Assembly (NCBI RefSeq): GCF_027497195.1
Contig: NZ_CP114905.1
Location: 5,467,001 to 5,531,000, forward strand
Direction of reading: 5' to 3'
DNA length: 64,000 nt
Origin: Streptomyces sp. WMMC500
GTDB taxonomy: Bacteria > Actinomycetota > Actinomycetes > Streptomycetales > Streptomycetaceae
Part shown: in pieces, positions 1 through 64,000 of the stretch
Layout of the letters: every line of letters begins with the position of its first letter
Position numbering within the stretch: the first letter of the stretch is position 1
Translations under genes and position numbers: made by a program
The notes under the pieces: generated by a model
What the model saw: the letters and a program-made list of their open reading frames with translations, nothing else
Databases searched by the model: none
What the model was told of the DNA's origin: nothing

Positions 1-111
1 CCTGGCGGAAGGCCTGCCGGAGGAGGGGTGATCAGCCGGAGGGGAACCCGTCGGTGCAGGTGAGGCCCGAGAGGCGTCCGTGCCCCGGGTGATCACCGGT
101 GAAATAATCCG

Positions 112-125
112 GCAAGCACGCTTGC
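112..125. promoter_or_regulatory. Candidate TetR operator upstream of the acyl-CoA catabolic operon
   Basis: A perfect 6-2-6 inverted repeat (GCAAGC-AC-GCTTGC) lies 55 bases before the first gene of the operon and is followed by a further half-like TTGTTTTT stretch. The operon ends with a TetR-family regulator, and TetR dimers usually bind short palindromes of this kind. The link is inferred. The hairpin plus T-run could instead be a terminator for a gene left of the window. Confidence 0.4.
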
Positions 126-180
126 TTGTTTTTCCGGCCGCTGCCACCCTACTGCGCAGTAGTCACGAGGGGAGCGCACC

Positions 181-1053
181 ATGGCGGGGCCGGAGATCAT
201 CTCCCTGCTCGACGACCTCCGCGACGAGAGCGCCGCGCTGGACGCCCTCGTCGCCGGGCTGCCGCCCGAGCGGTGGGCGCTCGACACCCCCGCCGCCGGC
301 TGGACCGTCGCGCATCAGATCGCCCACCTGGCCTGGACCGACCGCGCCGCGCTCGCCGCGGCCGTCGACCCCGCGGAGTTCGAAGGGCTGCTGGCGCGCG
401 CGCAGGAGGCACCGTACGACTTCGTCGACGAGGGCGCCGCGCGGGGTGCCGCGCAGGCGCCCGAGGTGCTGCTCGACCGGTGGCGGCAGGGGCGCGAGGA
501 GTTGCGGCGGGTGCTGCTGGCGCAGCCGGCCGGCGTGCGGATGCCCTGGTTCGGGCCCGCGATGAGCGTGGGGGGCGTCGCCTCCGGGCGGTTGATGGAG
601 ACCTGGGCGCACGGGCAGGACGTCGCCGACGCGCTCGGTGTACGGCGCGAGCCCACCGCCCGGCTGCGGCACGTGGCCCGTATCGGCGTACGGGCGCGGG
701 ACTTCGCGTACGCGGTCAACCGGCTCGCGCCGCCCGCCGCCGAGTTCCGCGTCGAGCTGACCGCGCCCGGCGGCGGCGAGGTCTGGGCGTACGGGCCCGA
801 GGACGCCGCCGAGCGCGTCACCGGGCCCGCCCTCGACTTCTGCCTCCTCGCCACCCAGCGCGTGCACCGCGCCGACACCGCGCTCGTCGCCGAGGGCGCG
901 GAGGCGGAGCGCTGGCTCGGCATCGCCCAGGCGTTCGCCGGCCCGCCGGGCGGCGGGCGACGGCCGGCGGAGTCCGGCGCGGAGTCCGGCGCTGCCGCCC
1001 GTACCGCCCGTACCGACGGCACCGCCCGCACCGACCCGGAGGCCCGCCCGTGA
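181..1053 (+). CDS. TIGR03084-type DinB/maleylpyruvate isomerase-fold protein
   Basis: This 290-aa cytosolic protein has the N-terminal DinB/mycothiol-dependent maleylpyruvate isomerase-like helical bundle. The motif GWTVAHQIAHLAWTD (about residues 40-55) carries the conserved His of the fold, and a METWAHGQD motif follows near residue 140. The family is annotated as metal-binding, and no reaction is established. The last roughly 40 residues are a low-complexity Ala/Arg/Thr tail. A GAGGGGAGC ribosome site precedes the ATG. It overlaps the next gene by a GTGA stop-start, so it is the first gene of the acyl-CoA degradation operon. A mycothiol- or CoA-thioester-related role is only inferred. Confidence 0.8.
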   Translation: MAGPEIISLLDDLRDESAALDALVAGLPPERWALDTPAAGWTVAHQIAHLAWTDRAALAAAVDPAEFEGLLARAQEAPYDFVDEGAARGAAQAPEVLLDRWRQGREELRRVLLAQPAGVRMPWFGPAMSVGGVASGRLMETWAHGQDVADALGVRREPTARLRHVARIGVRARDFAYAVNRLAPPAAEFRVELTAPGGGEVWAYGPEDAAERVTGPALDFCLLATQRVHRADTALVAEGAEAERWLGIAQAFAGPPGGGRRPAESGAESGAAARTARTDGTARTDPEARP

Positions 1054-2756
1054 CCCTGCGAGTCGGCAACGCCTCCGGCTTCTACGGCGACCGCTTCGAC
1101 GCCCTCCGCGAGATGCTCACCGGCGGCGAGCTCGACGTCCTCACCGGCGACTACCTCGCCGAGCTGACCATGCTCATCCTCGCCCGCGACCGCCTCAAGG
1201 ACCCCTCCGCCGGCTACGCCAGAACCTTCCTCCGCCAGCTCGAAGAGGGCCTCGGCCTCGCCCACGACCGCGGCGTCGCCCTCGTCGTCAACGCCGGCGG
1301 CCTCAACCCCGCCGGCCTGGCCGAAGCCGTCCGCGAGCTGGCCGGGCGCGTCGGCGTGCCCGCCCGCGTCGCGCACGTCGAGGGCGACGACCTCACCGCG
1401 CGCGGCACCTGGCCGGGCGCCCTCGCCGCCCACGCCTACCTCGGCGGCGCCGGCATCGCCGCCTGCCTGCGGGCCGGCGCCGACGTCGTCGTCACCGGCC
1501 GCGTCACCGACGCCGCACTCGTCACCGGCGCCGCCCAGGCCCGTTACGGCTGGGCAACCGCGGACCCCGGCGACCCCACCAAGCCGGACGCCGCCGACCT
1601 CGACGCCCTCGCCGGCGCCGTCGTCGCCGGCCACGTGCTGGAGTGCGGCCCTCAGGCCACCGGCGGCAACTACGCCTTCTTCACCGAGCACGACGTCCGC
1701 CACCCCGGCTTCCCGCTCGCCGAGATCGAGCCCGACGGCAGCGCCGTCATCACCAAGCACCCGGGCACCGGCGGCGCCGTCACCGTCGAGACCGTCACCG
1801 CGCAGCTCCTCTACGAGACCGCGGGCGCCCGCTACGCCGGGCCCGACGTCACCGCCCGCCTCGACTCCGTACGCCTCGACCCCGACGGGCCCGACCGCGT
1901 GCGCATCACCGGTGTACGCGGCGAGGCACCGCCGCCCGCCCTCAAGGTCGGCCTCTCCCGCCTCGGCGGCCACCGCAACGAGGTCGTCTTCGTCCTCACC
2001 GGCCTCGACATCGACGCCAAAGCCGCCCTCGTCCGCGCCCAGATGGCCCCCGTGCTCGCCGGTGTCGCCGACGTCCGCTGGACCCTCGCCCGCACCGACC
2101 GCGCCGACGCGGACGTGCAGGAGGAGGCGTCCGCCCTGCTCCGCCTCGCCGTCCGGGACCCCGACGAGGCCGCCGTCGGCCGCGCCGTCAGCTCCGCCGC
2201 GATCGAACTGGCCCTCGCCAGCATCCCCGGCTTCCACGTCACCGCCCCGCCCGGCAGGGCGCAGCCGTACGGCGTCTTCGAGGCCGCCTACGTCCCCGCC
2301 GCCGACGTCCCCCACACCGCCGTGCTGCCCGACGGCACCCGCGTCCCCGTCGCCCCGCCGCAGCGCACCCGCGCGCTGGAGCCCGTACCGGAGCCGCCCC
2401 TTCCGCCGCCCCCTCCGCCGGGGCCGACGCGCCGCGCGCCGCTCGGCGCCGTGGCGGGCGCGCGCAGCGGCGACAAGGGCGGCAGCGCCAACGTCGGCGT
2501 CTGGGCCCGGAACGACGCCGCATGGCGCTGGCTGGCCCACACCCTCACCGTCGACCGCTTCCGCGCGCTCCTCCCCGAGACCGCCCCCTTCCCCGTCGTA
2601 CGGCACGTCCTGCCGAACCTCCGCGCGCTCAACTTCACCGTCGACGGCCTCCTCGGCGAAGGCGTCGCCTCCCAGGCCCGCTTCGACCCGCAGGCCAAGG
2701 CGCTCGGCGAGTGGCTGCGCGCCCGGCACGCCGACATCCCCGAGGAGCTGCTGTGA
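1050..2756 (+). CDS. AtuA-like acyclic terpene utilization family protein (DUF1446)
   Basis: This 568-aa protein starts at a GTG that overlaps the previous stop. The N-terminal about 440 residues form the DUF1446/AtuA domain, with a glycine-rich opening LRVGNASGFYGDR and the motif DVVVTGRVTDAALV. A C-terminal about 100-residue AtuA ferredoxin-like domain follows a proline-rich linker and contains ARSGDKGGSANVGVWAR. Family members sit with geranyl-CoA or methylcrotonyl-CoA-type carboxylases in terpene and branched-chain acid pathways, but their biochemical step is not established. The GTGA overlaps on both sides imply translational coupling with its neighbours. Confidence 0.85.
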   Translation: MTLRVGNASGFYGDRFDALREMLTGGELDVLTGDYLAELTMLILARDRLKDPSAGYARTFLRQLEEGLGLAHDRGVALVVNAGGLNPAGLAEAVRELAGRVGVPARVAHVEGDDLTARGTWPGALAAHAYLGGAGIAACLRAGADVVVTGRVTDAALVTGAAQARYGWATADPGDPTKPDAADLDALAGAVVAGHVLECGPQATGGNYAFFTEHDVRHPGFPLAEIEPDGSAVITKHPGTGGAVTVETVTAQLLYETAGARYAGPDVTARLDSVRLDPDGPDRVRITGVRGEAPPPALKVGLSRLGGHRNEVVFVLTGLDIDAKAALVRAQMAPVLAGVADVRWTLARTDRADADVQEEASALLRLAVRDPDEAAVGRAVSSAAIELALASIPGFHVTAPPGRAQPYGVFEAAYVPAADVPHTAVLPDGTRVPVAPPQRTRALEPVPEPPLPPPPPPGPTRRAPLGAVAGARSGDKGGSANVGVWARNDAAWRWLAHTLTVDRFRALLPETAPFPVVRHVLPNLRALNFTVDGLLGEGVASQARFDPQAKALGEWLRARHADIPEELL

Positions 2757-4351
2757 CCGTCCTGGCCTCGTCGCTGGACACCGCGGGCCCCGACTACGCG
2801 GCGCACCGCGGCGCGATGCTCGACAAGCTCGCCGCCCTCGACGCCGAGCACGCCAAGGCCGTGGCGGGCGGCGGCGAGAAGTACGTCGCCCGGCACCGCG
2901 CCCGCGGCAAGCTGCTCGTCCGCGAGCGGATCGAGCTGCTGCTCGACCCCGACACCCCGTTCCTGGAGCTGAGCCCGCTGGCCGGCTGGGGCTCCGACTA
3001 CGCGGTCGGCGCCTCGCTCGTCACCGGCATCGGCGTCGTCTCCGGCGTCGAGTGCCTGATCACCGCCAACGACCCGACCGTACGCGGCGGGGCGTCCAAC
3101 CCGTGGACGCTCAGGAAGGCGTTCCGCGCGCATGAGATCAGCCTCGCCAACCGGCTGCCGTCGATCCACCTCGTGGAGTCCGGCGGCGCCGACCTGCCGT
3201 CGCAGAAGGAGATCTTCATCCCGGGCGGGGCGCTGTTCAAGCACCTCACCCGCTCGTCCGCGGCGGGCATCCCCACGGTCGCCGTCGTCTTCGGCAACTC
3301 CACGGCGGGCGGGGCGTACGTGCCGGGTATGAGCGACCACGTGATCATGGTCAAGGAGCGCGCGAAGGTGTTCCTCGGCGGCCCGCCCCTGGTGAAGATG
3401 GCCACCGGCGAGGAGAGCGACGACGAGTCGCTGGGCGGCGCCGACATGCACGCCCGTACCTCGGGACTCGCCGACTACTTCGCCGTCGACGAGCCGGACG
3501 CCCTGCACACCGCCCGCCGCGTGGTCGCCCGCCTCGACTGGCGCAAGGCGCACCCCGACCCGCCGCCGGCCGCCCCGCCCGCCTACCCGGAGGACGAGCT
3601 GCTGGGCATCGTGCCGGGGGACCTGAAGGTGCCGTTCGACCCGCGGGAGGTGATCGCGCGGGTGGTGGACGGCTCGGACTTCGACGAGTTCAAGCCGCTG
3701 TACGGGACGAGCCTGGCCACCGGCTGGGCCCGGCTGCACGGCTATCCCGTCGGGATCCTCGCCAACGCGCGCGGCGTGCTGTTCAGCGAGGAGTCGCAGA
3801 AGGCGGCGCAGTTCATCCAGCTCGCCAACCAGCGCGACATCCCGCTGGTCTTCCTCCACAACACCACCGGCTACATGGTCGGCAAGGACTACGAGCAGGG
3901 CGGCATCATCAAGCACGGCGCCCAGATGATCAACGCCGTCTCCAACTCCCGCGTACCGCACCTGTCGGTGCTCATGGGCGCCAGCTACGGCGCCGGCCAC
4001 TACGGCATGTGCGGCCGCGCCTACGACCCGCGGTTCCTCTTCGCCTGGCCCAGCGCCAAGTCGGCGGTCATGGGCCCGCAGCAGCTCGCGGGCGTGCTGT
4101 CGATCGTCGCGCGGGCGTCGGCGGAGGCGAAGGGCACGCCGTACGACGAGGAGGGCGACGCGGCGCTGCGGGCGATGGTGGAACAGCAGATCGAGGCGGA
4201 GTCGCTGCCGGTGTTCCTGTCGGGACGGCTGTACGACGACGGGGTCATCGACCCGCGGGACACCCGGACGGTGCTGGGGATCTGCCTGTCGGCGATCCAC
4301 ACGGCGCCGTACGCGGGGGTGCACGACGGATACGGGGTGTTCCGGCTGTGA
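2753..4351 (+). CDS. Acyl-CoA carboxylase beta subunit (carboxyltransferase)
   Basis: This 532-aa carboxyltransferase moves the carboxyl group from carboxybiotin to an acyl-CoA. The N half includes FGNSTAGGAYVPGMSD and a KVFLGGPPLVKMATGE segment. The C half includes LVFLHNTTGYMVGKDYEQGG and MGASYGAGHYGMCGRAYDPR, both typical of MCC- and GCC-type subunits. GTG start, overlapping the upstream stop by four bases. The matching alpha subunit is immediately downstream. Whether the substrate is 3-methylcrotonyl-CoA, geranyl-CoA or another branched enoyl-CoA cannot be settled by eye. The AtuA neighbour favours a terpene-like or leucine-like route. Confidence 0.92.
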   Translation: MTVLASSLDTAGPDYAAHRGAMLDKLAALDAEHAKAVAGGGEKYVARHRARGKLLVRERIELLLDPDTPFLELSPLAGWGSDYAVGASLVTGIGVVSGVECLITANDPTVRGGASNPWTLRKAFRAHEISLANRLPSIHLVESGGADLPSQKEIFIPGGALFKHLTRSSAAGIPTVAVVFGNSTAGGAYVPGMSDHVIMVKERAKVFLGGPPLVKMATGEESDDESLGGADMHARTSGLADYFAVDEPDALHTARRVVARLDWRKAHPDPPPAAPPAYPEDELLGIVPGDLKVPFDPREVIARVVDGSDFDEFKPLYGTSLATGWARLHGYPVGILANARGVLFSEESQKAAQFIQLANQRDIPLVFLHNTTGYMVGKDYEQGGIIKHGAQMINAVSNSRVPHLSVLMGASYGAGHYGMCGRAYDPRFLFAWPSAKSAVMGPQQLAGVLSIVARASAEAKGTPYDEEGDAALRAMVEQQIEAESLPVFLSGRLYDDGVIDPRDTRTVLGICLSAIHTAPYAGVHDGYGVFRL

Positions 4352-4386
4352 ACCCGCCCACCTCGACGACGGAGGACAGAACTCCC

Positions 4387-6539
<2,153 letters not shown>

Positions 6540-6543
<4 letters not shown>

Positions 6544-7706
6544 CCAGCGCCGTCCTCGAACCCCAGGAGCACCGCGACCTCCGCGCCGCCGTCGCCGCGC
6601 TCGGCGCCCGCTACGGCCGCGACTACTTCACCGCCGCCGTCCGCGACGGCCGGCACACCGACGAGCTGTGGGCCGAGGCGGGCAAGGCCGGCTACCTCGG
6701 CGTCAACCTCCCCGAGGAGTACGGCGGCGGAGGCGGCGGCATCGCGGAGCTGGCGATCGTACTGGAGGAACTCGGCGCCGCCGGCTGCCCGCTGCTCATG
6801 CTCGTCGTGTCCCCCGCCATCTGCGGCACCGTTATCGCCCGCTTCGGCACCGAGGACCAGAAGCGGCGGTGGCTCCCCGGACTCGCCGACGGCACCCGCA
6901 AGATGGCCTTCGGCATCACCGAGCCCGATGCCGGATCCAACTCCCACCGCATCACCACCACCGCCCGCCGCGACGGCGGCGACTGGGTGCTGACCGGCCG
7001 CAAGGTGTTCATCTCCGGCGTCGACATCGCCGATGCCACGCTCATCGTCGGCCGCACCGAGGACGCCCGCACCGGCACGCTCAAGCCCTGCCTGTTCATC
7101 GTGCCGCGCGACGCCGAGGGCTTTCAGCGGGCGCGGATACCCATGGAGCTGCACGCCCCGGAGAAGCAGTTCGAGCTGGTCCTCGACGACGTGCGGCTGC
7201 CGGCTGACGCCCTCGTCGGCGACGAGGACGCCGGCCTGCTCCAGCTCTTCGCGGGCCTCAACCCCGAGCGCATCATGACCGCCGCGTTCGCGCTCGGTCT
7301 CGGGCGGCAGGCGGTGGCGCGGGCCGTCGACTACGCCCGCACGCGCCAGGTGTGGAAGGGCGGCGCCATCGGCGTGCACCAGGCCATCGCGCATCCGCTC
7401 GCGCAGGCGCACATCGAACTGGAGCTTGCCCGGCTGATGACGCAGAAGGCCGCGGCGCTGTACGACGCCGGTGATGACACGGGTGCGGGCGAGGCGGCGA
7501 ACATGGCGAAGTACGCGGCGGCCGAGGCGGCGGCGAAGGCCGTCGACCAGGCCGTGCACACGCTCGGCGGCAACGGGCTCAGCACGGAGTACGGTCTTGC
7601 CCAGATGCTCACCGCGTCCCGCGTGGCCAGGATCGCCCCGGTCAGCCGGGAGATGATCCTCAACTACGTGTCGCACCAGACGCTGGGCCTGCCCAAGTCG
7701 TACTGA
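6540..7706 (+). CDS. Acyl-CoA dehydrogenase (isovaleryl/citronellyl-CoA-type)
   Basis: This 388-aa FAD-dependent dehydrogenase would introduce the alpha-beta double bond in the acyl-CoA that the carboxylase later uses. Family signatures are FGITEPDAGSNSH, VLTGRKVFISG and, near the C-terminus, TLGGNGLSTEYGLAQML. The place where medium-chain enzymes carry the catalytic Glu (YEGTS) reads IAPVS here. A Glu at residue 243 in GLNPERIM aligns with the catalytic base position of isovaleryl-CoA dehydrogenase, which supports a branched-chain substrate. The ATG overlaps the carboxylase stop (ATGA), so translation is probably coupled. Confidence 0.9.
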
Positions 7707-7740
7707 CGCCGCCGACGTACCGAAGGAGCGCCCCCACGCC

Positions 7741-8535
7741 ATGACCGACGCACCCGCAGGACCGGCCGCCGCCGGCACGCCCCTCGTCCGGACCGCGCGC
7801 GACGACCGCGGCGTCCTCACCCTCACGCTCGACTCGCCCCACAACCGCAACGCGCTCTCCGCGCGCCTCATGGCCGAGCTCCACGAGGGCCTCGGGGCAG
7901 CCGCGGAGGACGACGACGTACGGGCCGTGCTGCTCACCCACACCGGCAACACCTTCTGTGCCGGCGCCGACCTCGGCGAGGCCACGGAGGCGTCCGTGGC
8001 CACCGACGGGCCGCTGGCGCTCGCGCGGCTGCTGCGCGCGGTCGTGGAGTGCCCGAAGCCCGTCGTCGCCCGGGTCACCGGGCACGTACGGGCCGGGGGC
8101 CTGGGGCTCCTCGGCGCGTGCGACGTCGCGGCGGCGGGTACGGGCGCGACGTTCGCGTTCACGGAGGCGCGGCTCGGGCTCGCGCCCGCGGTGATCTCCA
8201 TGCCGTTGCTGCCGCGCCTCGACGCCCGCGCGGCGGCCCGCTACTACCTCACCGGCGAGCGCTTCGGGCCGGAGGAGGCGGCCCGTATCGGGCTGCTCAC
8301 GCTGGCGGGCGACGACGTCGACGCGCTGCTCGCGCCGGTGCTCGACGGGCTGCGGGCGGCGTCGCCGCAGGGCCTCGCGGCGTCGAAGCGGCTGGTCACG
8401 GGCGAGGTGCTGCGCGCCTTCGACCGGGACACCGAGCCGTTCGCGGAGCTGTCGGCGTCGCTGTTCGCGTCCCCCGAGGCCCGCGAGGGCATGACGGCGT
8501 TCCTGGAACGCCGGGAGCCGAAGTGGTCCCGCTGA
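7741..8535 (+). CDS. Enoyl-CoA hydratase/isomerase family protein
   Basis: This 264-aa crotonase-fold enzyme probably hydrates the carboxylated enoyl-CoA made by its neighbours, in the manner of methylglutaconyl-CoA or isohexenylglutaconyl-CoA hydratase. Visible crotonase features are LDSPHNRNALS near the start, the oxyanion-hole strand FCAGADLGEA (about residues 76-85) and the second loop HVRAGGLGLLGACDVA. Family length is normal. An AAGGAG ribosome site lies just before the ATG, and the coding end overlaps the TetR gene by 13 bases. The exact substrate is inferred from context only. Confidence 0.87.
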   Translation: MTDAPAGPAAAGTPLVRTARDDRGVLTLTLDSPHNRNALSARLMAELHEGLGAAAEDDDVRAVLLTHTGNTFCAGADLGEATEASVATDGPLALARLLRAVVECPKPVVARVTGHVRAGGLGLLGACDVAAAGTGATFAFTEARLGLAPAVISMPLLPRLDARAAARYYLTGERFGPEEAARIGLLTLAGDDVDALLAPVLDGLRAASPQGLAASKRLVTGEVLRAFDRDTEPFAELSASLFASPEAREGMTAFLERREPKWSR

Positions 8536-9224
8536 CGGACGCTCCCCGGCAGCCGCGGGGCCGCGGCCCGCAGCAGGACCGCAGCCGCGCGACGCGGCAG
8601 CGGCTGCTGGAGGCGGCGGTCGCGTGCCTGGCCGAACTCGGCTGGGGCGGGAGCACGGTCAGCGTGGTCGCGGAGCGCGCGGGGGTCTCGCGGGGCGCGG
8701 CGCAGCACCACTTCCCGACCCGGGAGGACCTGTTCACGGCGGCGGTGGAGCACGTGGCGGCGGAACGCTCGGCGGCGCTGCGCGCGCTGCCCCCGGCACC
8801 GGGTGCGGTGCCGGGGGCGGGGGCGGGGGATCGTGTACGGGCCGGGGCGGCGGATCCGGTACGGGCCGAAGCCACCGCCACGGTCGTCCGCGGGATCGTC
8901 GACCTCTACACCGGTCCGCTCTTCCGCGCCGCGCTCCAGCTCTGGGTCGCCGCCGCCAACGAGGAGCAGCTCCGCCCCCGCGTAGCCGCGCTGGAGGCCC
9001 GCGTCGGGCGCGAGGCCCACCGCATGACGGTGGCGCTGCTCGGCGCCGACGAGTCGGTGCCGGGCGTGCGGGAGACGGTCCAGGGCTTCCTCGACATGGC
9101 CCGCGGCCTGGGCCTGGCGACCCTGCTCACCGACGACAGCGCCCGCCGCGACCGCGTCGTGGCGCAGTGGTCGCACCTGCTGACGGCGGCACTGGCGAAG
9201 AGCCGCCCGCTCACCGGTCCTTGA
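8523..9224 (+). CDS. TetR/AcrR family transcriptional repressor
   Basis: This 233-aa regulator has an N-terminal TetR helix-turn-helix: RQRLLEAAVACLAELGWGG, then VVAERAGVSRGAAQHHFPTREDL at about residues 25-65. A helical ligand-binding region contains a short repeat-like Gly/Ala insert near residue 90. The GTG start lies inside the hydratase gene with GGGAG upstream, so it is the last cistron of the catabolic operon and probably represses it in response to an acyl-CoA intermediate. The palindrome at 112-125 is a candidate operator. Its 3' end overlaps the convergent gene by 14 bases. Confidence 0.88.
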   Translation: MVPLTDAPRQPRGRGPQQDRSRATRQRLLEAAVACLAELGWGGSTVSVVAERAGVSRGAAQHHFPTREDLFTAAVEHVAAERSAALRALPPAPGAVPGAGAGDRVRAGAADPVRAEATATVVRGIVDLYTGPLFRAALQLWVAAANEEQLRPRVAALEARVGREAHRMTVALLGADESVPGVRETVQGFLDMARGLGLATLLTDDSARRDRVVAQWSHLLTAALAKSRPLTGP

Positions 9225-10302
9225 CGGGCGTCAGGGCGAACCCGTCGTTGGGCTTGCCCGCGAGGAGGTCGGCCAGTCCGCCGCTCAGCGCGTAGGTCGT
9301 CCCGCCCGGTCCCTCGGTCACGTCGCTGGTGACGGGGTCCTCGACGGTGTCGGTGACCTTCACCGTGGCCTCCTGCCAGCCGTCGCGCGGCTGCACGTGC
9401 TGGACCTGCGCGGGCTTGCCGGACAGCAGGCCGCTGCTGATCGCCGTGATCGAGCCGTCCTCCAGGAGCCGCATACCGGCCGTGGGCGACGCCAGCGGCG
9501 CGGAGAGCTTCACCTTCTCCGCCTGTTCGGGGTGCTGGACGGGCACGCGCACCAGGGAGCCGTCGGCCATGGCGATGATCAGTTGGTCGCCAGCCGCGTA
9601 CTCCACCGCCGCCATGCCCACGTCGTCAAGGAAGTCCGGGATGTCCAGCTCGCCCTGGAGCAGGTCGTTCTGCAGGAAGATCGAGGCGTTGCCGTCGGGG
9701 TCGATGCGGAACACCGTCGGGGTCAGCTCGTCGACGGCGTACGCGGTGCCGTCGGGCGCCACCGTCACGTCGGAGATCAGGTGCCGCTTGCCGTCCAGGG
9801 TGAGCGCGGTCAGGTCGGTGCACCAGTTCTGCTTCCCGGTCTCCAGGTCGTAGCTGCCGACACCGGCGACGCGGAAGGGGTCGTCCTTGTCGGAACGGCC
9901 CGCGGTGCCGTAGTCCACGTTGCTGACCAGGATGCGGTTCCGCTCGCGGTCGACGTTGACGGCCTGCGCCGACACGATCTCCGGGTCGTCGATGAAGGTG
10001 CGCACCTTTCCGTCCGGTGTGACGGCGGAGACCGTGCCGTGCTTCAGGGAGCCGGCGTAGAACGTCTTCGACGGCACGTCGAAGTCCAGGGAGTGCGGGA
10101 ACACCTCCGGACCATCGGCCTCGATGACGCCGGGTGCCTGCTCCTTGCCCGGCGCGTTCTGCCTGCTCTGGTCCATCCGGGGCCGCTCGGATCCGGATTC
10201 GGATCCGGTGGAGGAATCGCTCGCGGCCAGCGCCGTTCCGGTGGCGACGGCGGCGACCACTGCGGCGGTCGCGAGGGCGATCCTGAGCTTCGTCTTCTTC
10301 AT
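9211..10302 (-). CDS. Secreted ScyD/ScyE-like beta-propeller protein
   Basis: This 363-aa protein starts with a Sec signal peptide (MKKTKLRIALATAAVVAAVATGTALAA-type, cut near residue 27) followed by a Ser/Gly/Glu-rich spacer. The rest shows repeated strand patterns such as VTPDGKVRTFIDDPE, VAPDGTAYAVDE and IDPDGNASIF, typical of SMP-30/NHL-like or ScyD/ScyE-type propellers. It is probably exported and may bind or lactonise a small ligand, but no catalytic residues can be assigned. Its last codons overlap the convergent TetR gene. Function unknown. Confidence 0.75.
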   Translation of the reverse strand: MKKTKLRIALATAAVVAAVATGTALAASDSSTGSESGSERPRMDQSRQNAPGKEQAPGVIEADGPEVFPHSLDFDVPSKTFYAGSLKHGTVSAVTPDGKVRTFIDDPEIVSAQAVNVDRERNRILVSNVDYGTAGRSDKDDPFRVAGVGSYDLETGKQNWCTDLTALTLDGKRHLISDVTVAPDGTAYAVDELTPTVFRIDPDGNASIFLQNDLLQGELDIPDFLDDVGMAAVEYAAGDQLIIAMADGSLVRVPVQHPEQAEKVKLSAPLASPTAGMRLLEDGSITAISSGLLSGKPAQVQHVQPRDGWQEATVKVTDTVEDPVTSDVTEGPGGTTYALSGGLADLLAGKPNDGFALTPVKDR

Positions 10303-10479
10303 GGTTCTCGTTCCTCGTGAGAGTTGAGTGGCCGGCAGTGAGCCGGGAGTGAGGGGGAGGGTTCGGATTCGGAAGGGCAGTCGGGCGCGCCAAACCCCCG
10401 CGGCACGCGCGCATGCGGTACCGCGGTCGACGGACGGCCGAATCAGGAGTGCTGTGGAGGGGGGCGCGTGCCGGGGCGC

Positions 10480-11376
10480 CTACATCGGGGTGCGGGCGGT
10501 CGCCGGCTCGTCAGTGGTGGGTCCGGTGCTCTGGTTGAGCAGGTGCAGTGCGGCCTGGGAGGCGGAGTCGGGCGCCGCCGTCGTCACCACCACGCGGATT
10601 CCCTGTTCGTGGGGCACCGGCAGCGAGTGCTGCAGGACGTCCATCTCCCCGACCACCGGATGGCGCATCCGGTATTCGGTCATGCCCCACGCGCGCACCC
10701 GGTGCTCGGCCCACAGCGTGGCGAACTGCGGGCTGCGCATGGTCAACTCGCCGATCAGGGATGCCAGATGCGGGTCGTCCGGGAACTCGCCGACCGCCTG
10801 CCGCAGCTTGCCCACCACGTCCCGCGCCTTCCTGGGCCAGTCCGCGTACAGGTCCTTCGTGTGGGCGTCCAGGAAGATCAGCCGGGCGGTGTTGGGCCGC
10901 GTGGCCGCATGATCCGGGCTGTCCGGCGCCAGGTGCCCGGCGATCAGCGCGTGCCCGGCCCGGTTCCACATCAGGACGTCCGAGTACCGGCCGACGACGA
11001 CCACGGGCGAGTCCCCGAACGCCGCCACCAGTTGGCGTACCGCCGGGGTGACCCGTTCGGCGGGGAGCCGGCGGCGCCGCTTCCGGGGCTCGCCGGACAG
11101 GGTGTGCAGGTGGCGCCGCTCCGCGTCGTCCAACCGCAGAGCCGTGGCCAGCGCGTCGAGGACCTGCGGCGAGGCGTTGAGCGACAGCCCCTGCTCCAGC
11201 CGGATGTAGTAGGCCTCGCTGACACCGGCCAACTGGGCCAGTTCCGCGCGCCGCAGCCCCGGCACCCGCCGGCGGTCGCCGTAGTCCGGCAGGCCCACGT
11301 CCGCCGGCTTCAACCGGGCCCGGCGCGTGGACAGGAACTCACCGAGGGGGGACCTGCCGTGTGTCGTCTTGTCCAT
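10480..11376 (-). CDS. XRE-type regulator with MmyB-like ligand-binding domain
   Basis: This 298-aa protein has an N-terminal helix-turn-helix whose key motif is RRAELAQLAGVSEAYYIRLEQG (shown in part). The C-terminal domain of about 180 residues reads VVVVGRYSDVLMWNRAGHAL and ends with the HPVVGEMDVLQHSLP stretch typical of MmyB-like domains, which bind fatty-acid-like ligands. Such proteins commonly control an adjacent dehydrogenase gene, but none is adjacent here. I chose ATG 11376. A 19-codon upstream extension has no better ribosome site. It has its own promoter region between itself and the citrate synthase. Confidence 0.85.
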   Translation of the reverse strand: MDKTTHGRSPLGEFLSTRRARLKPADVGLPDYGDRRRVPGLRRAELAQLAGVSEAYYIRLEQGLSLNASPQVLDALATALRLDDAERRHLHTLSGEPRKRRRRLPAERVTPAVRQLVAAFGDSPVVVVGRYSDVLMWNRAGHALIAGHLAPDSPDHAATRPNTARLIFLDAHTKDLYADWPRKARDVVGKLRQAVGEFPDDPHLASLIGELTMRSPQFATLWAEHRVRAWGMTEYRMRHPVVGEMDVLQHSLPVPHEQGIRVVVTTAAPDSASQAALHLLNQSTGPTTDEPATARTPM

Positions 11377-11445
11377 GCGCTCGAGTATGGGGAGTCCCGC
11401 CACGCCTAGCCTGCCACTGTGAGTAGCAGACACGGGAGACCCGGC

Positions 11446-11458
11446 GGCCCTTCGGGCC
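11446..11458 (-). terminator. Candidate hairpin after the citrate synthase gene
   Basis: GGCCC-TTC-GGGCC forms a compact hairpin 25-37 bases past the citrate synthase stop. There is no clear T-run, which is common for Streptomyces terminators. Confidence 0.35.
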
Positions 11459-11482
11459 TCCGCCCGCCCGGCGGACGGCTCC

Positions 11483-12595
11483 TCAGCCCGCTCCGCCCGA
11501 CTCCGCCTCCGCGTAGCCCTCGATCTCCCGCGGCGAGCGCGACCCCGGCCCCACGTACCGCGCCGACGGCCGCACCAGCCGCCCCGTGCGCTTCTGCTCC
11601 AGGATGTGCGCCGACCACCCCGCCGTCCGCGCGCACGTGAACATCGACGTGAACATGTGCGCCGGCACCTCCGCGAAGTCCAGCACGATCGCCGCCCAGA
11701 ACTCGACGTTCGTCTCCAGCACCCGGTCGGGGCGCCGGGCCCGCAGCTCCGCCAGCGCCGCCTTCTCCAGCGCCTCCGCGACCTCGTACCGCGGCGCGCC
11801 GAGGTCCTTCGCCGTCCGCCGCAGCACCCGGGCCCTGGGGTCCTCCGCGCGGTAGACGCGGTGGCCGAAGCCCATGAGCCGCTCGCCGCCGTCCAGCGCC
11901 CGCCGGACGTAGCCCTCGGCGTCGCCCGTGCGCTCGATCTCCTCGATCATCCCGAGCACCCGTGAGGGCGCGCCCCCGTGCAGCGGCCCGGACATCGCGC
12001 CCACCGCGCCGGACAGCGCCGCCGCCACGTCGGCGCCCGTGGAGGCGATGACGCGGGCGGTGAAGGTGGAGGCGTTCATGCCGTGTTCCGCGGCGGACGT
12101 CCAGTAGGCGTCGACGGCGGCGACGTGCTTGGGGTCGGGCTCGCCGCGCCAGCGGATCATGAACCGCTCGACGACCGTACGGGCCTTGTCGATCTCCCGC
12201 TGCGGCACCATCGGCAGCGCCTGCCCGCGGGCGGACTGCGCGACGTACGACAGCGCCGTGACGGCCGCCCGCGCCAGGTCGTCGCGGGCGCGCGGCTCGT
12301 CGATGTCGAGCAGCGGGCGCAGCCCCCAGACGGGCGCGAGCATCGCCAGCGCGGACTGGACGTCGACGCGGATGTCACCGGAGTGCACGGGGATGGGGAA
12401 GGGCTCGGCAGGCGGCAGGCCGGGTTTGAACGCGCCGTCGACCAGGAGACCCCAGACGTTGCCGAACGAGACGTGCCCCACCAGGTCCTCGATGTCCACT
12501 CCGCGATAACGGAGCGCGCCGCCCTCCTTGTCGGGTTCGGCGATCTCCGTCTCGAAGGCGACGACTCCCTCAAGACCGGGTACGAAGTCGGACAT
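11483..12595 (-). CDS. Citrate synthase 2-type enzyme
   Basis: This 370-aa citrate synthase-fold enzyme would condense acetyl-CoA (or another acyl-CoA) with an oxoacid. The first catalytic His lies in AMSGPLHGGAPSRVL and the second in LMGFGHRVYRAEDPR. The third catalytic position, normally Asp in NVDFY, reads NVEFW, a conservative Glu replacement. The end TSMFTCARTAGWSAHILEQK is typical of actinobacterial citrate synthase 2. I chose the start at MSDFVPGLEG. A longer frame upstream has low-complexity coding and no family support. It is divergent from pdxH, an arrangement I recall from other Streptomyces. Confidence 0.9.
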   Translation of the reverse strand: MSDFVPGLEGVVAFETEIAEPDKEGGALRYRGVDIEDLVGHVSFGNVWGLLVDGAFKPGLPPAEPFPIPVHSGDIRVDVQSALAMLAPVWGLRPLLDIDEPRARDDLARAAVTALSYVAQSARGQALPMVPQREIDKARTVVERFMIRWRGEPDPKHVAAVDAYWTSAAEHGMNASTFTARVIASTGADVAAALSGAVGAMSGPLHGGAPSRVLGMIEEIERTGDAEGYVRRALDGGERLMGFGHRVYRAEDPRARVLRRTAKDLGAPRYEVAEALEKAALAELRARRPDRVLETNVEFWAAIVLDFAEVPAHMFTSMFTCARTAGWSAHILEQKRTGRLVRPSARYVGPGSRSPREIEGYAEAESGGAG

Positions 12596-12949
12596 CAGGC
12601 GGCTCCCTACTGTGTTGCGTGCGCTGCCGGGGGGTGTGCAGCGGCGGACGGGTCGGCCCCAGGCGTGGTGTGAGCGGTGCGGGGTGTGCGGTCCGGGATG
12701 TGATGGTGGGGGGTGTACCTGCCGGCCAGGCTCCGCGGCGCCGTCGCTCGCGGTCCGAAGCGTGCATTCCGGCCACCATAGCCGGGGGTGTGGGCTTTCC
12801 ACAGTGGTCGGGCGGCCGTTCTGTCGGGTTGCCCACATGCGGCAGGGCGTGAGATCGGGCACACTCCCCGCCGATCCCGGCCCGGAGGGTTACGGGGTGC
12901 GCCGGGCGGGCAAACTCCCGCCCCGCAACGGCCGCTCATACGGCAAGAT
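12596..12949. other. Divergent intergenic region between citrate synthase and pdxH
   Basis: About 350 bases hold no convincing gene. Open frames here are extensions of the two flanking genes. The region must contain both divergent promoters. A TGTGG-GCTTT-CCACA inverted repeat near 12790 is the only clear symmetric element. Confidence 0.6.
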
Positions 12950-13639
12950 GTGTGGGTGCGCCACGTTGACGTTGACACCGAACGTTCCCTCGATCCGGCC
13001 GCCATGCGCGCGCACTACCGCGCCGCGGGACTGTCGGAGGACTCCCTCGCCGCCGATCCCTTCGAGCAGTTCGGCCGCTGGTTCCGGCAGGCCGAGCAGA
13101 GCGGACTGCACGAACCCAACGCGATGGTCGTCTCCACCGCCGACGCCGAGGGCCGGCCCAGCTCCCGCACCGTACTGCTGAAGCAGGTGGACGAGCGGGG
13201 GTTCGTCTTCTACACAAACTACGGTTCGCGCAAGGGCCGCGAGCTGGCCGCCAACCCGCACGTGTCGCTGCTCTTCCCCTGGCACCCCGTCGCCCGCCAG
13301 GTGATCGTCGCGGGCGCCGCGGAGCGCACGGGCCGGGACGAGACGGTGGCGTACTTCCGCACCAGGCCGCACGGCTCGCAGTTGGGCGCGTGGGCGAGCG
13401 AGCAGTCGTCGGCGGTGGCGTCCCGGGCGGAGCTGGACCGGATGTACGCGGAGCTGGCGGACCGCTACCCGGAGGGCGAGCAGGTGCCGGCGCCGCCGGA
13501 GTGGGGCGGCTTCCGGGTCAGGCCGCGGACGGTGGAGTTCTGGCAGGGCCGCGAGAACCGCCTCCACGACCGCCTCCGGTACGTACGCACCGAAGGCGCG
13601 GCCGGCGGCGGCTGGACGGTGGAACGCCTCTGCCCGTAG
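12950..13639 (+). CDS. pdxH: Pyridoxamine 5'-phosphate oxidase
   Basis: This 229-aa FMN enzyme oxidises pyridoxamine or pyridoxine phosphate to pyridoxal phosphate. Visible signatures are [38 protein letters not shown], the FMN/substrate segment [16 protein letters not shown] and the C-terminal [17 protein letters not shown]. Length matches the family. The start is GTG 12950 or GTG 12956. No ribosome site is visible at either, so the transcript may be leaderless. Confidence 0.93.
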
Positions 13640-13690
13640 CGGCACGGGACACAGCCGGCGGGCCCGTCCCGGGCCCGCCGCACAAAAGGG

Positions 13691-13751
13691 CGACCCGCGG
13701 CCCATTCCCCTTGAGGGGAGCCGGTCGGACGTACCGGCGGACCGCGGGTCG
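13691..13751 (-). terminator. Three-hairpin terminator-like structure
   Basis: Read on the minus strand, a 9-10 bp stem (GACCCGCGG pairing with CCGCGGGTC) encloses two perfect small hairpins and is followed by CCUUUUG. It would end the short minus-strand transcript and could also stop pdxH readthrough. Confidence 0.55.
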
Positions 13752-13834
13752 GGTGAACTGCTTGGGATAAGGGCCGGCTGGGCGCGTCCTAGGCGCCCCG
13801 GTCCGGCATTGCGCTCAAGCGCGACGGCGGACCA

Positions 13835-13873
13835 CTAGCCCGCAGTCACCTCACGCGTCCGGTACTTCATCAT
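13835..13873 (-). CDS. Possible 12-residue peptide
   Basis: A strong GGGAGGT ribosome site lies 10 bases before two successive ATG codons that open MMKYRTREVTAG, followed by TAG. The promoter, ribosome site, tiny ORF and terminator are all within 250 bases, which argues that the peptide is made. I do not recognise it. It could be a leader peptide, but no downstream gene is present on this strand. Confidence 0.45.
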   Translation of the reverse strand: MMKYRTREVTAG

Positions 13874-13906
13874 CTGCCGAACCACCTCCCTTCTCGTGTA
13901 CCTCAC

Positions 13907-13936
13907 ACATTAGGCACGCCCCCCGCGGCCCCTCAA
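13907..13936 (-). promoter_or_regulatory. HrdB-type promoter for the short transcript
   Basis: On the minus strand TTGAGG (13936-13931) and TAATGT (13912-13907) are separated by 18 bases, close to the vegetative consensus. Transcription would start near 13900, about 10 bases before the ribosome site. Confidence 0.6.
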
Positions 13937-14141
13937 GTGATTTCCGGGCGACCCCGAACGCGCTGGTCCCCGGGGGTACGGGGGCACCGCCCCGGAATCC
14001 GGCGCGTCAGCGCCTCCCCGCGGGGCCGCTCGGCGTGCAACGATTTCGTGGGAATGGGGTGTGTGCTGCGTCACGTTCGAGTTGAATGATCCGGGTGCAC
14101 CACACCACGCACACGACGCCGCGGCGAGCAGGGGGTGCCTG

Positions 14142-15674
14142 ATGAGCGCGACCCGGCGTACCAACCGGGACCGCAGGAACGCCTCCGGCGAACAGGCCGC
14201 GGACGCTCCGGACACAGGGGACGACGCCGCCGGGTCACCGCCCGCGGCGGCGGACCCGGCGGTGGCGGGCGCGCCGCCGCAGGACCGCCGCACCGCGGCG
14301 CCCGACCTGCTGAGGGCGCTGCTCGACGGCATGGACGCCGCCCTGTGCGCCTTCGACGCCGACGGCGTCGTCACCCACTGGAACCGCGAGGCCGAGCGGC
14401 TGCTCGGCTGGACCGCCGCGGAGGCCGTCGGCCGGCGCGGGCTGGCCGGATGGGCCGCCCGCGCGGAGGACGCCGCCGAGGTGGAGGCGCGGCTGATGGG
14501 TGCGATGGACGTGCCGGGCCGGCAGGTGCAGGAGTTCGCGCTGCTGCGCAAGGACGGCGGCCGGGTGCTCGTACGCACCCAGACCTCCGCCGTGCGCCCG
14601 GGCGGCGGCGAGACGGGCGGCGCCGCGGTCGGGGTCTACTGCGCGTTCAGCGAGGTACACGCGCAGATGGACCTGGAGCGTTCCATCGCGTTCAGCGAGG
14701 CGCTCTGCGAGGACGCAGCCTGGGGCGTGCTCCTCGTCGACGCCGACCTGCGCCCGGCGCTGGCCAACGGCCAGGCGGCGCGCGTGCTGCGCGCCCGGCG
14801 CTCGGGGCTCCTCGGGCGCCCCTTCGGCGAGCTGCTGGAGCAGGGCGCGGAGGAGGTCGAGAGCGCGCTCCAGCACGTGCTGGCGCAGGGCAGCGCCGCG
14901 GTCCCCGCCGACCTGTGGGTGACGGTGCGCGGCGAGACCGGCGGTGATCCCGCGATACGGCGGCGGTGTCTGCGCGGCGCGTTCGTACGGCTCGCCTCGC
15001 CGCTGGCCGAGTACCCGGTGCCGCTGGGCGTCGGCTGGCTCTTCCAGGACGTCACCGAGGAGAAGCTCGCCGAGGACGCGGCCTCGGTGCTGCGCTTCCG
15101 CGACCATCAACTGCACCGGGCGTCGCGCGCGGCGGCCGAGTGCGAGGACCCCATGGAGGCGGCGACCGTCTACCTGGACTTCGCGCTCGCCGGCTTCGCC
15201 GACCACGCGCTGGTCGACCTGGCCGCCGCGCCCGCGGACCCCGGCTCCCCGCCCGCCCCCGGCGCCCCGCACGACGCGGGGGCGCCGCCGGGTCGTGCGC
15301 AGCTCACCCGGGCCGCGGCCACTCCCGCGGAGGGCCCGGGCCCGTGCCTGCCGGCCGGGCCGCACGGCTTCCCCGTCCGCTACCCCGCCGGGCACCCCGC
15401 GCTCCAGGCGGTCGAGCGCGGCGGCACGGTGCGGGCGGGCTGCGGCGGCGTGGATCCGGAGATCGCGGAGGGCTGGTCGGTGGCGCGGAAGTGGCCGCCG
15501 GGCACGATGCACGCGCTGTGCACGGTGCTGCGCAGCCGCGGCCGGACGCTGGGGGTCGTGACCTTCCTGCGCGGCGGCGGGCGGCGCGGCTTCACGCGGC
15601 AGGACGCGGCGTACGCGGAGGACGTGGCCGTACGGGTCGCGGCCTCGTTGGACCTGGCGGAGCTGCTGGGTTAG
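14142..15674 (+). CDS. PAS/GAF sensor protein without a recognised output domain
   Basis: This 510-aa cytosolic protein has a PAS domain at about residues 55-170 (LLDGMDAALCAFDADGVVTHWN, GWTAAEAVGRRG), a second PAS-like domain at about 190-315 (WGVLLVDADLRPALANGQAA) and a C-terminal GAF-like domain. The usual SpoIIE phosphatase or histidine kinase output of related Streptomyces proteins is missing. It probably senses a ligand or redox state and acts through a partner. RBS-like GGGGGTG lies before ATG 14142. The frame is open 27 codons further upstream, but that stretch lacks a ribosome site. Confidence 0.75.
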   Translation: MSATRRTNRDRRNASGEQAADAPDTGDDAAGSPPAAADPAVAGAPPQDRRTAAPDLLRALLDGMDAALCAFDADGVVTHWNREAERLLGWTAAEAVGRRGLAGWAARAEDAAEVEARLMGAMDVPGRQVQEFALLRKDGGRVLVRTQTSAVRPGGGETGGAAVGVYCAFSEVHAQMDLERSIAFSEALCEDAAWGVLLVDADLRPALANGQAARVLRARRSGLLGRPFGELLEQGAEEVESALQHVLAQGSAAVPADLWVTVRGETGGDPAIRRRCLRGAFVRLASPLAEYPVPLGVGWLFQDVTEEKLAEDAASVLRFRDHQLHRASRAAAECEDPMEAATVYLDFALAGFADHALVDLAAAPADPGSPPAPGAPHDAGAPPGRAQLTRAAATPAEGPGPCLPAGPHGFPVRYPAGHPALQAVERGGTVRAGCGGVDPEIAEGWSVARKWPPGTMHALCTVLRSRGRTLGVVTFLRGGGRRGFTRQDAAYAEDVAVRVAASLDLAELLG

Positions 15675-15842
15675 GGACCCGCCCGGCGGGGGCCGGTGAC
15701 CGCGCCCGCGGGGCGGTGCGGATCACCCTTTTCCCGCAGATCGGCGGCGAAAGTCAGGCGAAAAGCACGCGGCAGGTCCACTTGTCACCGGGATGAGTCA
15801 GAATTGGTGCAGGGCCACCGCACGAGAAATCTAGGGGCACGC

Positions 15843-16529
15843 ATGTCCGGACTGATCGATACCACGGAGATGTATCTCCGCACCATCCTCGAACTCGAAG
15901 AGGAGGGCGTCGTCCCCATGCGCGCGAGAATCGCGGAGCGGCTCGACCAGAGCGGCCCCACGGTGAGCCAGACCGTCGCCCGCATGGAGCGGGACGGGCT
16001 GGTGCGCGTGGCCGGCGACAGGCATCTGGAACTGACGGAGGAGGGTCGCAGGCTCGCGACGCGGGTGATGCGCAAGCACCGCCTGGCGGAGTGTCTGCTG
16101 GTCGACGTGATCGGCCTGGAGTGGGAGCACGTGCACGCGGAGGCGTGCCGCTGGGAGCACGTGATGAGCGAGGCCGTGGAGCGTCGCGTGCTGGCGCTGC
16201 TCGAGCACCCGACGGAGTCGCCGTACGGGAACCCGATCCCCGGCCTTGCGGAGCTGGGCGAGAAGGCCGAGGTGGACCCGTTCCTGGACGAGGGCATGGT
16301 GAGCCTGTCGGCCCTGGGTCCGGACGCGGGGACGGTGATCATCCGCCGCATCGGCGAGCCGATCCAGAAGGACTCCCAGTTGATGTCCTCGCTGCGCCGG
16401 GCCGGCGTGCAGCCCGGCGCCGTGGTGAGCGTGACCGACGCGGCCGGCGGGGTGCTCGTCGGCAGCGGCGGTGAGGCCGCCGAGCTGGACGCGGAGGTCG
16501 CGTCGCACGTCTTCGTGGCCAAGCGCTAG
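15843..16529 (+). CDS. dmdR1: Iron-dependent DtxR-family repressor DmdR1/IdeR
   Basis: This 228-aa metalloregulator shuts down siderophore and iron-uptake genes when iron is plentiful. The N-terminal winged helix (MRARIAERLDQSGPTVSQTV) binds DNA. The dimerisation/metal domain carries the classic ligands in MRKHRLAECLLVDVIGLEWEHVHAEAC, including the Cys of AEC and nearby His/Glu. A C-terminal SH3-like FeoA domain ends in VAKR. Length matches DmdR1. In S. coelicolor an antiparallel gene, adm, is described across dmdR1. A long minus-strand frame is also open here (15785-16522). Confidence 0.93.
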   Translation: MSGLIDTTEMYLRTILELEEEGVVPMRARIAERLDQSGPTVSQTVARMERDGLVRVAGDRHLELTEEGRRLATRVMRKHRLAECLLVDVIGLEWEHVHAEACRWEHVMSEAVERRVLALLEHPTESPYGNPIPGLAELGEKAEVDPFLDEGMVSLSALGPDAGTVIIRRIGEPIQKDSQLMSSLRRAGVQPGAVVSVTDAAGGVLVGSGGEAAELDAEVASHVFVAKR

Positions 16530-16962
16530 ATCCGTTCGGCCCGGTCCGGTGGCGGGTTTGCGCCGTTGTCGCGGTTGGCGTTAAGCGGACCGCGAGATTC
16601 CTGTCCGAACGGCAGCGCACGGGGGCAGGGCGTGCCACGCTGTCGCTGACGGCGTGAGGGAGGGGTGGGTCATGCCGCTGACATATCCGAGCCCCCGCGC
16701 GCTTGCGGGGGACGTGACGAGGGCCCCGGCATATGGCTCGCCGGGGCCCCGCCTCCCCGTACCGACCCGGAGCCCCGAGCTCCCAGGGTCGTCTCCCCAC
16801 GGACCCGGTGTCCCCGATGCGGGTCCGCCTCCCGGTCTCTGTCTCCCCGCGTCGACCGCGGCCAATCCCCGGCCGCGGTCACTCGAACGAGGGGTGTTGG
16901 GCCGCGTACCTCGGTGTTCGAATAGGCATTCGATAGCGTGAGCTTCGCCGAACGGATTGGGG
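16530..16962. other. Intergenic region after dmdR1 with strong hairpins and a possible small ORF
   Basis: Two strong hairpins follow dmdR1. CCCCCGC pairs with GCGGGGG (16692-16711), and a 10-bp perfect stem GGGCCCCGGC/GCCGGGGCCC spans 16721-16749. They may end dmdR1 transcription. A frame starting at ATG 16672 after GGGAGGGG could encode an 89-aa Pro/Ser-rich protein (MPLTYPSPRALAG..., ending at 16941), but its codon use is weak and the hairpins fall inside it. I do not call it a gene. Confidence 0.5.
16918..16933. promoter_or_regulatory. LexA-like (SOS) box upstream of the alpha/beta hydrolase
   Basis: TCGAAT-AGGC-ATTCGA is a perfect 6-4-6 palindrome close to the actinobacterial LexA consensus TCGAAC-N4-GTTCGA. 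It directly precedes a possible -10 box (TAGCGT, 16934-16939), about 24 bases before the hydrolase start, a position suited to repression. Confidence 0.5.
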
Positions 16963-17898
16963 GTGTCGGCCCACATGGTGCGTCGTATCAACGTGACGGG
17001 AGCGGGCGGGCTGCGTCTCGCCGCCTGGGAGTACGGAGATCCGCCGAAGCGCGGTGCCGACAGCATCGCGGCGCGCGAGCGGTCCGGTGCCGGCCCGGCC
17101 GGAGGCCCGCCGGGCACGAGGCCGCAGGACCGCCCCGGCGTGCTGTTATTGCACGGCCTCATGGGCCGCGCGTCCCACTGGGCGACCACCGCCCGCTGGC
17201 TCTCCGCCCGCTCCCGCGCCATCGCGCTCGACCAGCGCGGGCACGGCCGCAGTGACAAACCGGGGGACGGCCCGTACGACCGCGACGCGTATGTCGCGGA
17301 CGCCGAGGCCGTCATCGAGCAGTTGGACCTCGCCCCGGTGGTCCTCGTGGGCCACTCGATGGGTGCGCTGACCGCCTGGCAGCTCGCCGCCCGCCGCCCC
17401 GACCTGGTGCGCGGGCTGGTGATCTGCGACATGCGGGCATCCGCGCTGGGCGCGGCCTCGCAGCGTGAGTGGGAGGAGTGGTTCCGCTCCTGGCCGGTCC
17501 CGTTCGCCACGCTCGCCGACGTCCGCAAGTGGTTCGGCGAGGACGACCCGATCCTGGAGCGCCCGCGCCCGGCGCGCGGCGAGTTCTACGCCGAGGTGAT
17601 GGCCGAGCGCGCGGACGGCTGGCGCCCGGTCTTCTCCCGCCCGCAGATGCTGCGGGCCCGCGAGACGTGGGTGCACGACGCGCACTGGGAGGAGCTGGCC
17701 CACGTGCAGTGCCCGGCCCTGGTGATCCGCGGCATCGACGGCGAGCTGGGCCGGGCGGAGGCCCAGGAGATGGTGCGCGTCCTGCCCCGCGGGGTGTACG
17801 CGGAACTGGAGGCCGGCCACCTGCTGCACCTGGAGGACCCCGAGGCGTTCCACCGCGCGGTGGAGCCGTTCCTCAAGGACGTCCTCACCCCGAAGTGA
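16963..17898 (+). CDS. Alpha/beta hydrolase
   Basis: This 311-aa protein has an alpha/beta hydrolase fold. The oxyanion motif is LLLHGLMGRASHW, the nucleophile elbow VLVGHSMGALTAW (Ser near residue 131), the acid lies in the VIRGIDGELGR region and the His in EAGHLLHLEDPEAF. A roughly 30-residue low-complexity insert follows the first strand. I chose GTG 16963 after GGATTGGGG; ATG 16975 is an alternative. The substrate is unknown. A LexA-like palindrome is upstream. Confidence 0.85.
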   Translation: MSAHMVRRINVTGAGGLRLAAWEYGDPPKRGADSIAARERSGAGPAGGPPGTRPQDRPGVLLLHGLMGRASHWATTARWLSARSRAIALDQRGHGRSDKPGDGPYDRDAYVADAEAVIEQLDLAPVVLVGHSMGALTAWQLAARRPDLVRGLVICDMRASALGAASQREWEEWFRSWPVPFATLADVRKWFGEDDPILERPRPARGEFYAEVMAERADGWRPVFSRPQMLRARETWVHDAHWEELAHVQCPALVIRGIDGELGRAEAQEMVRVLPRGVYAELEAGHLLHLEDPEAFHRAVEPFLKDVLTPK

Positions 17899-17920
17899 CG
17901 GGGAAGCGGGGCGCGTCCCC

Positions 17921-18565
17921 CTACTCGCCGACGAACCGGAAGGTCGACGTGATCGCGTCGAACACGTCGAAGAACGAGTCCGCCAGGTCCAGCACCTGAC
18001 TGCTGCCCGCGACCAGCGCGACCGTGCCCTCCTGGCCGGGGACCGGGATGAAGGTCTGCATCAGCACGGCGCGGATCGTGCGGTCGTCACCCGGGATCTT
18101 GATGTCCTCGACGCCCTGCGTGCGCGCCGCCGTGCCCAGGCCCTCGATCTCGACCGTCGAGACCTTCCGCCAGGCGTCGCCCTCCTTCTTGGGCCGGATC
18201 TGCTTGATCTGGCCGACGATCAGCGCCGGGTCGGTCGGCAGCAGCTCGCCGCTCTCCGTACGGGCGCCGATGAGGGAGACGGTGATCGAGCCGGTCACCG
18301 GCACCTCGCCGCCGAAGCTCTCCGCCATGCAGCCGCAGTACAGGGCGCCGGACGCCCAGGCGTCCTTGGCGGCCTTGCGCAGGAACGCCTCCAGCACGCC
18401 GCGCTGCCCGTCCAGTTCGGGATTGCGGCGCACCCGGTCGTTGACCATCTCCCGGATGGCGTCGTCCCGGGACTCGGGCCGTACGTCGAACTCCCACCAC
18501 GACTCCGGCACCCGGATCCGGAAGCCTCCGCGCTCGATCGTGAGCGCTTCCATCCAGCGGCTCAT
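17921..18565 (-). CDS. Hypothetical type VII secretion-associated protein, paralogue 1
   Basis: This 214-aa soluble protein of unknown function begins RGGFRIRVPESWWEFDV and ends FDVFDAITSTFRFVGE. The layout, an N-terminal strand with a Pro-x-x-Trp motif, a charged helical middle and strands ending in a helix, resembles the proteins at 25310-25942 and 25950-26558. It also recalls the small Mog1/PsbP-like fold. It is divergent from the EccC-like ATPase gene, with AAAGGGGG before ATG 18565. A chaperone or accessory role in secretion is inferred. Confidence 0.7.
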   Translation of the reverse strand: MSRWMEALTIERGGFRIRVPESWWEFDVRPESRDDAIREMVNDRVRRNPELDGQRGVLEAFLRKAAKDAWASGALYCGCMAESFGGEVPVTGSITVSLIGARTESGELLPTDPALIVGQIKQIRPKKEGDAWRKVSTVEIEGLGTAARTQGVEDIKIPGDDRTIRAVLMQTFIPVPGQEGTVALVAGSSQVLDLADSFFDVFDAITSTFRFVGE

Positions 18566-18789
18566 GCTGCCCCCTTTGTCGCACGTGCTTTGTCGCACGT
18601 GTCCCACGTCCGGTCGTCCCCGGCACCCCGCGGCCGGGCCACGGCGGCGAGTTATCCACAATCCCGGATACGCGCTGTTCCCGCGAAGCCCGGGGCGGAT
18701 ATCGTTTCGTAGACCCTAGTGTCCGGGCTGAACGCATTTCCGCGGGGGGAAAGCCGGGGAACAGCCGGGGACGTCCGAGGAGGATCAGC

Positions 18790-21700
18790 GTGCGCCTCAC
18801 CCTGACCGTCGTCGATCCGCTCGGGGGCGACCGTGCCGACGTCGTCCTCGACGCCGAGGCGGAGTCGTCCGTCGGCGACGTCGCCCGCGTCCTGGCGGGC
18901 CAGCTCGACTCGGCCCCGCCGCCGGCCGCTCCGGCGGCACCGCAGGCAGCGCCGCACGCCCTCCACGTGCCGGCCCAGCACGCCCATGCCCAGGCCGCCC
19001 CGGCGCAGGCCCCCGGCGGCTGGGCCACGGCCCCGCCGCCGGCCGCCCCGCCCGGAGCGCCCCCGCCGGCCGTCCCGTTCGGCGCGCCCGGCGCCCCGCC
19101 GCAGCAGCCGGGTGCGGCGGCGCCCGCGCCCCCGCCCGTCTTCGTCGACGGCTTCGCCGTCGACCCCGGCCTGCCCGTCGCCCAGTCCCCCCTGCGCGAG
19201 GGCACGGTCGTCAGCCTCTACGACCCGGTGGGCTGCCCGCCCCGCGAGGTCACGGGCCTGGTCGAACTGCGCATCGTCGGCGGCCCGATGGCCGGCGTGG
19301 TGCACCGCCTGGGCCTCGGCCGCGTCGACGTCGGCAGCGGCAACGCGACGCACATCAGGGTGGGCGACCCGGAGTTGCCCGAGCGCGCCTTCAGCCTCAC
19401 CGTCTCCGCCGACGGCACGTGCAAGGTCCACGTCCACGGCGACCAGGAGAAGGCCACCCTCGACGGCACGACGTTCGCGGAGCTGGCCAAGCCCAAGGAG
19501 AACCCGGACGACGACGACACCCGTCGGGGCCGCAGGCGCCGCCGCCGTGAGGCCCGCCGGGAGGCCCGCCGCAGCCGCCGCGCCGGCACGCCCGCCGCCC
19601 CGCCGCCGCCCCAGGAGCCGCCGCGGAGCAAGGACGCCTGGCCGTACGGGGCGCAGGTCGCCGTGGGCAACTCGCTGTTCGAGCTGGTGCGTTACGCCCC
19701 GCCGGACGCCGCCGTCGCCGTCTCGGACGACGGCGGCGGGCTCGACTACAACCGCCCGCCGCGCCTGCTGCCGCCCGACCGCGAGACCCGCTTCAAGCTG
19801 CCCGCGCCGCCGAAGGAGGGCCAGGCCCGGCCGCTGCCGTGGCTGATGGCGCTGATGCCCGCGGTCATGGGCGTGACCATGTGCCTGGTCATGGGCCGCT
19901 GGTACTACCTGCTGATGGCGTTCATGAGCCCGATCATCATGATCGGCAACTACTTCATGGACAAGAAGCACGGCCGCAAGTCCCACGTGCAGGCCGTCGC
20001 CGAGTACAAGGAACACAAGGCCCGGATCGAGAAGGACGCCCGCGACGCCCTCGTCGCCGAGCGCAACGAGCGGCGGCTGAACGGGCCGGATCCCGCGCTC
20101 CTGCTGTCCACCGCCACCGGGCCGCGCACCCGGCTCTGGGAGCGCCGCCGTACCGACGCCGACCATCTGCTGCTCCGCTTCGGCACGGCCGAGCTGGACT
20201 CCGAAGTCCTGCTGGAGGACCCCGAGCAGGACGAGCACCGCCGCCAGGTGCTGTGGAAGATCCAGGACGCGCCCGTCACGGTGCCCCTGCGGCAGATCGG
20301 CGTCCTCGGCATCGCCGGCGCCGGCGACACCCCGCGCTCGCTGGGCCGCTGGGCCGTCGCGCAGGCCGCCGTGCTGCACAGCCCGCTGGACGTCCAGTTC
20401 TACGTGCTGACCGAGCCCGGCGGGCAGGCCGGCTGGGACTGGACGCGCTGGCTGCCGCACGCCCGCCCGCCCGGCGAGTACGACACCAACGCGCTGGTCG
20501 GCACCGACACCGAGACCGTCGCCGCCCGCATCGCCGAGCTGACCCAACTGCTCGACGCGCGGCAGAAGGCCGCCAAGGACCAGCGCACCAACGGGCCGGC
20601 GTCCTTCAAGGACCCCGACATCGTCATCGTCTTCGACGGCTCGCGCCGGCTGCGCTCGCTGCCCGGCGTGGTGCGGCTGCTGCGCGAGGGCCCGGCGGTG
20701 TCGATGTTCGCCATCTGCCTCGACTCCGAGGACCGCTTCCTGCCCGGCGAGTGCCAGGCGATCGTCGTCGCCGAGCCCAGGCCGGAGGAGCGCGACCCGC
20801 GGACGGCCGCCGCGCAGGGCGGCATCCCCATGCAGCAGGTGGCCGGGGCCGGCGGCCCCGGCGGCGCGGACGGCTTCCCGCCGTTCCGCGTCGGCGCCTG
20901 GGGCACCGGCCACGCGCAGGACGCCGCGCAGCGCGCCGCCGCGGCCGACGGCACGGGGCCGATCCGGCTGCGCGTCGAGCAGGCCGGCGCCGAGCGGCGC
21001 CGCGGGGTGCGCCCGGACTTCGTCTCGCCCGCGTGGTGCGCGCTGGTGGCGCGCGGTCTGTCCCCGGTGCGCGACATCAGCGGCGAGGCCGAGGACGCGG
21101 CCATCCCGTCGTCCAGCCGGCTGCTCGACGTGGTGGAGCTGGAGCCGCCGACCGGGGACGCCATCGCCGCCCGCTGGCAGCTCGGCGGGCAGTCGACGAC
21201 CGCGGTCATCGGCGAGTCGTACGACGGCCCGTTCGCCATCGACATCCGCAAGGACGGCCCGCACGGCCTCATCGCCGGCACCACCGGCTCCGGCAAGTCC
21301 GAGCTGCTGCAGACGATCGTCGCGGCGCTCGCGGTGTCCAACACCCCGGAGAACATGACCTTCGTCCTGATCGACTACAAGGGCGGGTCCGCGTTCAAGG
21401 ACTGCGTCAAGCTGCCGCACACCGTCGGCATGGTCACCGACCTCGACAACCACCTCGTCACCCGCGCCCTGGAGTCGCTGCGCGCCGAGCTGCACCGCCG
21501 CGAGCACATCCTCGCCGACGCCGAGGCCAAGGACATCGAGGACTTCCAGGACCTGCTGCGCCGCGAGCCCGGGAGGTACGCGCCGCTGCCCCGGCTGCTG
21601 CTCGTCATCGACGAGTTCGCCGCCATGGTCCGCGAGCTGCCCGACTTCGTCACCGGCCTGGTCGACATCGCCGCCCGCGGCCGTTCGCTCGGCATCCACC

Positions 21701-23712
21701 TGATGCTCGCCACCCAGCGGCCCAGCGGCGTGGTCTCCCCGGAGATCCGCGCGAACACCAACCTGCGCATCGCGCTGCGCGTCACCGACGGCGGCGAGTC
21801 CGCGGACGTCATCGACGCCCCGGACGCCGGGTTCATCGCCAAGTCCATGCCCGGCCGCGCGTATGTGCGCCTGGGTCACGCCTCCCTCGTCCCGTTCCAG
21901 TCCGGCCGCGTCGGCGGTCGCCGCCCCGGCGCCGTCGACCCGGCGACCGCCCAGCCCTGGGCCGGCCGCCTCGGCTGGACCGAGCTCGGGCGGGGCGCGC
22001 TGAAGCGGCCCGCGGGAGCGCAGCAGGAGGAGGACGAGATCACCGACCTCAAGGTGCTCGTCGACGCGGTCAACGAGGCCAACGAGCGCCTGGGCATCCC
22101 CGAGCAGCACAGCCCGTGGCTGCCCGCGCTCCCGGACAGCATCGAACTCGACGCGCTGCCCGCGCCGCAGGGCGCCGGCCCGCTGCCCCCCGCCCCGTAC
22201 GGGATCGAGGACCTGCCCGCGCAGCAGGCCCGGCGCACCGTCGCCATCGACTTCGCCGACTTCGGCCACCTCATCGTCGGCGGCGCCCCGCGCAGTGGAC
22301 GTTCGCAGATGCTCCGTACGATCGCCGCCTCCCTGGCGCGTACGCACTCGATAGCCGACCTGCACCTGTACGGCATCGACTGCGGCAACGGCGCGCTCAA
22401 CGCGCTGACCCGGCTGCCGCACTGCGGCGCCGTCGTCAGCCGCAACCAGACGGAGCGCGCGGTGCGCCTCATCGGCCGGCTCAAGCAGGAGCTGGGCCGC
22501 CGTCAGGAGCTGCTCGCCGCCGACGGCTTCGCCGACATCGCCGAGCAGCGGGCCGCGGCGGCGGACCCGGAGCAGAAGCTGCCGTACACCGTGGTGCTCC
22601 TCGACCGCTGGGAGGGCTGGCTGCCCACCCTGGGCGAGATCAACCACGGCGACCTGACCGACGAGATCTACGGGCTGCTGCGCGAGGGCGCGAGCGTCGG
22701 CATCCACATGATCATCACCGGTGACCGCAGCGTGCTCACCGGCCGGATCAGCACGCTGACCGAGGACAAGTTCGCCTTCCGGCTGCCCGACCGCTCCGAC
22801 TTCTCCATGATCAGCCTCAACGCCCGGAACATCCCCGAGGACATCGAGCCCGGCCGGATGTTCCGCGCGGAGAGCGGGCTGGAGACCCAGATCGCGGTCC
22901 TGAGCGACGACCTGTCCGGCGCCGCCCAGGCCGCCGCCGTCGCCGCCGTCGGCGAGGCCGCGACGGCGCGGGACGCGGCGGTGCCGCGCTCGCTGCGCCC
23001 GTTCCGCGTCGACGTGCTGCCCAGCCGCCTCGGCTTCGAGGAGGCGTGGGAGATGCGCGACGTACAGGCCCAGGAGAGCTCCAAGCTGTGGGCGCTGGTC
23101 GGCGTCGGCGGCGACGAGCTGATGGGCTTCGGCCCCGACCTGGCCGAGGGCATCCCGGCGTTCATCATCGGCGGCCCGGCCAAGTCCGGGCGGAGCACGG
23201 TGCTGAAGTCGATGGCGCTGACCTACCTCCAGCAGGGCGTGCGCCTGGTCATCGCCGCGCCGCGCCCGTCGCCGATGCGCGAACTGGCGGGCCGCGAGGG
23301 CGTGTTGCAGGTCTTCACCGAGGACGACATCGACGAGGACGAGATGCACGACCTGCTCAAGCAGGCGTCGCCGGACGCGCCGATAGCCGTGCTCGTGGAC
23401 GACGCGGAGATGCTGACGAACTGCGACGCGGGCGACGAGTTCAAGGCCATCCCCCGCCGCGGCGCGGAGCGCGGCTGGGCGCTGGTGCTCGCGGGGGACG
23501 AGGAGGAGGTCGCGTCGGGCTTCTCCGGCTGGCAGGTGGAGGCCAAGAAGGCCCGCCGCGGCGTCGCCCTGTCCCCGCAGGACCCGTCGGCGGGCGACCT
23601 CATCGGCATCCGGCTCAACCGCGGTTCGGTGGGCGACCAGGTGTCGCCCGGCAAGGGCCTGCTGCACCTGGGCGACGGCGAGCCGTTCGCGGTGACGACG
23701 CCGCTGGCGTAA
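18790..23712 (+). CDS. eccC: FHA/EccC-EssC-type type VII secretion ATPase
   Basis: This 1640-aa membrane ATPase should drive export of WXG100 substrates. The N-terminal strand-rich and FHA-like region (residues 1-220, split by a Pro/Ala linker) precedes two membrane helices (about 350-390). Three FtsK/SpoIIIE ATPase domains follow. The first has an intact Walker A, GTTGSGKS (830-837), and Walker B LLLVIDEFAAMV. The second (GGAPRSGRS, 1164-1172) and third (GGPAKSGRS, 1461-1469) have Arg in place of the Walker A Lys. A GAGGAGGAT ribosome site precedes GTG 18790. The FHA-plus-single-chain plan is like Firmicutes EssC. No EccB, EccD, EccE or MycP gene is in the window. Confidence 0.92.
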   Translation: MRLTLTVVDPLGGDRADVVLDAEAESSVGDVARVLAGQLDSAPPPAAPAAPQAAPHALHVPAQHAHAQAAPAQAPGGWATAPPPAAPPGAPPPAVPFGAPGAPPQQPGAAAPAPPPVFVDGFAVDPGLPVAQSPLREGTVVSLYDPVGCPPREVTGLVELRIVGGPMAGVVHRLGLGRVDVGSGNATHIRVGDPELPERAFSLTVSADGTCKVHVHGDQEKATLDGTTFAELAKPKENPDDDDTRRGRRRRRREARREARRSRRAGTPAAPPPPQEPPRSKDAWPYGAQVAVGNSLFELVRYAPPDAAVAVSDDGGGLDYNRPPRLLPPDRETRFKLPAPPKEGQARPLPWLMALMPAVMGVTMCLVMGRWYYLLMAFMSPIIMIGNYFMDKKHGRKSHVQAVAEYKEHKARIEKDARDALVAERNERRLNGPDPALLLSTATGPRTRLWERRRTDADHLLLRFGTAELDSEVLLEDPEQDEHRRQVLWKIQDAPVTVPLRQIGVLGIAGAGDTPRSLGRWAVAQAAVLHSPLDVQFYVLTEPGGQAGWDWTRWLPHARPPGEYDTNALVGTDTETVAARIAELTQLLDARQKAAKDQRTNGPASFKDPDIVIVFDGSRRLRSLPGVVRLLREGPAVSMFAICLDSEDRFLPGECQAIVVAEPRPEERDPRTAAAQGGIPMQQVAGAGGPGGADGFPPFRVGAWGTGHAQDAAQRAAAADGTGPIRLRVEQAGAERRRGVRPDFVSPAWCALVARGLSPVRDISGEAEDAAIPSSSRLLDVVELEPPTGDAIAARWQLGGQSTTAVIGESYDGPFAIDIRKDGPHGLIAGTTGSGKSELLQTIVAALAVSNTPENMTFVLIDYKGGSAFKDCVKLPHTVGMVTDLDNHLVTRALESLRAELHRREHILADAEAKDIEDFQDLLRREPGRYAPLPRLLLVIDEFAAMVRELPDFVTGLVDIAARGRSLGIHLMLATQRPSGVVSPEIRANTNLRIALRVTDGGESADVIDAPDAGFIAKSMPGRAYVRLGHASLVPFQSGRVGGRRPGAVDPATAQPWAGRLGWTELGRGALKRPAGAQQEEDEITDLKVLVDAVNEANERLGIPEQHSPWLPALPDSIELDALPAPQGAGPLPPAPYGIEDLPAQQARRTVAIDFADFGHLIVGGAPRSGRSQMLRTIAASLARTHSIADLHLYGIDCGNGALNALTRLPHCGAVVSRNQTERAVRLIGRLKQELGRRQELLAADGFADIAEQRAAAADPEQKLPYTVVLLDRWEGWLPTLGEINHGDLTDEIYGLLREGASVGIHMIITGDRSVLTGRISTLTEDKFAFRLPDRSDFSMISLNARNIPEDIEPGRMFRAESGLETQIAVLSDDLSGAAQAAAVAAVGEAATARDAAVPRSLRPFRVDVLPSRLGFEEAWEMRDVQAQESSKLWALVGVGGDELMGFGPDLAEGIPAFIIGGPAKSGRSTVLKSMALTYLQQGVRLVIAAPRPSPMRELAGREGVLQVFTEDDIDEDEMHDLLKQASPDAPIAVLVDDAEMLTNCDAGDEFKAIPRRGAERGWALVLAGDEEEVASGFSGWQVEAKKARRGVALSPQDPSAGDLIGIRLNRGSVGDQVSPGKGLLHLGDGEPFAVTTPLA

Positions 23713-23851
23713 CTGCCGTCACACGGCCGGATCGACCCTGCAACCGCGGGGGCGGCGGATTGCGTCTACGGTTGCGAGTTACGAAAAAATGCATGACTGA
23801 CGTCTCGGGGAGGGCCCTCGCGACGACGACAAAAACGGGAGGGTAGCTGCC

Positions 23852-24154
23852 ATGGGCAAGGCCGATGTCGATGTTACATATCAGGACATGCGGGATGCCG
23901 CCAAGCGACTCAAGGACGAGCGGCAGGACATCGACCGCAAGCTGGATGATCTGCGCAAGTACATCCAGAGCCTGGTGAGCGACGGCTACGTGACCGGTCG
24001 GTCCTCGAAGCAGTTCGACCAGTCCTTCGACGAGTTCACCACCGGTGCGAAGAAGACCATCGAGGGCCTTGAGGGAATGGGCGACTTCCTGAAGTCCGCC
24101 GCAGACGCCTTCGAGAACCTGGACTCCGAGCTGGAGAAGGGCCTCAAGGGCTGA
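23852..24154 (+). CDS. WXG100-family type VII secretion substrate
   Basis: This 100-aa helical-hairpin protein has the WXG100 length. The turn reads SDGYVTGRSSKQFD, so the classical Trp of WXG is Tyr-Val-Thr-Gly here. It is almost free of Cys and rich in Lys/Asp/Glu. The start is well supported by GGGAGGG before the ATG. The ATPase gene ends 139 bases upstream and another small partner-like gene follows. It probably pairs with the next protein or with itself and is exported by the EccC-like ATPase. Confidence 0.85.
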   Translation: MGKADVDVTYQDMRDAAKRLKDERQDIDRKLDDLRKYIQSLVSDGYVTGRSSKQFDQSFDEFTTGAKKTIEGLEGMGDFLKSAADAFENLDSELEKGLKG

Positions 24155-24249
24155 CCTTCGCGATTCGGTTCGTTTCGCTTGGCCGGGGCGCCGTGGCATC
24201 GTGTTCGGTGCGGCGGCGCCCCGCTTCGTAGTGACTGGGGGAGAGGCTC

Positions 24250-24582
24250 ATGGGCAACGACGGCGACAGGCTGGCGATCCCGCTCAGCGAGCTCGACGGC
24301 TTCGGCGGCCGGCTACGCAGCATCAAGAACCGGATGAACCGCACGAAGGCCACCTTCGAGTCGTACCGCGACGACATCGGCGACGGCGGCGTGGTCGACA
24401 AGCTGGAGGACTTCGAGTCGGGCTGGAAGGACGGCCGCGGCGACATCGACGACCAGTTGACGAGCCTGGCGGAGATGTCGGACACGGTGGTGCGCGAGGC
24501 GCACAAGGTCGACGTGGACCTGGAGAACGAGCTCAAGAAGGGCACGAAGAAGGAGGAGAGCCAGGTGGGCGGCGGCCAGTAG
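24250..24582 (+). CDS. Small helical WXG100-like protein
   Basis: This 110-aa charged helical protein has no WXG. The turn region SGWKDGRGDIDDQ with a single Trp resembles a WXG100-type hairpin. The tail is Lys/Glu-rich and ends in VGGGQ. A GGGGGAGAG ribosome site precedes the ATG. Together with the preceding gene it looks like an EsxA/EsxB-style pair next to the ATPase. Assignment rests on size, helical pattern and context. Confidence 0.65.
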   Translation: MGNDGDRLAIPLSELDGFGGRLRSIKNRMNRTKATFESYRDDIGDGGVVDKLEDFESGWKDGRGDIDDQLTSLAEMSDTVVREAHKVDVDLENELKKGTKKEESQVGGGQ

Positions 24583-24660
24583 CCGCCCGCGCCCGCTCTC
24601 CCGGCCGGCGACCGCCGCCGGGCCGGCGTCGCATGCCCGCACCCTCCGGCGGAGGAGGCC

Positions 24661-25251
24661 ATGCCGCTACGCCCCGGAATCCGGTCCCGACTGCGGGAGT
24701 TGCTGGCGGCGGGCGCGCAGGGCGCCGCGACGTACACGACGATCAACCCATGGAACTCCCGGCGGACCTTCGCGGCCTTCGCCTACGTAGCCGAGCAGTA
24801 CGGATACGGCTACGCCGGCCTCTCCCCGGCCCACTCCCCGGCCCGCGCCCACCCGGTCTTCGTCTTCCGCCGTCTCCCGGACGCGGCGGACCGCGCGCGC
24901 CGCACGCGCGCCCGCTACCCGGACGCCCCGCTGGGCGGCCCGCTTCCGGGACTGGCCCCCGGCCGCAGGCCGGTGCCGCTGCCGACGGCGCGCCGGGAGG
25001 TGGAGTTGCTCCACGCGCGGATCATGGTGGACCTGTACGGCACGTCGAGCCGCCGGCGGCTCCGGATGCTTGCGGCGGCGGTGCCGCTGGGCGTCCTGCT
25101 CGCCCTCGCGGCCAACGGCGCCCTGCGCCCGGTGCCGCTGGCGGTGGCGGGCGGGGTCGCGGTGGGCTGGTGGCTGTACCTGTGGCTGGCGGCCGTGCTC
25201 ATGCGCCGCCGGCGGCGCGGGTACGCACGCATGCTGGAGCGGGCGGGGTGA
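24661..25251 (+). CDS. Hypothetical membrane protein
   Basis: This 196-aa protein is soluble and Arg/Pro-rich in its first two thirds. Its C-terminal part has two membrane segments (AAAVPLGVLLALAANGAL and LAVAGGVAVGWWLYLWLAAVLM) followed by an Arg-rich end. GGAGGAGG before ATG 24661 and its place after the WXG100-like genes suggest a type VII accessory role. No domain is recognised. Confidence 0.6.
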   Translation: MPLRPGIRSRLRELLAAGAQGAATYTTINPWNSRRTFAAFAYVAEQYGYGYAGLSPAHSPARAHPVFVFRRLPDAADRARRTRARYPDAPLGGPLPGLAPGRRPVPLPTARREVELLHARIMVDLYGTSSRRRLRMLAAAVPLGVLLALAANGALRPVPLAVAGGVAVGWWLYLWLAAVLMRRRRRGYARMLERAG

Positions 25252-25309
25252 GGCGGCAACCCGTACGCGCGCGGCCATGACGGGGTGCCCGACGGGTCGG
25301 CGGCGGAGG

Positions 25310-25942
25310 TCAGTGCGCCGCGGCCGGCGGGTGCGCGGGAGGCTCGACGAGGAGGCCGTTGGCGATCATGTGCGCGGTCTCGGTCAGCGGCTCCTCCAGT
25401 TCCGGGTGCGTCCAGGAGAAGGTGAGCAGGACCGCACTCTCGCGGCCCGTCGGCCGGATCCCGTAGATCACCGAGTACACGAGCGGCGACGTACCGAACG
25501 GGCCTTTCCCTGCGGCGGCCACGAACTGCCGGACCCGAACGGCGGCCCCCGGCTCCAGCGCGACCTCCTCTACGTCCGGCGGGCCGACGTCGTGCGCCGG
25601 GTCGCGGGTGGTGAGCATCTGGGCGAGCCAGGGCAGAGTGATCTCGGGGGTGTCCGCGTCCGGCTGCACCAGCCGGATCTCCAGGGCGGCCACGCGGCTG
25701 TCGTAGCCGCTGAGGTAGAGGCCGAAGGCGGCGAGCGCACCCTGTCTGCGGCTGGTGGCGGCCGCCTCCTCCAGGTCGCGGGCGAGCCGGCGGACCCGGG
25801 CTCGTCTGCCCTCGGCCTCGTATCGCCTGCGCAGCTCCGCCGCCTGCTCGTCGGCCCACGACGACAGGTCTTCGTCCGGGGCGAGCGACAGGGGCACCCA
25901 GTCGGCCGGGCAGTTCACCGTGATGTCCAGGAGTTCGGCCAC
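25310..25942 (-). CDS. Hypothetical type VII-associated protein, paralogue 2
   Basis: This 210-aa soluble protein of unknown function begins DITVNCPADWVPL. Its central helix reads RRLARDLEEAAATSR, and the C-terminal strand region has LLTFSWTHPELEE. It is the last gene of a five-gene minus-strand run (29639 to 25310). It shares plan and size with paralogues 1 and 3. An immunity or chaperone role for the effector candidate upstream is possible but unproven. Confidence 0.6.
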   Translation of the reverse strand: MAELLDITVNCPADWVPLSLAPDEDLSSWADEQAAELRRRYEAEGRRARVRRLARDLEEAAATSRRQGALAAFGLYLSGYDSRVAALEIRLVQPDADTPEITLPWLAQMLTTRDPAHDVGPPDVEEVALEPGAAVRVRQFVAAAGKGPFGTSPLVYSVIYGIRPTGRESAVLLTFSWTHPELEEPLTETAHMIANGLLVEPPAHPPAAAH

Positions 25943-25949
25943 GATCAGG

Positions 25950-26558
25950 TCATTCCGTCCAGGTCAGCGAAGCGGCGACGGCGTCGAACAGGGCCGCCAT
26001 GTCGTCGGCGATCGGGTCGAGCGGACTGGAGAAGGCCAGCAGCAGAAAGGCGTTCGTGCCGGGCACGGGCAGGTGGTAGTCGACCGAGGTGACGGGCAGC
26101 GGGTTGCCGCTGGGATCGTCCGCCGGCGGGACGGTCCGGGTGCGGACGCGGACCGCGCGGCCCGCGGGCAACTCCTCGATCGTCACGTCCTGGTCCACGG
26201 GGCCGTCGTCGGCTATGGCCTTGGCCAGGGCCTCCAGCGGCACCTGCCCCTCGTGCGGCGGCGGGGCGAGGGTGACGACGAGCGAGGCGGGGATGCCCAC
26301 CGGGCCCGCCGTCTGCAGGCTGATGTAGAGCTCGATGCCGCCGCCGCGGTGCGCTTCCGCCGCCCGGTCGAGCAGTTCCCGGCGGGTCTGCTCCTTCAGG
26401 TGCGGAGCGTTGTCGATGCCCCGGTACTGCTGCTCGACGAGCGCGCCGACCGCCGCCTTCCGGTGTTCGGGTTCCAGCAGGATGCGGAACCAGCCGTCCG
26501 GGACCAGCAAGCGGTAGTCCGAGGGCGGCCGGGGTTCTTCGGGGTGCTCCTCGGTCAT
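25950..26558 (-). CDS. Hypothetical type VII-associated protein, paralogue 3
   Basis: This 202-aa soluble protein begins RLLVPDGWFRILLEPEHR and ends LFDAVAASLTWTE, echoing the FDAITSTF end of paralogue 1. The middle HLPVPGTNAFLLLAFSSP strand is also shared. ATG 26558 overlaps the stop of the upstream membrane protein (ATGA), and a GGAGG ribosome site lies 8 bases ahead. It is translationally coupled and only 7 bases separate it from paralogue 2. Confidence 0.62.
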   Translation of the reverse strand: MTEEHPEEPRPPSDYRLLVPDGWFRILLEPEHRKAAVGALVEQQYRGIDNAPHLKEQTRRELLDRAAEAHRGGGIELYISLQTAGPVGIPASLVVTLAPPPHEGQVPLEALAKAIADDGPVDQDVTIEELPAGRAVRVRTRTVPPADDPSGNPLPVTSVDYHLPVPGTNAFLLLAFSSPLDPIADDMAALFDAVAASLTWTE

Positions 26559-27895
26559 GCGGGCGCCTCCGTTCCTTCTGCTGCTCGCCGGTCCAGCCGC
26601 AGCCGGCTGTCCAGATACGGGATCAGCCGTGACAGCCCGGCCGTGAGGGCCATGAGCCCGCCGAGCACCACCGTGGCCCACCCGGCGGCGGAACCGCCGT
26701 CCCGGAGCAGGCCGGAGCCGTAGGCCAGGGCGAGCAGCGGCCCGATGACGCACAGCGCGCCGGTGGTGGCGACCGGCAGCGGTCCTTCGGGGATACGGGC
26801 CGACCTGCGGGCTGCGCCGGGTGGCAGCGGGGCCATGGTCACGGTGTCGGCCGTCGCCAGCGGGTCCGTCGGCCAGAGGGCGTTCCTGCCGAGTTCGCTC
26901 TCGCGTACGGGCAGGCCCGACGTTCTCCCGAGGTCGCGCCACCGATCCGCCCCGGCGGCGCCCGCGAACCAGGCGCCCCACGGCAGCGCCCCGCGCACCG
27001 CCCCGTCACGGCCGCGCAGTTCCACGCCCAGCGGCTCCCGCTGCCCGGTGCGGCGCACCCGGACGAACCCGGTCACGGCGTGCGGGCCGGCGAGCGGCAG
27101 CCAGCGTTCGCGGCCGGCGCTGTCGACCAGGACGATGTCGTCCTTCTGTACCCGCACCGCGGCGGTGGTGAGGAAGCGCGGAGTCGCGCCCGCGTCCGCT
27201 CCCGGTGCCGGGGCGTACCGGGCCAGCACCTCGGGGCGGCTGCGCCGCTCCACCCACCTGCTCCACGGGCGCAGGGCGGCGTGATTCAGGGTCCAGACGC
27301 ATCCGGCCGCGGCCATCAGGACGGCGAGCCAGGGCGGTGAGCTGTCGGTGAGGATCACCGCGACCATCGAGAGGGTCCAGAGCGGGAGTGCCAGTCGGCG
27401 TGTGTACAGGTACCAGTCCGGCAGCGCGTGCCCCGGCCGGAGCTGTCTGCCCCTGCGCCGCGACGTCCGGTCCAGCAGGGCGTCTTCCGGGTCGGTCACG
27501 GTACGGAGCGGGACGCCGCAGGATGTCAGCAGCGCGTCGAGCCCGGTACGGGTGAGCAGGGCCGTCCCCCCGGCGTGCCGGTCGAAGAGGGCCGGCGACT
27601 CGGGCAGCCAGTCTCCGACGGGGATCTCCCGCACCAGCCTGCCGTCCGCGTCCTGCAACTGCACCCGGCCCCAGGAACCGGCGACCGGCGGTCCACCGTG
27701 TCCCCACGCGGGCGCGGCCTGCGCGTCGAGGAACACGGCCCCGGTGATCCCGCCGTCCCCCACCGGGTAACGGCGCCGTCTGCCGCTCCTCGTGGTCAGG
27801 ACCAGCCCGGTGCCGTCGTGGCCGAGCCGTGCGCGGCGTGCGATGTCCAGGCCGGGCGGCCCCGCGGCGTACGGCCGCAGCACGGGGGCGGCCAC
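26555..27895 (-). CDS. Hypothetical membrane protein of the type VII effector module
   Basis: This 446-aa protein has soluble N- and C-terminal parts with a membrane pair near the middle (LALPLWTLSMVAVILTD, WLAVLMAAAGCVWTL) and another near the C-terminus (TGALCVIGPLLALAYG, GWATVVLGGLMALTAGL). It starts at GTG 27895 behind GAGAGGAG. An in-frame GTG nine codons upstream is possible. It lies 29 bases after the effector candidate and is coupled to paralogue 3. It may be an immunity or accessory membrane protein, but no domain is recognised. Confidence 0.62.
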   Translation of the reverse strand: MAAPVLRPYAAGPPGLDIARRARLGHDGTGLVLTTRSGRRRRYPVGDGGITGAVFLDAQAAPAWGHGGPPVAGSWGRVQLQDADGRLVREIPVGDWLPESPALFDRHAGGTALLTRTGLDALLTSCGVPLRTVTDPEDALLDRTSRRRGRQLRPGHALPDWYLYTRRLALPLWTLSMVAVILTDSSPPWLAVLMAAAGCVWTLNHAALRPWSRWVERRSRPEVLARYAPAPGADAGATPRFLTTAAVRVQKDDIVLVDSAGRERWLPLAGPHAVTGFVRVRRTGQREPLGVELRGRDGAVRGALPWGAWFAGAAGADRWRDLGRTSGLPVRESELGRNALWPTDPLATADTVTMAPLPPGAARRSARIPEGPLPVATTGALCVIGPLLALAYGSGLLRDGGSAAGWATVVLGGLMALTAGLSRLIPYLDSRLRLDRRAAEGTEAPA

Positions 27896-27924
27896 GTGTG
27901 TTCTCCTCTCCCGGGTGGTCACCG

Positions 27925-29322
27925 TCAGCCGCCGACCGGGGCTGTCGTCATGTCCTTCAGGGGAGTGAACCGGCCCCATGCGTCGACCACGTCGGTGTTC
28001 GAAACGGCGACACTGACTCCGGTCACGTTGGCGACGTTGAAGATCTTCATCTGCTCGGTGAACATCCTGGTCGCGTTGGCGACATCCGCGTTCTTGAGGG
28101 CGGCGGGTGCGATGCCCTCCAGAGACCGGCCTACGGCGCCCATGTCGGGCACGTCGAACTTGCCCGGCTTGACGACCGCCTTGCCGGCATCCCACGTCTC
28201 CTTGACGATCGCCTTCGGATTGAAGCCTTCGAGGATTCCCTTCACGCCCTGAAGCCTGCTGGCCGGCATGCCGGCGACCGCCGCGGCGTGCGCCGAGCCG
28301 CGCGCGGACCCCGAGCCGGCGTTCGCGATCTTCCACGACTTGTTGACGCCCTTTCCGGACGCCCGTGCGGCCTGGTACAGGGAGGTGCGCGAGAACGCCT
28401 TCGCTCCGGCCGCGGCTCCGCGGGCGCCCGCGATGGCTGCCCGGCCGATGCCGAACGTCGCGATGCCGACGACGTCCAGAGCCACGTCCAGCCAGCTTCC
28501 CTCGCCGGCGAGCGCGAGGGTCAGGTTCGCGGCGAGCGAGACGATCCCGGCGACCAGCGCGAGCGCGGCGAAGACCGCGGACAGCGCCTGGCCGATGACG
28601 GGAATGCAGTTCACGACGAGCGAGAGCACGCCGAGCGCCGCCGCCAGCCGGCCCGCCCACTTGCTGATCTCCTTGATCCAGCCGGAGTTCTCCGAGACCC
28701 AGTTCTTGAACTTGTCCCAGCGGCTGTCCTTCAGCCCGTCGTTGTCGATCACGTCCCGGATGGCGTCGGCGGCCTTCTTCGCCGCACGGTCGCGTACACC
28801 CTTCGCCTCTTCCAGATCCCGCTTGGCCCGGGCCAGCGCCGCATCGGCGTCGTCGGCCCGCGACTCCTGCTTCCTGGTCTCGGGGTCGTCCTTGGGCGTG
28901 TCCTCGGGCTGGCCGTCCAGGGCCTTCTTCGCGGCGGCCTTGTCGCCGTCCGCCTGCTCGGCGTCCGACAGCGCCTTGTCCGCCTGGTCCTGGGCGCGCC
29001 GGAGTTCCGAGGCGTACTCGTTGCTGCACACGCCCGGCTGGACGCTCTCGCCGAGCGCCTCCGCGGCCACGTCGTAGCGGCGGAACGCCTTGCGCAGCTT
29101 GCCCTCGGCGTCGTCCGCCGCGTCACGGAAGGCGTTCGCCGCCTTGCCCTTCCAGTTCTCCACGGAGGCGAGCGCCTTGATCTCGTCGGCCTGCCGCTGG
29201 ATCGTGTCGGCCGTCCTGCGCAGCTCGCGTCCGAGCTGTGCGACCTCGTCCGGGCTGCCGGGGACGGGGTCGGAGTCCTCACCGAGGACGGCCCAGCGGT
29301 GCGCCGCAGGTCGCCGTCCCAT
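27925..29322 (-). CDS. Putative type VII-secreted effector protein
   Basis: This 465-aa protein has an N-terminal helical, WXG100-like targeting region of about 110 residues: ELRRTADTIQRQADEIKALA, then SVENWKGKAANAFRDAADDAEGKL. A coiled, Asp/Lys/Ala-rich stretch follows. A strongly hydrophobic segment (AAALGVLSLVVNCIPVIGQA and beyond) leads to a C-terminal Ala/Gly-rich region ending in VDAWGRFTPLKDMTTAPVGG. This matches annotated putative T7SS-secreted proteins. No toxin fold can be named at the C-terminus. ATG 29322 overlaps the stop of the small upstream gene, fitting co-export of the pair. Confidence 0.72.
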   Translation of the reverse strand: MGRRPAAHRWAVLGEDSDPVPGSPDEVAQLGRELRRTADTIQRQADEIKALASVENWKGKAANAFRDAADDAEGKLRKAFRRYDVAAEALGESVQPGVCSNEYASELRRAQDQADKALSDAEQADGDKAAAKKALDGQPEDTPKDDPETRKQESRADDADAALARAKRDLEEAKGVRDRAAKKAADAIRDVIDNDGLKDSRWDKFKNWVSENSGWIKEISKWAGRLAAALGVLSLVVNCIPVIGQALSAVFAALALVAGIVSLAANLTLALAGEGSWLDVALDVVGIATFGIGRAAIAGARGAAAGAKAFSRTSLYQAARASGKGVNKSWKIANAGSGSARGSAHAAAVAGMPASRLQGVKGILEGFNPKAIVKETWDAGKAVVKPGKFDVPDMGAVGRSLEGIAPAALKNADVANATRMFTEQMKIFNVANVTGVSVAVSNTDVVDAWGRFTPLKDMTTAPVGG

Positions 29323-29639
29323 CAGTTCTGCTTCTTCCTGCTGTGGGAGTCGTCCTCTTTGCGCAGCGCGTTGGCAAGGTCCGTGTCCACCTTGTCGTAC
29401 GACTCGGCAGCCGCCGCGGTGATCTTGCCGAGCTTCTCCAGCTCCTCGGTGAGCTTCCCGCGGTGAATCTTCCAGTTGCTCCCGAAGTCCGAGAAGGTGT
29501 CGACGAGCTGCTGCGAGCCGATCTCTCCCGTGCCGTAGCCGTCGGCCGGGTTGGCATGGTGGCTGAAAGTTCGGTGGATGCGGCCGAGCGCACGGGAGCA
29601 CTCGCGTATGCGCTCCAGATCGGCCTTGATGTCGCTCAC
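29322..29639 (-). CDS. Small WXG100-like partner protein
   Basis: This 105-aa helical protein has the central turn FGSNWKIHRGKLTEEL, a single Trp near the WXG position, and a charged C-terminus. It is the first gene of the five-gene minus-strand module and is coupled to the effector gene (ATGA). I chose GTG 29639 because GGGGGG lies 6 bases upstream; ATG 29645 touches that ribosome site and is less likely. It probably forms a helical pair with the effector N-terminus for secretion. Confidence 0.65.
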   Translation of the reverse strand: MSDIKADLERIRECSRALGRIHRTFSHHANPADGYGTGEIGSQQLVDTFSDFGSNWKIHRGKLTEELEKLGKITAAAAESYDKVDTDLANALRKEDDSHSRKKQN

Positions 29640-30152
29640 AACCATCCCCCCTTGCCGGTCATCGACAGCGACGTCTACCACAGTGGGGCTGGAAATGCTA
29701 TGCGGCCGCGGTCGGGGTGGTGCGGACGCCGATCGGCCGGGGCCCGTTGACGGGCACCGGGCAGCGGACTCCGCCCCCGCGGCACCCGTCACGCGGGTCG
29801 TGACACCACGCGGGTCGTGGTACGCGGCCGTCGCATGTGTATCCCATTCCCACCGGATCGCAGTGACCGCCGACTTCTCTCATCGCGCCCCGACGCCGAC
29901 GGAATTCCATTCCCATGACGAGTTGGCGAGTGCACATATCCGGATTCGCCAATACCCCGTTCACAGGTCTGTCGCAGAGCCCCCTGCCGACCCCGCCACC
30001 GGCCCTGCGCCCGGCGTGCGCGCGGGTCCGAGCCGCCGCCCCGGCCGGCCTCGTGCGCCCCCGCAAGCTGGTGGTTTGCGCCCCGGGCAAGGTCGTCGTC
30101 TCAGCCATCGGAACTGTCGATGGGCTGTGACGCTCTCGTTGCCCAGCGCGGG
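29640..30152. other. Gene-poor region between the type VII module and the Tad operon
   Basis: About 510 bases contain no convincing gene, and GC falls around 29850-29980. A 7-bp inverted repeat (TTGGCGA at 29923-29929, TCGCCAA at 29946-29952, 16-base loop) is the only notable element. Short open frames on both strands lack ribosome sites and family features. Confidence 0.55.
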
Positions 30153-30181
30153 TTGAGGGGGGTTTAGGCTACTGCTACGGT
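30153..30181 (+). promoter_or_regulatory. HrdB-type promoter of the Tad/Flp pilus operon
   Basis: TTGAGG (30153-30158) and TACGGT (30176-30181) are 17 bases apart. Transcription would start near 30188, about 80 bases before cpaB. TTGACA at 30190-30195 lies downstream but has no good -10 partner. Confidence 0.5.
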
Positions 30182-30268
30182 TCGATGGCTTGACAACCTG
30201 TTGCGGCGTTCTCGGCCGATCAGGTAGGGGAATTTCGGCCAGGAAACGGCGAGTTACGGGGTGATTCT

Positions 30269-30988
30269 GTGAAGACCAGGGAACGCACGGCAGCCGCGGG
30301 CGGCAGGTCGGCCGCCCCTGTCCCGCAGTCCGGCGACAGGTTGCCGTTTGCTCCTCGCGAACGCAAACCCGCGCTGGCGGCGCTGGCCGTGCTGCTCATC
30401 CTCGCGGGCGCGTTGGGCACGGCCGTGCTCGTGCTGCGCGCCGGCAACCAGGTGGCCGCCGTGCAGATCTCCCAGCGCATCCCCGCCGGCCAGGGCATCT
30501 CCGAAGAGCACATCGAGCAGGTGATGATGCCGGAGGACAGCGACATCCCGTACATCCGCTGGAACCAGCGGGGCGGTCTTGACGAGTTCTACGCCACCAC
30601 CGACCTGGTCCCCGGCAGCGTGCTGGTCTCGGAGATGATCCAGGAGGGCAAGGGCCTGGAGGACGGCCAGACCGTGGTCGGCGTGACCATGGAGTCCGGG
30701 CAGATGCCCGGCGGCCTGACCGACGGCGCCCGCGTCGACGCCTACTTCGTCGGCGACAACGCCACTTCCACGGACGAGACCGGCACCGGCTCCACCGGCA
30801 CCGTCGCGACCGGCGAGGTGCTCGCCGAGGGCGTCAAGGTGCAGAGCATCGTCGAGGGCGACGAGGGCACGGTCACCAGTGGAACCGTCACCGTCAATCT
30901 CCTCGTCGACAAGACACAGGCAGGTCCTCTCGTGGCGGCGGCGTCCGAGAAGGAAGTCGGCCTGACTCTCGTATCCAGCACGAGCTGA
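30269..30988 (+). CDS. cpaB: Flp pilus assembly protein CpaB (SAF domain)
   Basis: This 239-aa protein has an N-terminal membrane helix (LAALAVLLILAGALGTAVLVL) and an SAF-type periplasm-facing domain reading VQISQRIPAGQGISEEHIEQVMMPE. A Thr/Ser-rich insert and a final VNLLVDKTQAGPLVAAA strand-helix follow. CpaB/RcpC proteins help assemble Tad pili. GTG start at 30269. It heads a Tad operon and is the first gene after the promoter at 30153. Confidence 0.85.
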   Translation: MKTRERTAAAGGRSAAPVPQSGDRLPFAPRERKPALAALAVLLILAGALGTAVLVLRAGNQVAAVQISQRIPAGQGISEEHIEQVMMPEDSDIPYIRWNQRGGLDEFYATTDLVPGSVLVSEMIQEGKGLEDGQTVVGVTMESGQMPGGLTDGARVDAYFVGDNATSTDETGTGSTGTVATGEVLAEGVKVQSIVEGDEGTVTSGTVTVNLLVDKTQAGPLVAAASEKEVGLTLVSSTS

Positions 30989-31036
30989 CGTCGTCACGGG
31001 TCTTCACGGGTCTTCAGGGGAGCGAGGGAACTCACC

Positions 31037-32167
31037 ATGGCGCTGATCGCAGTCGCGGCCGACAAGGGCGCACCCGGCGTGACGACGACCGCCGTCGCGC
31101 TGGCCGCCGTCTGGCCCCGGCGTGCGCTGCTCGCCGAGGCGGACCCGGCGGGCGGCGACCTCGTCTACCGCTCGGTCGGGCAGAACGGCAATCCGCTGGA
31201 CCCGAACACCGGCATGCTGTCGCTGGGCGCCACCGCCCGCCGCGGGATCGCCGCGGAGCAGTTGTGGGACCACGCGCAGCCGATGTCCGGCGGGCTCGAC
31301 GTCATCGTCGGCCTCGGCAACTCCGACCAGTCCGCCGGCCTCACCCGCCTCTGGCCCACGCTGGGCCGCGCGTTCGCCGCGCTCGCCGAGTCGCCGCACG
31401 GCGGCGCGGACGTGATCGCGGACTGCGGGCGCGTCGGCGTGGACTCGGGGACGGTCGAGCTGTTCTCGCACGCCGCGCTGGTGCTGCTGGTGGCCCGCGC
31501 GCTGCCCGAGCAGATCGCGCGGGTACGGGACCGGGCATCGTCGCTGTCCGCACGGCTGCACGGCACGCAGCGCGGCGCGGCGGCGCTGGGCACGCCGCTG
31601 ATCGGCGTGCTGCTGGTCAGCGAGCCGTCGGGCGCCGCGAAGGTCGCCGCGCAGGTCAACGACATGCTCACGGCGTCGCAGTCGGGCGCCCGCGTGCTCG
31701 GGGTGGTCGCCGACGACGCGGCGGGCGCCGAGCAGTTGGCGGGGCGGCGGCGCGGGCGGCCGGAGAAGTCGATGCTCGTACGGTCCATCCGCAAGGTCGC
31801 CAGCGACCTGCACCAGCACTTCGGCAGCTCGCTGCTGGCAGAGCCCGCGTCCGCGGGCGCCCCGCAGGCGCCGTACGGCGGCGGGGCACCGCAGGCACCG
31901 TACGGCGGCGCCGCGCCGGGCCCCGTACCGCAGCCCGGCCAGCCCGGCCAGCCCGGCCAGCCCGGCCACCCGGGTCAGCAGCCCCACGGCACGCAGCCCG
32001 CGGCCCCCGGCCAGCCGGCCCAGCCCGGTCACGCCGGCCAGCCCGGTCAGCCCGGCCAGCCCGCGGCCCCCGGCCAGCACCCCGCCTACGGCGCCCCCGG
32101 CGCCACCCCCGGCCCCGGCCCCGGCACCACGCAGGGCCCCGGCCCCCGCCATGGAGCCGCCCGATGA
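31037..32167 (+). CDS. TadZ/CpaE-like MinD-family protein with PGQ-rich tail
   Basis: This 376-aa protein has a MinD/ParA-like fold without a full Walker motif. It opens with IAVAADKGAPGVTTTAVALAAVWP and includes EADPAGGDLVYR, features of TadZ-like localisation proteins. The last 110 residues are disordered and contain collagen-like Pro-Gly-Gln repeats (QPGQPGQPGHPGQQ). The GGGGAGCGAGG ribosome site precedes the ATG, and its stop overlaps the TadA ATG. It probably recruits the pilus ATPase to the membrane. Confidence 0.75.
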   Translation: MALIAVAADKGAPGVTTTAVALAAVWPRRALLAEADPAGGDLVYRSVGQNGNPLDPNTGMLSLGATARRGIAAEQLWDHAQPMSGGLDVIVGLGNSDQSAGLTRLWPTLGRAFAALAESPHGGADVIADCGRVGVDSGTVELFSHAALVLLVARALPEQIARVRDRASSLSARLHGTQRGAAALGTPLIGVLLVSEPSGAAKVAAQVNDMLTASQSGARVLGVVADDAAGAEQLAGRRRGRPEKSMLVRSIRKVASDLHQHFGSSLLAEPASAGAPQAPYGGGAPQAPYGGAAPGPVPQPGQPGQPGQPGHPGQQPHGTQPAAPGQPAQPGHAGQPGQPGQPAAPGQHPAYGAPGATPGPGPGTTQGPGPRHGAAR

Positions 32168-33480
32168 CCAGCGGACCCGCAGTCGACCACGGCCTCGTCA
32201 AACGCTTCCGCCAGGAAGCCGGCGACCGCATCGCCCGCCAGCGCCACGAGGACCAGCTCGCCGGCGTCACCCCCATGTCCGCCGAGGACGAGCGGCACTT
32301 CGCCCGCGCCGTCATCGCGCAGATCCTGGAGGACTACGCCCGCGCCGAGATCAACTACGGCCGCACGCCCCTCGACGCCGAGACCGAGGAGGCGTACGCC
32401 GCGGCCGTGCACGCGGCCCTCTTCGGCGTCGGCCGGCTGCAGCCGCTGCTGGACGACCCCGAGGTCGAGAACATCGACATCAACGGCTTCGACCAGGTCT
32501 TCGTCGGCTACGCCGACGGGCGCGAGGTCAAGGTCGATCCGGTGGCCGAGAGCGACGAGGAACTCGTCGAGCTGATCCAGATACTCGGCGCCTACTCCGG
32601 CCTGTCCTCCCGCCCCTTCGACTCGGCCAACCCGCAGCTCGACCTGCGCCTGCCCGACGGCTCCCGGCTCTCGGCGGTCATGGACGTCACCCGCCGCCCG
32701 GCGCTGTCCATCCGCCGCGCCCGCCTGGGCAAGGTCTTCCTGCCGGACCTGATAGGCAACGCGACGATCACCCCGGAGCTGGGCTCCTTCCTGACCTGCG
32801 CGGTACGGGCCCGTAAGAACATCATGATCGCCGGCGCCACCAACGCGGGGAAGACGACGCTGCTGCGCGCGCTGGCCAACGAGATCCCCGCCCCCGAGCG
32901 CCTGATCACCGTGGAACGGGCGCTGGAGCTGGGCCTGGACCAGTTCCCCGAACTGCACCCCAACGTGGTCGCGTTCGAGGAGCGGCTGCCCAACTCCGAG
33001 GGCCACGGCGCCATCACGATGGCCGAGCTGGTGCGCAGGTCGCTGCGCATGAACCCGTCCCGCGTCATCGTCGGCGAGGTGCTCGGCGACGAGATCGTCA
33101 CCATGCTCAACGCGATGTCGCAGGGCAACGACGGTTCGCTGTCCACGATCCACGCCAACAGCTCCTCCGAGGTCTTCAACCGCATCTCGACGTACGCCCT
33201 CCAGGCCAGCGAGCGGCTGCCGGTGGAGGCCAGCCAGATGCTGGTCGCCGGCGCCATCGACTTCGTCGTCTTCATCGAGCGGCGCAACCTCTACCACCAG
33301 GGCGGCGGCCTCCAGCGCTCGGTCACCTCCGTGCGCGAGGTCAACGGCGTCGACGGCCGCGTGATGTCGTCCGAGGTCTTCAAGGAGGGCCCGGACGGCC
33401 TGCTGCACCCGCACGCGCCGATCCACTGCATCGAGGAGCTCATTCCGTTCGGTTACCAGCCCAGCGGGAATTGGAGGTAG
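32164..33480 (+). CDS. tadA: Tad pilus ATPase TadA/CpaF
   Basis: This 438-aa GspE/VirB11-family ATPase powers Flp pilus extension. It has Walker A GATNAGKTTLLRA, the Asp-box region NSEGHGAITMAELVRRSLRM, Walker B-like RVIVGEVLGDE and the His-box STIHANSSSEVFNR. ATG 32164 overlaps the previous stop. It lies directly before TadB, TadC and the pilin, as in complete Tad clusters. Confidence 0.93.
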   Translation: MTSGPAVDHGLVKRFRQEAGDRIARQRHEDQLAGVTPMSAEDERHFARAVIAQILEDYARAEINYGRTPLDAETEEAYAAAVHAALFGVGRLQPLLDDPEVENIDINGFDQVFVGYADGREVKVDPVAESDEELVELIQILGAYSGLSSRPFDSANPQLDLRLPDGSRLSAVMDVTRRPALSIRRARLGKVFLPDLIGNATITPELGSFLTCAVRARKNIMIAGATNAGKTTLLRALANEIPAPERLITVERALELGLDQFPELHPNVVAFEERLPNSEGHGAITMAELVRRSLRMNPSRVIVGEVLGDEIVTMLNAMSQGNDGSLSTIHANSSSEVFNRISTYALQASERLPVEASQMLVAGAIDFVVFIERRNLYHQGGGLQRSVTSVREVNGVDGRVMSSEVFKEGPDGLLHPHAPIHCIEELIPFGYQPSGNWR

Positions 33481-33486
33481 CGGCGC

Positions 33487-34407
33487 ATGGAAGGCGAAGT
33501 CTTCTCCGCCACGATGGGCTACGGGCTGCTCGCCGGCGCGGTGATCGGCGGCGGCATCGCGCTGCTCGTCGTCGCGCTCCGCGGGCTGCCGGCGAAGCCG
33601 GAGCACGAGAAGGCGCAGCAGGGCGAACGGGCCACGGAGCTGGTGCGGTTCGCCAGCCAGCGGGCGACGCTCGCGTCGGTCTCCGGGCTGCTGGTGCTGC
33701 TGCTGACCCGCTGGCCGGTCGCCGGCCTGGCCACCGGCGTGCTGGTGGCGTTCTGGGACAAGCTCTTCGGCGGCGCATCGGCCGAGCGGATGGCGATGAA
33801 GCGGGTCGAGGCGCTGGCCCAGTGGACGGAGTCGCTGCGCGACACGATCGCCGGCGCGGTCGGCCTGGAGCAGGCCATTCCGGCCTCCGCCCGGGCCGCG
33901 GCGCCCGCGCTGCGGCCGCACCTGGACGCGATGGTCGACCGCCTGCGGTCCCGTACGCCGCTGCCGGACGCCCTGCAGCACCTCGCCGACGACCTCGACG
34001 ACGCCTCCGCCGACCTGATCATCGCCGCCCTGATCCTCAACGCCCGGCTGCGCGGCCCCGGCCTGCGCGAGGTGCTGGGCGCGCTGGCGAAGTCGGCGCG
34101 CGAGGAGGTCGACATGCGCCAGCGCGTGATGGCGCAGCGCGCCTCGACGCGGCGCAGCGTGCAGATCGTCGTCAGCGTCTCGGTGGCGTTCGTGCTCGGC
34201 CTGTCCGTCTTCAACCGCGGCTTCGTCGAGCCGTACGGCTCGCCCATGGGCCAGGCGGTCCTGGCCTGCGTCTGCGGGCTGTTCGCGGCCGGCTTCTGGT
34301 GGCTGCGCAAGCTGTCGACGATCGAGACGCCGGAGCGCTTTCTGGCCGGCGCGAAGCAGCAGCCGCAGCAGGTCGCCTTCGTCCGGCCGCGTGAGGAGGT
34401 CTCCTGA
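33487..34407 (+). CDS. tadB: Tad pilus inner membrane protein TadB
   Basis: This 306-aa type II secretion F-domain protein has membrane segments near both ends (AGAVIGGGIALLVVALRGL, VQIVVSVSVAFVLGLSVFN, VLACVCGLFAAGFWWL). The soluble centre of the T2SF fold includes DTIAGAVGLEQAIPASARAA. It anchors the ATPase together with TadC. It starts 6 bases after TadA and overlaps TadC by one base (TGATG). Confidence 0.88.
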   Translation: MEGEVFSATMGYGLLAGAVIGGGIALLVVALRGLPAKPEHEKAQQGERATELVRFASQRATLASVSGLLVLLLTRWPVAGLATGVLVAFWDKLFGGASAERMAMKRVEALAQWTESLRDTIAGAVGLEQAIPASARAAAPALRPHLDAMVDRLRSRTPLPDALQHLADDLDDASADLIIAALILNARLRGPGLREVLGALAKSAREEVDMRQRVMAQRASTRRSVQIVVSVSVAFVLGLSVFNRGFVEPYGSPMGQAVLACVCGLFAAGFWWLRKLSTIETPERFLAGAKQQPQQVAFVRPREEVS

Positions 34408-35351
34408 TGGAGTTCCAGGGTGCGGACACACTGACGTACTCCGTCGTCATCGGCGCGGTCATGGGTCTGGGCATCTACCTGCTCGTACGGGCCATCGCGC
34501 CCGGCCGCCGCGGCGCCGTCGCGACGGTCGCGCGGGTCGACGCGCTGCGCGCCCGCGGCTCCGGCCGGACGACGACGTCCTCGCCGCAGCAGCAGGAGGA
34601 GGGGCGTTTCGGCGGGCTGCGCGCGCAGGTCGGCGAGCGGGCCGCGGAGTTCTATCTGCGGCAGGGCTGGGAGCAGCGCTCGCTCCGCTCCGACCTGGCG
34701 GTGCTGGACCGGTCCTGGGAGAGCTTCCTGGCGACCAAGGTGCTGCTGTCCGCGGTGGGGCTGGTCTTCGGCCCCGGCGTGTACGCGCTGATCTCGGTGG
34801 CCGGCTTCGGCCTGAACCCGGTCATCCCGGTCTGGCTCGCGCTGGTCGCCGCGCTCCTGTTCTTCCTCCTGCCCGACCTGGAGGTACGCAGGGACGCCGC
34901 CGACAAGCGCAAGGACCTGCGCCGCGTCGTCGGCGCGTACCTGGACCTGGTGGCGATGAACCTGGCGGGCGGGCGCGGCCTGCCCGAGGCCCTGATGGCC
35001 GCGGCCGACATCAGCGACGGCTGGGCCCTGCGCAGGGTGCGCAACGCACTTGCCGACGCCCGCATCACCGGCACCAGCCAGTGGCAGGCGCTCGGCAATC
35101 TCGGCGACGAGCTGGGGATCGAAGAGCTGAAGGACCTGTCGGCGTCGCTGGCGCTGGTCTCCGACGACGGCGCGAAGGTGCGCGAGTCGCTGGCGGCCAG
35201 GGCGGAGACCATGAGGCACCGCGAGCTTGCCGAAATCGAGGGGGCGGCAGGCGAGAAGTCGCAGTCCATGCTCGTCGCACAACTACTGCTGTGCGCCGGG
35301 TTCCTGGTCTTCCTGGTCTATCCCGCGGCGATCCGCGTGCTGCAGGTCTGA
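34407..35351 (+). CDS. tadC: Tad pilus inner membrane protein TadC
   Basis: This 314-aa type II secretion F-domain protein has hydrophobic segments at the N-terminus, near residue 110-160 and at the C-terminus (LLLCAGFLVFLVYPAAIRVL). The T2SF core reads YLDLVAMNLAGGRGLPEALM, then the ELAEIEGAAGEKSQSM turn. It forms the inner membrane platform with TadB. It is one cistron of the operon between tadB and the pilin gene. Confidence 0.88.
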   Translation: MEFQGADTLTYSVVIGAVMGLGIYLLVRAIAPGRRGAVATVARVDALRARGSGRTTTSSPQQQEEGRFGGLRAQVGERAAEFYLRQGWEQRSLRSDLAVLDRSWESFLATKVLLSAVGLVFGPGVYALISVAGFGLNPVIPVWLALVAALLFFLLPDLEVRRDAADKRKDLRRVVGAYLDLVAMNLAGGRGLPEALMAAADISDGWALRRVRNALADARITGTSQWQALGNLGDELGIEELKDLSASLALVSDDGAKVRESLAARAETMRHRELAEIEGAAGEKSQSMLVAQLLLCAGFLVFLVYPAAIRVLQV

Positions 35352-35389
35352 GTCATCCCCCCACTACGCAGAGAGGACGTAACGACGTC

Positions 35390-35638
35390 ATGAAGAACCG
35401 CTTCACCAGCACCGGACACCCGGCACTCGACTTCCTGGTCACCTTCCTGCGCGGCCGCGTGGAGCGCGCCCGCTCGGGCGAACTGGACCGCGGCGCCTCC
35501 GCCGTGGAGTGGGTGATCATCTCGGCCGTCGTGGTCGCGATCGTCAGCGCGGTCGCGGTCATCATCAACCGAGCGCTGAGCGACGGTGCAAGCGATGTCG
35601 AGGACTGCATCAGCAACGCCGGCGCCGACGGCTGCTGA
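35390..35638 (+). CDS. flp: Flp-type pilin subunit
   Basis: This 82-aa prepilin has a hydrophilic N-terminal leader followed by the pilin helix GASAVEWVIISAVVVAIVSAVAV. The Gly-Ala before SAVEW resembles the type IV prepilin cut and the conserved Glu5 is the E of AVEW. A GAGAGGAC ribosome site sits before ATG 35390. The tail carries two Cys (EDCISNAGADGC), which may form a disulfide. It is the major pilin of the operon. Confidence 0.85.
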   Translation: MKNRFTSTGHPALDFLVTFLRGRVERARSGELDRGASAVEWVIISAVVVAIVSAVAVIINRALSDGASDVEDCISNAGADGC

Positions 35639-35676
35639 GCCGCGGGCCCATCGGCTGACGAGACGGGCTGACGATC

Positions 35677-36192
35677 ATGATGACGACGGCACAGTCACGG
35701 CCGCAGCCGCCGGCGTGGCTGCGGCGCAGGCTCGACGCCTGCCGCGGCGACGGCGGCGGCGGTGACACGGGGCCCGGGAGCGGGCGGCACGGCGTGGGCG
35801 GAGGCGACCGCGGCATGTCCGCGATCGAGTTCGTGCTCCTCACCCCGGTGCTGTACTTCATGATCTTCGCCACCGTGCAGTTCGGGCTGTACTTCTTCGC
35901 GGACCACGTCGCGCAGGCCACCGCGCAGCACGGGGCGCGCGAGGCGCGCAGGACCGCCGAGTCGAACCCGGGCGGCTGGCAGGGCCTGGCCCAGCAGGCG
36001 GCGCAGGAGCGGCTGAACACGGTCGGCCCGAAGCTGCTCACCAGCCCGGACATCCGGGTGTACGAGGCCGCGGACGACCGGGTCGGGGTGGAGGTGGAGG
36101 GCGGCGTGGTCAACGTCTTCCCGTTCATCGACCTCACGGCGCGGGCGGAGTCGGAGGGTCCGATCGAACGGTTCGTACCGGATCTGGGATGA
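35677..36192 (+). CDS. TadE-like pseudopilin 1
   Basis: This 171-aa protein has a long Gly/Arg-rich lead ending at GDRGMSAIEFVLLTPVLYFMIFATVQFGLYFF. The TadE domain signature, a Gly-Met-Ser-Ala-Ile-Glu helix, is intact, and a soluble C-terminal domain follows. TadE-like proteins are minor pilus subunits processed by the prepilin peptidase. It follows the pilin gene closely. Confidence 0.82.
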   Translation: MMTTAQSRPQPPAWLRRRLDACRGDGGGGDTGPGSGRHGVGGGDRGMSAIEFVLLTPVLYFMIFATVQFGLYFFADHVAQATAQHGAREARRTAESNPGGWQGLAQQAAQERLNTVGPKLLTSPDIRVYEAADDRVGVEVEGGVVNVFPFIDLTARAESEGPIERFVPDLG

Positions 36193-36208
36193 CGGGGGAC
36201 GGGGACGC

Positions 36209-36691
36209 ATGGCTGTGAGCGAGGCGCGCGGCGACCGGGGGGAGAACGGCGCCGGGGAGCCGGGGGAGCGCCGGGACCTCGGGTCCGACCGGGGGGTCAC
36301 GACCATCGAGGTGGTGATCCTCGCCCCGGTGATGTTCCTGTTCATCCTCGTCCTCGTCGCGTTCGGCCAGTTGGTCGACGGCCGCGGCGGGGTCGACGGC
36401 GCGGCGCGCGACGCGGTACGTGCCGCGTCCCTGCAGCGCTCCGTGGGCGAGGCGCAGACGGCCGCGCAGCGGGCGGCGGAGTCGCAGTTGGAGGGCGACG
36501 TGTGCAAGGGCCCGGTGGACGTGGACCTGTCCGGGGACTTCTCGCCGCCGGAGCCGGGCGCCGCCAGCAACATCATCACCGTGGAGGTGACCTGCGAGGT
36601 GAAGGGCCTGGGGATGCTGGGCCTGGACATCGACCCGCGGATGACGGGGTCGTCGTCCGCGCCGCTCGACCCGTACCGGAGGGCGGCATGA
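36209..36691 (+). CDS. TadE-like pseudopilin 2
   Basis: This 160-aa protein is the second TadE-type subunit. The hydrophobic segment reads GVTTIEVVILAPVMFLFILVLV, and the soluble part has two Cys. It overlaps the next gene by four bases (ATGA at 36688-36691), so the two are translationally coupled. The start is ATG 36209 or GTG 36215. Confidence 0.8.
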   Translation: MAVSEARGDRGENGAGEPGERRDLGSDRGVTTIEVVILAPVMFLFILVLVAFGQLVDGRGGVDGAARDAVRAASLQRSVGEAQTAAQRAAESQLEGDVCKGPVDVDLSGDFSPPEPGAASNIITVEVTCEVKGLGMLGLDIDPRMTGSSSAPLDPYRRAA

Positions 36692-37182
36692 CGCGCGTAC
36701 GCGGCCTGGCCGCGCGGCTGCGCGACCGCCTGGCGGAGCGGGCGGACCGCCTGGACGACCGGGGCTCGGGCGCGGGCGCGGTCATCATCTTCGCGTTCCT
36801 GTTCATGGCGCTGGCCGCGTTCGTGGTGGACGGCGGCCTGGCGATCTCGCAGCGCGAGCGGGCCGCGGACATCGCGGAGCAGGCGGCCCGGTACGCGGCG
36901 CAGGACACCGACAAGGAAGCGCTCTACGAGGGGCAGACCGACCTGGAGGCGCCGATCCGGTTCGAGAACTGCGACAGCCGCGTCCAGGAGTTCATGTCCC
37001 ATGTGACGGTCCACAACGGCGATGTCGAGGCCGCGACGTGTACGAGCGCCGCGGCCGACCACGTCGAGGTCGAGATCGTCCTCAGCTACCGCCCGCTGCT
37101 GACGGGCCTGGCCCTCAGCGGCCCCCTGGAGGCCACCGGTACGGCCCGCGCGGAGCCCCGCACCGAGGTCGGCGAGCCGTAG
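36688..37182 (+). CDS. TadG/TadE-like pilus assembly protein
   Basis: This 164-aa protein has a membrane segment AVIIFAFLFMALAAFVVDGG after a basic N-terminus, followed by a soluble domain with two Cys (FENCDSR, AATCTSA). It matches the putative Flp pilus-assembly TadG N-terminal type. Last gene of the Tad operon. No prepilin peptidase gene is present in this window. Confidence 0.78.
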   Translation: MTRVRGLAARLRDRLAERADRLDDRGSGAGAVIIFAFLFMALAAFVVDGGLAISQRERAADIAEQAARYAAQDTDKEALYEGQTDLEAPIRFENCDSRVQEFMSHVTVHNGDVEAATCTSAAADHVEVEIVLSYRPLLTGLALSGPLEATGTARAEPRTEVGEP

Positions 37183-37357
37183 ACCCGCGCGTCCGGAGGA
37201 GCCGCGGAGCGGGTCTGTGGGCCGTACGCGGGAGGCTGTCCTGCCAATCGGGGGAATTGGCCCCGCCGCGGCACGCTCTGCCCCGGACATCGGTCAGATA
37301 GTCATACAAACCGGACCGAGGCGACCGCCTCACTCCGCTGACTGTCTAGGGGCATCT

Positions 37358-37723
37358 GTGCTGAAGAGAACGAAGACTGCCGTCGCGCTCGCCGCGGGAG
37401 CCATGGCGCTGGGAGTGCTGGGCGCGGCTCCCGTGGCGGCCACCACGACGACGGGCCACGCGCCCTCGATGAAGACCTGGGACGACTGGCGCCACGAGCA
37501 GCGCGGCGTGGTGATCGCCAAGCCCGGCGTCCTGATCCGCGAGCAGCCCACCACCGCCTCCCGCCAGAAGGGCTTCATCCCGCGCGGTGAGATCGTCTGG
37601 ATCGACTGCAAGGTCGAAGGCCAGGACGTATTCGGTAACTCCCTCTGGTACAAGATCAAGTCCCACAACGGCTTCGTCGCCGCGCGCTGGGTCAAGAACG
37701 TGGACCACATCCCGTTCTGCTGA
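37358..37723 (+). CDS. Secreted SH3-like domain protein
   Basis: This 121-aa protein has a Sec signal (LKRTKTAVALAAGAMALGVLGAAPVA) and a single bacterial SH3-type domain with PGVLIREQPTTASRQKGFIPRGE and a C-terminal Cys. One Cys near IDCKVEG may pair with it. Such domains bind cell-wall or surface material. GTG 37358 is about 10 bases after CTAGGGG. Monocistronic, between the Tad operon and the LysM protein. Confidence 0.8.
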   Translation: MLKRTKTAVALAAGAMALGVLGAAPVAATTTTGHAPSMKTWDDWRHEQRGVVIAKPGVLIREQPTTASRQKGFIPRGEIVWIDCKVEGQDVFGNSLWYKIKSHNGFVAARWVKNVDHIPFC

Positions 37724-38016
37724 CCGCGCGGACGCTGCCCGTACCGTGTGGGCCGCCGGAGCCGCACCGCCGAGCGCGGGGCGGCTCCGGCGGCCCTGCC
37801 GCGCGCTGGCGGCCCGCACGGCGGGCACACGCTGCACGGCCGCGGTGACGAGGTCGTGACGAGGCAGTCACCTGCCTGGGCTCGACCCCCAAAAGGGCCT
37901 TCGGTAACGTCAGGTGGGCAAGTACGGGGACGCCGCCCAGCGGCCTGCGCACGAAGGGCGCGCGCCGGGGGGGTCGCGGTCCGCGCCGCGCCGACCGGGA
38001 GGGCTCAGGACCAGCG

Positions 38017-41000
38017 ATGGCACGCAGCAGCGCGAACAGGACTCCGGTACCGGTACGCATCCGGCGCAGGACCTTCGGCGACGTCCTGAGGGCGTTCTTC
38101 GCCTTCCTCGCGCTCGTGGTGCTGGTCGTCGGCGTACCGGGCGCGCTGGCCTACTTCGTCGGCTGGCCGCTGCCCGACTCCGCGCCCACCCTCAGCATGC
38201 TCAACGAGGACGTGACCGCCGACGTCTTCGTCAAGGTCTTCGCGGTCGTCGTCTGGCTGGCCTGGGCGCAGTTCGCCGCCTGCGTGCTCGTCGAGGCCAA
38301 GGCCGCCGTCTCCGGCATGGGCATGCCGGGACGGGTGCCCGGCTCCGGCGCCAGCCAGGCGCTCGCCCGCCAGCTCGTCGCCGCCGTGCTGCTGCTCACC
38401 GCCAGCGCCGCCAGCTTCGCGCCGGGCCTGTCCCAGCTCGGCGAGCAGCTCGACCAGCACAAGCAGCCGCCCGTCGCCGCCGCCCAGCAGACCCCGGGCC
38501 AGCAGGTCGACACCAGGCCCGCGGTGGACGTCGAGACCCCCGGGGGCCAGGGCGCCGGCGGCGAGGTCCACAAGGACACCCGCGAACAGGCCGAGCGGGA
38601 CACGAAGTTCTACCGCATCCAGCCGCCCGAGGGCCGCCACCACGACTCGCTGTGGGAGATCGCCGAACGGCACCTGGGCGATGGCCGCCGCTACGGCGAG
38701 ATCTACCAGCTCAACAAGGACCGCATCCAGCCCGACGGCTCCAAGCTCAGCCAGGCCAGCCTCATCCGCCCCGGCTGGATCATGGAGATGCCGGCCGACG
38801 CCCACGGCGGCGACCTGGTCGAGATGCCCGAGGACCGCGACGAGGTGTCGAAGTCCGAGGCCGCGCAGATCGACGAGTACGACAAGTCCAGCCCCACGCT
38901 CGACGAGCGCGGCAAGGGCGGCGACGACGGGCACGCCACCTCCGGCCGCGGCGAGCGCCTCGTGCCCGACACCCCGGCCGTCGACCGCGACGCCGGCGAC
39001 CGGACCGGCGGGCAGTCGGTCCAGCAGATACCCACCCGCGAGAGCGACGGCGACGACGCCGGTGCGGACCACGGCGACCGGGTGGCGCCCGAGGTGCACG
39101 GCGACGGCGGCGGCATCGGGCTGCCGGAGGTGCTCATCGCCGCGCCGCTGCTCGCCGCCGGCGTGCTCGGCGCGCTGAGCCGGCGCCGCCGGCAGGCGCT
39201 GTGGCAGGCGGCGTTCCAGACCGGCGGCGCGGGCCGTACGGGCGCGGAGCCCACCGGGCGCGCCGCGCTCGCCCGCGACGCGCTGCTCGTGGGCGCCGAC
39301 CCCGGCGGCGTGCGCTTCCTCGACCGCGCCCTGCGCGGCCTGTCCGCCTCGCTGACCGAGGCCGCCCGCCCGCTGCCCACGATCTACGCCGCCTGGCTGA
39401 CCGAGGGCGACCTGTACCTGCAACTGGCCGGCGTGGCGGGCGAGCCGCCCGCCCCGTGGCGTACCGGCCAGGACCAGACGTTCTGGCGCATCGACCGCGC
39501 CGACGTGGAGAGCTATCCGCAGCCCGAGGAGGCCGACGACGCCGCGGCCCCGTACCCCGGTCTCGCCAGCCTCGGCACCCGCGAGGAGGCCCGGCTGCTG
39601 CTGAACCTGGAGGCCGTCCCCGGCATCGCCGCCGTCAAGGGCGCCCCCGCGGACCGGCTCGCCGTGCTGTCGTCGATCGCCGCGGAGCTGGCCACCAACG
39701 GGTGGTCGGACCGGATGTCGGTGACCGTCGTCGGCTTCGGCGCGCGGCTGACGGAGCTGGCGCCGACGCGCGTGCGCTACCTGGAGGACGTGCCGGCGCT
39801 CATCGAGGTCATGGAGGCCGAGTCCGCCCAGCGCGCCAACGCCCTCGGCAACGCCGGCCACGACAGCGTGCTCACCGGCCGCGCGGGACACGCGGGCCGT
39901 ACGCAGTGGGCGCCGCACCTCGTCCTCGTCGCCGTCGAGCCCACCGCCGCCGAGGCCGACCAACTCGCCCACCTCGCCGGCGGCTCCTCGCGGCTGGGCA
40001 TCGGCTACCTCGTCGGCACCGGCCAGGAGGAACTGGCCGGCGCCTCCTGGGAGTTCGAGATCACCCGCGACGGGCGGCTGCGCGCCCCGCTGCTGGGCCT
40101 GGAGCTGGCCGCACAGCGGCTGCCGCAGGAGCAGCACGACGCGCTGGTGGACCTCTTCTCGCAGGTGGAGGTCGAGGGGGCGGCGACGAGCGGCACGGAC
40201 GGGCGCGGGATCTCCGTCACGCGCGCGGCGGGCGAGGTGGGCTTCACCGTGGACCTGTCGGAGCAGGGGCGGCCGGCGGTGTACGCGCGGCTGCTCGGTT
40301 CGTACGAGATCATGGGCCTGGCCGAGCCGGACGGCGAGCGCAGCCCGCTGCTCCGGGAGGCGCTGGCGCTGCTGCTGTTCCACCGCGAGGGCGTGCACCC
40401 GCAGGTGCTCGCCGCGGCGCTGTGGCCGCGCGGCGTGACGGACGACGTGCGCGACGCCTTCGTCGAGCGGCTGGTGGACTGGCTGGGCCGCGACCCCTCC
40501 GGAGCGGCACGGCTCGCGCCGGACGCGGACGGGCGGCTGGCGCTGTCCAGGTCGGTGGTCTCCGACTGGGACGTGCTGCGCACGCTGCACCTCGAAGCGA
40601 CCGACCCCACCCGGCAGTCGAGCCCCCAGACGCGGGAGCGGCTGCTCAACGACGCGCTGGCGCTGGCCGCGGGCCCGCTGCTCGCGGACCGGCCGCAGGG
40701 GCGGTACGGCTGGCTGTCCAACGAGATCGTGGAGGCCCAACTGCCGCTGCTCGTCGCCGACGCGGGCCTGGCGCTCTCCGCGCTGCGCCGCGAGTCGGGG
40801 CAGGCGGACGGCGCGGTCGCCGCCGTGCAGGCGGCACTGGTCGTCGCGCCGGCGGACGAGCGGCTGTGGAACGAACTGCTGCGCGCGGTGCACGCCACCG
40901 GCGAGACCGCCCGCCTCCAGGCCACCGCCTCCGACCTCCTCGACCGCTCCGCGGCCCTGCACGGAGCCCGCGGCCTGCCGCCGCGAACGGAGGCGCTGCT

Positions 41001-41058
41001 GGACGAGTTGCTGCCGGGCTGGCGCGCCCACGCGGGGACGGCGGGCGCGGCGAGCTGA
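38017..41058 (+). CDS. Membrane LysM plus BTAD transcriptional-activator-like protein
   Basis: This 1013-aa protein has two or three N-terminal membrane segments (residues about 20-140), a LysM-like domain (about 198-260: SLWEIAERHLGDGRRYGEIYQ and IRPGWIMEMP), and another membrane segment near residue 375. A long middle domain follows, without a P-loop. The C-terminal about 250 residues are an OmpR-like wing-helix plus BTAD domain, like SARP/AfsR activators (LALLLFHREGVHPQVLAAALWP, then GYGWLSNEIVEAQLPLLVADAG-like TPR). It may link envelope state to transcription. It follows the Tad operon, where such proteins are often found. Confidence 0.8.
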   Translation: MARSSANRTPVPVRIRRRTFGDVLRAFFAFLALVVLVVGVPGALAYFVGWPLPDSAPTLSMLNEDVTADVFVKVFAVVVWLAWAQFAACVLVEAKAAVSGMGMPGRVPGSGASQALARQLVAAVLLLTASAASFAPGLSQLGEQLDQHKQPPVAAAQQTPGQQVDTRPAVDVETPGGQGAGGEVHKDTREQAERDTKFYRIQPPEGRHHDSLWEIAERHLGDGRRYGEIYQLNKDRIQPDGSKLSQASLIRPGWIMEMPADAHGGDLVEMPEDRDEVSKSEAAQIDEYDKSSPTLDERGKGGDDGHATSGRGERLVPDTPAVDRDAGDRTGGQSVQQIPTRESDGDDAGADHGDRVAPEVHGDGGGIGLPEVLIAAPLLAAGVLGALSRRRRQALWQAAFQTGGAGRTGAEPTGRAALARDALLVGADPGGVRFLDRALRGLSASLTEAARPLPTIYAAWLTEGDLYLQLAGVAGEPPAPWRTGQDQTFWRIDRADVESYPQPEEADDAAAPYPGLASLGTREEARLLLNLEAVPGIAAVKGAPADRLAVLSSIAAELATNGWSDRMSVTVVGFGARLTELAPTRVRYLEDVPALIEVMEAESAQRANALGNAGHDSVLTGRAGHAGRTQWAPHLVLVAVEPTAAEADQLAHLAGGSSRLGIGYLVGTGQEELAGASWEFEITRDGRLRAPLLGLELAAQRLPQEQHDALVDLFSQVEVEGAATSGTDGRGISVTRAAGEVGFTVDLSEQGRPAVYARLLGSYEIMGLAEPDGERSPLLREALALLLFHREGVHPQVLAAALWPRGVTDDVRDAFVERLVDWLGRDPSGAARLAPDADGRLALSRSVVSDWDVLRTLHLEATDPTRQSSPQTRERLLNDALALAAGPLLADRPQGRYGWLSNEIVEAQLPLLVADAGLALSALRRESGQADGAVAAVQAALVVAPADERLWNELLRAVHATGETARLQATASDLLDRSAALHGARGLPPRTEALLDELLPGWRAHAGTAGAAS

Positions 41059-41208
41059 GCGCGGCCCCGTCCGGCGGGCCGCGGCGTGCGCCGTGCGCCG
41101 TGCGCCGTGCGCCGCGCCCGGGTCCGGCGCGGCGTCGACGTGACCTTCGGGCCGTCCGACCGCGTAGGGTGCGGCGGGAGCCGGCCCGTACCGCGAAGGA
41201 GTCACCGC

Positions 41209-42192
41209 ATGCGTACCCGCATACTCGGCCGGACCGGGGTCGAAGTCACCGAACTCGGCTTCGGCGGCGGCCCGCTGGGCGGCCTGTTCGAGCCGCTGGA
41301 CGACGCCACCGCGGCGCAGGCCCTGGCCGCGGCGTGGGACGGCGGGATCCGCTACTTCGACACCTCGCCGCACTACGGCATCGGCCACTCCGAGCGCCGC
41401 CTCGGCGACCTGCTGCGCGCCAAGCCGCGGACGGGGTTCACGCTGTCGACGAAGGTCGGCCGGCTGCTCGTGCCCCAGGATCCGGCCGGCCGCATGGACG
41501 AGGCGTTCGCCGTGCCGGCCACGCATCGCCGGGTGTGGGACTTCTCCCGCGACGGCATCCGGCGCAGCGTCGAGGACTCCCTCGCTCGCATGGGCGTGGA
41601 CCGGATCGACGTGCTGTATCTGCACGACGCCGAGGAGCACTTCGAGGCCGCGCTGCGCGACGGCTACCCGGCGCTCGCCGAGCTGCGCGCCGAGGGCGTG
41701 GTCGGCGCGGTCGGCGCGGGGATGTACGACCCCGGCAAGCTGACCCGCCTGGTGCGCGAGACCGACGTGGACGTCGTGATGCTCTCCGGCCGGTACACCC
41801 TGCTGGACCACAGCGCTCTGGACGAGCTGCTGCCCGCCTGTGCGGAGCGCGGGGTCTCGGTCCTCGCGGCCTCCGTCTTCAACTCCGGGCTGCTGGCGAC
41901 CGACCGGCCCGAGCCGGGAGCCCGCTTCGACTACGCGCCCGCCGCGCCCGAGCTGCTGCGGCGGGCGCACCGGATCGCGGACATGTGCGAGGCGCACGGG
42001 GTGACCGCGCCGCAGGCGGCCATGGCCTTCCCGCTGCTGCACCCCGTCGTCGCCGGCGTCGTGGTGGGCATGCGCAGCGCGGACGAGGTGCGGCGCAACC
42101 TCGCCGCGTTCGGCGCGGAGATCCCGGCACAGGTGTGGGCCGACCTGCGGACGGCGGGCCTGCTGGACGAGCGGGCCCCCACCGCCCCGTAG
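41209..42192 (+). CDS. Aldo/keto reductase, aldose dehydrogenase type
   Basis: This 327-aa NADP-dependent reductase has the TIM-barrel signatures GGIRYFDTSPHYGIGHSERRLG (Asp/Tyr active pair), VDRIDVLYLHDAEEH and VLAASVFNSGLLA. The C-terminal GMRSADEVRRN is the cofactor motif. It resembles D-threo-aldose 1-dehydrogenase or L-fucose dehydrogenase-like family members. GAAGGAG before ATG 41209. It is not in an operon with any neighbour. Confidence 0.88.
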   Translation: MRTRILGRTGVEVTELGFGGGPLGGLFEPLDDATAAQALAAAWDGGIRYFDTSPHYGIGHSERRLGDLLRAKPRTGFTLSTKVGRLLVPQDPAGRMDEAFAVPATHRRVWDFSRDGIRRSVEDSLARMGVDRIDVLYLHDAEEHFEAALRDGYPALAELRAEGVVGAVGAGMYDPGKLTRLVRETDVDVVMLSGRYTLLDHSALDELLPACAERGVSVLAASVFNSGLLATDRPEPGARFDYAPAAPELLRRAHRIADMCEAHGVTAPQAAMAFPLLHPVVAGVVVGMRSADEVRRNLAAFGAEIPAQVWADLRTAGLLDERAPTAP

Positions 42193-42213
42193 CGCCGCCC
42201 CGCACCCGCGGGG

Positions 42214-42906
42214 CTACCGCCGCCGCGCGGCTATCCGCTCCCGGCCGCACGCGTACGCCAGCGTGCTGATCAGGTCGGCCACGTCCGGCAGCCACGTGTT
42301 CGACACCGTGGGCCGCCGCACCCACTGCACCGAGCCACTCGTCCCGAACCGCGTCGGCGGTGCCGCCACCCAGCCGCCCTCGCCCCGTACGCCGAGGTCC
42401 AGGGCCGCCGGCGAGACGTAGCCCAGCGCGTGCAGCCCCTCCAGCACCTTCGCCGTGGCGCCCGGCAGCACGAAGAAATGAATCCGCCGGTCCGGCGTCG
42501 CCGCCACCGGCCCCGGCTCCGTGCGCTCCCGCTCCAGCCGCGCCAGCGCCAGGCACCCGGCGTCCTCCGCCACGTCCACGACGTCGAACGCCCGCCCGGT
42601 GGGCAGCAGGACGGCCGCCCGCGGGTGCTTCGCCCACATGCGGCGCACGGTGGTGGGGCCGGACGTGGCCGCCGCCTGCCAGTCGCGCCGCGCGGGGTGC
42701 GCGCCCGGCGCGCGGCACGCCGCGTCGCCGCAGGAGCACCGCTGTGCGCCGGCCCCGTCCCCGGTCTCGGTCCATGTGCCCGGCACGACGTCCCAGTGCT
42801 GGTCCTCCGCGTACCGCAGGGCTGCGGACAGCAGTTCTTCGCTCCGATCGTGCGAGTTCTCCTGTCGGGGTACGTGCGTCGCCTCTGCTCCCGGGGTCTC
42901 GTTCAC
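42214..42906 (-). CDS. Bifunctional primase/polymerase-like domain protein
   Basis: This 230-aa protein shows the DNA primase/polymerase N-terminal fold: an EELLSAALRYAEDQHWDVVPGTW start, the HPARRDW segment and the FDVVDVAEDAG strand. A Cys-rich zinc-like RCSCGDAACRAPGAH segment is present. Catalytic residues of true Prim-Pol enzymes are incompletely visible, and similar short Streptomyces proteins are stand-alone. It is divergent from the regulator at 43100. Role unknown. Confidence 0.75.
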   Translation of the reverse strand: MNETPGAEATHVPRQENSHDRSEELLSAALRYAEDQHWDVVPGTWTETGDGAGAQRCSCGDAACRAPGAHPARRDWQAAATSGPTTVRRMWAKHPRAAVLLPTGRAFDVVDVAEDAGCLALARLERERTEPGPVAATPDRRIHFFVLPGATAKVLEGLHALGYVSPAALDLGVRGEGGWVAAPPTRFGTSGSVQWVRRPTVSNTWLPDVADLISTLAYACGRERIAARRR

Positions 42907-43099
42907 GAACGGCTCAACTCCAGCCGTGAGCAGGGGTTACGGGCCCTCGCCGGCTTCGCGCGAAGCAACGTTCCGGCAGTGGGGCGCACGGATGCGCGGA
43001 TGGGGAGCATGGCGTTTTCCGCTGATTTTGCGGGAAATGATCGTCCTGGCGGTTCCGTCAGGAGCCGGCCGAGCACGGCCCCCTGAGGGAGGACTACCC

Positions 43100-44752
43100 A
43101 TGGCCGCCAGGCCAATCGAGGCACGCACGCCGAACGTACGACTTCAGGTGGTGATCGAAGAGGCCGGCTGCTCCAACGCGGGGCTGGCCCGCCGCGTCAA
43201 CATGTGCGGCCGCGAACACGGCCTCGACCTGCGCTACGACAAGACCTCCGTGGCCCGCTGGCTGCGCGGCCAGCGCCCCCGCGGCCAGGCGCCCGCGATG
43301 ATCGCCGAGGCGCTGGGCCGCAAGCTCGGCCGCGCGGTCACCCTGGACGAGGTCGGCATGGCCGACTCCCGGCACTCCGGCACCGCGCTGGGCCTCATCT
43401 ACGCCCCGACCGTCACCGCCGCCGTGGAGCAGGTCAGCGAGCTGTGGCGCGCCGATGTGGGCCGGCGCGAGGTGCTGACCCGCGCGACCCCCGTGGCCTC
43501 CGCGCTCGTCGAGCCCAGCCGCGACTGGCTGATCAGCGCGCCGGGGCCGCCGCTCGCCCGGACCTCGGGCCGGCTCGTCACCCGCTCCGACGTGACCGCC
43601 GTACGGGAGACGACCGCCACCCTCGCCGCCCTCGACCGCCGGTACGGCAGCGGCCACTACCGGCCGGTGACCGTGCACTACCTCAACTCCGTCGTCTCCG
43701 GCCTGCTCTCCGGCCGCTACGACGACGCGGTCGGCCGCGAACTCCTCGCCGCCGCCGCCCGGATGACCGAGCTGGCCGGCGGCATGGCCGCCGACACGGG
43801 CCTGCCGGGCGTCGCCCAGCGCTACTACGTCCAGGCCCTGCGCCTCGCCGACGCGGCCGGCGACCGCGCCTTCGGCGGCTACGTCCTGGCCGCCGGCATG
43901 AGCCGGCTGGCCGCCGCGCTGGGCAACCACCGGGAGGTCGTCCAACTGGCCCGTACCGCGCGCGAGGGCACGCGCGACCGCGTGCCGCCGCGCGCCGAGG
44001 CGCTGTTCAGCGCCGCCGAGGCGCGCGGCGCGGCGGGACTCGGCGACGAGGCGGCGTTCCGCGAGGCGGCGGCGCGGGCCCTGGCCGCGCTGGAGCAGGC
44101 GGAGTCGAGCGGGACGCGCGGGGGGAGCGCGACGGCCGGGGCGGGCGGGGCGGGGAGGGCGGCCGGGATGAGCGCGACGGGCGGGGCGAGTACGACCGTG
44201 GGCGCGGGTGCGACGGGCGGTGCGGGTGCGACAGGCAGTGCGAGTACGGCGGGTGCGACGGGCGGTGCGGGTGCGACAGGCAGTGCGAGTACGGCGGGTG
44301 CGGCGGGCGGTGCGGGTGCGGCGGGCGGTGCGCGGGATCCCGGGCGCGACCCGGCGCGCGGGCGCGAACCCGCGTGGCTGGCCCGCTTCGGCCGCCCCGC
44401 GCTCGCCTACGAACTGGCCTGCAGCCTGCTCGAACTGGGCCGGTACGAGGCCGCCCAGCGGCGCGCGGAGGAGGCGCTCGCCGGACTGCCGGAGTCGTCG
44501 GCGCGGCTGCGCTGCCTCGCGCTCGTCGCGCTGGGGCGGGCGCAGTGCGGGCGGCGCGAGCCTGCTCAGGCGTGCCGTACGGGCGCGCGGGCGCTGCGGA
44601 TGCTCGACGGGCTCGCCTCGGGCCGGGCGGCGGCCGAACTGGCGCGGCTGGCGCGGGGCCTGGAGCCGTACGAGGCGGAGCCGGCGGTGCGGGAGTTCGC
44701 CGCCCGGTGCCATGGGCTGGGCTCTTGGCTCACCGTGGCACCGAGCAGGTAG
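43100..44752 (+). CDS. NsdA-like regulatory protein with internal minisatellite
   Basis: This 550-aa protein starts with a helix-turn-helix-like region (EAGCSNAGLARRVNMCGREH, then YDKTSVARWLRGQRPRG). It continues with a TPR-like helical repeat domain, the layout of Streptomyces NsdA-type developmental/antibiotic regulators. A 60-residue Gly/Ala/Thr/Ser insert (about 345-410) encoded by tandem repeats separates the two TPR halves. ATG 43100 follows GGGAGGAC. Its role in antibiotic control is by analogy only. Confidence 0.72.
   Translation: MAARPIEARTPNVRLQVVIEEAGCSNAGLARRVNMCGREHGLDLRYDKTSVARWLRGQRPRGQAPAMIAEALGRKLGRAVTLDEVGMADSRHSGTALGLIYAPTVTAAVEQVSELWRADVGRREVLTRATPVASALVEPSRDWLISAPGPPLARTSGRLVTRSDVTAVRETTATLAALDRRYGSGHYRPVTVHYLNSVVSGLLSGRYDDAVGRELLAAAARMTELAGGMAADTGLPGVAQRYYVQALRLADAAGDRAFGGYVLAAGMSRLAAALGNHREVVQLARTAREGTRDRVPPRAEALFSAAEARGAAGLGDEAAFREAAARALAALEQAESSGTRGGSATAGAGGAGRAAGMSATGGASTTVGAGATGGAGATGSASTAGATGGAGATGSASTAGAAGGAGAAGGARDPGRDPARGREPAWLARFGRPALAYELACSLLELGRYEAAQRRAEEALAGLPESSARLRCLALVALGRAQCGRREPAQACRTGARALRMLDGLASGRAAAELARLARGLEPYEAEPAVREFAARCHGLGSWLTVAPSR
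44206..44332 (+). repeat. 45-bp tandem repeat inside the regulator gene
   Basis: Two identical 45-bp units (44206-44250 and 44251-44295) are followed by a diverged 37-base partial copy (44296-44332). They encode GATGGAGATGSASTA-type units. Copy number is likely to vary between strains, always in frame because 45 is divisible by three. Confidence 0.85.
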
Positions 44753-44791
44753 TGTCCGGACGGTCAGAGTCCGTACCCATGAGGAGTCCCG

Positions 44792-46366
44792 TTGACCCAC
44801 AACGGACACGGCAGCGAGCCGGACGGCGCCGGGCCGCCCCCGGGCGGCGAGCCGTGGTGGGCTGCACAGGATCCGTCCCCGTCCCCGGCCGCGGCACCCG
44901 CGGAGACCGAGGACGAGTCGACGCAGCAGATACGTCACCTCGGCAACCGCCCGGAGCGCCCGCGGCCGCAGGGCGCCCCGCCGGCCGACCCGCAGCAGCC
45001 CTGGCCGCTCCCGGCCACCCCGGGAGCGCCGGGAGCCGCGGGCCCGGCCGGCGGCCCCCCGGCCGGTACGGGCCGGCCCCAGCCGTCGTACGGCGGCCCC
45101 CCGCACCAGCCGCCGGCCGGCCCGCCCCCGGGCGCGGCGGACGACGCGGCCGCGACCCAGCTCATCCCCCCGGTGTCCGCCGCACCGCAGCAGAGACCCG
45201 GGGACGACGCCGACGCCACCCAGCTCATCCCGCCGCTCCCCGGCCCGTACGAGGCCGCGGGGCCCGGCTACGACCCGCAGGCCGCCGGCCGGCAGCCGCC
45301 CCCGCACCCCGGCGCCGCGCCCGCGCAGCCCCCGGCGCAGCCGCCGTACACCCCGCCGTCCTTCGAGGACGACTCCCCGCGGCCGGCCCGGCACGCGGCA
45401 CCGGTGCACACGCAGTTCGAGGGCCTCTTCCGCGACGCGCCCGGCGGACCGGGCGCCCCCGGCGGAGCCGGGGCACCCGGCGGCGACCCCGGCGCCACGC
45501 AGAAGCTCCCCCCGGTCCTCCGTCCCGGCGGCGGCCCCCCGCCCGCGTACGCCGCCCAGCAGCCCGGCGTCCGGCAGCCCGCCCCGCACGGCCCCGGCGC
45601 CCACGGCCCCGGTCCCCACGGCTCCGCCGCCCACCCCGGCGGCCCGCCCCCGGGCCCGTACGGCAACGGCCCCGGCGGCCCGGGCGGCCGCTACTACGAC
45701 GAGGGCGACGACCACCGCGGCGGCATCCCCCGCTGGGCGGCCATCGCCATCGGCACCGCCGCCTGCGCCGCCGTCGGCATCACCGCCGGCTGGCTCCTCA
45801 GCAGCGGCGACGGCGGCGGCGACACCGCCAGCGGCGCCACGCCGAGCGCCAGCGCCAGCGAGGACCCCGGCGGCGACGGCAAGGACGACGGCGGCGGCGG
45901 CGACAAGCCGGTCAAGGACGACCCCGCCGAGTCGCAGGCCGAGGATCTGGACGCGCTGCTCGCCGAGAGCAACGACAGCCGCGACGCGGTCATCAGCTCG
46001 GTGGAGAACATCCGCCAGTGCAAGGCGCTCGGCAAGGCCGCCAAGGACCTCCGCGACGCGGCCGGCCAGCGCCGCGACCTCGTCGACCGGCTCGCGGACC
46101 TGAGCGTCGACAAGCTCCCGTCGCACCAGGACCTGACCCGCTCGCTCACCGACGCCTGGAACGCCAGCGCCTCCGCCGACGACCACTACGCGAACTGGGC
46201 GGACGCCGCCAAGCGCGGCAGGGGCTGCGGCGGCGGCGGGAACCACCTGTCGGCGGGCAACCGCGCCAGCGGCGACGCCACCACCGCCAAGGAGGAGGCC
46301 GCCGGACTCTGGAACCCGATCGCCGACGAGTACGGCCTCACGCAACGCCAGGCGACGCAACTGTGA
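44792..46366 (+). CDS. Pro/Gly-rich single-pass membrane protein
   Basis: This 524-aa protein has a long disordered Pro/Gly/Ala-rich N-terminal region carrying repeated acidic ATQLIPP-type motifs (AATQLIPPVS, DATQLIPPLP, GATQKLPPV). One membrane helix follows (WAAIAIGTAACAAVGITAGWLL), then a Ser/Asp/Gly linker and an external helical domain with two Cys. It starts at TTG 44792 after GAGGAG. The short Thr-Gln-rich motifs resemble kinase or FHA docking sites in Streptomyces membrane proteins. Function unknown. Confidence 0.72.
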   Translation: MTHNGHGSEPDGAGPPPGGEPWWAAQDPSPSPAAAPAETEDESTQQIRHLGNRPERPRPQGAPPADPQQPWPLPATPGAPGAAGPAGGPPAGTGRPQPSYGGPPHQPPAGPPPGAADDAAATQLIPPVSAAPQQRPGDDADATQLIPPLPGPYEAAGPGYDPQAAGRQPPPHPGAAPAQPPAQPPYTPPSFEDDSPRPARHAAPVHTQFEGLFRDAPGGPGAPGGAGAPGGDPGATQKLPPVLRPGGGPPPAYAAQQPGVRQPAPHGPGAHGPGPHGSAAHPGGPPPGPYGNGPGGPGGRYYDEGDDHRGGIPRWAAIAIGTAACAAVGITAGWLLSSGDGGGDTASGATPSASASEDPGGDGKDDGGGGDKPVKDDPAESQAEDLDALLAESNDSRDAVISSVENIRQCKALGKAAKDLRDAAGQRRDLVDRLADLSVDKLPSHQDLTRSLTDAWNASASADDHYANWADAAKRGRGCGGGGNHLSAGNRASGDATTAKEEAAGLWNPIADEYGLTQRQATQL

Positions 46367-46446
46367 GCCCCGCGGACGGCGCGGGAGGCGACGGCGGCGG
46401 TCCCGTCGGTGAAAGGGCTTCCCGCCGCGACCGCCGTTACTCCACC

Positions 46447-46893
46447 ATGGAGTCCATGCCCATCAACGACATGCCGTGGTGGCGCTGGCGCGCCAATGTG
46501 CGCTCCGCGCTGCACATGCTCTCCGACCCCGGTTTCCAGCAGGAGTACTGGATGGCGGGGACGGCGGGGTACGGGGACGTCACCGACGCCGTCTACCGCC
46601 TGGTCGAGGACACCTGGCTGGACAACTGGTCGGCGGAGAAGTACGTGGGGACGATCTTCCGCGACTCCCGCGAGGCCGCGCTCGTCGACGTCGCCGTCCT
46701 GCGCGTGCTGCGGATCATGCACCAGGTCGGCGCCGACTCGCCGTTCTCCGCGTACCTGGAGAACCACGCCTGGCCCGAGGCCGTGCGCGCGGCGCGCGAG
46801 GCGCACGTACGGCTCGCGGAGAACGACGGCGACGACCCCGACGCGCCGCCGCGCTCCCTCGAAGTGCTGGCGATCATGACCGGTGCCGCCTGA
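46447..46893 (+). CDS. Conserved hypothetical protein upstream of purU
   Basis: This 148-aa soluble protein is rich in aromatic residues near the start (PINDMPWWRWRANVRSALHML). I recall similar proteins next to purU in other Streptomyces. An in-frame GTG 46363 overlapping the previous stop would add 28 low-complexity residues. No domain or catalytic residues can be named. It lies 21 bases before purU and may be in the same transcript. Confidence 0.72.
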   Translation: MESMPINDMPWWRWRANVRSALHMLSDPGFQQEYWMAGTAGYGDVTDAVYRLVEDTWLDNWSAEKYVGTIFRDSREAALVDVAVLRVLRIMHQVGADSPFSAYLENHAWPEAVRAAREAHVRLAENDGDDPDAPPRSLEVLAIMTGAA

Positions 46894-46914
46894 CGGGTGT
46901 GGGATCGTAGGCCC

Positions 46915-47763
46915 ATGAGCGAGTACGTACTGACGCTGTCCTGCCCGGACAAAAAGGGCATCGTGCATGCAGTCTCCAGTTACCTCTTCATGACGGACTG
47001 CAACATCGAGGACAGCCAGCAGTACGGCGACCCCACCACCGGCCTGTTCTTCATGCGGGTGCACTTCTCCGCCGAGGCGCAGGCAAACGTCGAGAAGCTG
47101 AGGGCCAGCTTCGCGGCGGTGGCGGAGTCGTGGGGGATGGACTGGCAGATCCACGAGCAGGGCACCCGGATGCGGGTGCTGCTCATGGTCAGCAAGTTCG
47201 GGCACTGCCTCAACGACCTGCTCTTCCGCGCGCGCACCGGCGCGCTGCCGGTGGAGATCGCGGCCGTCGTCTCCAACCACACCGACTTCGAGGAGCTGGT
47301 CGGCTCCTACGGCATCCCGTTCCACCACCTGCCGGTCACCAGGGACACCAAGCCGGAAGCGGAGCAGCGGCTGCTGGAGCTGGTCCGGGCCGAGGACGTG
47401 GAGCTGGTGGTGCTCGCGCGCTACATGCAGGTGATCTCCGACGACCTGTGCAAGCAACTGGAGGGGCGGATCATCAACATCCACCACTCCTTCCTGCCGA
47501 GCTTCAAGGGCGCGAAGCCGTACCACCAGGCGCACGCCCGCGGGGTCAAGCTGATCGGCGCCACCGCGCACTACGTGACGGCGGATCTGGACGAGGGCCC
47601 GATCATCGAGCAGGAGGTCGAACGGGTCGGGCACGAGGTGACGCCGGAGCAGTTGGTGGCCGTCGGCCGGGACGTGGAGTGCCAGGCGCTGGCGCGGGCG
47701 GTGAAGTGGCACAGCGAGCACCGGGTGCTGCTCAACGGCACGCGCACGGTCGTCTTCCCGTAG
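46915..47763 (+). CDS. purU: Formyltetrahydrofolate deformylase
   Basis: This 282-aa enzyme hydrolyses 10-formyltetrahydrofolate to formate and tetrahydrofolate, adjusting one-carbon and purine metabolism. An N-terminal ACT domain (YVLTLSCPDKKGIVHAVSSYL) precedes the formyltransferase-like domain. Catalytic features are VSNHTDF, the Asn-Ile-His-His motif in IINIHHSFLPSFKGAKPYHQA, and the Asp in TADLDEGPIIEQ. No ribosome site is visible before ATG 46915, consistent with a leaderless or coupled start. Confidence 0.93.
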   Translation: MSEYVLTLSCPDKKGIVHAVSSYLFMTDCNIEDSQQYGDPTTGLFFMRVHFSAEAQANVEKLRASFAAVAESWGMDWQIHEQGTRMRVLLMVSKFGHCLNDLLFRARTGALPVEIAAVVSNHTDFEELVGSYGIPFHHLPVTRDTKPEAEQRLLELVRAEDVELVVLARYMQVISDDLCKQLEGRIINIHHSFLPSFKGAKPYHQAHARGVKLIGATAHYVTADLDEGPIIEQEVERVGHEVTPEQLVAVGRDVECQALARAVKWHSEHRVLLNGTRTVVFP

Positions 47764-47775
47764 CCGGCGGCCGTC

Positions 47776-48957
47776 CTACAGCCGCGACAGCGACACCGTC
47801 GCGTACAGGAAGTCGTCCACGGCCTCCCGCTCCCCGTCGCGGCCCACCGCCGCCTCCTCCGGCGAGACGTGCCCCGCCGCCAGGCGGCAGAACTCCAGAC
47901 CCTCCAGCGCCACATGGGCGACCGCCCGGTCCGGCTCCCCGACCGCCGCCGGCGAGTCCAGCGGGAGGTACCAGTTCCCGCCGCCCTTGCCCTCCACCTC
48001 CAGGTGCAGCGTCCGCCCCGGCGCCCCCGCCGCCACCAGCGTGCGCGGCGGTGCCGCGAGCCCGGAGCGGCGCCGGGCCGCCAGCGTCTGCGGGAGGAGC
48101 CGCGCCGCCAGGTCGATCATGAGGTGCATGTGCTCGGGCGTCGGCGGCACGTACGGGTAGTCGACGGCCTCCGCGATGTCCCAGGCGTGCATCCAGCACT
48201 CGAAGGCCCGGTCCAGGAAGGCGTCGCGCAGCGGCAGCGACACCCCGCCGCCGTACGGCACGGGCAGGTCGGCGACGCCGCCGCCGGCGAACCCTGCGGT
48301 CCTTATCAGCGCGTACGTCTGGTCCCGCCACTCGCCGCGCATCTTGCTCGCGTGCCTGCGCCGGAACTCCGGTGCGAGCGACTGCTGTTCCGCGTGCGAA
48401 GAACCGGCCGCCCGCCACAGCGTCTCGGTGCGCTCGGCGGGTGAGGAGACCGTGCGCGGCTGCGTCTCGTCGGCGGGCGCGTCCGCGGCCAGCGGATCGG
48501 GGAGGCCGAGCGTGAGGGCCAGCAGCCCGTCGACGGCCAGGAGATGGCCGATGACGCCGGCCACCGAGGTCTCGCGTACCGACGGGCGGTCGTCGTCGTA
48601 CCACGTGAGCTGAACCGGAGCTCCCCAGTCGGCCTCGCCCATGTCGTCCAGCAGCGCGTCGAGCCGGGCCGCCTCGGCGTCGTACGGCACCGACCAGCCC
48701 GGCATCGGGATGCCCGGCATCCGCCGCGTCAGACACAGCTCCAGCACCCGGCTGCGCAGGCCCGCGTCCACGTCGAGGTTGTCGTGCGGGTGCAGGAGGC
48801 GTACGGCATCGCGCAGCCGGAGCGCCTCGTCGGCGCAGGGCGCGCAGTCGGTCAAGTGCGCCTCCACGGCGGCCGTTTCCTCGGGTGCGCAGGCCGACAG
48901 CGCCCAGGCGCCGAGGAGGGACTTCAGCCGGCGGTGGTCGTAGGGGCCCATGATCAT
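47776..48957 (-). CDS. Zinc-finger anti-sigma factor fused to a maleylpyruvate isomerase-like domain
   Basis: This 393-aa protein starts with a ZAS anti-sigma domain whose HXXXCXXC core is AHLTDCAPCADEAL. A DinB/maleylpyruvate isomerase-like domain (AGVIGHLLAVDGLLAL and the AFECWMHAWDIAEAVDYPY helix) follows. ATG 48957 overlaps the sigma gene stop (ATGA), so the pair is coupled. It should bind the ECF sigma factor and release it on a thiol or ligand signal, perhaps mycothiol-linked given the second domain. Confidence 0.82.
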   Translation of the reverse strand: MIMGPYDHRRLKSLLGAWALSACAPEETAAVEAHLTDCAPCADEALRLRDAVRLLHPHDNLDVDAGLRSRVLELCLTRRMPGIPMPGWSVPYDAEAARLDALLDDMGEADWGAPVQLTWYDDDRPSVRETSVAGVIGHLLAVDGLLALTLGLPDPLAADAPADETQPRTVSSPAERTETLWRAAGSSHAEQQSLAPEFRRRHASKMRGEWRDQTYALIRTAGFAGGGVADLPVPYGGGVSLPLRDAFLDRAFECWMHAWDIAEAVDYPYVPPTPEHMHLMIDLAARLLPQTLAARRRSGLAAPPRTLVAAGAPGRTLHLEVEGKGGGNWYLPLDSPAAVGEPDRAVAHVALEGLEFCRLAAGHVSPEEAAVGRDGEREAVDDFLYATVSLSRL

Positions 48958-49529
48958 GCGGGCCGCCCGGCCTCGGTGTGCGCGGTGGCGAGCATCTGCA
49001 GCCCGAGGCGGAGCCGGCGGCGGGCCTCCTCGGCGGAGACGCCGAGTTCGGCGGCGGTCTGGCGGTAGTCGCGGCGCTTGAAGTACGCCAGCTCCAGCGC
49101 GGCGCGCAGCGGTTCCGGCATGGACGTGACGATGTAGTCGGCGCGGGCGGCGGCGGAGACGGCGCGGATGCGCTCCTCGCTGTCCTCGATCTCGCCGGCC
49201 GCGCCGGCCTGGATCACGGCCCAGCGCAGCCGCCGCACGGCGTGCTTGTGCGCGAGACCGGCGAGGAACGAACGGAGTTGGCCGCGCTTCGGGTCGTACG
49301 CGTCCGGGTGCTGCCACACGTACGAGAACACCTCGGACAGCACGCCGCTCGCCTCCTCCTCGTCCTCCAGCACGCGCAGCGCGAGGCCGTAGACGAGGGG
49401 CGCGAAGCGGTCGTAGAGCTCACTCAGCGCCGCGGCCTCGCCGCGCGCCAGCCGCTGCTGCATCTTGCGGTTCCAGCGGGGCGGCACGGCGCCCTCTCCG
49501 GTGCCGTGCGGTCCGGTGCCGTGCGCCAT
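48954..49529 (-). CDS. ECF-subfamily RNA polymerase sigma factor
   Basis: This 191-aa sigma factor has region 2 (LSELYDRFAPLVYGLALRVL, then YVWQHPDAYDPKRGQLRSFL) and region 4 (ALELAYFKRRDYRQTAAELGVS). ATG 49529 follows GGGGAGCGC. A long upstream frame has no family features. It is coupled to the zinc anti-sigma gene downstream. Its targets cannot be read from this window. Confidence 0.88.
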   Translation of the reverse strand: MAHGTGPHGTGEGAVPPRWNRKMQQRLARGEAAALSELYDRFAPLVYGLALRVLEDEEEASGVLSEVFSYVWQHPDAYDPKRGQLRSFLAGLAHKHAVRRLRWAVIQAGAAGEIEDSEERIRAVSAAARADYIVTSMPEPLRAALELAYFKRRDYRQTAAELGVSAEEARRRLRLGLQMLATAHTEAGRPA

Positions 49530-49840
49530 GCGCTCCCCATCCGTCGCCCGCCCCTGGTTACCGGTGTCAACGAATGTAGCGCCGGGGAGTGGGGGCGTAC
49601 GCCCTCGGAGCGTTATCTGTACCGCATGACGTGCAACAGAAGGCAACGAATTGCCAACGGTTATCCAGTGCTGACCGGAATGCGGGGGACGTGTGGGGCG
49701 ATTGCGCATAGGGTCGGTGTTTCATCTTGTGTGCTGTGGGCACAGCAGGTGACACGTGCAACACAGCAGATGACGGGTATACGGAACGGACGGGCGAGCG
49801 GGCGCGACAGGCTGACAGGCGACGGAAGGACAGCGACCGG
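49530..49840. other. Divergent intergenic region between sigma and STAS genes
   Basis: This 311-base stretch has no convincing gene. A TAGGGT -10-like box at 49709-49714 lies upstream of a perfect 7-2-7 palindrome, TGCTGTG-GG-CACAGCA, at 49732-49747, both ahead of the STAS gene. No matching -35 was found. Confidence 0.5.
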
Positions 49841-50263
49841 GTGTCTTTGCTGCAGGTGACCACCGACAACCGAGGCGACTGGTACGTCCTGTGGGTCTGC
49901 GGCGAGCTGGACCTGGTCACCTCGCCCCGCGTACGGCAGCACGTGCACGACGCCGTCGCCGAGGGCCGCCGCCGTCTCGTCCTCGACCTCTCCGCGGTCC
50001 GCTTCTGCGACTCCAGCGGCGTCGGCGTGCTCATCGCCGCGCGCCGCCTGCTGAGTTCCTGCGGCGGCGAGTTCCGCCTGATCCTGCCGGCGGAGGGCGG
50101 CGCGGGGGCCGCCGGTGCGACCGGGGGCGTCTCGCGAAGCGCGATCTCCGACGGGGCGCACGTCAACCGGGTGCTCGCGGCGCTGGGCGTACGGCGGCTG
50201 TTCGCGGTCTACGCGGACGTGGACGACGCGACGAGCGGCACGGCGGAGCCGCTGTCGGCATAG
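49841..50263 (+). CDS. STAS-domain anti-sigma factor antagonist
   Basis: This 140-aa STAS protein carries the conserved phospho-acceptor in LDLSAVRFCDSSGVGVLIAA. RsbV/BldG-type antagonists are phosphorylated by HATPase anti-sigma kinases and release sigma factors when unphosphorylated. I chose GTG 49841 behind GGAAGGA. The longer frame from 49727 is low-complexity and Arg/Asp-rich. It neighbours the HATPase protein at 51681 and the ECF pair, but no partner is proven. Confidence 0.85.
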   Translation: MSLLQVTTDNRGDWYVLWVCGELDLVTSPRVRQHVHDAVAEGRRRLVLDLSAVRFCDSSGVGVLIAARRLLSSCGGEFRLILPAEGGAGAAGATGGVSRSAISDGAHVNRVLAALGVRRLFAVYADVDDATSGTAEPLSA

Positions 50264-50394
50264 CGGCGGGGGACGCGGGCCGCGCCGCCCGCCCCGCGGC
50301 CCCGGGCCGGGCCCGTGGCGTACGGACCACGCCCCGGCCACGTCAGGCCCGGAGGAGCCCCGCCCCACCGGCTCTCACCCGCTCTCACCCGCTC

Positions 50395-50946
50395 TCACCC
50401 GTCCTCGGATTCCTCCGCCGGCTCGTCCCGCGCCTGCAGCCCGGCGACCCACAGCGGCATCAGCCAGACCGCCGCCAGCGCGTACACCAGCACCCACACC
50501 CCCGGCACCCCCGGCAGCCCGTCCGCGCCCGCCGCCTCGCCGAGCACGAACACCGCCGCCGCCAGAGCCAGCAGCGCCGTCGCCGCCCGGTGGGCCACGG
50601 CCCGCGCGCGGTCGCGGTCGGCGAGCTGCCGCTCGTCCAGCATCCGCGTCCGCAGCTCCAGCAGGCCGCGCGTGCCGCCGTTCAGGAAGCCGGTGGCGAC
50701 CATCCACGGCACCAGCAGGACCGCCAACGGCGCGATGAGCCAGGCGTCGTCGAGGGCGTACAGCAGGGTGACGGACGCCAGCGTCGCGCCCGTGAGCGCC
50801 ACGTGCGCGGCGACGACCGCGCGGCGCCGTGCGGCGGTGGCGAACACCGGGCGCCCGGCGGGGTCGTTCATGAGCCGGAACATCGCGCGGTCGTGCTTCG
50901 TGGCCTGCTTCGTCCCTCCGAAGGCGGGCCGGGTGGGCTGGGTCAT
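50395..50946 (-). CDS. Four-helix membrane protein paired with XRE regulator
   Basis: This 183-aa protein has four predicted membrane segments (VVAAHVALTGATLASVTLLYAL, DAWLIAPLAVLLVPWMVATG, AATALLALAAAVFVLGEA, LVYALAAVWLMPLWVAGL). It overlaps the small regulator gene by four bases (ATGA), so the two form a coupled unit. Such pairs are common in Gram-positives, and the membrane partner may sense stress or modulate the regulator. Function unknown. Confidence 0.75.
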   Translation of the reverse strand: MTQPTRPAFGGTKQATKHDRAMFRLMNDPAGRPVFATAARRRAVVAAHVALTGATLASVTLLYALDDAWLIAPLAVLLVPWMVATGFLNGGTRGLLELRTRMLDERQLADRDRARAVAHRAATALLALAAAVFVLGEAAGADGLPGVPGVWVLVYALAAVWLMPLWVAGLQARDEPAEESEDG

Positions 50947-51254
50947 CGCGTTCCCCTGTCTGCACGGTTGTCTGCGCTGCTGCCTGTGCTGCTGTCTGCG
51001 CTGTCCCGCCTGTCGGCCGGCCCGTACAGCTCGTCGCTGAGCGGGCGGAACGGCCGGAGGGCGAACAGCACTTCCACCGGCAGCTCGAAGTACTCCGCTA
51101 TGCGCAGAGCGAGGTCGAGGCTCGGGTTGTACTGCCCGCGCTCGATGTGCCCGATCGTCTGGTAGTGCGCGCCGACGGCCTCGGCCAACTGCTTCCGCGA
51201 CACGCTCCGCTCTGCGCGGATCACCGCCAGTCTGTTGTGCACCTGCTCGCTCAT
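50943..51254 (-). CDS. Small XRE-family regulator (leaderless)
   Basis: This 103-aa regulator has a compact helix-turn-helix, RKQLAEAVGAHYQTIGHIERGQYNPSLDLALRI (shown in part), with a Ser/Asp-rich tail. The mRNA start falls on or very near ATG 51254. A promoter sits inside a palindrome immediately upstream, so the gene is probably leaderless and self-repressed. It is coupled to the membrane protein gene that follows. Confidence 0.85.
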   Translation of the reverse strand: MSEQVHNRLAVIRAERSVSRKQLAEAVGAHYQTIGHIERGQYNPSLDLALRIAEYFELPVEVLFALRPFRPLSDELYGPADRRDSADSSTGSSADNRADRGTR

Positions 51255-51270
51255 GTATAAGAAGTTATAC
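51255..51270. promoter_or_regulatory. Palindromic operator overlapping a leaderless promoter
   Basis: GTATAA-GAAG-TTATAC is a perfect 6-4-6 palindrome touching the ATG of the XRE gene. On the minus strand it contains a -10 (TAACTT, 51267-51262) that is 17 bases from a -35 TTGCGC (51290-51285). Binding here by the encoded regulator would block its own promoter. Confidence 0.6.
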
Positions 51271-51680
51271 ATCGATGCCGGCCCGCGCAAGGGGAGGCAT
51301 CCGGCGATTCGACTACGGAGAGTGCCGAAACTGGGCAGAGCCCCAACACGCTTGGGCGAACTGTTCCGTTACGCAGCGAAGTCGGCCCCGACTCCACTAC
51401 CCTTCCTCGGGTGCGAGTTGTCATGCGGCGACACGGACCCGCGGCCCGCGAAAAGGTGGCCGCGGCGGTGCGGACTTGCCGGACTCGTACAAGGTCACAG
51501 CAGCACGAGTGGTCGACGCCAGACCGGCGTTCGACCGTCTGGCGCGAGCGTCGCACAGTATGCCGCAAGCGCACTCTTTCGCGCTGGGATATGCCCGAAG
51601 CGCTTGTTGTCGTGACGCTACGTCAATCATCCTGGACGGCAGAGAGATCACGCAGCGTGATCCCGAGGATGGTGTGAGCG
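51271..51680. other. Intergenic region with two palindromes upstream of the HATPase gene
   Basis: About 410 bases without a convincing gene. Two perfect inverted repeats lie near the HATPase start: TGACG-CTA-CGTCA at 51613-51625 and GATCACGC-A-GCGTGATC at 51646-51662. These are candidate operator sites. The left part carries the -35 of the leaderless XRE promoter (51285-51290). Confidence 0.55.
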
Positions 51681-52181
51681 GTGCAGACCCTGCAGGTACA
51701 GCTCAAGGTGTGGCCCGACCCCGTCGAGGTCGGCCGGGCCAGGCGGTGGACGCGGGCGCGGCTGGCGTGGACCGGGGTGACGGCCGACGAGCCGTACGCC
51801 GAGTCGCTGGTGATGCTCGTCTCGGAGCTCGTCACCAACGCCGTCGTGCACACCGACCGCCCCGCGGAGCTCCGCCTGGCCCTCCCCGCGTCGCCCGCGG
51901 ACTGCGGCCCGTACCGCGTGGAGGTCGTCGACTCCTGCGCCGCCCCGCCGCGGCAGCGGCGCGCGCAGGAGTACGAGACGCACGGCCGCGGGCTGGAGCT
52001 GGTCGATGCCATCGCCGACCGCTGGGGGTGGCAGGCGGAAGGATTCGGCAAGGTCATCTGGTGCGAGATCGACCGCGCTTGCGCCTTCGCCCAGCCCACG
52101 GGGGAGCGCGCGGACGGCGCGGACGGCGCATTGTTCGCGGGCGCACACGAACACGCACGCGCCGGCACGAACAGCACGTGA
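51681..52181 (+). CDS. HATPase-type anti-sigma/serine kinase-like protein
   Basis: This 166-aa protein has the SpoIIAB/RsbW-like ATP-binding fold. The N box is VMLVSELVTNAVVHTDRPAE. A GRGLELVDAIADRWGWQAE glycine box and the final WCEI strand complete the site. The start is GTG 51681. Typical members phosphorylate a STAS antagonist. The STAS protein at 49841 is a nearby candidate. The C-terminus is Ala/Asp/His-rich. Confidence 0.82.
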   Translation: MQTLQVQLKVWPDPVEVGRARRWTRARLAWTGVTADEPYAESLVMLVSELVTNAVVHTDRPAELRLALPASPADCGPYRVEVVDSCAAPPRQRRAQEYETHGRGLELVDAIADRWGWQAEGFGKVIWCEIDRACAFAQPTGERADGADGALFAGAHEHARAGTNST

Positions 52182-52520
52182 CACCTCCGGTACGGAACAG
52201 GTGTTGACGAGCCGTACGGGGCTGATCACCCTTGTGGGCAGCGATTCGTCGTGAGGGGACGCCGAGGGCCGCCGGCCGGTCGGACGCCCTTGGCGAAGGC
52301 GGGTCGCGCATCCGGCGCTCGTCCCCATCCGCCGATGCCGGGTGGCGGTTCGCCGTGCAGGGCTCGGGGTTGCACGGGCGCACCGCCACTCGACCCTCTC
52401 TGTCCGCGCGGGTGATCCCGGGGGCGTCGGCGCCGCCCCCGCGGGGCTCGTGGCGCGATTCTTGCGAATGATGGCGATCCGGCTCTCGTCGTCGGCCCGC
52501 GGCGGCGCCAGGCTCGAAGC
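52182..52520. other. Intergenic region upstream of the flavoprotein gene
   Basis: This 339-base stretch has no convincing gene. A short ATTC-TTGC-GAAT palindrome near 52460-52475 is the only symmetric site close to the next start. It probably holds the flavoprotein promoter. Confidence 0.5.
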
Positions 52521-53414
52521 ATGAACATTCTCTGGCTCTTCGCCCACCCCGAACACCGCTCCCTCAACGCCGCACTCCGCGACGACGGCATCCGCGCGCT
52601 GCGCGCCGCCGGGCACGAGGTCCGGCAGAGCGATCTGTACGCCATGGGCTTCAAGGCCGTGCTCGACGCGGACGACTACGCCGACAGCGACTACGCCGAC
52701 AGCGGTCGCTTCCTTGTCGGCGACGCTCAGGAGGACGCCTGGCGGGCCGGGGAGGTCAGCCCCGACATCGCGGCCGAGCACGAGAAGCTGGCGTGGGCGG
52801 ACGCGCTGGTCGTGCACTTCCCGCTGTGGTGGTTCGGGCCGCCGGCGATCCTCAAGGGCTGGTTCGACCGGGTGCTCGTGCAGGGGCTCGCGTCCAAGGT
52901 GAAGGACGCGGACGGCAGGACGCGCCGCTACGGGGACGGGGGCCTGGCCGGGAAGCGCGCGCTGGTGGTCACCTCGGTCGGCGCCCGCGCGGCGAGCTTC
53001 GGCCCCCGCGGCATCCACGGCCACATCGACGAGGTGCTGTGGCCGCTGCACCACGGCACGTTCTTCTACACGGGCATGGCACCGCTGCCGCCCTTCGTCG
53101 TCTACGGCGCGGACCGCCTCACGCGGGACGCGTACCCGCCGGTGGCGGCGGCGCTGCGCGAGCGGCTGCACGGACTGTGGACGACGGCCCCGCTGCCGTA
53201 CCGGACGGAGCGGGGCGGGGACTACGACGACGGGCTGGAGCTGCGGCCGGAACTGGCACCGGGCGAAAGGGGCTTGGGCATCCACAGCGCACAGCCGGCC
53301 CACCCGCACCCGACGACCACGCCCGCCCCCACCTCCCCACACACCCGCCCAAGGGTAGGCCGCTGCGCTGACAACTCCGGGGCACCGCAGGAGGCGGCCG
53401 GACGCACACGGTGA
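52521..53414 (+). CDS. NAD(P)H quinone reductase-like flavodoxin-fold protein with repeat-derived tail
   Basis: This 297-aa protein carries the flavodoxin-like fold of the MdaB/KefF group. It begins MNILWLFAHPEHRSLNAAL and continues ALVVHFPLWWFGPPAILKGWFDRVLVQG, with a TSVGARAASFG strand and FFYTGMAPLPPFVVYG. It should reduce quinones via FMN/FAD. The last about 45 residues (HPHPTTTPAPTSPHTRPRVG onward) are not part of the fold and are encoded by the first copy of the repeat described separately. Confidence 0.83.
   Translation: MNILWLFAHPEHRSLNAALRDDGIRALRAAGHEVRQSDLYAMGFKAVLDADDYADSDYADSGRFLVGDAQEDAWRAGEVSPDIAAEHEKLAWADALVVHFPLWWFGPPAILKGWFDRVLVQGLASKVKDADGRTRRYGDGGLAGKRALVVTSVGARAASFGPRGIHGHIDEVLWPLHHGTFFYTGMAPLPPFVVYGADRLTRDAYPPVAAALRERLHGLWTTAPLPYRTERGGDYDDGLELRPELAPGERGLGIHSAQPAHPHPTTTPAPTSPHTRPRVGRCADNSGAPQEAAGRTR
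53328..53374 (+). repeat. 47-base repeat, copy 1
   Basis: This copy and the one 128 bases downstream share CCCACCTCCCC, CAAGGGTAGGC and CTGACAA blocks. It lies inside the 3' end of the flavoprotein frame. Similarity is about 80 percent by eye. Confidence 0.65.
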
Positions 53415-53455
53415 GGCCCGGGCGGACCAGGCGCAGCAGGGGAAACAGCCCGCGG

Positions 53456-53502
53456 CCCACCTCCCCGCACACCCACCCAAGGGTAGGCAGCCCCACTGAC
53501 AA
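53456..53502 (+). repeat. 47-base repeat, copy 2
   Basis: This second copy of the repeat at 53328 lies between the flavoprotein and GlxA genes, outside coding sequence. The short CAAGGGTAGGC block is identical. The two copies may be an interspersed Streptomyces intergenic element. Confidence 0.65.
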
Positions 53503-53550
53503 GCCCGCCCCGCCGACAAGGCGGCCCCGCAAACCGCGGGCGCCCCCGCC

Positions 53551-54609
53551 TCACGCCGCGGCCCCGCCGCCCTCCGCACGGAAGGTGCGCCGGTACGCGC
53601 TGGGTGACACGCCCAGCGCCGCCTGCATGTGCTGCCGCAGCGACGCCGCCGTCCCGAACCCCGCGTCCGCCGCGATCCGGTCCACCGCCAGGTCCGTGTC
53701 CTCCAGCAACTGCCGCGCCCGCTCCACGCGCTGCACCGTCAGCCACTGCCCCGGGCTCATCCCCACCTCGTCCCGGAACCGCCGCGTGAACGTCCGCACC
53801 GACATCGACTCGCACGCCGCCAGGTCCCGCAGCGCCAGCGGCTCGTGCAGCCGCGTCAGCGCCCACGCCCGCGCCCTCGCGGTCGTCGACACCGCCGGCT
53901 CCGGCACCGGCCGCCGGACGAACTGCGCCTGCCCGCCGTCCCGGTGCGGCGGCACGACCGTGCGCCGCGCCACGTCGTTGGCCACGGCGGAGCCGTGGTC
54001 GCGCCGGACCATGTGCAGGCACAGGTCGACCCCGGAGGCCACCCCGGCGGACGTCAGCACGTCACCGTCGTCCACGTACAACACGTCGGGGTCGAAGCGC
54101 ACCTTCGGGAACAGCGCCCGGAACCGGTCGCCCGCCGTCCAGTGCGTAGTCGCCGGCCGCCCGTCGAGCAGCCCGGCGGAGGCGAGCACGAACGCCCCGG
54201 TGCAGATCGACGCGAGCCGCGTCCCCGGCCGCACGTACGCCAGCGCGCCCGCCAGGTCCGCCGGCAACCGCCCGTGCGTGTACGCCTCGTCCGCCTCGTG
54301 CGACGCGGGCACGAGCACCGTACGGGCCTGGGCCAGCGCCTCCGGCCCGTGCCGGACGTTGACGCTCACGTCCGCGTCCGTACGCACCTCACCCGGCTCG
54401 ACCGTGCAGGTCACGACCTCGTACAACGGCTCTCCCGCCGCACTGCGGGCCCGGCCGAAGAGGCGGTGCACGATGCCCAGTTCGATGGGCAGCATCCCGT
54501 GCCGTACGAAGACGGCGACGGGGTGCCGCTCCGGATGCCGGAACGCAGGCACCGGGGCGGCGTCCGGCGGGTCGGCGTCCGGTGGGGCGGGGTGGCGGCC
54601 GAAACTCAT
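53551..54609 (-). CDS. GlxA-type AraC-family regulator with DJ-1/PfpI domain
   Basis: This 352-aa regulator has an N-terminal DJ-1/PfpI-like domain with the conserved Cys elbow LASICTGAFVLASAGLLDGR. Two C-terminal AraC helix-turn-helices include LRDLAACESMSVRTFTRRFR and RIAADAGFGTAASLRQH. ATG 54609 has a weak AAGGAT upstream. It is divergent from the MFS transporter gene, which it may control, with a TGGCCC-TC-GGGCCA palindrome between them. Confidence 0.88.
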   Translation of the reverse strand: MSFGRHPAPPDADPPDAAPVPAFRHPERHPVAVFVRHGMLPIELGIVHRLFGRARSAAGEPLYEVVTCTVEPGEVRTDADVSVNVRHGPEALAQARTVLVPASHEADEAYTHGRLPADLAGALAYVRPGTRLASICTGAFVLASAGLLDGRPATTHWTAGDRFRALFPKVRFDPDVLYVDDGDVLTSAGVASGVDLCLHMVRRDHGSAVANDVARRTVVPPHRDGGQAQFVRRPVPEPAVSTTARARAWALTRLHEPLALRDLAACESMSVRTFTRRFRDEVGMSPGQWLTVQRVERARQLLEDTDLAVDRIAADAGFGTAASLRQHMQAALGVSPSAYRRTFRAEGGGAAA

Positions 54610-54629
54610 GGCCCAATCCTTGCACACCT

Positions 54630-54643
54630 TGGCCCTCGGGCCA
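54630..54643. promoter_or_regulatory. Palindrome in the GlxA/MFS divergent promoter
   Basis: A perfect 6-2-6 inverted repeat, TGGCCC-TC-GGGCCA, lies 21 bases from the regulator ATG and 37 bases from the MFS start. Its position suits an operator for both divergent genes. Confidence 0.4.
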
Positions 54644-54679
54644 CTGGTCCGTGCAGGAGCCCCGGGCCACCCTCGATGA

Positions 54680-56059
54680 GTGACGCAGCCACCCCCGCCC
54701 TCCGCCGAGACCCGGTCCGAACCGCACGATCAGCCCCCGGCCCGGACCGCAGCCGACGCCCCCGGCAAGCACCCGCGCAAGCACCCCACCCGCCGCCCCG
54801 CCCTGCGGCGCCCGCACCGCGCCTGGTTCGTCGCGGCGGTGACCTTCGTGACCGTCGTGGCCGCCGCCTCCTTCGTCGCGCTCCCCGGGCTGCTGATCGG
54901 CCCCCTCCACGACGAGTTCGGCTGGTCCCGCGGCACGATCGGCCTCGCCGCCTCGGTCAACCTCACGCTGTACGGCGTCACCGCCCCCTTCGCCGCCGCG
55001 CTCATGGACCGCTTCGGCATACGCCGCGTGGTGGCCGCGGCGCTCGTGATGATCGCCACGGGTGCCCTCCTGAGCCACTGGATGACGGCGAGCTGGCAAC
55101 TGATCCTCTACTGGGGCCTGCTCATCGGCCTCGGCACCGGCTCCATGGCCCTGGCCTTCTCCGCCACCGTCACCGACCGCTGGTTCGTCAAACACCGCGG
55201 CCTGGTCACCGGCCTGCTCACCGCCGCCACGGCCTCCGGGCAACTCGTCTTCCTCCCCCTGCTGTCCTGGGTCGTGGAGACCCACGGCTGGCGACCGGCC
55301 ACGGTGACCGTCGCGCTGGTCTCCGCCGCCGCCATCCCGTTCGTCTGGCTCCTCCTCCGCGACCACCCCGCCGACGTCGGCCTCGCCCCCTACGGCTCCG
55401 CCGAGTTCGTCCCCAAGCCCCCGCCCCGGCGCGGCGCGGCGGGACGCGCCCTGCACGTCCTGCGCGACGCCTCGCGCAGCGGCACGTTCTGGCTGCTCTG
55501 CGGCGCGTTCGCGATCTGCGGCGCGTCCACGAACGGCATCATCCGCACCCACTTCGTGCCCTCCGCCCACGACCACGGCATGGCCATGACCGCGGCCGCC
55601 TCGCTCCTCGCGGTCGTCGGCATCTTCGACATCATCGGCACGATCGCCAGCGGCTGGCTCACCGACCGCTACGACGCCCGCCGGCTGCTCGCCGTCTACT
55701 ACGGGCTCCGCGGCCTGAGCCTGATGTTCCTGCCGCTGCTGCTCGCCCCGTCGATCCACCCGCCGATGATCTTCTTCATCGTCTTCTACGGCCTCGACTG
55801 GGTCGCCACCGTCCCCCCGACGCTCGCGCTCTGCCGCGAGCACTTCGGCGAGGACAGCGCGATCGTCTTCGGCTGGGTCCTCGCCTCCCACCAGATCGGC
55901 GCGGCGCTGGTCGCCTGGCTCGGCGGCGTGGCGCGCGACGTGACGGGCTCGTACGACACGGTCTGGCTGGCGTCGGGCGGCCTGTGCGCGCTGGCGGCGA
56001 TGATGTCGCTGGTGGTGAGGCGCGTACCCCCCGAGGAGAAGGTGCAGGCGGCGGCGTAG
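54680..56059 (+). CDS. MFS transporter (oxalate/formate antiporter-like)
   Basis: This 459-aa inner membrane protein has a cytosolic Pro/His/Arg-rich N-terminal tail of about 50 residues and about twelve membrane helices. The first is AVTFVTVVAAASFVALPGLLI and the loop after helix 2 reads MDRFGIRR. An internal half-repeat GWLTDRYDARRLL is also present. GTG 54680 start. It is divergent from the GlxA regulator. Substrate unknown. A metabolite or drug efflux role is inferred. Confidence 0.87.
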   Translation: MTQPPPPSAETRSEPHDQPPARTAADAPGKHPRKHPTRRPALRRPHRAWFVAAVTFVTVVAAASFVALPGLLIGPLHDEFGWSRGTIGLAASVNLTLYGVTAPFAAALMDRFGIRRVVAAALVMIATGALLSHWMTASWQLILYWGLLIGLGTGSMALAFSATVTDRWFVKHRGLVTGLLTAATASGQLVFLPLLSWVVETHGWRPATVTVALVSAAAIPFVWLLLRDHPADVGLAPYGSAEFVPKPPPRRGAAGRALHVLRDASRSGTFWLLCGAFAICGASTNGIIRTHFVPSAHDHGMAMTAAASLLAVVGIFDIIGTIASGWLTDRYDARRLLAVYYGLRGLSLMFLPLLLAPSIHPPMIFFIVFYGLDWVATVPPTLALCREHFGEDSAIVFGWVLASHQIGAALVAWLGGVARDVTGSYDTVWLASGGLCALAAMMSLVVRRVPPEEKVQAAA

Positions 56060-56139
56060 GACCTACCGGACCCTCGCCGAACGGATGCCCACACAGCCGA
56101 TACACCCATCCCTCCATGTAGGGCGAGATCGGACCGGAA

Positions 56140-56448
56140 TCACCACTCCAGGTCGACCGTCTCGACCGAGCGGTCATCTGTGTGCACCAGATACTCGTCT
56201 GGGTCGAGGTTCATTGCATTGCGTTCCGGCGAGGCCCAGTAGAGCGCGTTCCGTTCGGCGAACGTCTCGGGGCCGTCATACGAGATGAGCCAGACGAACT
56301 GGTTACGCTCCCGGTCCGCCCAGGCGCCACCGATGGTGAAACCCAGCCTCCGGCGCAGCGGCACGATCTCCGCACGCCACCGCTCCACCCACTCATCGAG
56401 CATCCCCTCCCTGACGGTGTAGGTGCGAAGCTGAGTGGTCTTGGGCAT
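56140..56448 (-). CDS. NIPSNAP family protein
   Basis: This 102-aa protein matches the NIPSNAP small-domain family: QLRTYTVREGMLDEWVERW, GGAWADRERNQFVWLISY and SPERNAMNLDPDEYL. GGAGGAC precedes ATG 56448. A longer frame upstream is low-complexity and has no support. Role in bacteria is unclear. It is convergent with the MFS gene. Confidence 0.85.
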   Translation of the reverse strand: MPKTTQLRTYTVREGMLDEWVERWRAEIVPLRRRLGFTIGGAWADRERNQFVWLISYDGPETFAERNALYWASPERNAMNLDPDEYLVHTDDRSVETVDLEW

Positions 56449-56620
56449 CCGAGTCCTCCTGAATCGCAGCTCCTGGACCGCGGCGTACAGGTCGCGGAGG
56501 GGCCAGAGCGATGCTGCGCCACAGATCCAGAACACCGAGGAGGCGGCGCAGTCGGCCTTTATGACTGGTCGACTGCGCTGCCGCCCACGAAGCCTGCGGT
56601 TCCGGACCTGCTCGGACGCG

Positions 56621-57082
56621 TCAGGTATCAAGCTCGCACCACACGATCTTTCCCACGCCTTGCCGCTCGGCCACCCCCCACCGGGCCGCCATCGCCTCCA
56701 CGAGCAGCAACCCCCGCCCGCACTCCTCCTCCACGTCGTACGGCCGGCCCCGCACCGGCACCCGCTCCCGCCGCGCGTCGGCCACCTCGATACGGATCAC
56801 GCCGTCGACGCGGAGTCGCATCGCGAGGTGGAAGTCCCGCCCGGGGACCCGCCCGTGCAACACGGCGTTCGCACACAACTCCGCGACCACCGTCTCCACG
56901 GTCAGCGACACCTCGCCCCCGCGTGGAAACCCCCAGGTGCCGAGCCGCCGCACGGCAAGCAGACGAGCAAGGCGGGCGCCGCGGCGGCTGGACGTGAACT
57001 GCATCGCGAACGTCCGGGCGAGCGCGATTGGTTGTGCGCCAGGGGCGCGTTCCGGTTCTCGTGCAATCGTTGAGGGGTTCAT
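56621..57082 (-). CDS. HATPase-type regulatory protein
   Basis: This 153-aa protein has the RsbW-like ATP-binding fold: ETVVAELCANAVLHGRVPGRDF and a GRGLLLVEAMAARWGVAE glycine box ending in WCELDT. It starts at ATG 57082 after GGGGACGC. It resembles the protein at 51681 and lies upstream of, and divergent from, an XRE-DUF397 pair, a common Streptomyces arrangement. Confidence 0.82.
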   Translation of the reverse strand: MNPSTIAREPERAPGAQPIALARTFAMQFTSSRRGARLARLLAVRRLGTWGFPRGGEVSLTVETVVAELCANAVLHGRVPGRDFHLAMRLRVDGVIRIEVADARRERVPVRGRPYDVEEECGRGLLLVEAMAARWGVAERQGVGKIVWCELDT

Positions 57083-57184
57083 GCGTCCCCACGGTGCCGC
57101 TGATGCGAATAGCCTGGCCAGGCGTACAGATCTTACGCACAGTGATGTATGGATCACGTACTGCAAGTGGGGAGGCGGTTCAGT

Positions 57185-58021
57185 ATGGCGGAATCCAAGC
57201 GTCCGAGTCGACCGGTCGAGGGCGACGGGGCGGGGGTTCTCCGCGCTTTCGGTCGACAGCAGAAAATCCTCCGGGATCGAGCCGGTGTCACACAGCCGCA
57301 GTTGGCCGACCGGATCGGCTACAGCGAGTACATGGTCGGGGCGGTCGAGCAGGGGAGCAGGATCCCGCGGCCGGAGTACGTCGACCAGGCGGATGTGGCG
57401 CTCGACGCGGGCGGGCTGCTGAAGGTGATGAAGCCGGAGTTACTGCGGGTCAAGTATCCGGCGTTCTTCGAGGACTTCGCGGTCCTGGAGAAGGAGGCGG
57501 TGGAGCTGCACGCGTACGACTCGCAGGTTGTCTGGGGTCTGTTGCAGACCGAGGAGTACGCCCGCGCAGTCCTGGAGGCCCGCCGTCCAGCAGTACATGA
57601 GGACATCATCCAGCAGCGAGTCGCCGCCCGACTGGACCGACAGGCGGTCTTCGACCGCCAGCCCGCGCCCATTCTGAGCTTCGTACTCGAAGAGACCGTG
57701 CTGCGACGGCCGATCGGTGGAAAGGCCGTCCTGCGAAGCCAGTTGGAGCACCTGCTCCTGATCGGTCGGCGGCCGAACGTGGAGATCCAGGTCATGCCCA
57801 CAGACCGCGAGGAGCATGCCGGGCTGGCAGGCCCGTTGACCTTGCTTGAGACCGAGGACCAGCGCAGGATTGCGTACGTCGAGGTGCAGGGCACCAGCCA
57901 ACTGATCGTGGAGCGGAAAACGGTTCGTGAGATCGAGGCGCGGTACGGCATCATCCGGGCGCAGGCGCTGACGCCTCGCGAATCACTGGACTTCATCGAG
58001 AAGGTCTTGGGAGGGCTATGA
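57185..58021 (+). CDS. XRE-family regulator with DUF5753 domain
   Basis: This 278-aa protein has an N-terminal helix-turn-helix (LRDRAGVTQPQLADRIGYSEYMVGAVEQG in outline) and the DUF5753 C-terminal domain, VWGLLQTEEYARAVLEAR and PTDREEHAGLAGP. Members pair with small DUF397 proteins and influence development or antibiotic production. A GGGGAGG ribosome site precedes ATG 57185. It overlaps the DUF397 gene by four bases (ATGA). Confidence 0.9.
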   Translation: MAESKRPSRPVEGDGAGVLRAFGRQQKILRDRAGVTQPQLADRIGYSEYMVGAVEQGSRIPRPEYVDQADVALDAGGLLKVMKPELLRVKYPAFFEDFAVLEKEAVELHAYDSQVVWGLLQTEEYARAVLEARRPAVHEDIIQQRVAARLDRQAVFDRQPAPILSFVLEETVLRRPIGGKAVLRSQLEHLLLIGRRPNVEIQVMPTDREEHAGLAGPLTLLETEDQRRIAYVEVQGTSQLIVERKTVREIEARYGIIRAQALTPRESLDFIEKVLGGL

Positions 58022-58263
58022 GCACGCTGGCTTGGTTCAAGAGCAGCTACAGCGACAGCGAAGGCGGCAACTGCATCGAGGTCGCCCTCGACTGGCACAA
58101 GTCGTCCTACAGCGGCAGCGAAGGCGGCGCCTGCGTCGAGGTCGCCACCACCCCCACCACCATCCACGTCCGTGACTCCAAGGACCCCGAAGGCCCGGTG
58201 CTCACCTTCTCCGCCGACGCCTGGCAAGCCTTCACCGCCTACGCCGCCACCTCACCCCACTAA
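58018..58263 (+). CDS. DUF397 protein with internally duplicated signature
   Basis: This 81-aa protein is the coupled partner of the XRE regulator. The DUF397 motif occurs twice: WFKSSYSDSEGGNCIEVAL at residues 6-24 and WHKSSYSGSEGGACVEVAT at 26-44. The remainder, HVRDSKDPEGPVLTFSADAW, is the usual DUF397 C-terminal end. The duplication suggests an internal tandem event. Confidence 0.9.
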   Translation: MSTLAWFKSSYSDSEGGNCIEVALDWHKSSYSGSEGGACVEVATTPTTIHVRDSKDPEGPVLTFSADAWQAFTAYAATSPH

Positions 58264-58350
58264 CAGCAACCCACCCCTGCAACCGGGCCCTGCGTTCTGG
58301 CCCGGTTCAGGCGGTGCGGGGCGGGCCCACCAGCTCTTCCCGAGATCGTT

Positions 58351-59007
58351 GACATCGCCCGCCACACCCGCGCCTGGCTGGGCCGGGTGATCCGCTACCT
58401 GGCCGGCGAGGAGGGGGTCCGGCAGTTCCTGGACATCGGCACCGGGCCGCCGACCGTCGACAACACCCATGAGGTCGCCCAGCGGGTGGCGACTGAGTTA
58501 CGGATCGTCTAGGTCGACAACGACCCCCTGGTCCTAGCCCACGCCCGCGCCCTGCTGACCTCCACCTCCGAGGGCGCCACCGACTACGTGGACGCCGATT
58601 TGCGTGCCCCTGAACACATCCTCGCTCAGGCCGCGAAGACGCTGGACTTCAGCCGGCGAGTAGCGATCACCATGCTGGGCGTCCTGCCGTTCGTCGGTGA
58701 CGACGACCAGGCGCGGACGATCATCCAGACGTTGCTCGACGCCGTGCCGTCCGGCAGCTTCCTGGCCGTCTGCCACAGCACCACCGAGATCACCGGGGAC
58801 CGCATGGCGGAGTCCGTGCGCCGCTGGAACGAAGCCGGCTCGGCCGTCTACCACCTGCGCACCCCGGAGCGGATCGCCTCCCTCTTCGACGGCCTGGAAC
58901 TGCTGGAGCCCGGCGTGGTCACGCTGACGAAGTGGCGGCCCGAGCCCAACATCTTCGGCCAGGCACCTGACACGGACGAGTTCTGCGCAGTCGGCCGCAT
59001 GCCCTAG
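58351..59007 (+). pseudogene. Decayed DUF574-type SAM-dependent methyltransferase
   Basis: This remnant reads in one frame from about 58351, where the 5' end of the usual protein (start and PEST-like N-terminal region) is missing. A SAM-binding FLDIGTGPPTVDNTHEV stretch is followed by an in-frame TAG at 58510-58512, where intact relatives read RIVYVDNDP. The 3' part continues intact as a 139-aa frame (58588-59007) ending VGRMP. Absent start, internal stop and truncated 5' end argue for a pseudogene. A short product from ATG 58588 would lack the SAM site. Confidence 0.85.
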
Positions 59008-59285
59008 CAACGGCTTGCTGCTCGGCGTCTCTACCGAGCCCGGCACCGTCGTGGGCCCTGTCGTTACCACATCGGATGGTGCGGTAGGCGTCGCGCCAGG
59101 CAGGCTGTTGGCGTAGGTGTCTGCCTGGGTTCGCCACAGAGTCGCATCCTTTCGTGGTCGAGCAGCGATTCGTGCCTGCCTTCCTCGGCGATCACGCCGC
59201 CGTCGAGACGGCCGGACCTTGTCTCGCTGAACCACCGCCAGCGGGGAAGACTGCACGTACACGCCGGCGAAATGAGGAGGGGGCG

Positions 59286-60068
59286 GTGCCCGTGGTCGCG
59301 GCCAACGGGGCGGATTCGGCGCTCAGGCGGGCCCGGGTGGCGCGGAACATGACGCTGGAGGAGGCGGCTGACGCCCTGAACGCAATTACCGGGGGCGCAT
59401 CGGACGCGAGCCTGATGAGCGCGTGGGAGTCCGGTCGGCGCCGAACCGGCAAGCGGAATCGGGCAGGGCTGTGCCAGCTCTACCGGGAGCGCCCGGAGGT
59501 GCTGTTCGCCCATCAGGACGGCGCGGAGGCCACCAGCGTGCTGGAGTCCTCCGGCACCGCGGTGGTGGTCAAGGTGCTCACCCGCTGGACCGACTTGGTC
59601 GAGGCGATGGTGGACGTCGCCGCCGCGGCACGCGAGCACCTGGTCGTCACCGGCTCCCGGAGCCGGGAGAAGGCGTATCTGGCGGCGATTGAGACTGCCG
59701 TGGCCCAGCACCCGGACCTGTTGCACTACCGGGTGCTGTACGGTCCGCCGCGCCACCGTGTGCTGGCCGACCACCTGTTGCGGCTGCTGGAGCTGCGTGA
59801 CCCGTCCGCTCGCCGCAACGGTGTCAAGACGCTGCGCATCGGGATGGTGGAGCAGGTTGAGGCGCTGGAGAGGTTCTTCGTCGCTTCCGAGACCGCTGCC
59901 GTGGCGCCGCTGCCGTCGTTCCATGGGGCCGAGGGCTTCGACTGCGGCGTGTTACTCGGCCGGGAGGCGGCAGTCGGGCTGGTCCACCATGGGCGGGAAG
60001 CGTGCGCGTCCGCGCGGCCGGTGGAGACGATCAAGGCCGTCCGCGCGTTGCCGGTACGGCACAGCTAA
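59286..60068 (+). CDS. XRE-type regulator of the lasso peptide cluster
   Basis: This 260-aa protein has an N-terminal helix-turn-helix (LRRARVARNMTLEEAADALN, then DASLMSAWESGRRRTG). A C-terminal domain of about 180 residues follows (TRWTDLVEAMVDVAAAAREHLVVTGSRSREK), of a type seen in Streptomyces regulators beside biosynthetic genes. I chose GTG 59286 behind GAGGAGGGG. The frame is open 44 codons upstream but that stretch has poor features. It ends 16 bases before the M20-like gene and is likely in the same transcript. Confidence 0.7.
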   Translation: MPVVAANGADSALRRARVARNMTLEEAADALNAITGGASDASLMSAWESGRRRTGKRNRAGLCQLYRERPEVLFAHQDGAEATSVLESSGTAVVVKVLTRWTDLVEAMVDVAAAAREHLVVTGSRSREKAYLAAIETAVAQHPDLLHYRVLYGPPRHRVLADHLLRLLELRDPSARRNGVKTLRIGMVEQVEALERFFVASETAAVAPLPSFHGAEGFDCGVLLGREAAVGLVHHGREACASARPVETIKAVRALPVRHS

Positions 60069-60084
60069 TCGGGCGAGGAGTGGC

Positions 60085-61278
60085 GTGAGCGACAACCTTC
60101 AGCAGGTGGCCAAGGCCCGCGTGGCATCCGTGATCGGGCTGGCCCAGGAGCTGATCCGGCGCCCCAGTCGGGCCGGGATCGACGGCTACGGGCCAGTTCT
60201 GGGCGTGCTGGAGGACTGGCTCGCCGTCCGCAATTTGCCGCACCGTCGCCTGCGCGACCCGGCGGGTGAGCTGGTTGGGCTGTTGGTGGAGATCCCCGGC
60301 GGCCGACCGGGAAAGTGGTGGACGCTTGACGCGTGTGTCGATACCGCCCCCTATGGCGACGAGGCCGCCTGGTCGTTCCCGCCGGCCGCGGGTGACGTGG
60401 TGGACGGCTGGCTGCGGGGCCGGGGTGCGGCGGACTCCAAGCTGGCCGCCGCGGTGTTCTGCCACATTGCCGCCGACCTCGCCCCCCGGGCCGCCGAGTT
60501 CAGCGGCGGGCTTGCCGTGCTCCTGGACGTCGACGAGCACACCGGTGTTTTCGGCGGTGCGCGCGCCTATCTCGCCGACGAGGCCGCGCATCGTCCAGCC
60601 GGGGTGATGATCGGCTACCCGGGCCTGGAGGAGGTCGTGGTCGGTGGCCGGGGCCTGTGGCGGGCCACGGTGACCGTGTACGCGCCCTCCGGGCACTCGG
60701 GTTCCAGCAGGACCGTGGTCGGCGCGATCTCGCGGGCGGCGCATCTCGTGCAGCTCCTGGACGCGGCCGATCTGCCCGGTGTGGCTGGCGGCGGCGGGTT
60801 CCCGCTGCCTCCGAAGGTTTCGGTCACCGCGTTTCACGGCGGCGAGGGCTTCTCCGTCATTCCGGACCGGGTCGACCTCAACGTCGATGTGCGCACCACC
60901 CCGGGTTTCGACGCGCATGACGCGGAGACCCTCGTCCGCAAGACTGTCGCCGAACTTGACGCGGAGCTGCCCGCCCCGGCTCCCACCGAGGTCGCCCCCG
61001 TCGCTGTGTGGCCGCCTTTCCGCCTGGCTGAGGACGAGCAGCCCGCCGGAGCCCTGCTGAACGCTGCTGCGGCTGCCGGGCTGACGGTGCGGGCGAAGAC
61101 CGCGGGCCCGTCGAACATCGGCAACCTGCTGGCCGGGGAGGGCATCCCGGCGACCGCCGGCTTCGGGGTGCCGTATGAAGGGCTGCACGGCATCGACGAA
61201 CGTGCCCACCTCGACGAACTCCCCTCGGTGTATGCCGTCTACCACCAGAGCGTCCTTGACCTTCTCCAGGCGGGCTGA
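60085..61278 (+). CDS. M20-family metallohydrolase-like protein with altered metal ligands
   Basis: This 397-aa protein has the M20/ArgE/DapE fold, including the lid His in YAPSGHSGSSRTV and the GRGAADSK loop (Asp117 kept). Other ligand positions have changed: the usual HxD reads ACVD (Cys84, Asp86), the usual EE reads DEHTG (Glu151 kept, His152), the usual D/EPT reads IGYPG (Tyr178). The last His (His368 in GLHGIDER) is kept. It follows the regulator by 16 bases and lies 137 bases before the lasso precursor. It may act on precursor or product, but catalysis is uncertain. Confidence 0.8.
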   Translation: MSDNLQQVAKARVASVIGLAQELIRRPSRAGIDGYGPVLGVLEDWLAVRNLPHRRLRDPAGELVGLLVEIPGGRPGKWWTLDACVDTAPYGDEAAWSFPPAAGDVVDGWLRGRGAADSKLAAAVFCHIAADLAPRAAEFSGGLAVLLDVDEHTGVFGGARAYLADEAAHRPAGVMIGYPGLEEVVVGGRGLWRATVTVYAPSGHSGSSRTVVGAISRAAHLVQLLDAADLPGVAGGGGFPLPPKVSVTAFHGGEGFSVIPDRVDLNVDVRTTPGFDAHDAETLVRKTVAELDAELPAPAPTEVAPVAVWPPFRLAEDEQPAGALLNAAAAAGLTVRAKTAGPSNIGNLLAGEGIPATAGFGVPYEGLHGIDERAHLDELPSVYAVYHQSVLDLLQAG

Positions 61279-61280
61279 CA

Positions 61281-61330
61281 TCCCAAGCGCGTCCCAGGTT
61301 TCTCCCAGATCCACTCCCAGCAAGTCCCCA
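61281..61330. promoter_or_regulatory. Phased TCCCA repeats upstream of the lasso precursor
   Basis: TCCCA(G) blocks start at 61281, 61292, 61303 and 61315, with TCCCC at 61325, giving spacings of 11, 11, 12 and 10 bases. They occupy one face of the helix, as direct-repeat operators for activators such as SARP proteins do. They lie about 90-135 bases before the precursor ATG. Confidence 0.6.
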
Positions 61331-61368
61331 TCTCCGTCTCTGGGAACGTGCCCTCGTCCGCGGTGACA

Positions 61369-61388
61369 TAGAGGCAGCACCACCTCTA
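61369..61388. promoter_or_regulatory. Inverted repeat before the lasso precursor
   Basis: A 6-bp inverted repeat, TAGAGG and CCTCTA with eight bases between, lies about 28 bases before the precursor ATG. It may be an operator at the precursor promoter or an mRNA hairpin near the ribosome site. Confidence 0.4.
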
Positions 61389-61415
61389 CATCCACCGAGA
61401 CAAGGGAGGCCGGTC

Positions 61416-61595
61416 ATGGCCGAGCAGACCCCCGTCACCGCCAAGCCCAAGCCCGCTGCCAAGGGCACCCCCGTGACGCCGCCGAGGAGCACTGGCGGCT
61501 TCGCGCCGCAGGTCAGCACCTACCCGGTGCCGGCCCTCACCCTGGGCCGGCAGACGTTCAACGACTCGGACAAGGACAACTACTTCGAGGGCTGA
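61416..61595 (+). CDS. Lasso peptide precursor
   Basis: This 59-aa peptide has a Pro/Lys/Thr-rich leader beginning MAEQTPVTAK with a YPVPALTL end, and a predicted 16-residue core GRQTFNDSDKDNYFEG (residues 44-59). A Thr at the penultimate leader position (-2) is the lasso hallmark, and Gly1 with Asp7 or Asp9 gives a seven- or nine-residue macrolactam ring. The leader is short between the Tyr-Pro-Val-Pro recognition segment and the cut. GGGAGG precedes the ATG. The cyclase gene starts 83 bases later. Confidence 0.85.
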   Translation: MAEQTPVTAKPKPAAKGTPVTPPRSTGGFAPQVSTYPVPALTLGRQTFNDSDKDNYFEG

Positions 61596-61678
61596 CGCCC
61601 AGGACAGCACCGGGCAGCCCCGGGGGCCGGTCGCTACGGCGGGCGGCCCCCGGGCGCGTCTGAAGGGGAGGCGAGCAG

Positions 61679-63424
61679 ATGGAACGGGAGTGGATGACCG
61701 GCGGCACCGCCGCCGTGAGCGGAACGGGAATCGAGGGGCTCGAAGGTGTGCGCCGCCCGCCGGCTGCGCGTGTGCGTTCGGCCGGGGAAGGGCAGGCCGT
61801 GGTCGCGGTCGTCGGCGACTGCCCGGTCGCCGAGCAGGACCTCCGCAGCGCCCTTCCGGCCGTGCGGGCGGGCCGGTGGGCCGAACTGAGCCGGTGGCCC
61901 GGCTCGTACTGGGTGCTCGCCGCCTGCGGGCGGCAGCGGTTCGTGTGCGGTGACCTCGCCGGAATCCGGACCCTCTACTACACGCCGCACCGGGAGGGGA
62001 CGGCGTGGGCGACCGCGCCCGGCCTTCTCCCCGCATCGCTCGTGCCGGACCTGCCGCACTTGGCGGCACGGCTGGCGGCGGGCGAGCACCACTGGCCGCA
62101 CCGCAGCCTGTACGAGCGGGTCCGGCAGGTACCCGGCGGATCCGGGATGCTCCTCACCCCCGGTGTGCCCCCGCAGCTCGTCGACGTTCGTCGCGCCGAG
62201 TCCGTCGCGGAACTCGGTCAGGGCGCCGAGCGGTTCGGCCGCGCGCTCACTGATGCCGTGGGGTACCGGGTCCGCGCGGCCGGCTCGGTGGTGGGGGCGG
62301 ATCTGTCCGGCGGGCTCGACTCCTCCGCGGCCGTCGTCCTCGCCGCCGAGGTCGGCGACGTGCACGCGGTGACATACACCGACGGCTACACCAGCGCCGA
62401 AGACGCCTCGTACGCCGCCCGCGTCGCCGAGCACACCGGCGTCACGCACACCATCGCTGCGGGCGGTCTGCCGCAGCTGCCCTTCGGCTTCGGCTCGGGG
62501 CAGCCCACCGGTGGCGAGCCGGTGCTGGGGGCGGCCATGTACGCCATGGACAGCGCGTACCTTCAGCCGGTGCGGGGGCTGCCGCTGCACCTGACCGGGC
62601 ACGGCGGGGACATCGTGCTGGACGCCTCCAGTGCTTGCTGGGTGCGGCTGGTGCAGGACGGCGGGTGGCGTGAGGCCCGCCGTCAGGTCGTGGCGTTCGC
62701 CCGGCTGCGCAATACCGCCCCGGGCCCTTACTGGAAGGCACTCAAACAGGCCGCTGAACTGGGACGTGCCGGCTCGCTGGGACGTGCCGCCGACGCCCTG
62801 GAACGCGGGCCCGTGACTGCGGATCCGGCTGTGGCGGGCTGGTCATGGTGTCGTCTGGGAGCCGGGGCGTCGTGGCTGACCGGGGAGGGCCGGCAGCAGG
62901 TCGCCGTGCAGTTGCGGCAGGCCGCCGGTGAACGGCAGCCGGAGATGGCGGACGAATTCGAGCAGTGGAGCGCCCTGCGGTCGGTCGGCGCCTCCGCCCG
63001 TGGCTGGACCCCGTACGCCGAAGCCCTCGGTGTGACACTGGCGTACCCGTACCTGGACAACGAGGTAGTGCGGGCCGCGTTCGCCATCCCGGCGCTCGCC
63101 CGCCGCGGGGTGGTCACGTACAAGCCGCTGCTACGCGCCGCGTTACCGCAGTTGCCCCAGTGGCTGACCGAGCGGCGCTCGAAGGGCTCCTTCACCGCCC
63201 AGCGCATCGCCGGACTCGCCCGCCACCGGGAGCGCCTCGACGAGTTGATCGCGGCCAGTCCGTTCGTCGGCGCGGGGCTCATCGACCATGCGGCGGTGAG
63301 CGCGGCGCTCGCGCAGGCCGCCCGCGGTCAGAACGCCACGGTCATCGCCGACCTGCACCGGCTCCTCGTCACGTGCTGGTGGCTCTCCGGCGAGCAGGCT
63401 GGCCGGAAGGTGGCGGCATGCTGA
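61679..63424 (+). CDS. Lasso macrolactam synthetase (asparagine synthetase-like)
   Basis: This 581-aa protein has an N-terminal Ntn-hydrolase-like domain (LSRWPGSYWVLAACG), without the Cys1 of true asparagine synthetases, and a C-terminal ATP-pyrophosphatase domain. The PP motif SGGLDSS is at residues 210-216. The helical end contains the DNEVVRAAFAIP and RRSKGSFTAQR segments of albusnodin/ikarugamycin-type cyclases. It would adenylate the ring acid side chain and join it to Gly1 of the core. ATG 61679 follows AAGGGGAGG. It overlaps the PqqD-like gene. Confidence 0.9.
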   Translation: MEREWMTGGTAAVSGTGIEGLEGVRRPPAARVRSAGEGQAVVAVVGDCPVAEQDLRSALPAVRAGRWAELSRWPGSYWVLAACGRQRFVCGDLAGIRTLYYTPHREGTAWATAPGLLPASLVPDLPHLAARLAAGEHHWPHRSLYERVRQVPGGSGMLLTPGVPPQLVDVRRAESVAELGQGAERFGRALTDAVGYRVRAAGSVVGADLSGGLDSSAAVVLAAEVGDVHAVTYTDGYTSAEDASYAARVAEHTGVTHTIAAGGLPQLPFGFGSGQPTGGEPVLGAAMYAMDSAYLQPVRGLPLHLTGHGGDIVLDASSACWVRLVQDGGWREARRQVVAFARLRNTAPGPYWKALKQAAELGRAGSLGRAADALERGPVTADPAVAGWSWCRLGAGASWLTGEGRQQVAVQLRQAAGERQPEMADEFEQWSALRSVGASARGWTPYAEALGVTLAYPYLDNEVVRAAFAIPALARRGVVTYKPLLRAALPQLPQWLTERRSKGSFTAQRIAGLARHRERLDELIAASPFVGAGLIDHAAVSAALAQAARGQNATVIADLHRLLVTCWWLSGEQAGRKVAAC

Positions 63425-63714
63425 CCCTCGCGTCACACGTCCATCACGCCACCGGCCCGGACGGTACGGCGGTGCTCGACACCCGGCGCGGCTCATGGCT
63501 CATGCTCGACCCGGACGCCTCGCAGGTCTGGCGCGCGATCACCGTTCGCGGCGGCACCGATGGGCTCGCGGACGAGATCGCCGTCCCCACCGGCCAGGAC
63601 CCGCAGGTCGTCGCCGAGCACATCACCACGTTCGTCGCCGAGCTGGTGGCCGCCGGGGTACTCGTCGACACCGCACAACCGGCCCCGCAGAAGAAAAGGA
63701 GGTGGTGGCGGTGA
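63418..63714 (+). CDS. PqqD-like RiPP recognition element protein of the lasso cluster
   Basis: This 98-aa protein has the PqqD fold (ATGPDGTAVLDTRRGSWLMLDP, VAEHITTFVAELVAAGVLVD) used by lasso systems to bind the precursor leader and deliver it to the protease. It overlaps the cyclase stop by seven bases and the next GTG by four bases, giving continuous coupling across the three biosynthetic genes. Confidence 0.9.
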   Translation: MLTLASHVHHATGPDGTAVLDTRRGSWLMLDPDASQVWRAITVRGGTDGLADEIAVPTGQDPQVVAEHITTFVAELVAAGVLVDTAQPAPQKKRRWWR

Positions 63715-64000
63715 CGGTCATGGTCCCCGGCGCCCGGCCCACCACGACCCGATACGACCGCATCGTCGCAGCCGCGGCCCTCGCGCTCTCTCTGGCGCTG
63801 GGCCGGCTGCCGCTGCGCCGGCAGATCGCCGCCGTACGTCTGCTGCGCGGCCTGCCCCACGCGGGCCTGGCCCGCCTCGAAGCCCTGAACGCCGCGGTCC
63901 TCGCGGTGGCCCCGGTGTGGTGGCGGGGCCGTATCGCCTGCATGGAGGTCAGCCGCGCCACGGTTATCGCTGCCGCGCTGACCGGCCGTCAGGCGCACTG
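63711..64000 (+). CDS. Lasso peptide biosynthesis B2 (transglutaminase-like) protease, partial
   Basis: The last gene runs off the end of the window. At least 96 residues are visible: a hydrophobic N-terminal part RIVAAAALALSLALGRLPLRRQ and the catalytic Cys in RIACMEVSRATVIAAALTG. B2 proteins are Cys-His-Asp proteases that remove the leader before cyclisation. The strong AAAAGGAGGTGG ribosome site precedes GTG 63711. The His and Asp of the triad would lie beyond the window. Confidence 0.88.
   Translation, partial: MTVMVPGARPTTTRYDRIVAAAALALSLALGRLPLRRQIAAVRLLRGLPHAGLARLEALNAAVLAVAPVWWRGRIACMEVSRATVIAAALTGRQAH

Follow-up and report, generated by a model that had tools for sequence, protein, structure and literature searches.

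A predicted lasso peptide operon of a new, narrow Streptomyces family and the conserved regulator-M20 region that precedes it

Gene organization of the locus

The window, i.e. the whole stretch of 64,000 nucleotides that was analysed, belongs to a genome consisting of a single 8.61-Mb contig and carries a lasso peptide gene set around a short precursor gene (Table 1). Judged by Pfam and NCBIfam matches, this set is complete and follows the order A-C-B1-B2-ABC exporter. The ABC exporter gene is located 3' of B2 outside the window and was read from L002, a locus sequence that extends past the window's end. The reading frames of the operon are uninterrupted, and neighbouring ones share a few bases: the ATG of B1 falls within the end of C, and the stop of B1 is overlapped by the GTG start of B2. 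Taken whole from L002, B2 scores 37.6 bits against PF13471 (cut-off 26), and its residues Cys77 and His109 are invariant in nine of nine aligned sequences. B1 reaches 32.1 bits against NF033530, under the cut-off of 70; with the NCBIfam models the precursor receives no name, and both the cyclase and B1 stay under their curated cut-offs.

Between B2 and the exporter, an additional ORF is present (L002:5317-5835, corresponding to window coordinates 64317-64835 and thus outside the window), which looks HNH-like by eye and has neither a Pfam match nor a tblastn match among 21 related loci.

Table 1. Features of the lasso peptide locus and of the region preceding it, in window coordinates
Feature	Position	Strand	Description and basis
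Helix-turn-helix (HTH) regulator	59274..60068	+	partner of the M20 gene; HTH match weak and below its cut-off, start provisional
M20 (ArgE/DapE-like) protein gene	60085..61278	+	PF01546, 61.3 bits; start inferred
Precursor upstream region	61279..61415	+	TCCCA at 61281, 61292, 61303 and 61315, then conserved AAGTCCCCA...CGTCTCTGGGAAC...CGCGGTGACAT
Lasso precursor A	61416..61595	+	59-aa ORF, ATG at 61416, stop at 61595; AAGGGAGG 5' of the ATG
Leader peptide, 43 aa	61416..61544	+	ORF and alignment with relatives
Leader element F-A-P-Q-V (-15 to -11)	61500..61514	+	conservation among 28 distinct precursors
Leader segment Y-P-V-P	61521..61532	+	well conserved at V-6 only
Core GRQTFNDSDKDNYFEG	61545..61592	+	G1 and D9 in 28/28, K10 in 27/28 distinct precursors; predicted Gly1-Asp9 isopeptide and Tyr13/Phe14 plugs
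Lasso cyclase C	61679..63424	+	asparagine-synthetase-like, SGGLDSS ATP site; PF00733, 95.8 bits
B1, PqqD-like RiPP recognition element (RRE)	63418..63714	+	PF05402, 29.7 bits (cut-off 23.4)
B2, transglutaminase-like leader protease	63711..64000, past the window's end to about 64127	+	PF13471

The precursor family and its distribution

In the translated ORF, Gly44 is core position 1, aspartates are found at core positions 7 and 9, and threonine is present at -2, in line with the preliminary description. The precursor therefore carries what the lasso class is tested for, namely Gly1, an acidic residue within positions 7-9, and Thr-2. Related precursors, and the cyclase, RRE and protease genes next to the ORF, further support the proposed cut before Gly44 and the resulting core boundaries. 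Cores of the same type precede the genes of lasso cyclases in further Streptomyces genomes and in one Actinacidiphila genome, which argues against a chance reading frame. The gene at 61416-61595 thus looks like a genuine lasso precursor that represents a new, narrow family with a well-defined core, so far seen in Streptomyces and one Actinacidiphila. The lasso operon itself is an ordinary kind of object.

A search of the genus returned precursor matches in 13 of 295 genomes, own genome included; three weak matches (L014-L016, E 0.004-0.008) in which the core was absent when read were dropped. Searching the order with the precursor alignment as query yielded 10 of 391 genomes, again including the window's own, and all of them belong to one of the 10 genera covered. 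The scan of a species-level genome collection produced 12 loci, 11 from Streptomyces and one from Actinacidiphila epipremni. After merging duplicates, 24 family loci were read. The cyclase adjoins the precursor in 22 of them, and B2 plus a full-length exporter match are present in 20, while one further locus stops at a contig end. Sixteen of these 20 loci have a B1 match by tblastn; at the threshold used, none appeared in L021/L063, L024, L066 and L067. At L020/L060 and L084, precursors occur for which the 8-10 kb read on either side contain no cyclase, and L018 has retained precursor and cyclase and lost B1 and B2. The two cyclase-less loci and the loss of B1 and B2 indicate that the lasso system is dispensable.

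Among the 24 members (all 276 pairs), the core shows 507 synonymous and 671 non-synonymous changes in 4416 codon comparisons, with the 16th core codon of one member, a stop, scored as non-synonymous. The last 15 leader codons show 618 synonymous and 2108 non-synonymous changes in 4140 comparisons, i.e. the core varies less than the leader and a larger share of its changes is silent. The main core is nearly constant even where cyclase identity to the window's enzyme falls to about 41%. Such conservation suggests that the lasso peptide has one fixed target and is not a diversifying weapon. Several loci (L022, L023/L065, L061, L064 and L084) encode extra second or third precursors with diverged cores, including GGETATEPDKDMFFFGP, GKGMASDPDKDWYFN, GTYTGRSDDKEDFFES, GRYVAHTADKDMFWFGP and others; these tandem cores keep Asp9, and one of them has Trp in place of Lys10.

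The core has four acidic and two basic residues, and it had been described as unusually acidic. Other cores in the comparison span similar numbers of acidic residues, which weakens the claim. The pattern D7-x-D9-x-[DST]11-N-x-x-E15, which we take to resemble the start of an EF-hand, was also considered as a possible calcium-binding loop and was rejected, because ring closure would consume Asp9, three of the 28 distinct precursors have Val or Glu at position 11, and no such pattern occurs in the neighbouring cores. A paper on the core sequence was not encountered in the literature searched, which lies mostly outside subscription journals.

The leader and its recognition element

Of 33 aligned rows, 30 precursors entered the counts of conserved positions, and 28 of these differ from one another when leader and core are taken together; the three rows left out belong to the duplicate records L063 and L065. 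The preliminary description had taken Tyr-Pro-Val-Pro as the recognition segment. The family comparison speaks against this: Tyr-8 occurs in one of the 28 distinct precursors, the window's own, and Pro-5 likewise in one, while Pro-7 is present in 15 and only Val-6 is widely kept (27/28). Conservation is found instead in F-A-P-Q-V, where Pro-13 is present in 26/28, Phe-15 in 22/28 and Leu, Val, Ile or Met at -11 in 26/28. Since Tyr-8 is seen once and these three positions are kept, the RRE most likely binds the leader at FAPQV. Thr-2 occurs in 27/28 of the distinct precursors.

According to the available text of PMC10368454, the usual position of the YxxPxL motif is -17 to -12, and the accessible part of a 2019 review (PMC6784204) states that the motif is present in all actinobacterial lasso leaders except that of albusnodin. 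The window's leader lacks Tyr-17, Pro-14 and Leu-12 and has Phe-15, Pro-13 and Val-11 instead. The leader had further been called compact, with its recognition segment directly against the cut. A mild shortening is real, because FAPQV is just one or two residues closer to the cut than the usual motif, but the segment against the cut is not conserved.

In comparison with other actinobacterial lasso peptides with split B1/B2, the window family has the same gene set, Gly1, Thr-2, a predicted Asp ring residue, a leader that contains Pro and a hydrophobic residue, and a hydrophobic residue at -6. The difference is FxPx[LVI] at -15 to -11 in the window family versus YxxPxL at -17 to -12 in the leaders described in the accessible part of PMC6784204. 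With its almost unchanging core and its displaced leader element, this compact family would be useful for testing how an RRE reads leaders.

Relation to albusnodin and to neighbouring families

The preliminary description placed the cyclase in the albusnodin family, and neither profile scores nor phylogeny agree with this assignment. Against NF033561, the window's cyclase scores 246.5 bits, under the 300-bit cut-off. At E <= 1e-20 this model matches 294 of the 295 genus genomes; matches over the cut-off are found in 27 of 295, and the window's genome is not among them. In a cyclase tree of 71 rows (70 loci plus the window), the window family of 22 forms one clade (100/100). Six albusnodin-type rows form another clade (97/93), which is joined with three high-scoring rows (100/99) and lies across a 100/98 branch from the window family, alongside ordinary lasso cyclases.

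Nearest to the window family are loci with GSAGNNNADDTQYWQ-like cores (98/90); the families with GSAGNNNADDTQYWQ and GSNGGNNADDTQYWQKG have the closest cyclases. Together with the families represented by GKYAEDSADKGRYFE and GSSPNGNADANAQYYW, they are on the same side of the 100/98 branch and share Asp9 and a short aromatic tail, and the GKYAEDSADKGRYFE family has Lys10, Tyr13, Phe14 and Glu15 as well. Their cores otherwise differ, their cyclases are about 32-35% identical to the window's, and, unlike the window family, they retain YxxPxL (e.g. YTAPVLSALGTVTGATL), with Tyr-17, Pro-14 and Leu or Val at -12 in the leaders read.

The claim that Asp9-Lys10 is common to the window core and albusnodin holds: albusnodin-type cores (EDKRRAYN) with this pair were read at six of the 30 loci fetched by the NF033561 search. 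The precursors of the three high-scoring kin (L031, L033 and L034) end in GNTSSSVENKRSPYGA, GNTNSSVENKRSPYGA and GGDDTGVENKRAPYDC. Their cores read VENKR, i.e. Glu8 and Lys10 are kept and position 9 is Asn. Given the Glu8 and Asn9 of these closest relatives, the ring acid of the albusnodin clade is probably Glu8, and the Asp9 shared by window and albusnodin-type cores may be a coincidence.

An AlbT-like GNAT gene is found 3' of the protease in three albusnodin-type loci, L078-L080 (by Pfam for one). An HMM built from these recovers all three and, at E up to 10, hits none of the 26 family stretches; two of the 26 belong to the window's own genome, and duplicate records make up two pairs among them. 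Acetylation of Lys10 by a cluster-encoded enzyme is improbable, though a GNAT encoded elsewhere in the genome might supply this activity. The ACBT cluster of albusnodin, as presented in the accessible text of PMC8498205, resembles the window's operon in Asp9-Lys10 and in a leader without a plain YxxPxL motif, but differs in the AlbT-like gene, the cyclase clade, the rest of the core, and the Glu8 and Asn9 of its nearest kin. Because no AlbT-like gene was found in the family stretches, the cyclases belong to different clades and the albusnodin kin keep Glu8, the kinship of the window's peptide with albusnodin appears much weakened and reduced to the shared pair. Asp9-Lys10 would then be separable from acetylation: it occurs in the window family, the GKYAEDSADKGRYFE family and the albusnodin-type loci, and an AlbT-like gene is seen in the last only, so that Lys10 by itself does not predict acetylation.

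Proposed maturation and alternative readings

Gene content, gene order and the pattern of conservation, all read in the sequence itself, are best explained by an operon for a disulfide-free lasso peptide, and we consider it quite probable that the following steps hold jointly. B1 would bind the leader via FAPQV, with Val-6 assisting, and B2 would cleave after Leu-1, beside Thr-2; a hydrophobic residue at -6 and Thr-2 are in agreement with the description of other lasso leaders in the accessible part of PMC6784204. The cyclase is predicted to adenylate Asp9 and to couple it with the Gly1 amino group, producing a ring of nine residues through which the short tail would thread, with Tyr13 and Phe14 as likely plugs. 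The ABC protein would export the product.

The assignment of the ring acid depends on two candidates. Asp7 is present in 14 of 14 NDSDK-type cores compared, and a seven-residue ring closed at this position would leave a longer loop and tail. However, six tandem second cores have Asp, Glu, Ser or Thr at position 7, four of them Ser, Thr or Glu, and position 9 is Asp in all six. Likewise, in the eight cores of neighbouring cyclases, all located on the window's side of the 100/98 branch, position 7 is acidic in none and position 9 is Asp in all; seven further cyclases on that side have no precursor read. Since Asp9 is invariant where position 7 is non-acidic, the nine-residue Gly1-Asp9 ring is most likely, and closure at Asp7 is very improbable. 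An albusnodin-type peptide, in which Lys10 is acetylated before folding, would account for the matching position of Asp9-Lys10 and for the presence of Lys10 in 27 of the 28 distinct precursors, and according to the available text of PMC9266682, clusters of the albusnodin-like kind conserve Lys10. On the opposite strand, about 2.5 kb beyond the exporter, a GNAT gene is present (L002:10552-11451), but it has no tblastn match among the 21 related loci. The failure of the AlbT-like HMM in the 26 family stretches, the separate cyclase clade, the VENKR cores of the three kin, whose ring acid is probably not at position 9, and the Trp at position 10 of one tandem core make acetylation highly unlikely.

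An operon that is real but silent or decaying in this genome, from which no lasso peptide is made, would fit the related loci that have lost B1 and B2 (L018) or the cyclase (L020/L060, L084) and the unmatched ORF inserted between B2 and the exporter. We give this little credence, as the operon genes are open and overlapping and the upstream region is conserved.

The upstream regulator-M20 region

The HTH and M20 genes are found upstream of the precursor in 15 of the 24 family loci and were not found in eight, while one contig is too short. In L060 the pair is 6.8 kb away from the precursor, and in L017 the HTH gene is interrupted. The HTH regulator is 63-91% identical across six relatives aligned; its structural model has a mean pLDDT of 48.8 and is confident in the HTH part alone. 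Close relatives of the M20 protein (E <= 1e-90) are encoded in 32 of 295 genomes, and among these 32 the HTH gene adjoins in 14, a lasso cyclase is close in seven and an orphan precursor of the family in one. The seven cyclases belong to the window family and a neighbouring family (G157, G166); as these two lasso families are neighbours in the tree, the module common to them may simply be inherited.

The same arrangement of HTH gene, M20 gene and conserved upstream region precedes different RiPP operons, as observed for the window (59274-61415), L090, L091, L092 and L095. In L091 the HTH/M20 pair is located before a graspetide set, which comprises a PF14408 precursor, an MvdD-like ATP-grasp protein and a PCMT methyltransferase. 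What follows the pair in L090 is a radical-SAM gene. The stretch from the M20 gene to the peptide gene aligns well in 11 loci, namely eight lasso loci including the window, the orphan-precursor locus, L090 and L091. Its four TCCCA repeats, 11-12 bases apart, are the sole array of four at 10-12 base spacing in the 64 kb on both strands. A consensus scan of 61100-61700 for sigma-70 promoters and terminators returned nothing; from its conservation and repeats, 61279-61415 is a probable promoter with a regulator site. Before the graspetide precursor in L091, the first bases of a lasso leader, ATGGCCGAGCA, are kept. This remnant of few bases, thin evidence in itself, suggests that one operon was replaced by another.

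A tentative reading, to which we give somewhat less than an even chance, is that the HTH regulator, an M20 protein with an altered metal site and the TCCCA promoter make up a transferable control cassette. Whole RiPP operons of different classes would be swapped behind it among Streptomyces, and one signal would switch on whichever operon is in place. With the same reserve, this reading could cover the two neighbouring lasso families, a graspetide and a radical-SAM product, and the nearly fixed lasso core would then be among the outputs of a shared circuit for signalling or self-recognition. If a promoter shared by different RiPP classes is real, one regulator could induce silent clusters of several classes. 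In the literature searched, again mostly outside subscription journals, no title dealt with this lasso family or with a module combining lasso peptides and M20 proteins.

Cys78, His146 and Tyr172 of the M20 protein do not vary among 11 aligned sequences, and two DapE sequences have His, Glu and Glu at these positions, which we take to be metal ligands. The M20 protein possibly has an altered metal site or has lost its hydrolase function. Further upstream, at 57149-58263 of the window, Pfam detects a DUF5753 regulator and, directly after it, a protein in which DUF397 occurs twice; such pairs are frequent in Streptomyces.
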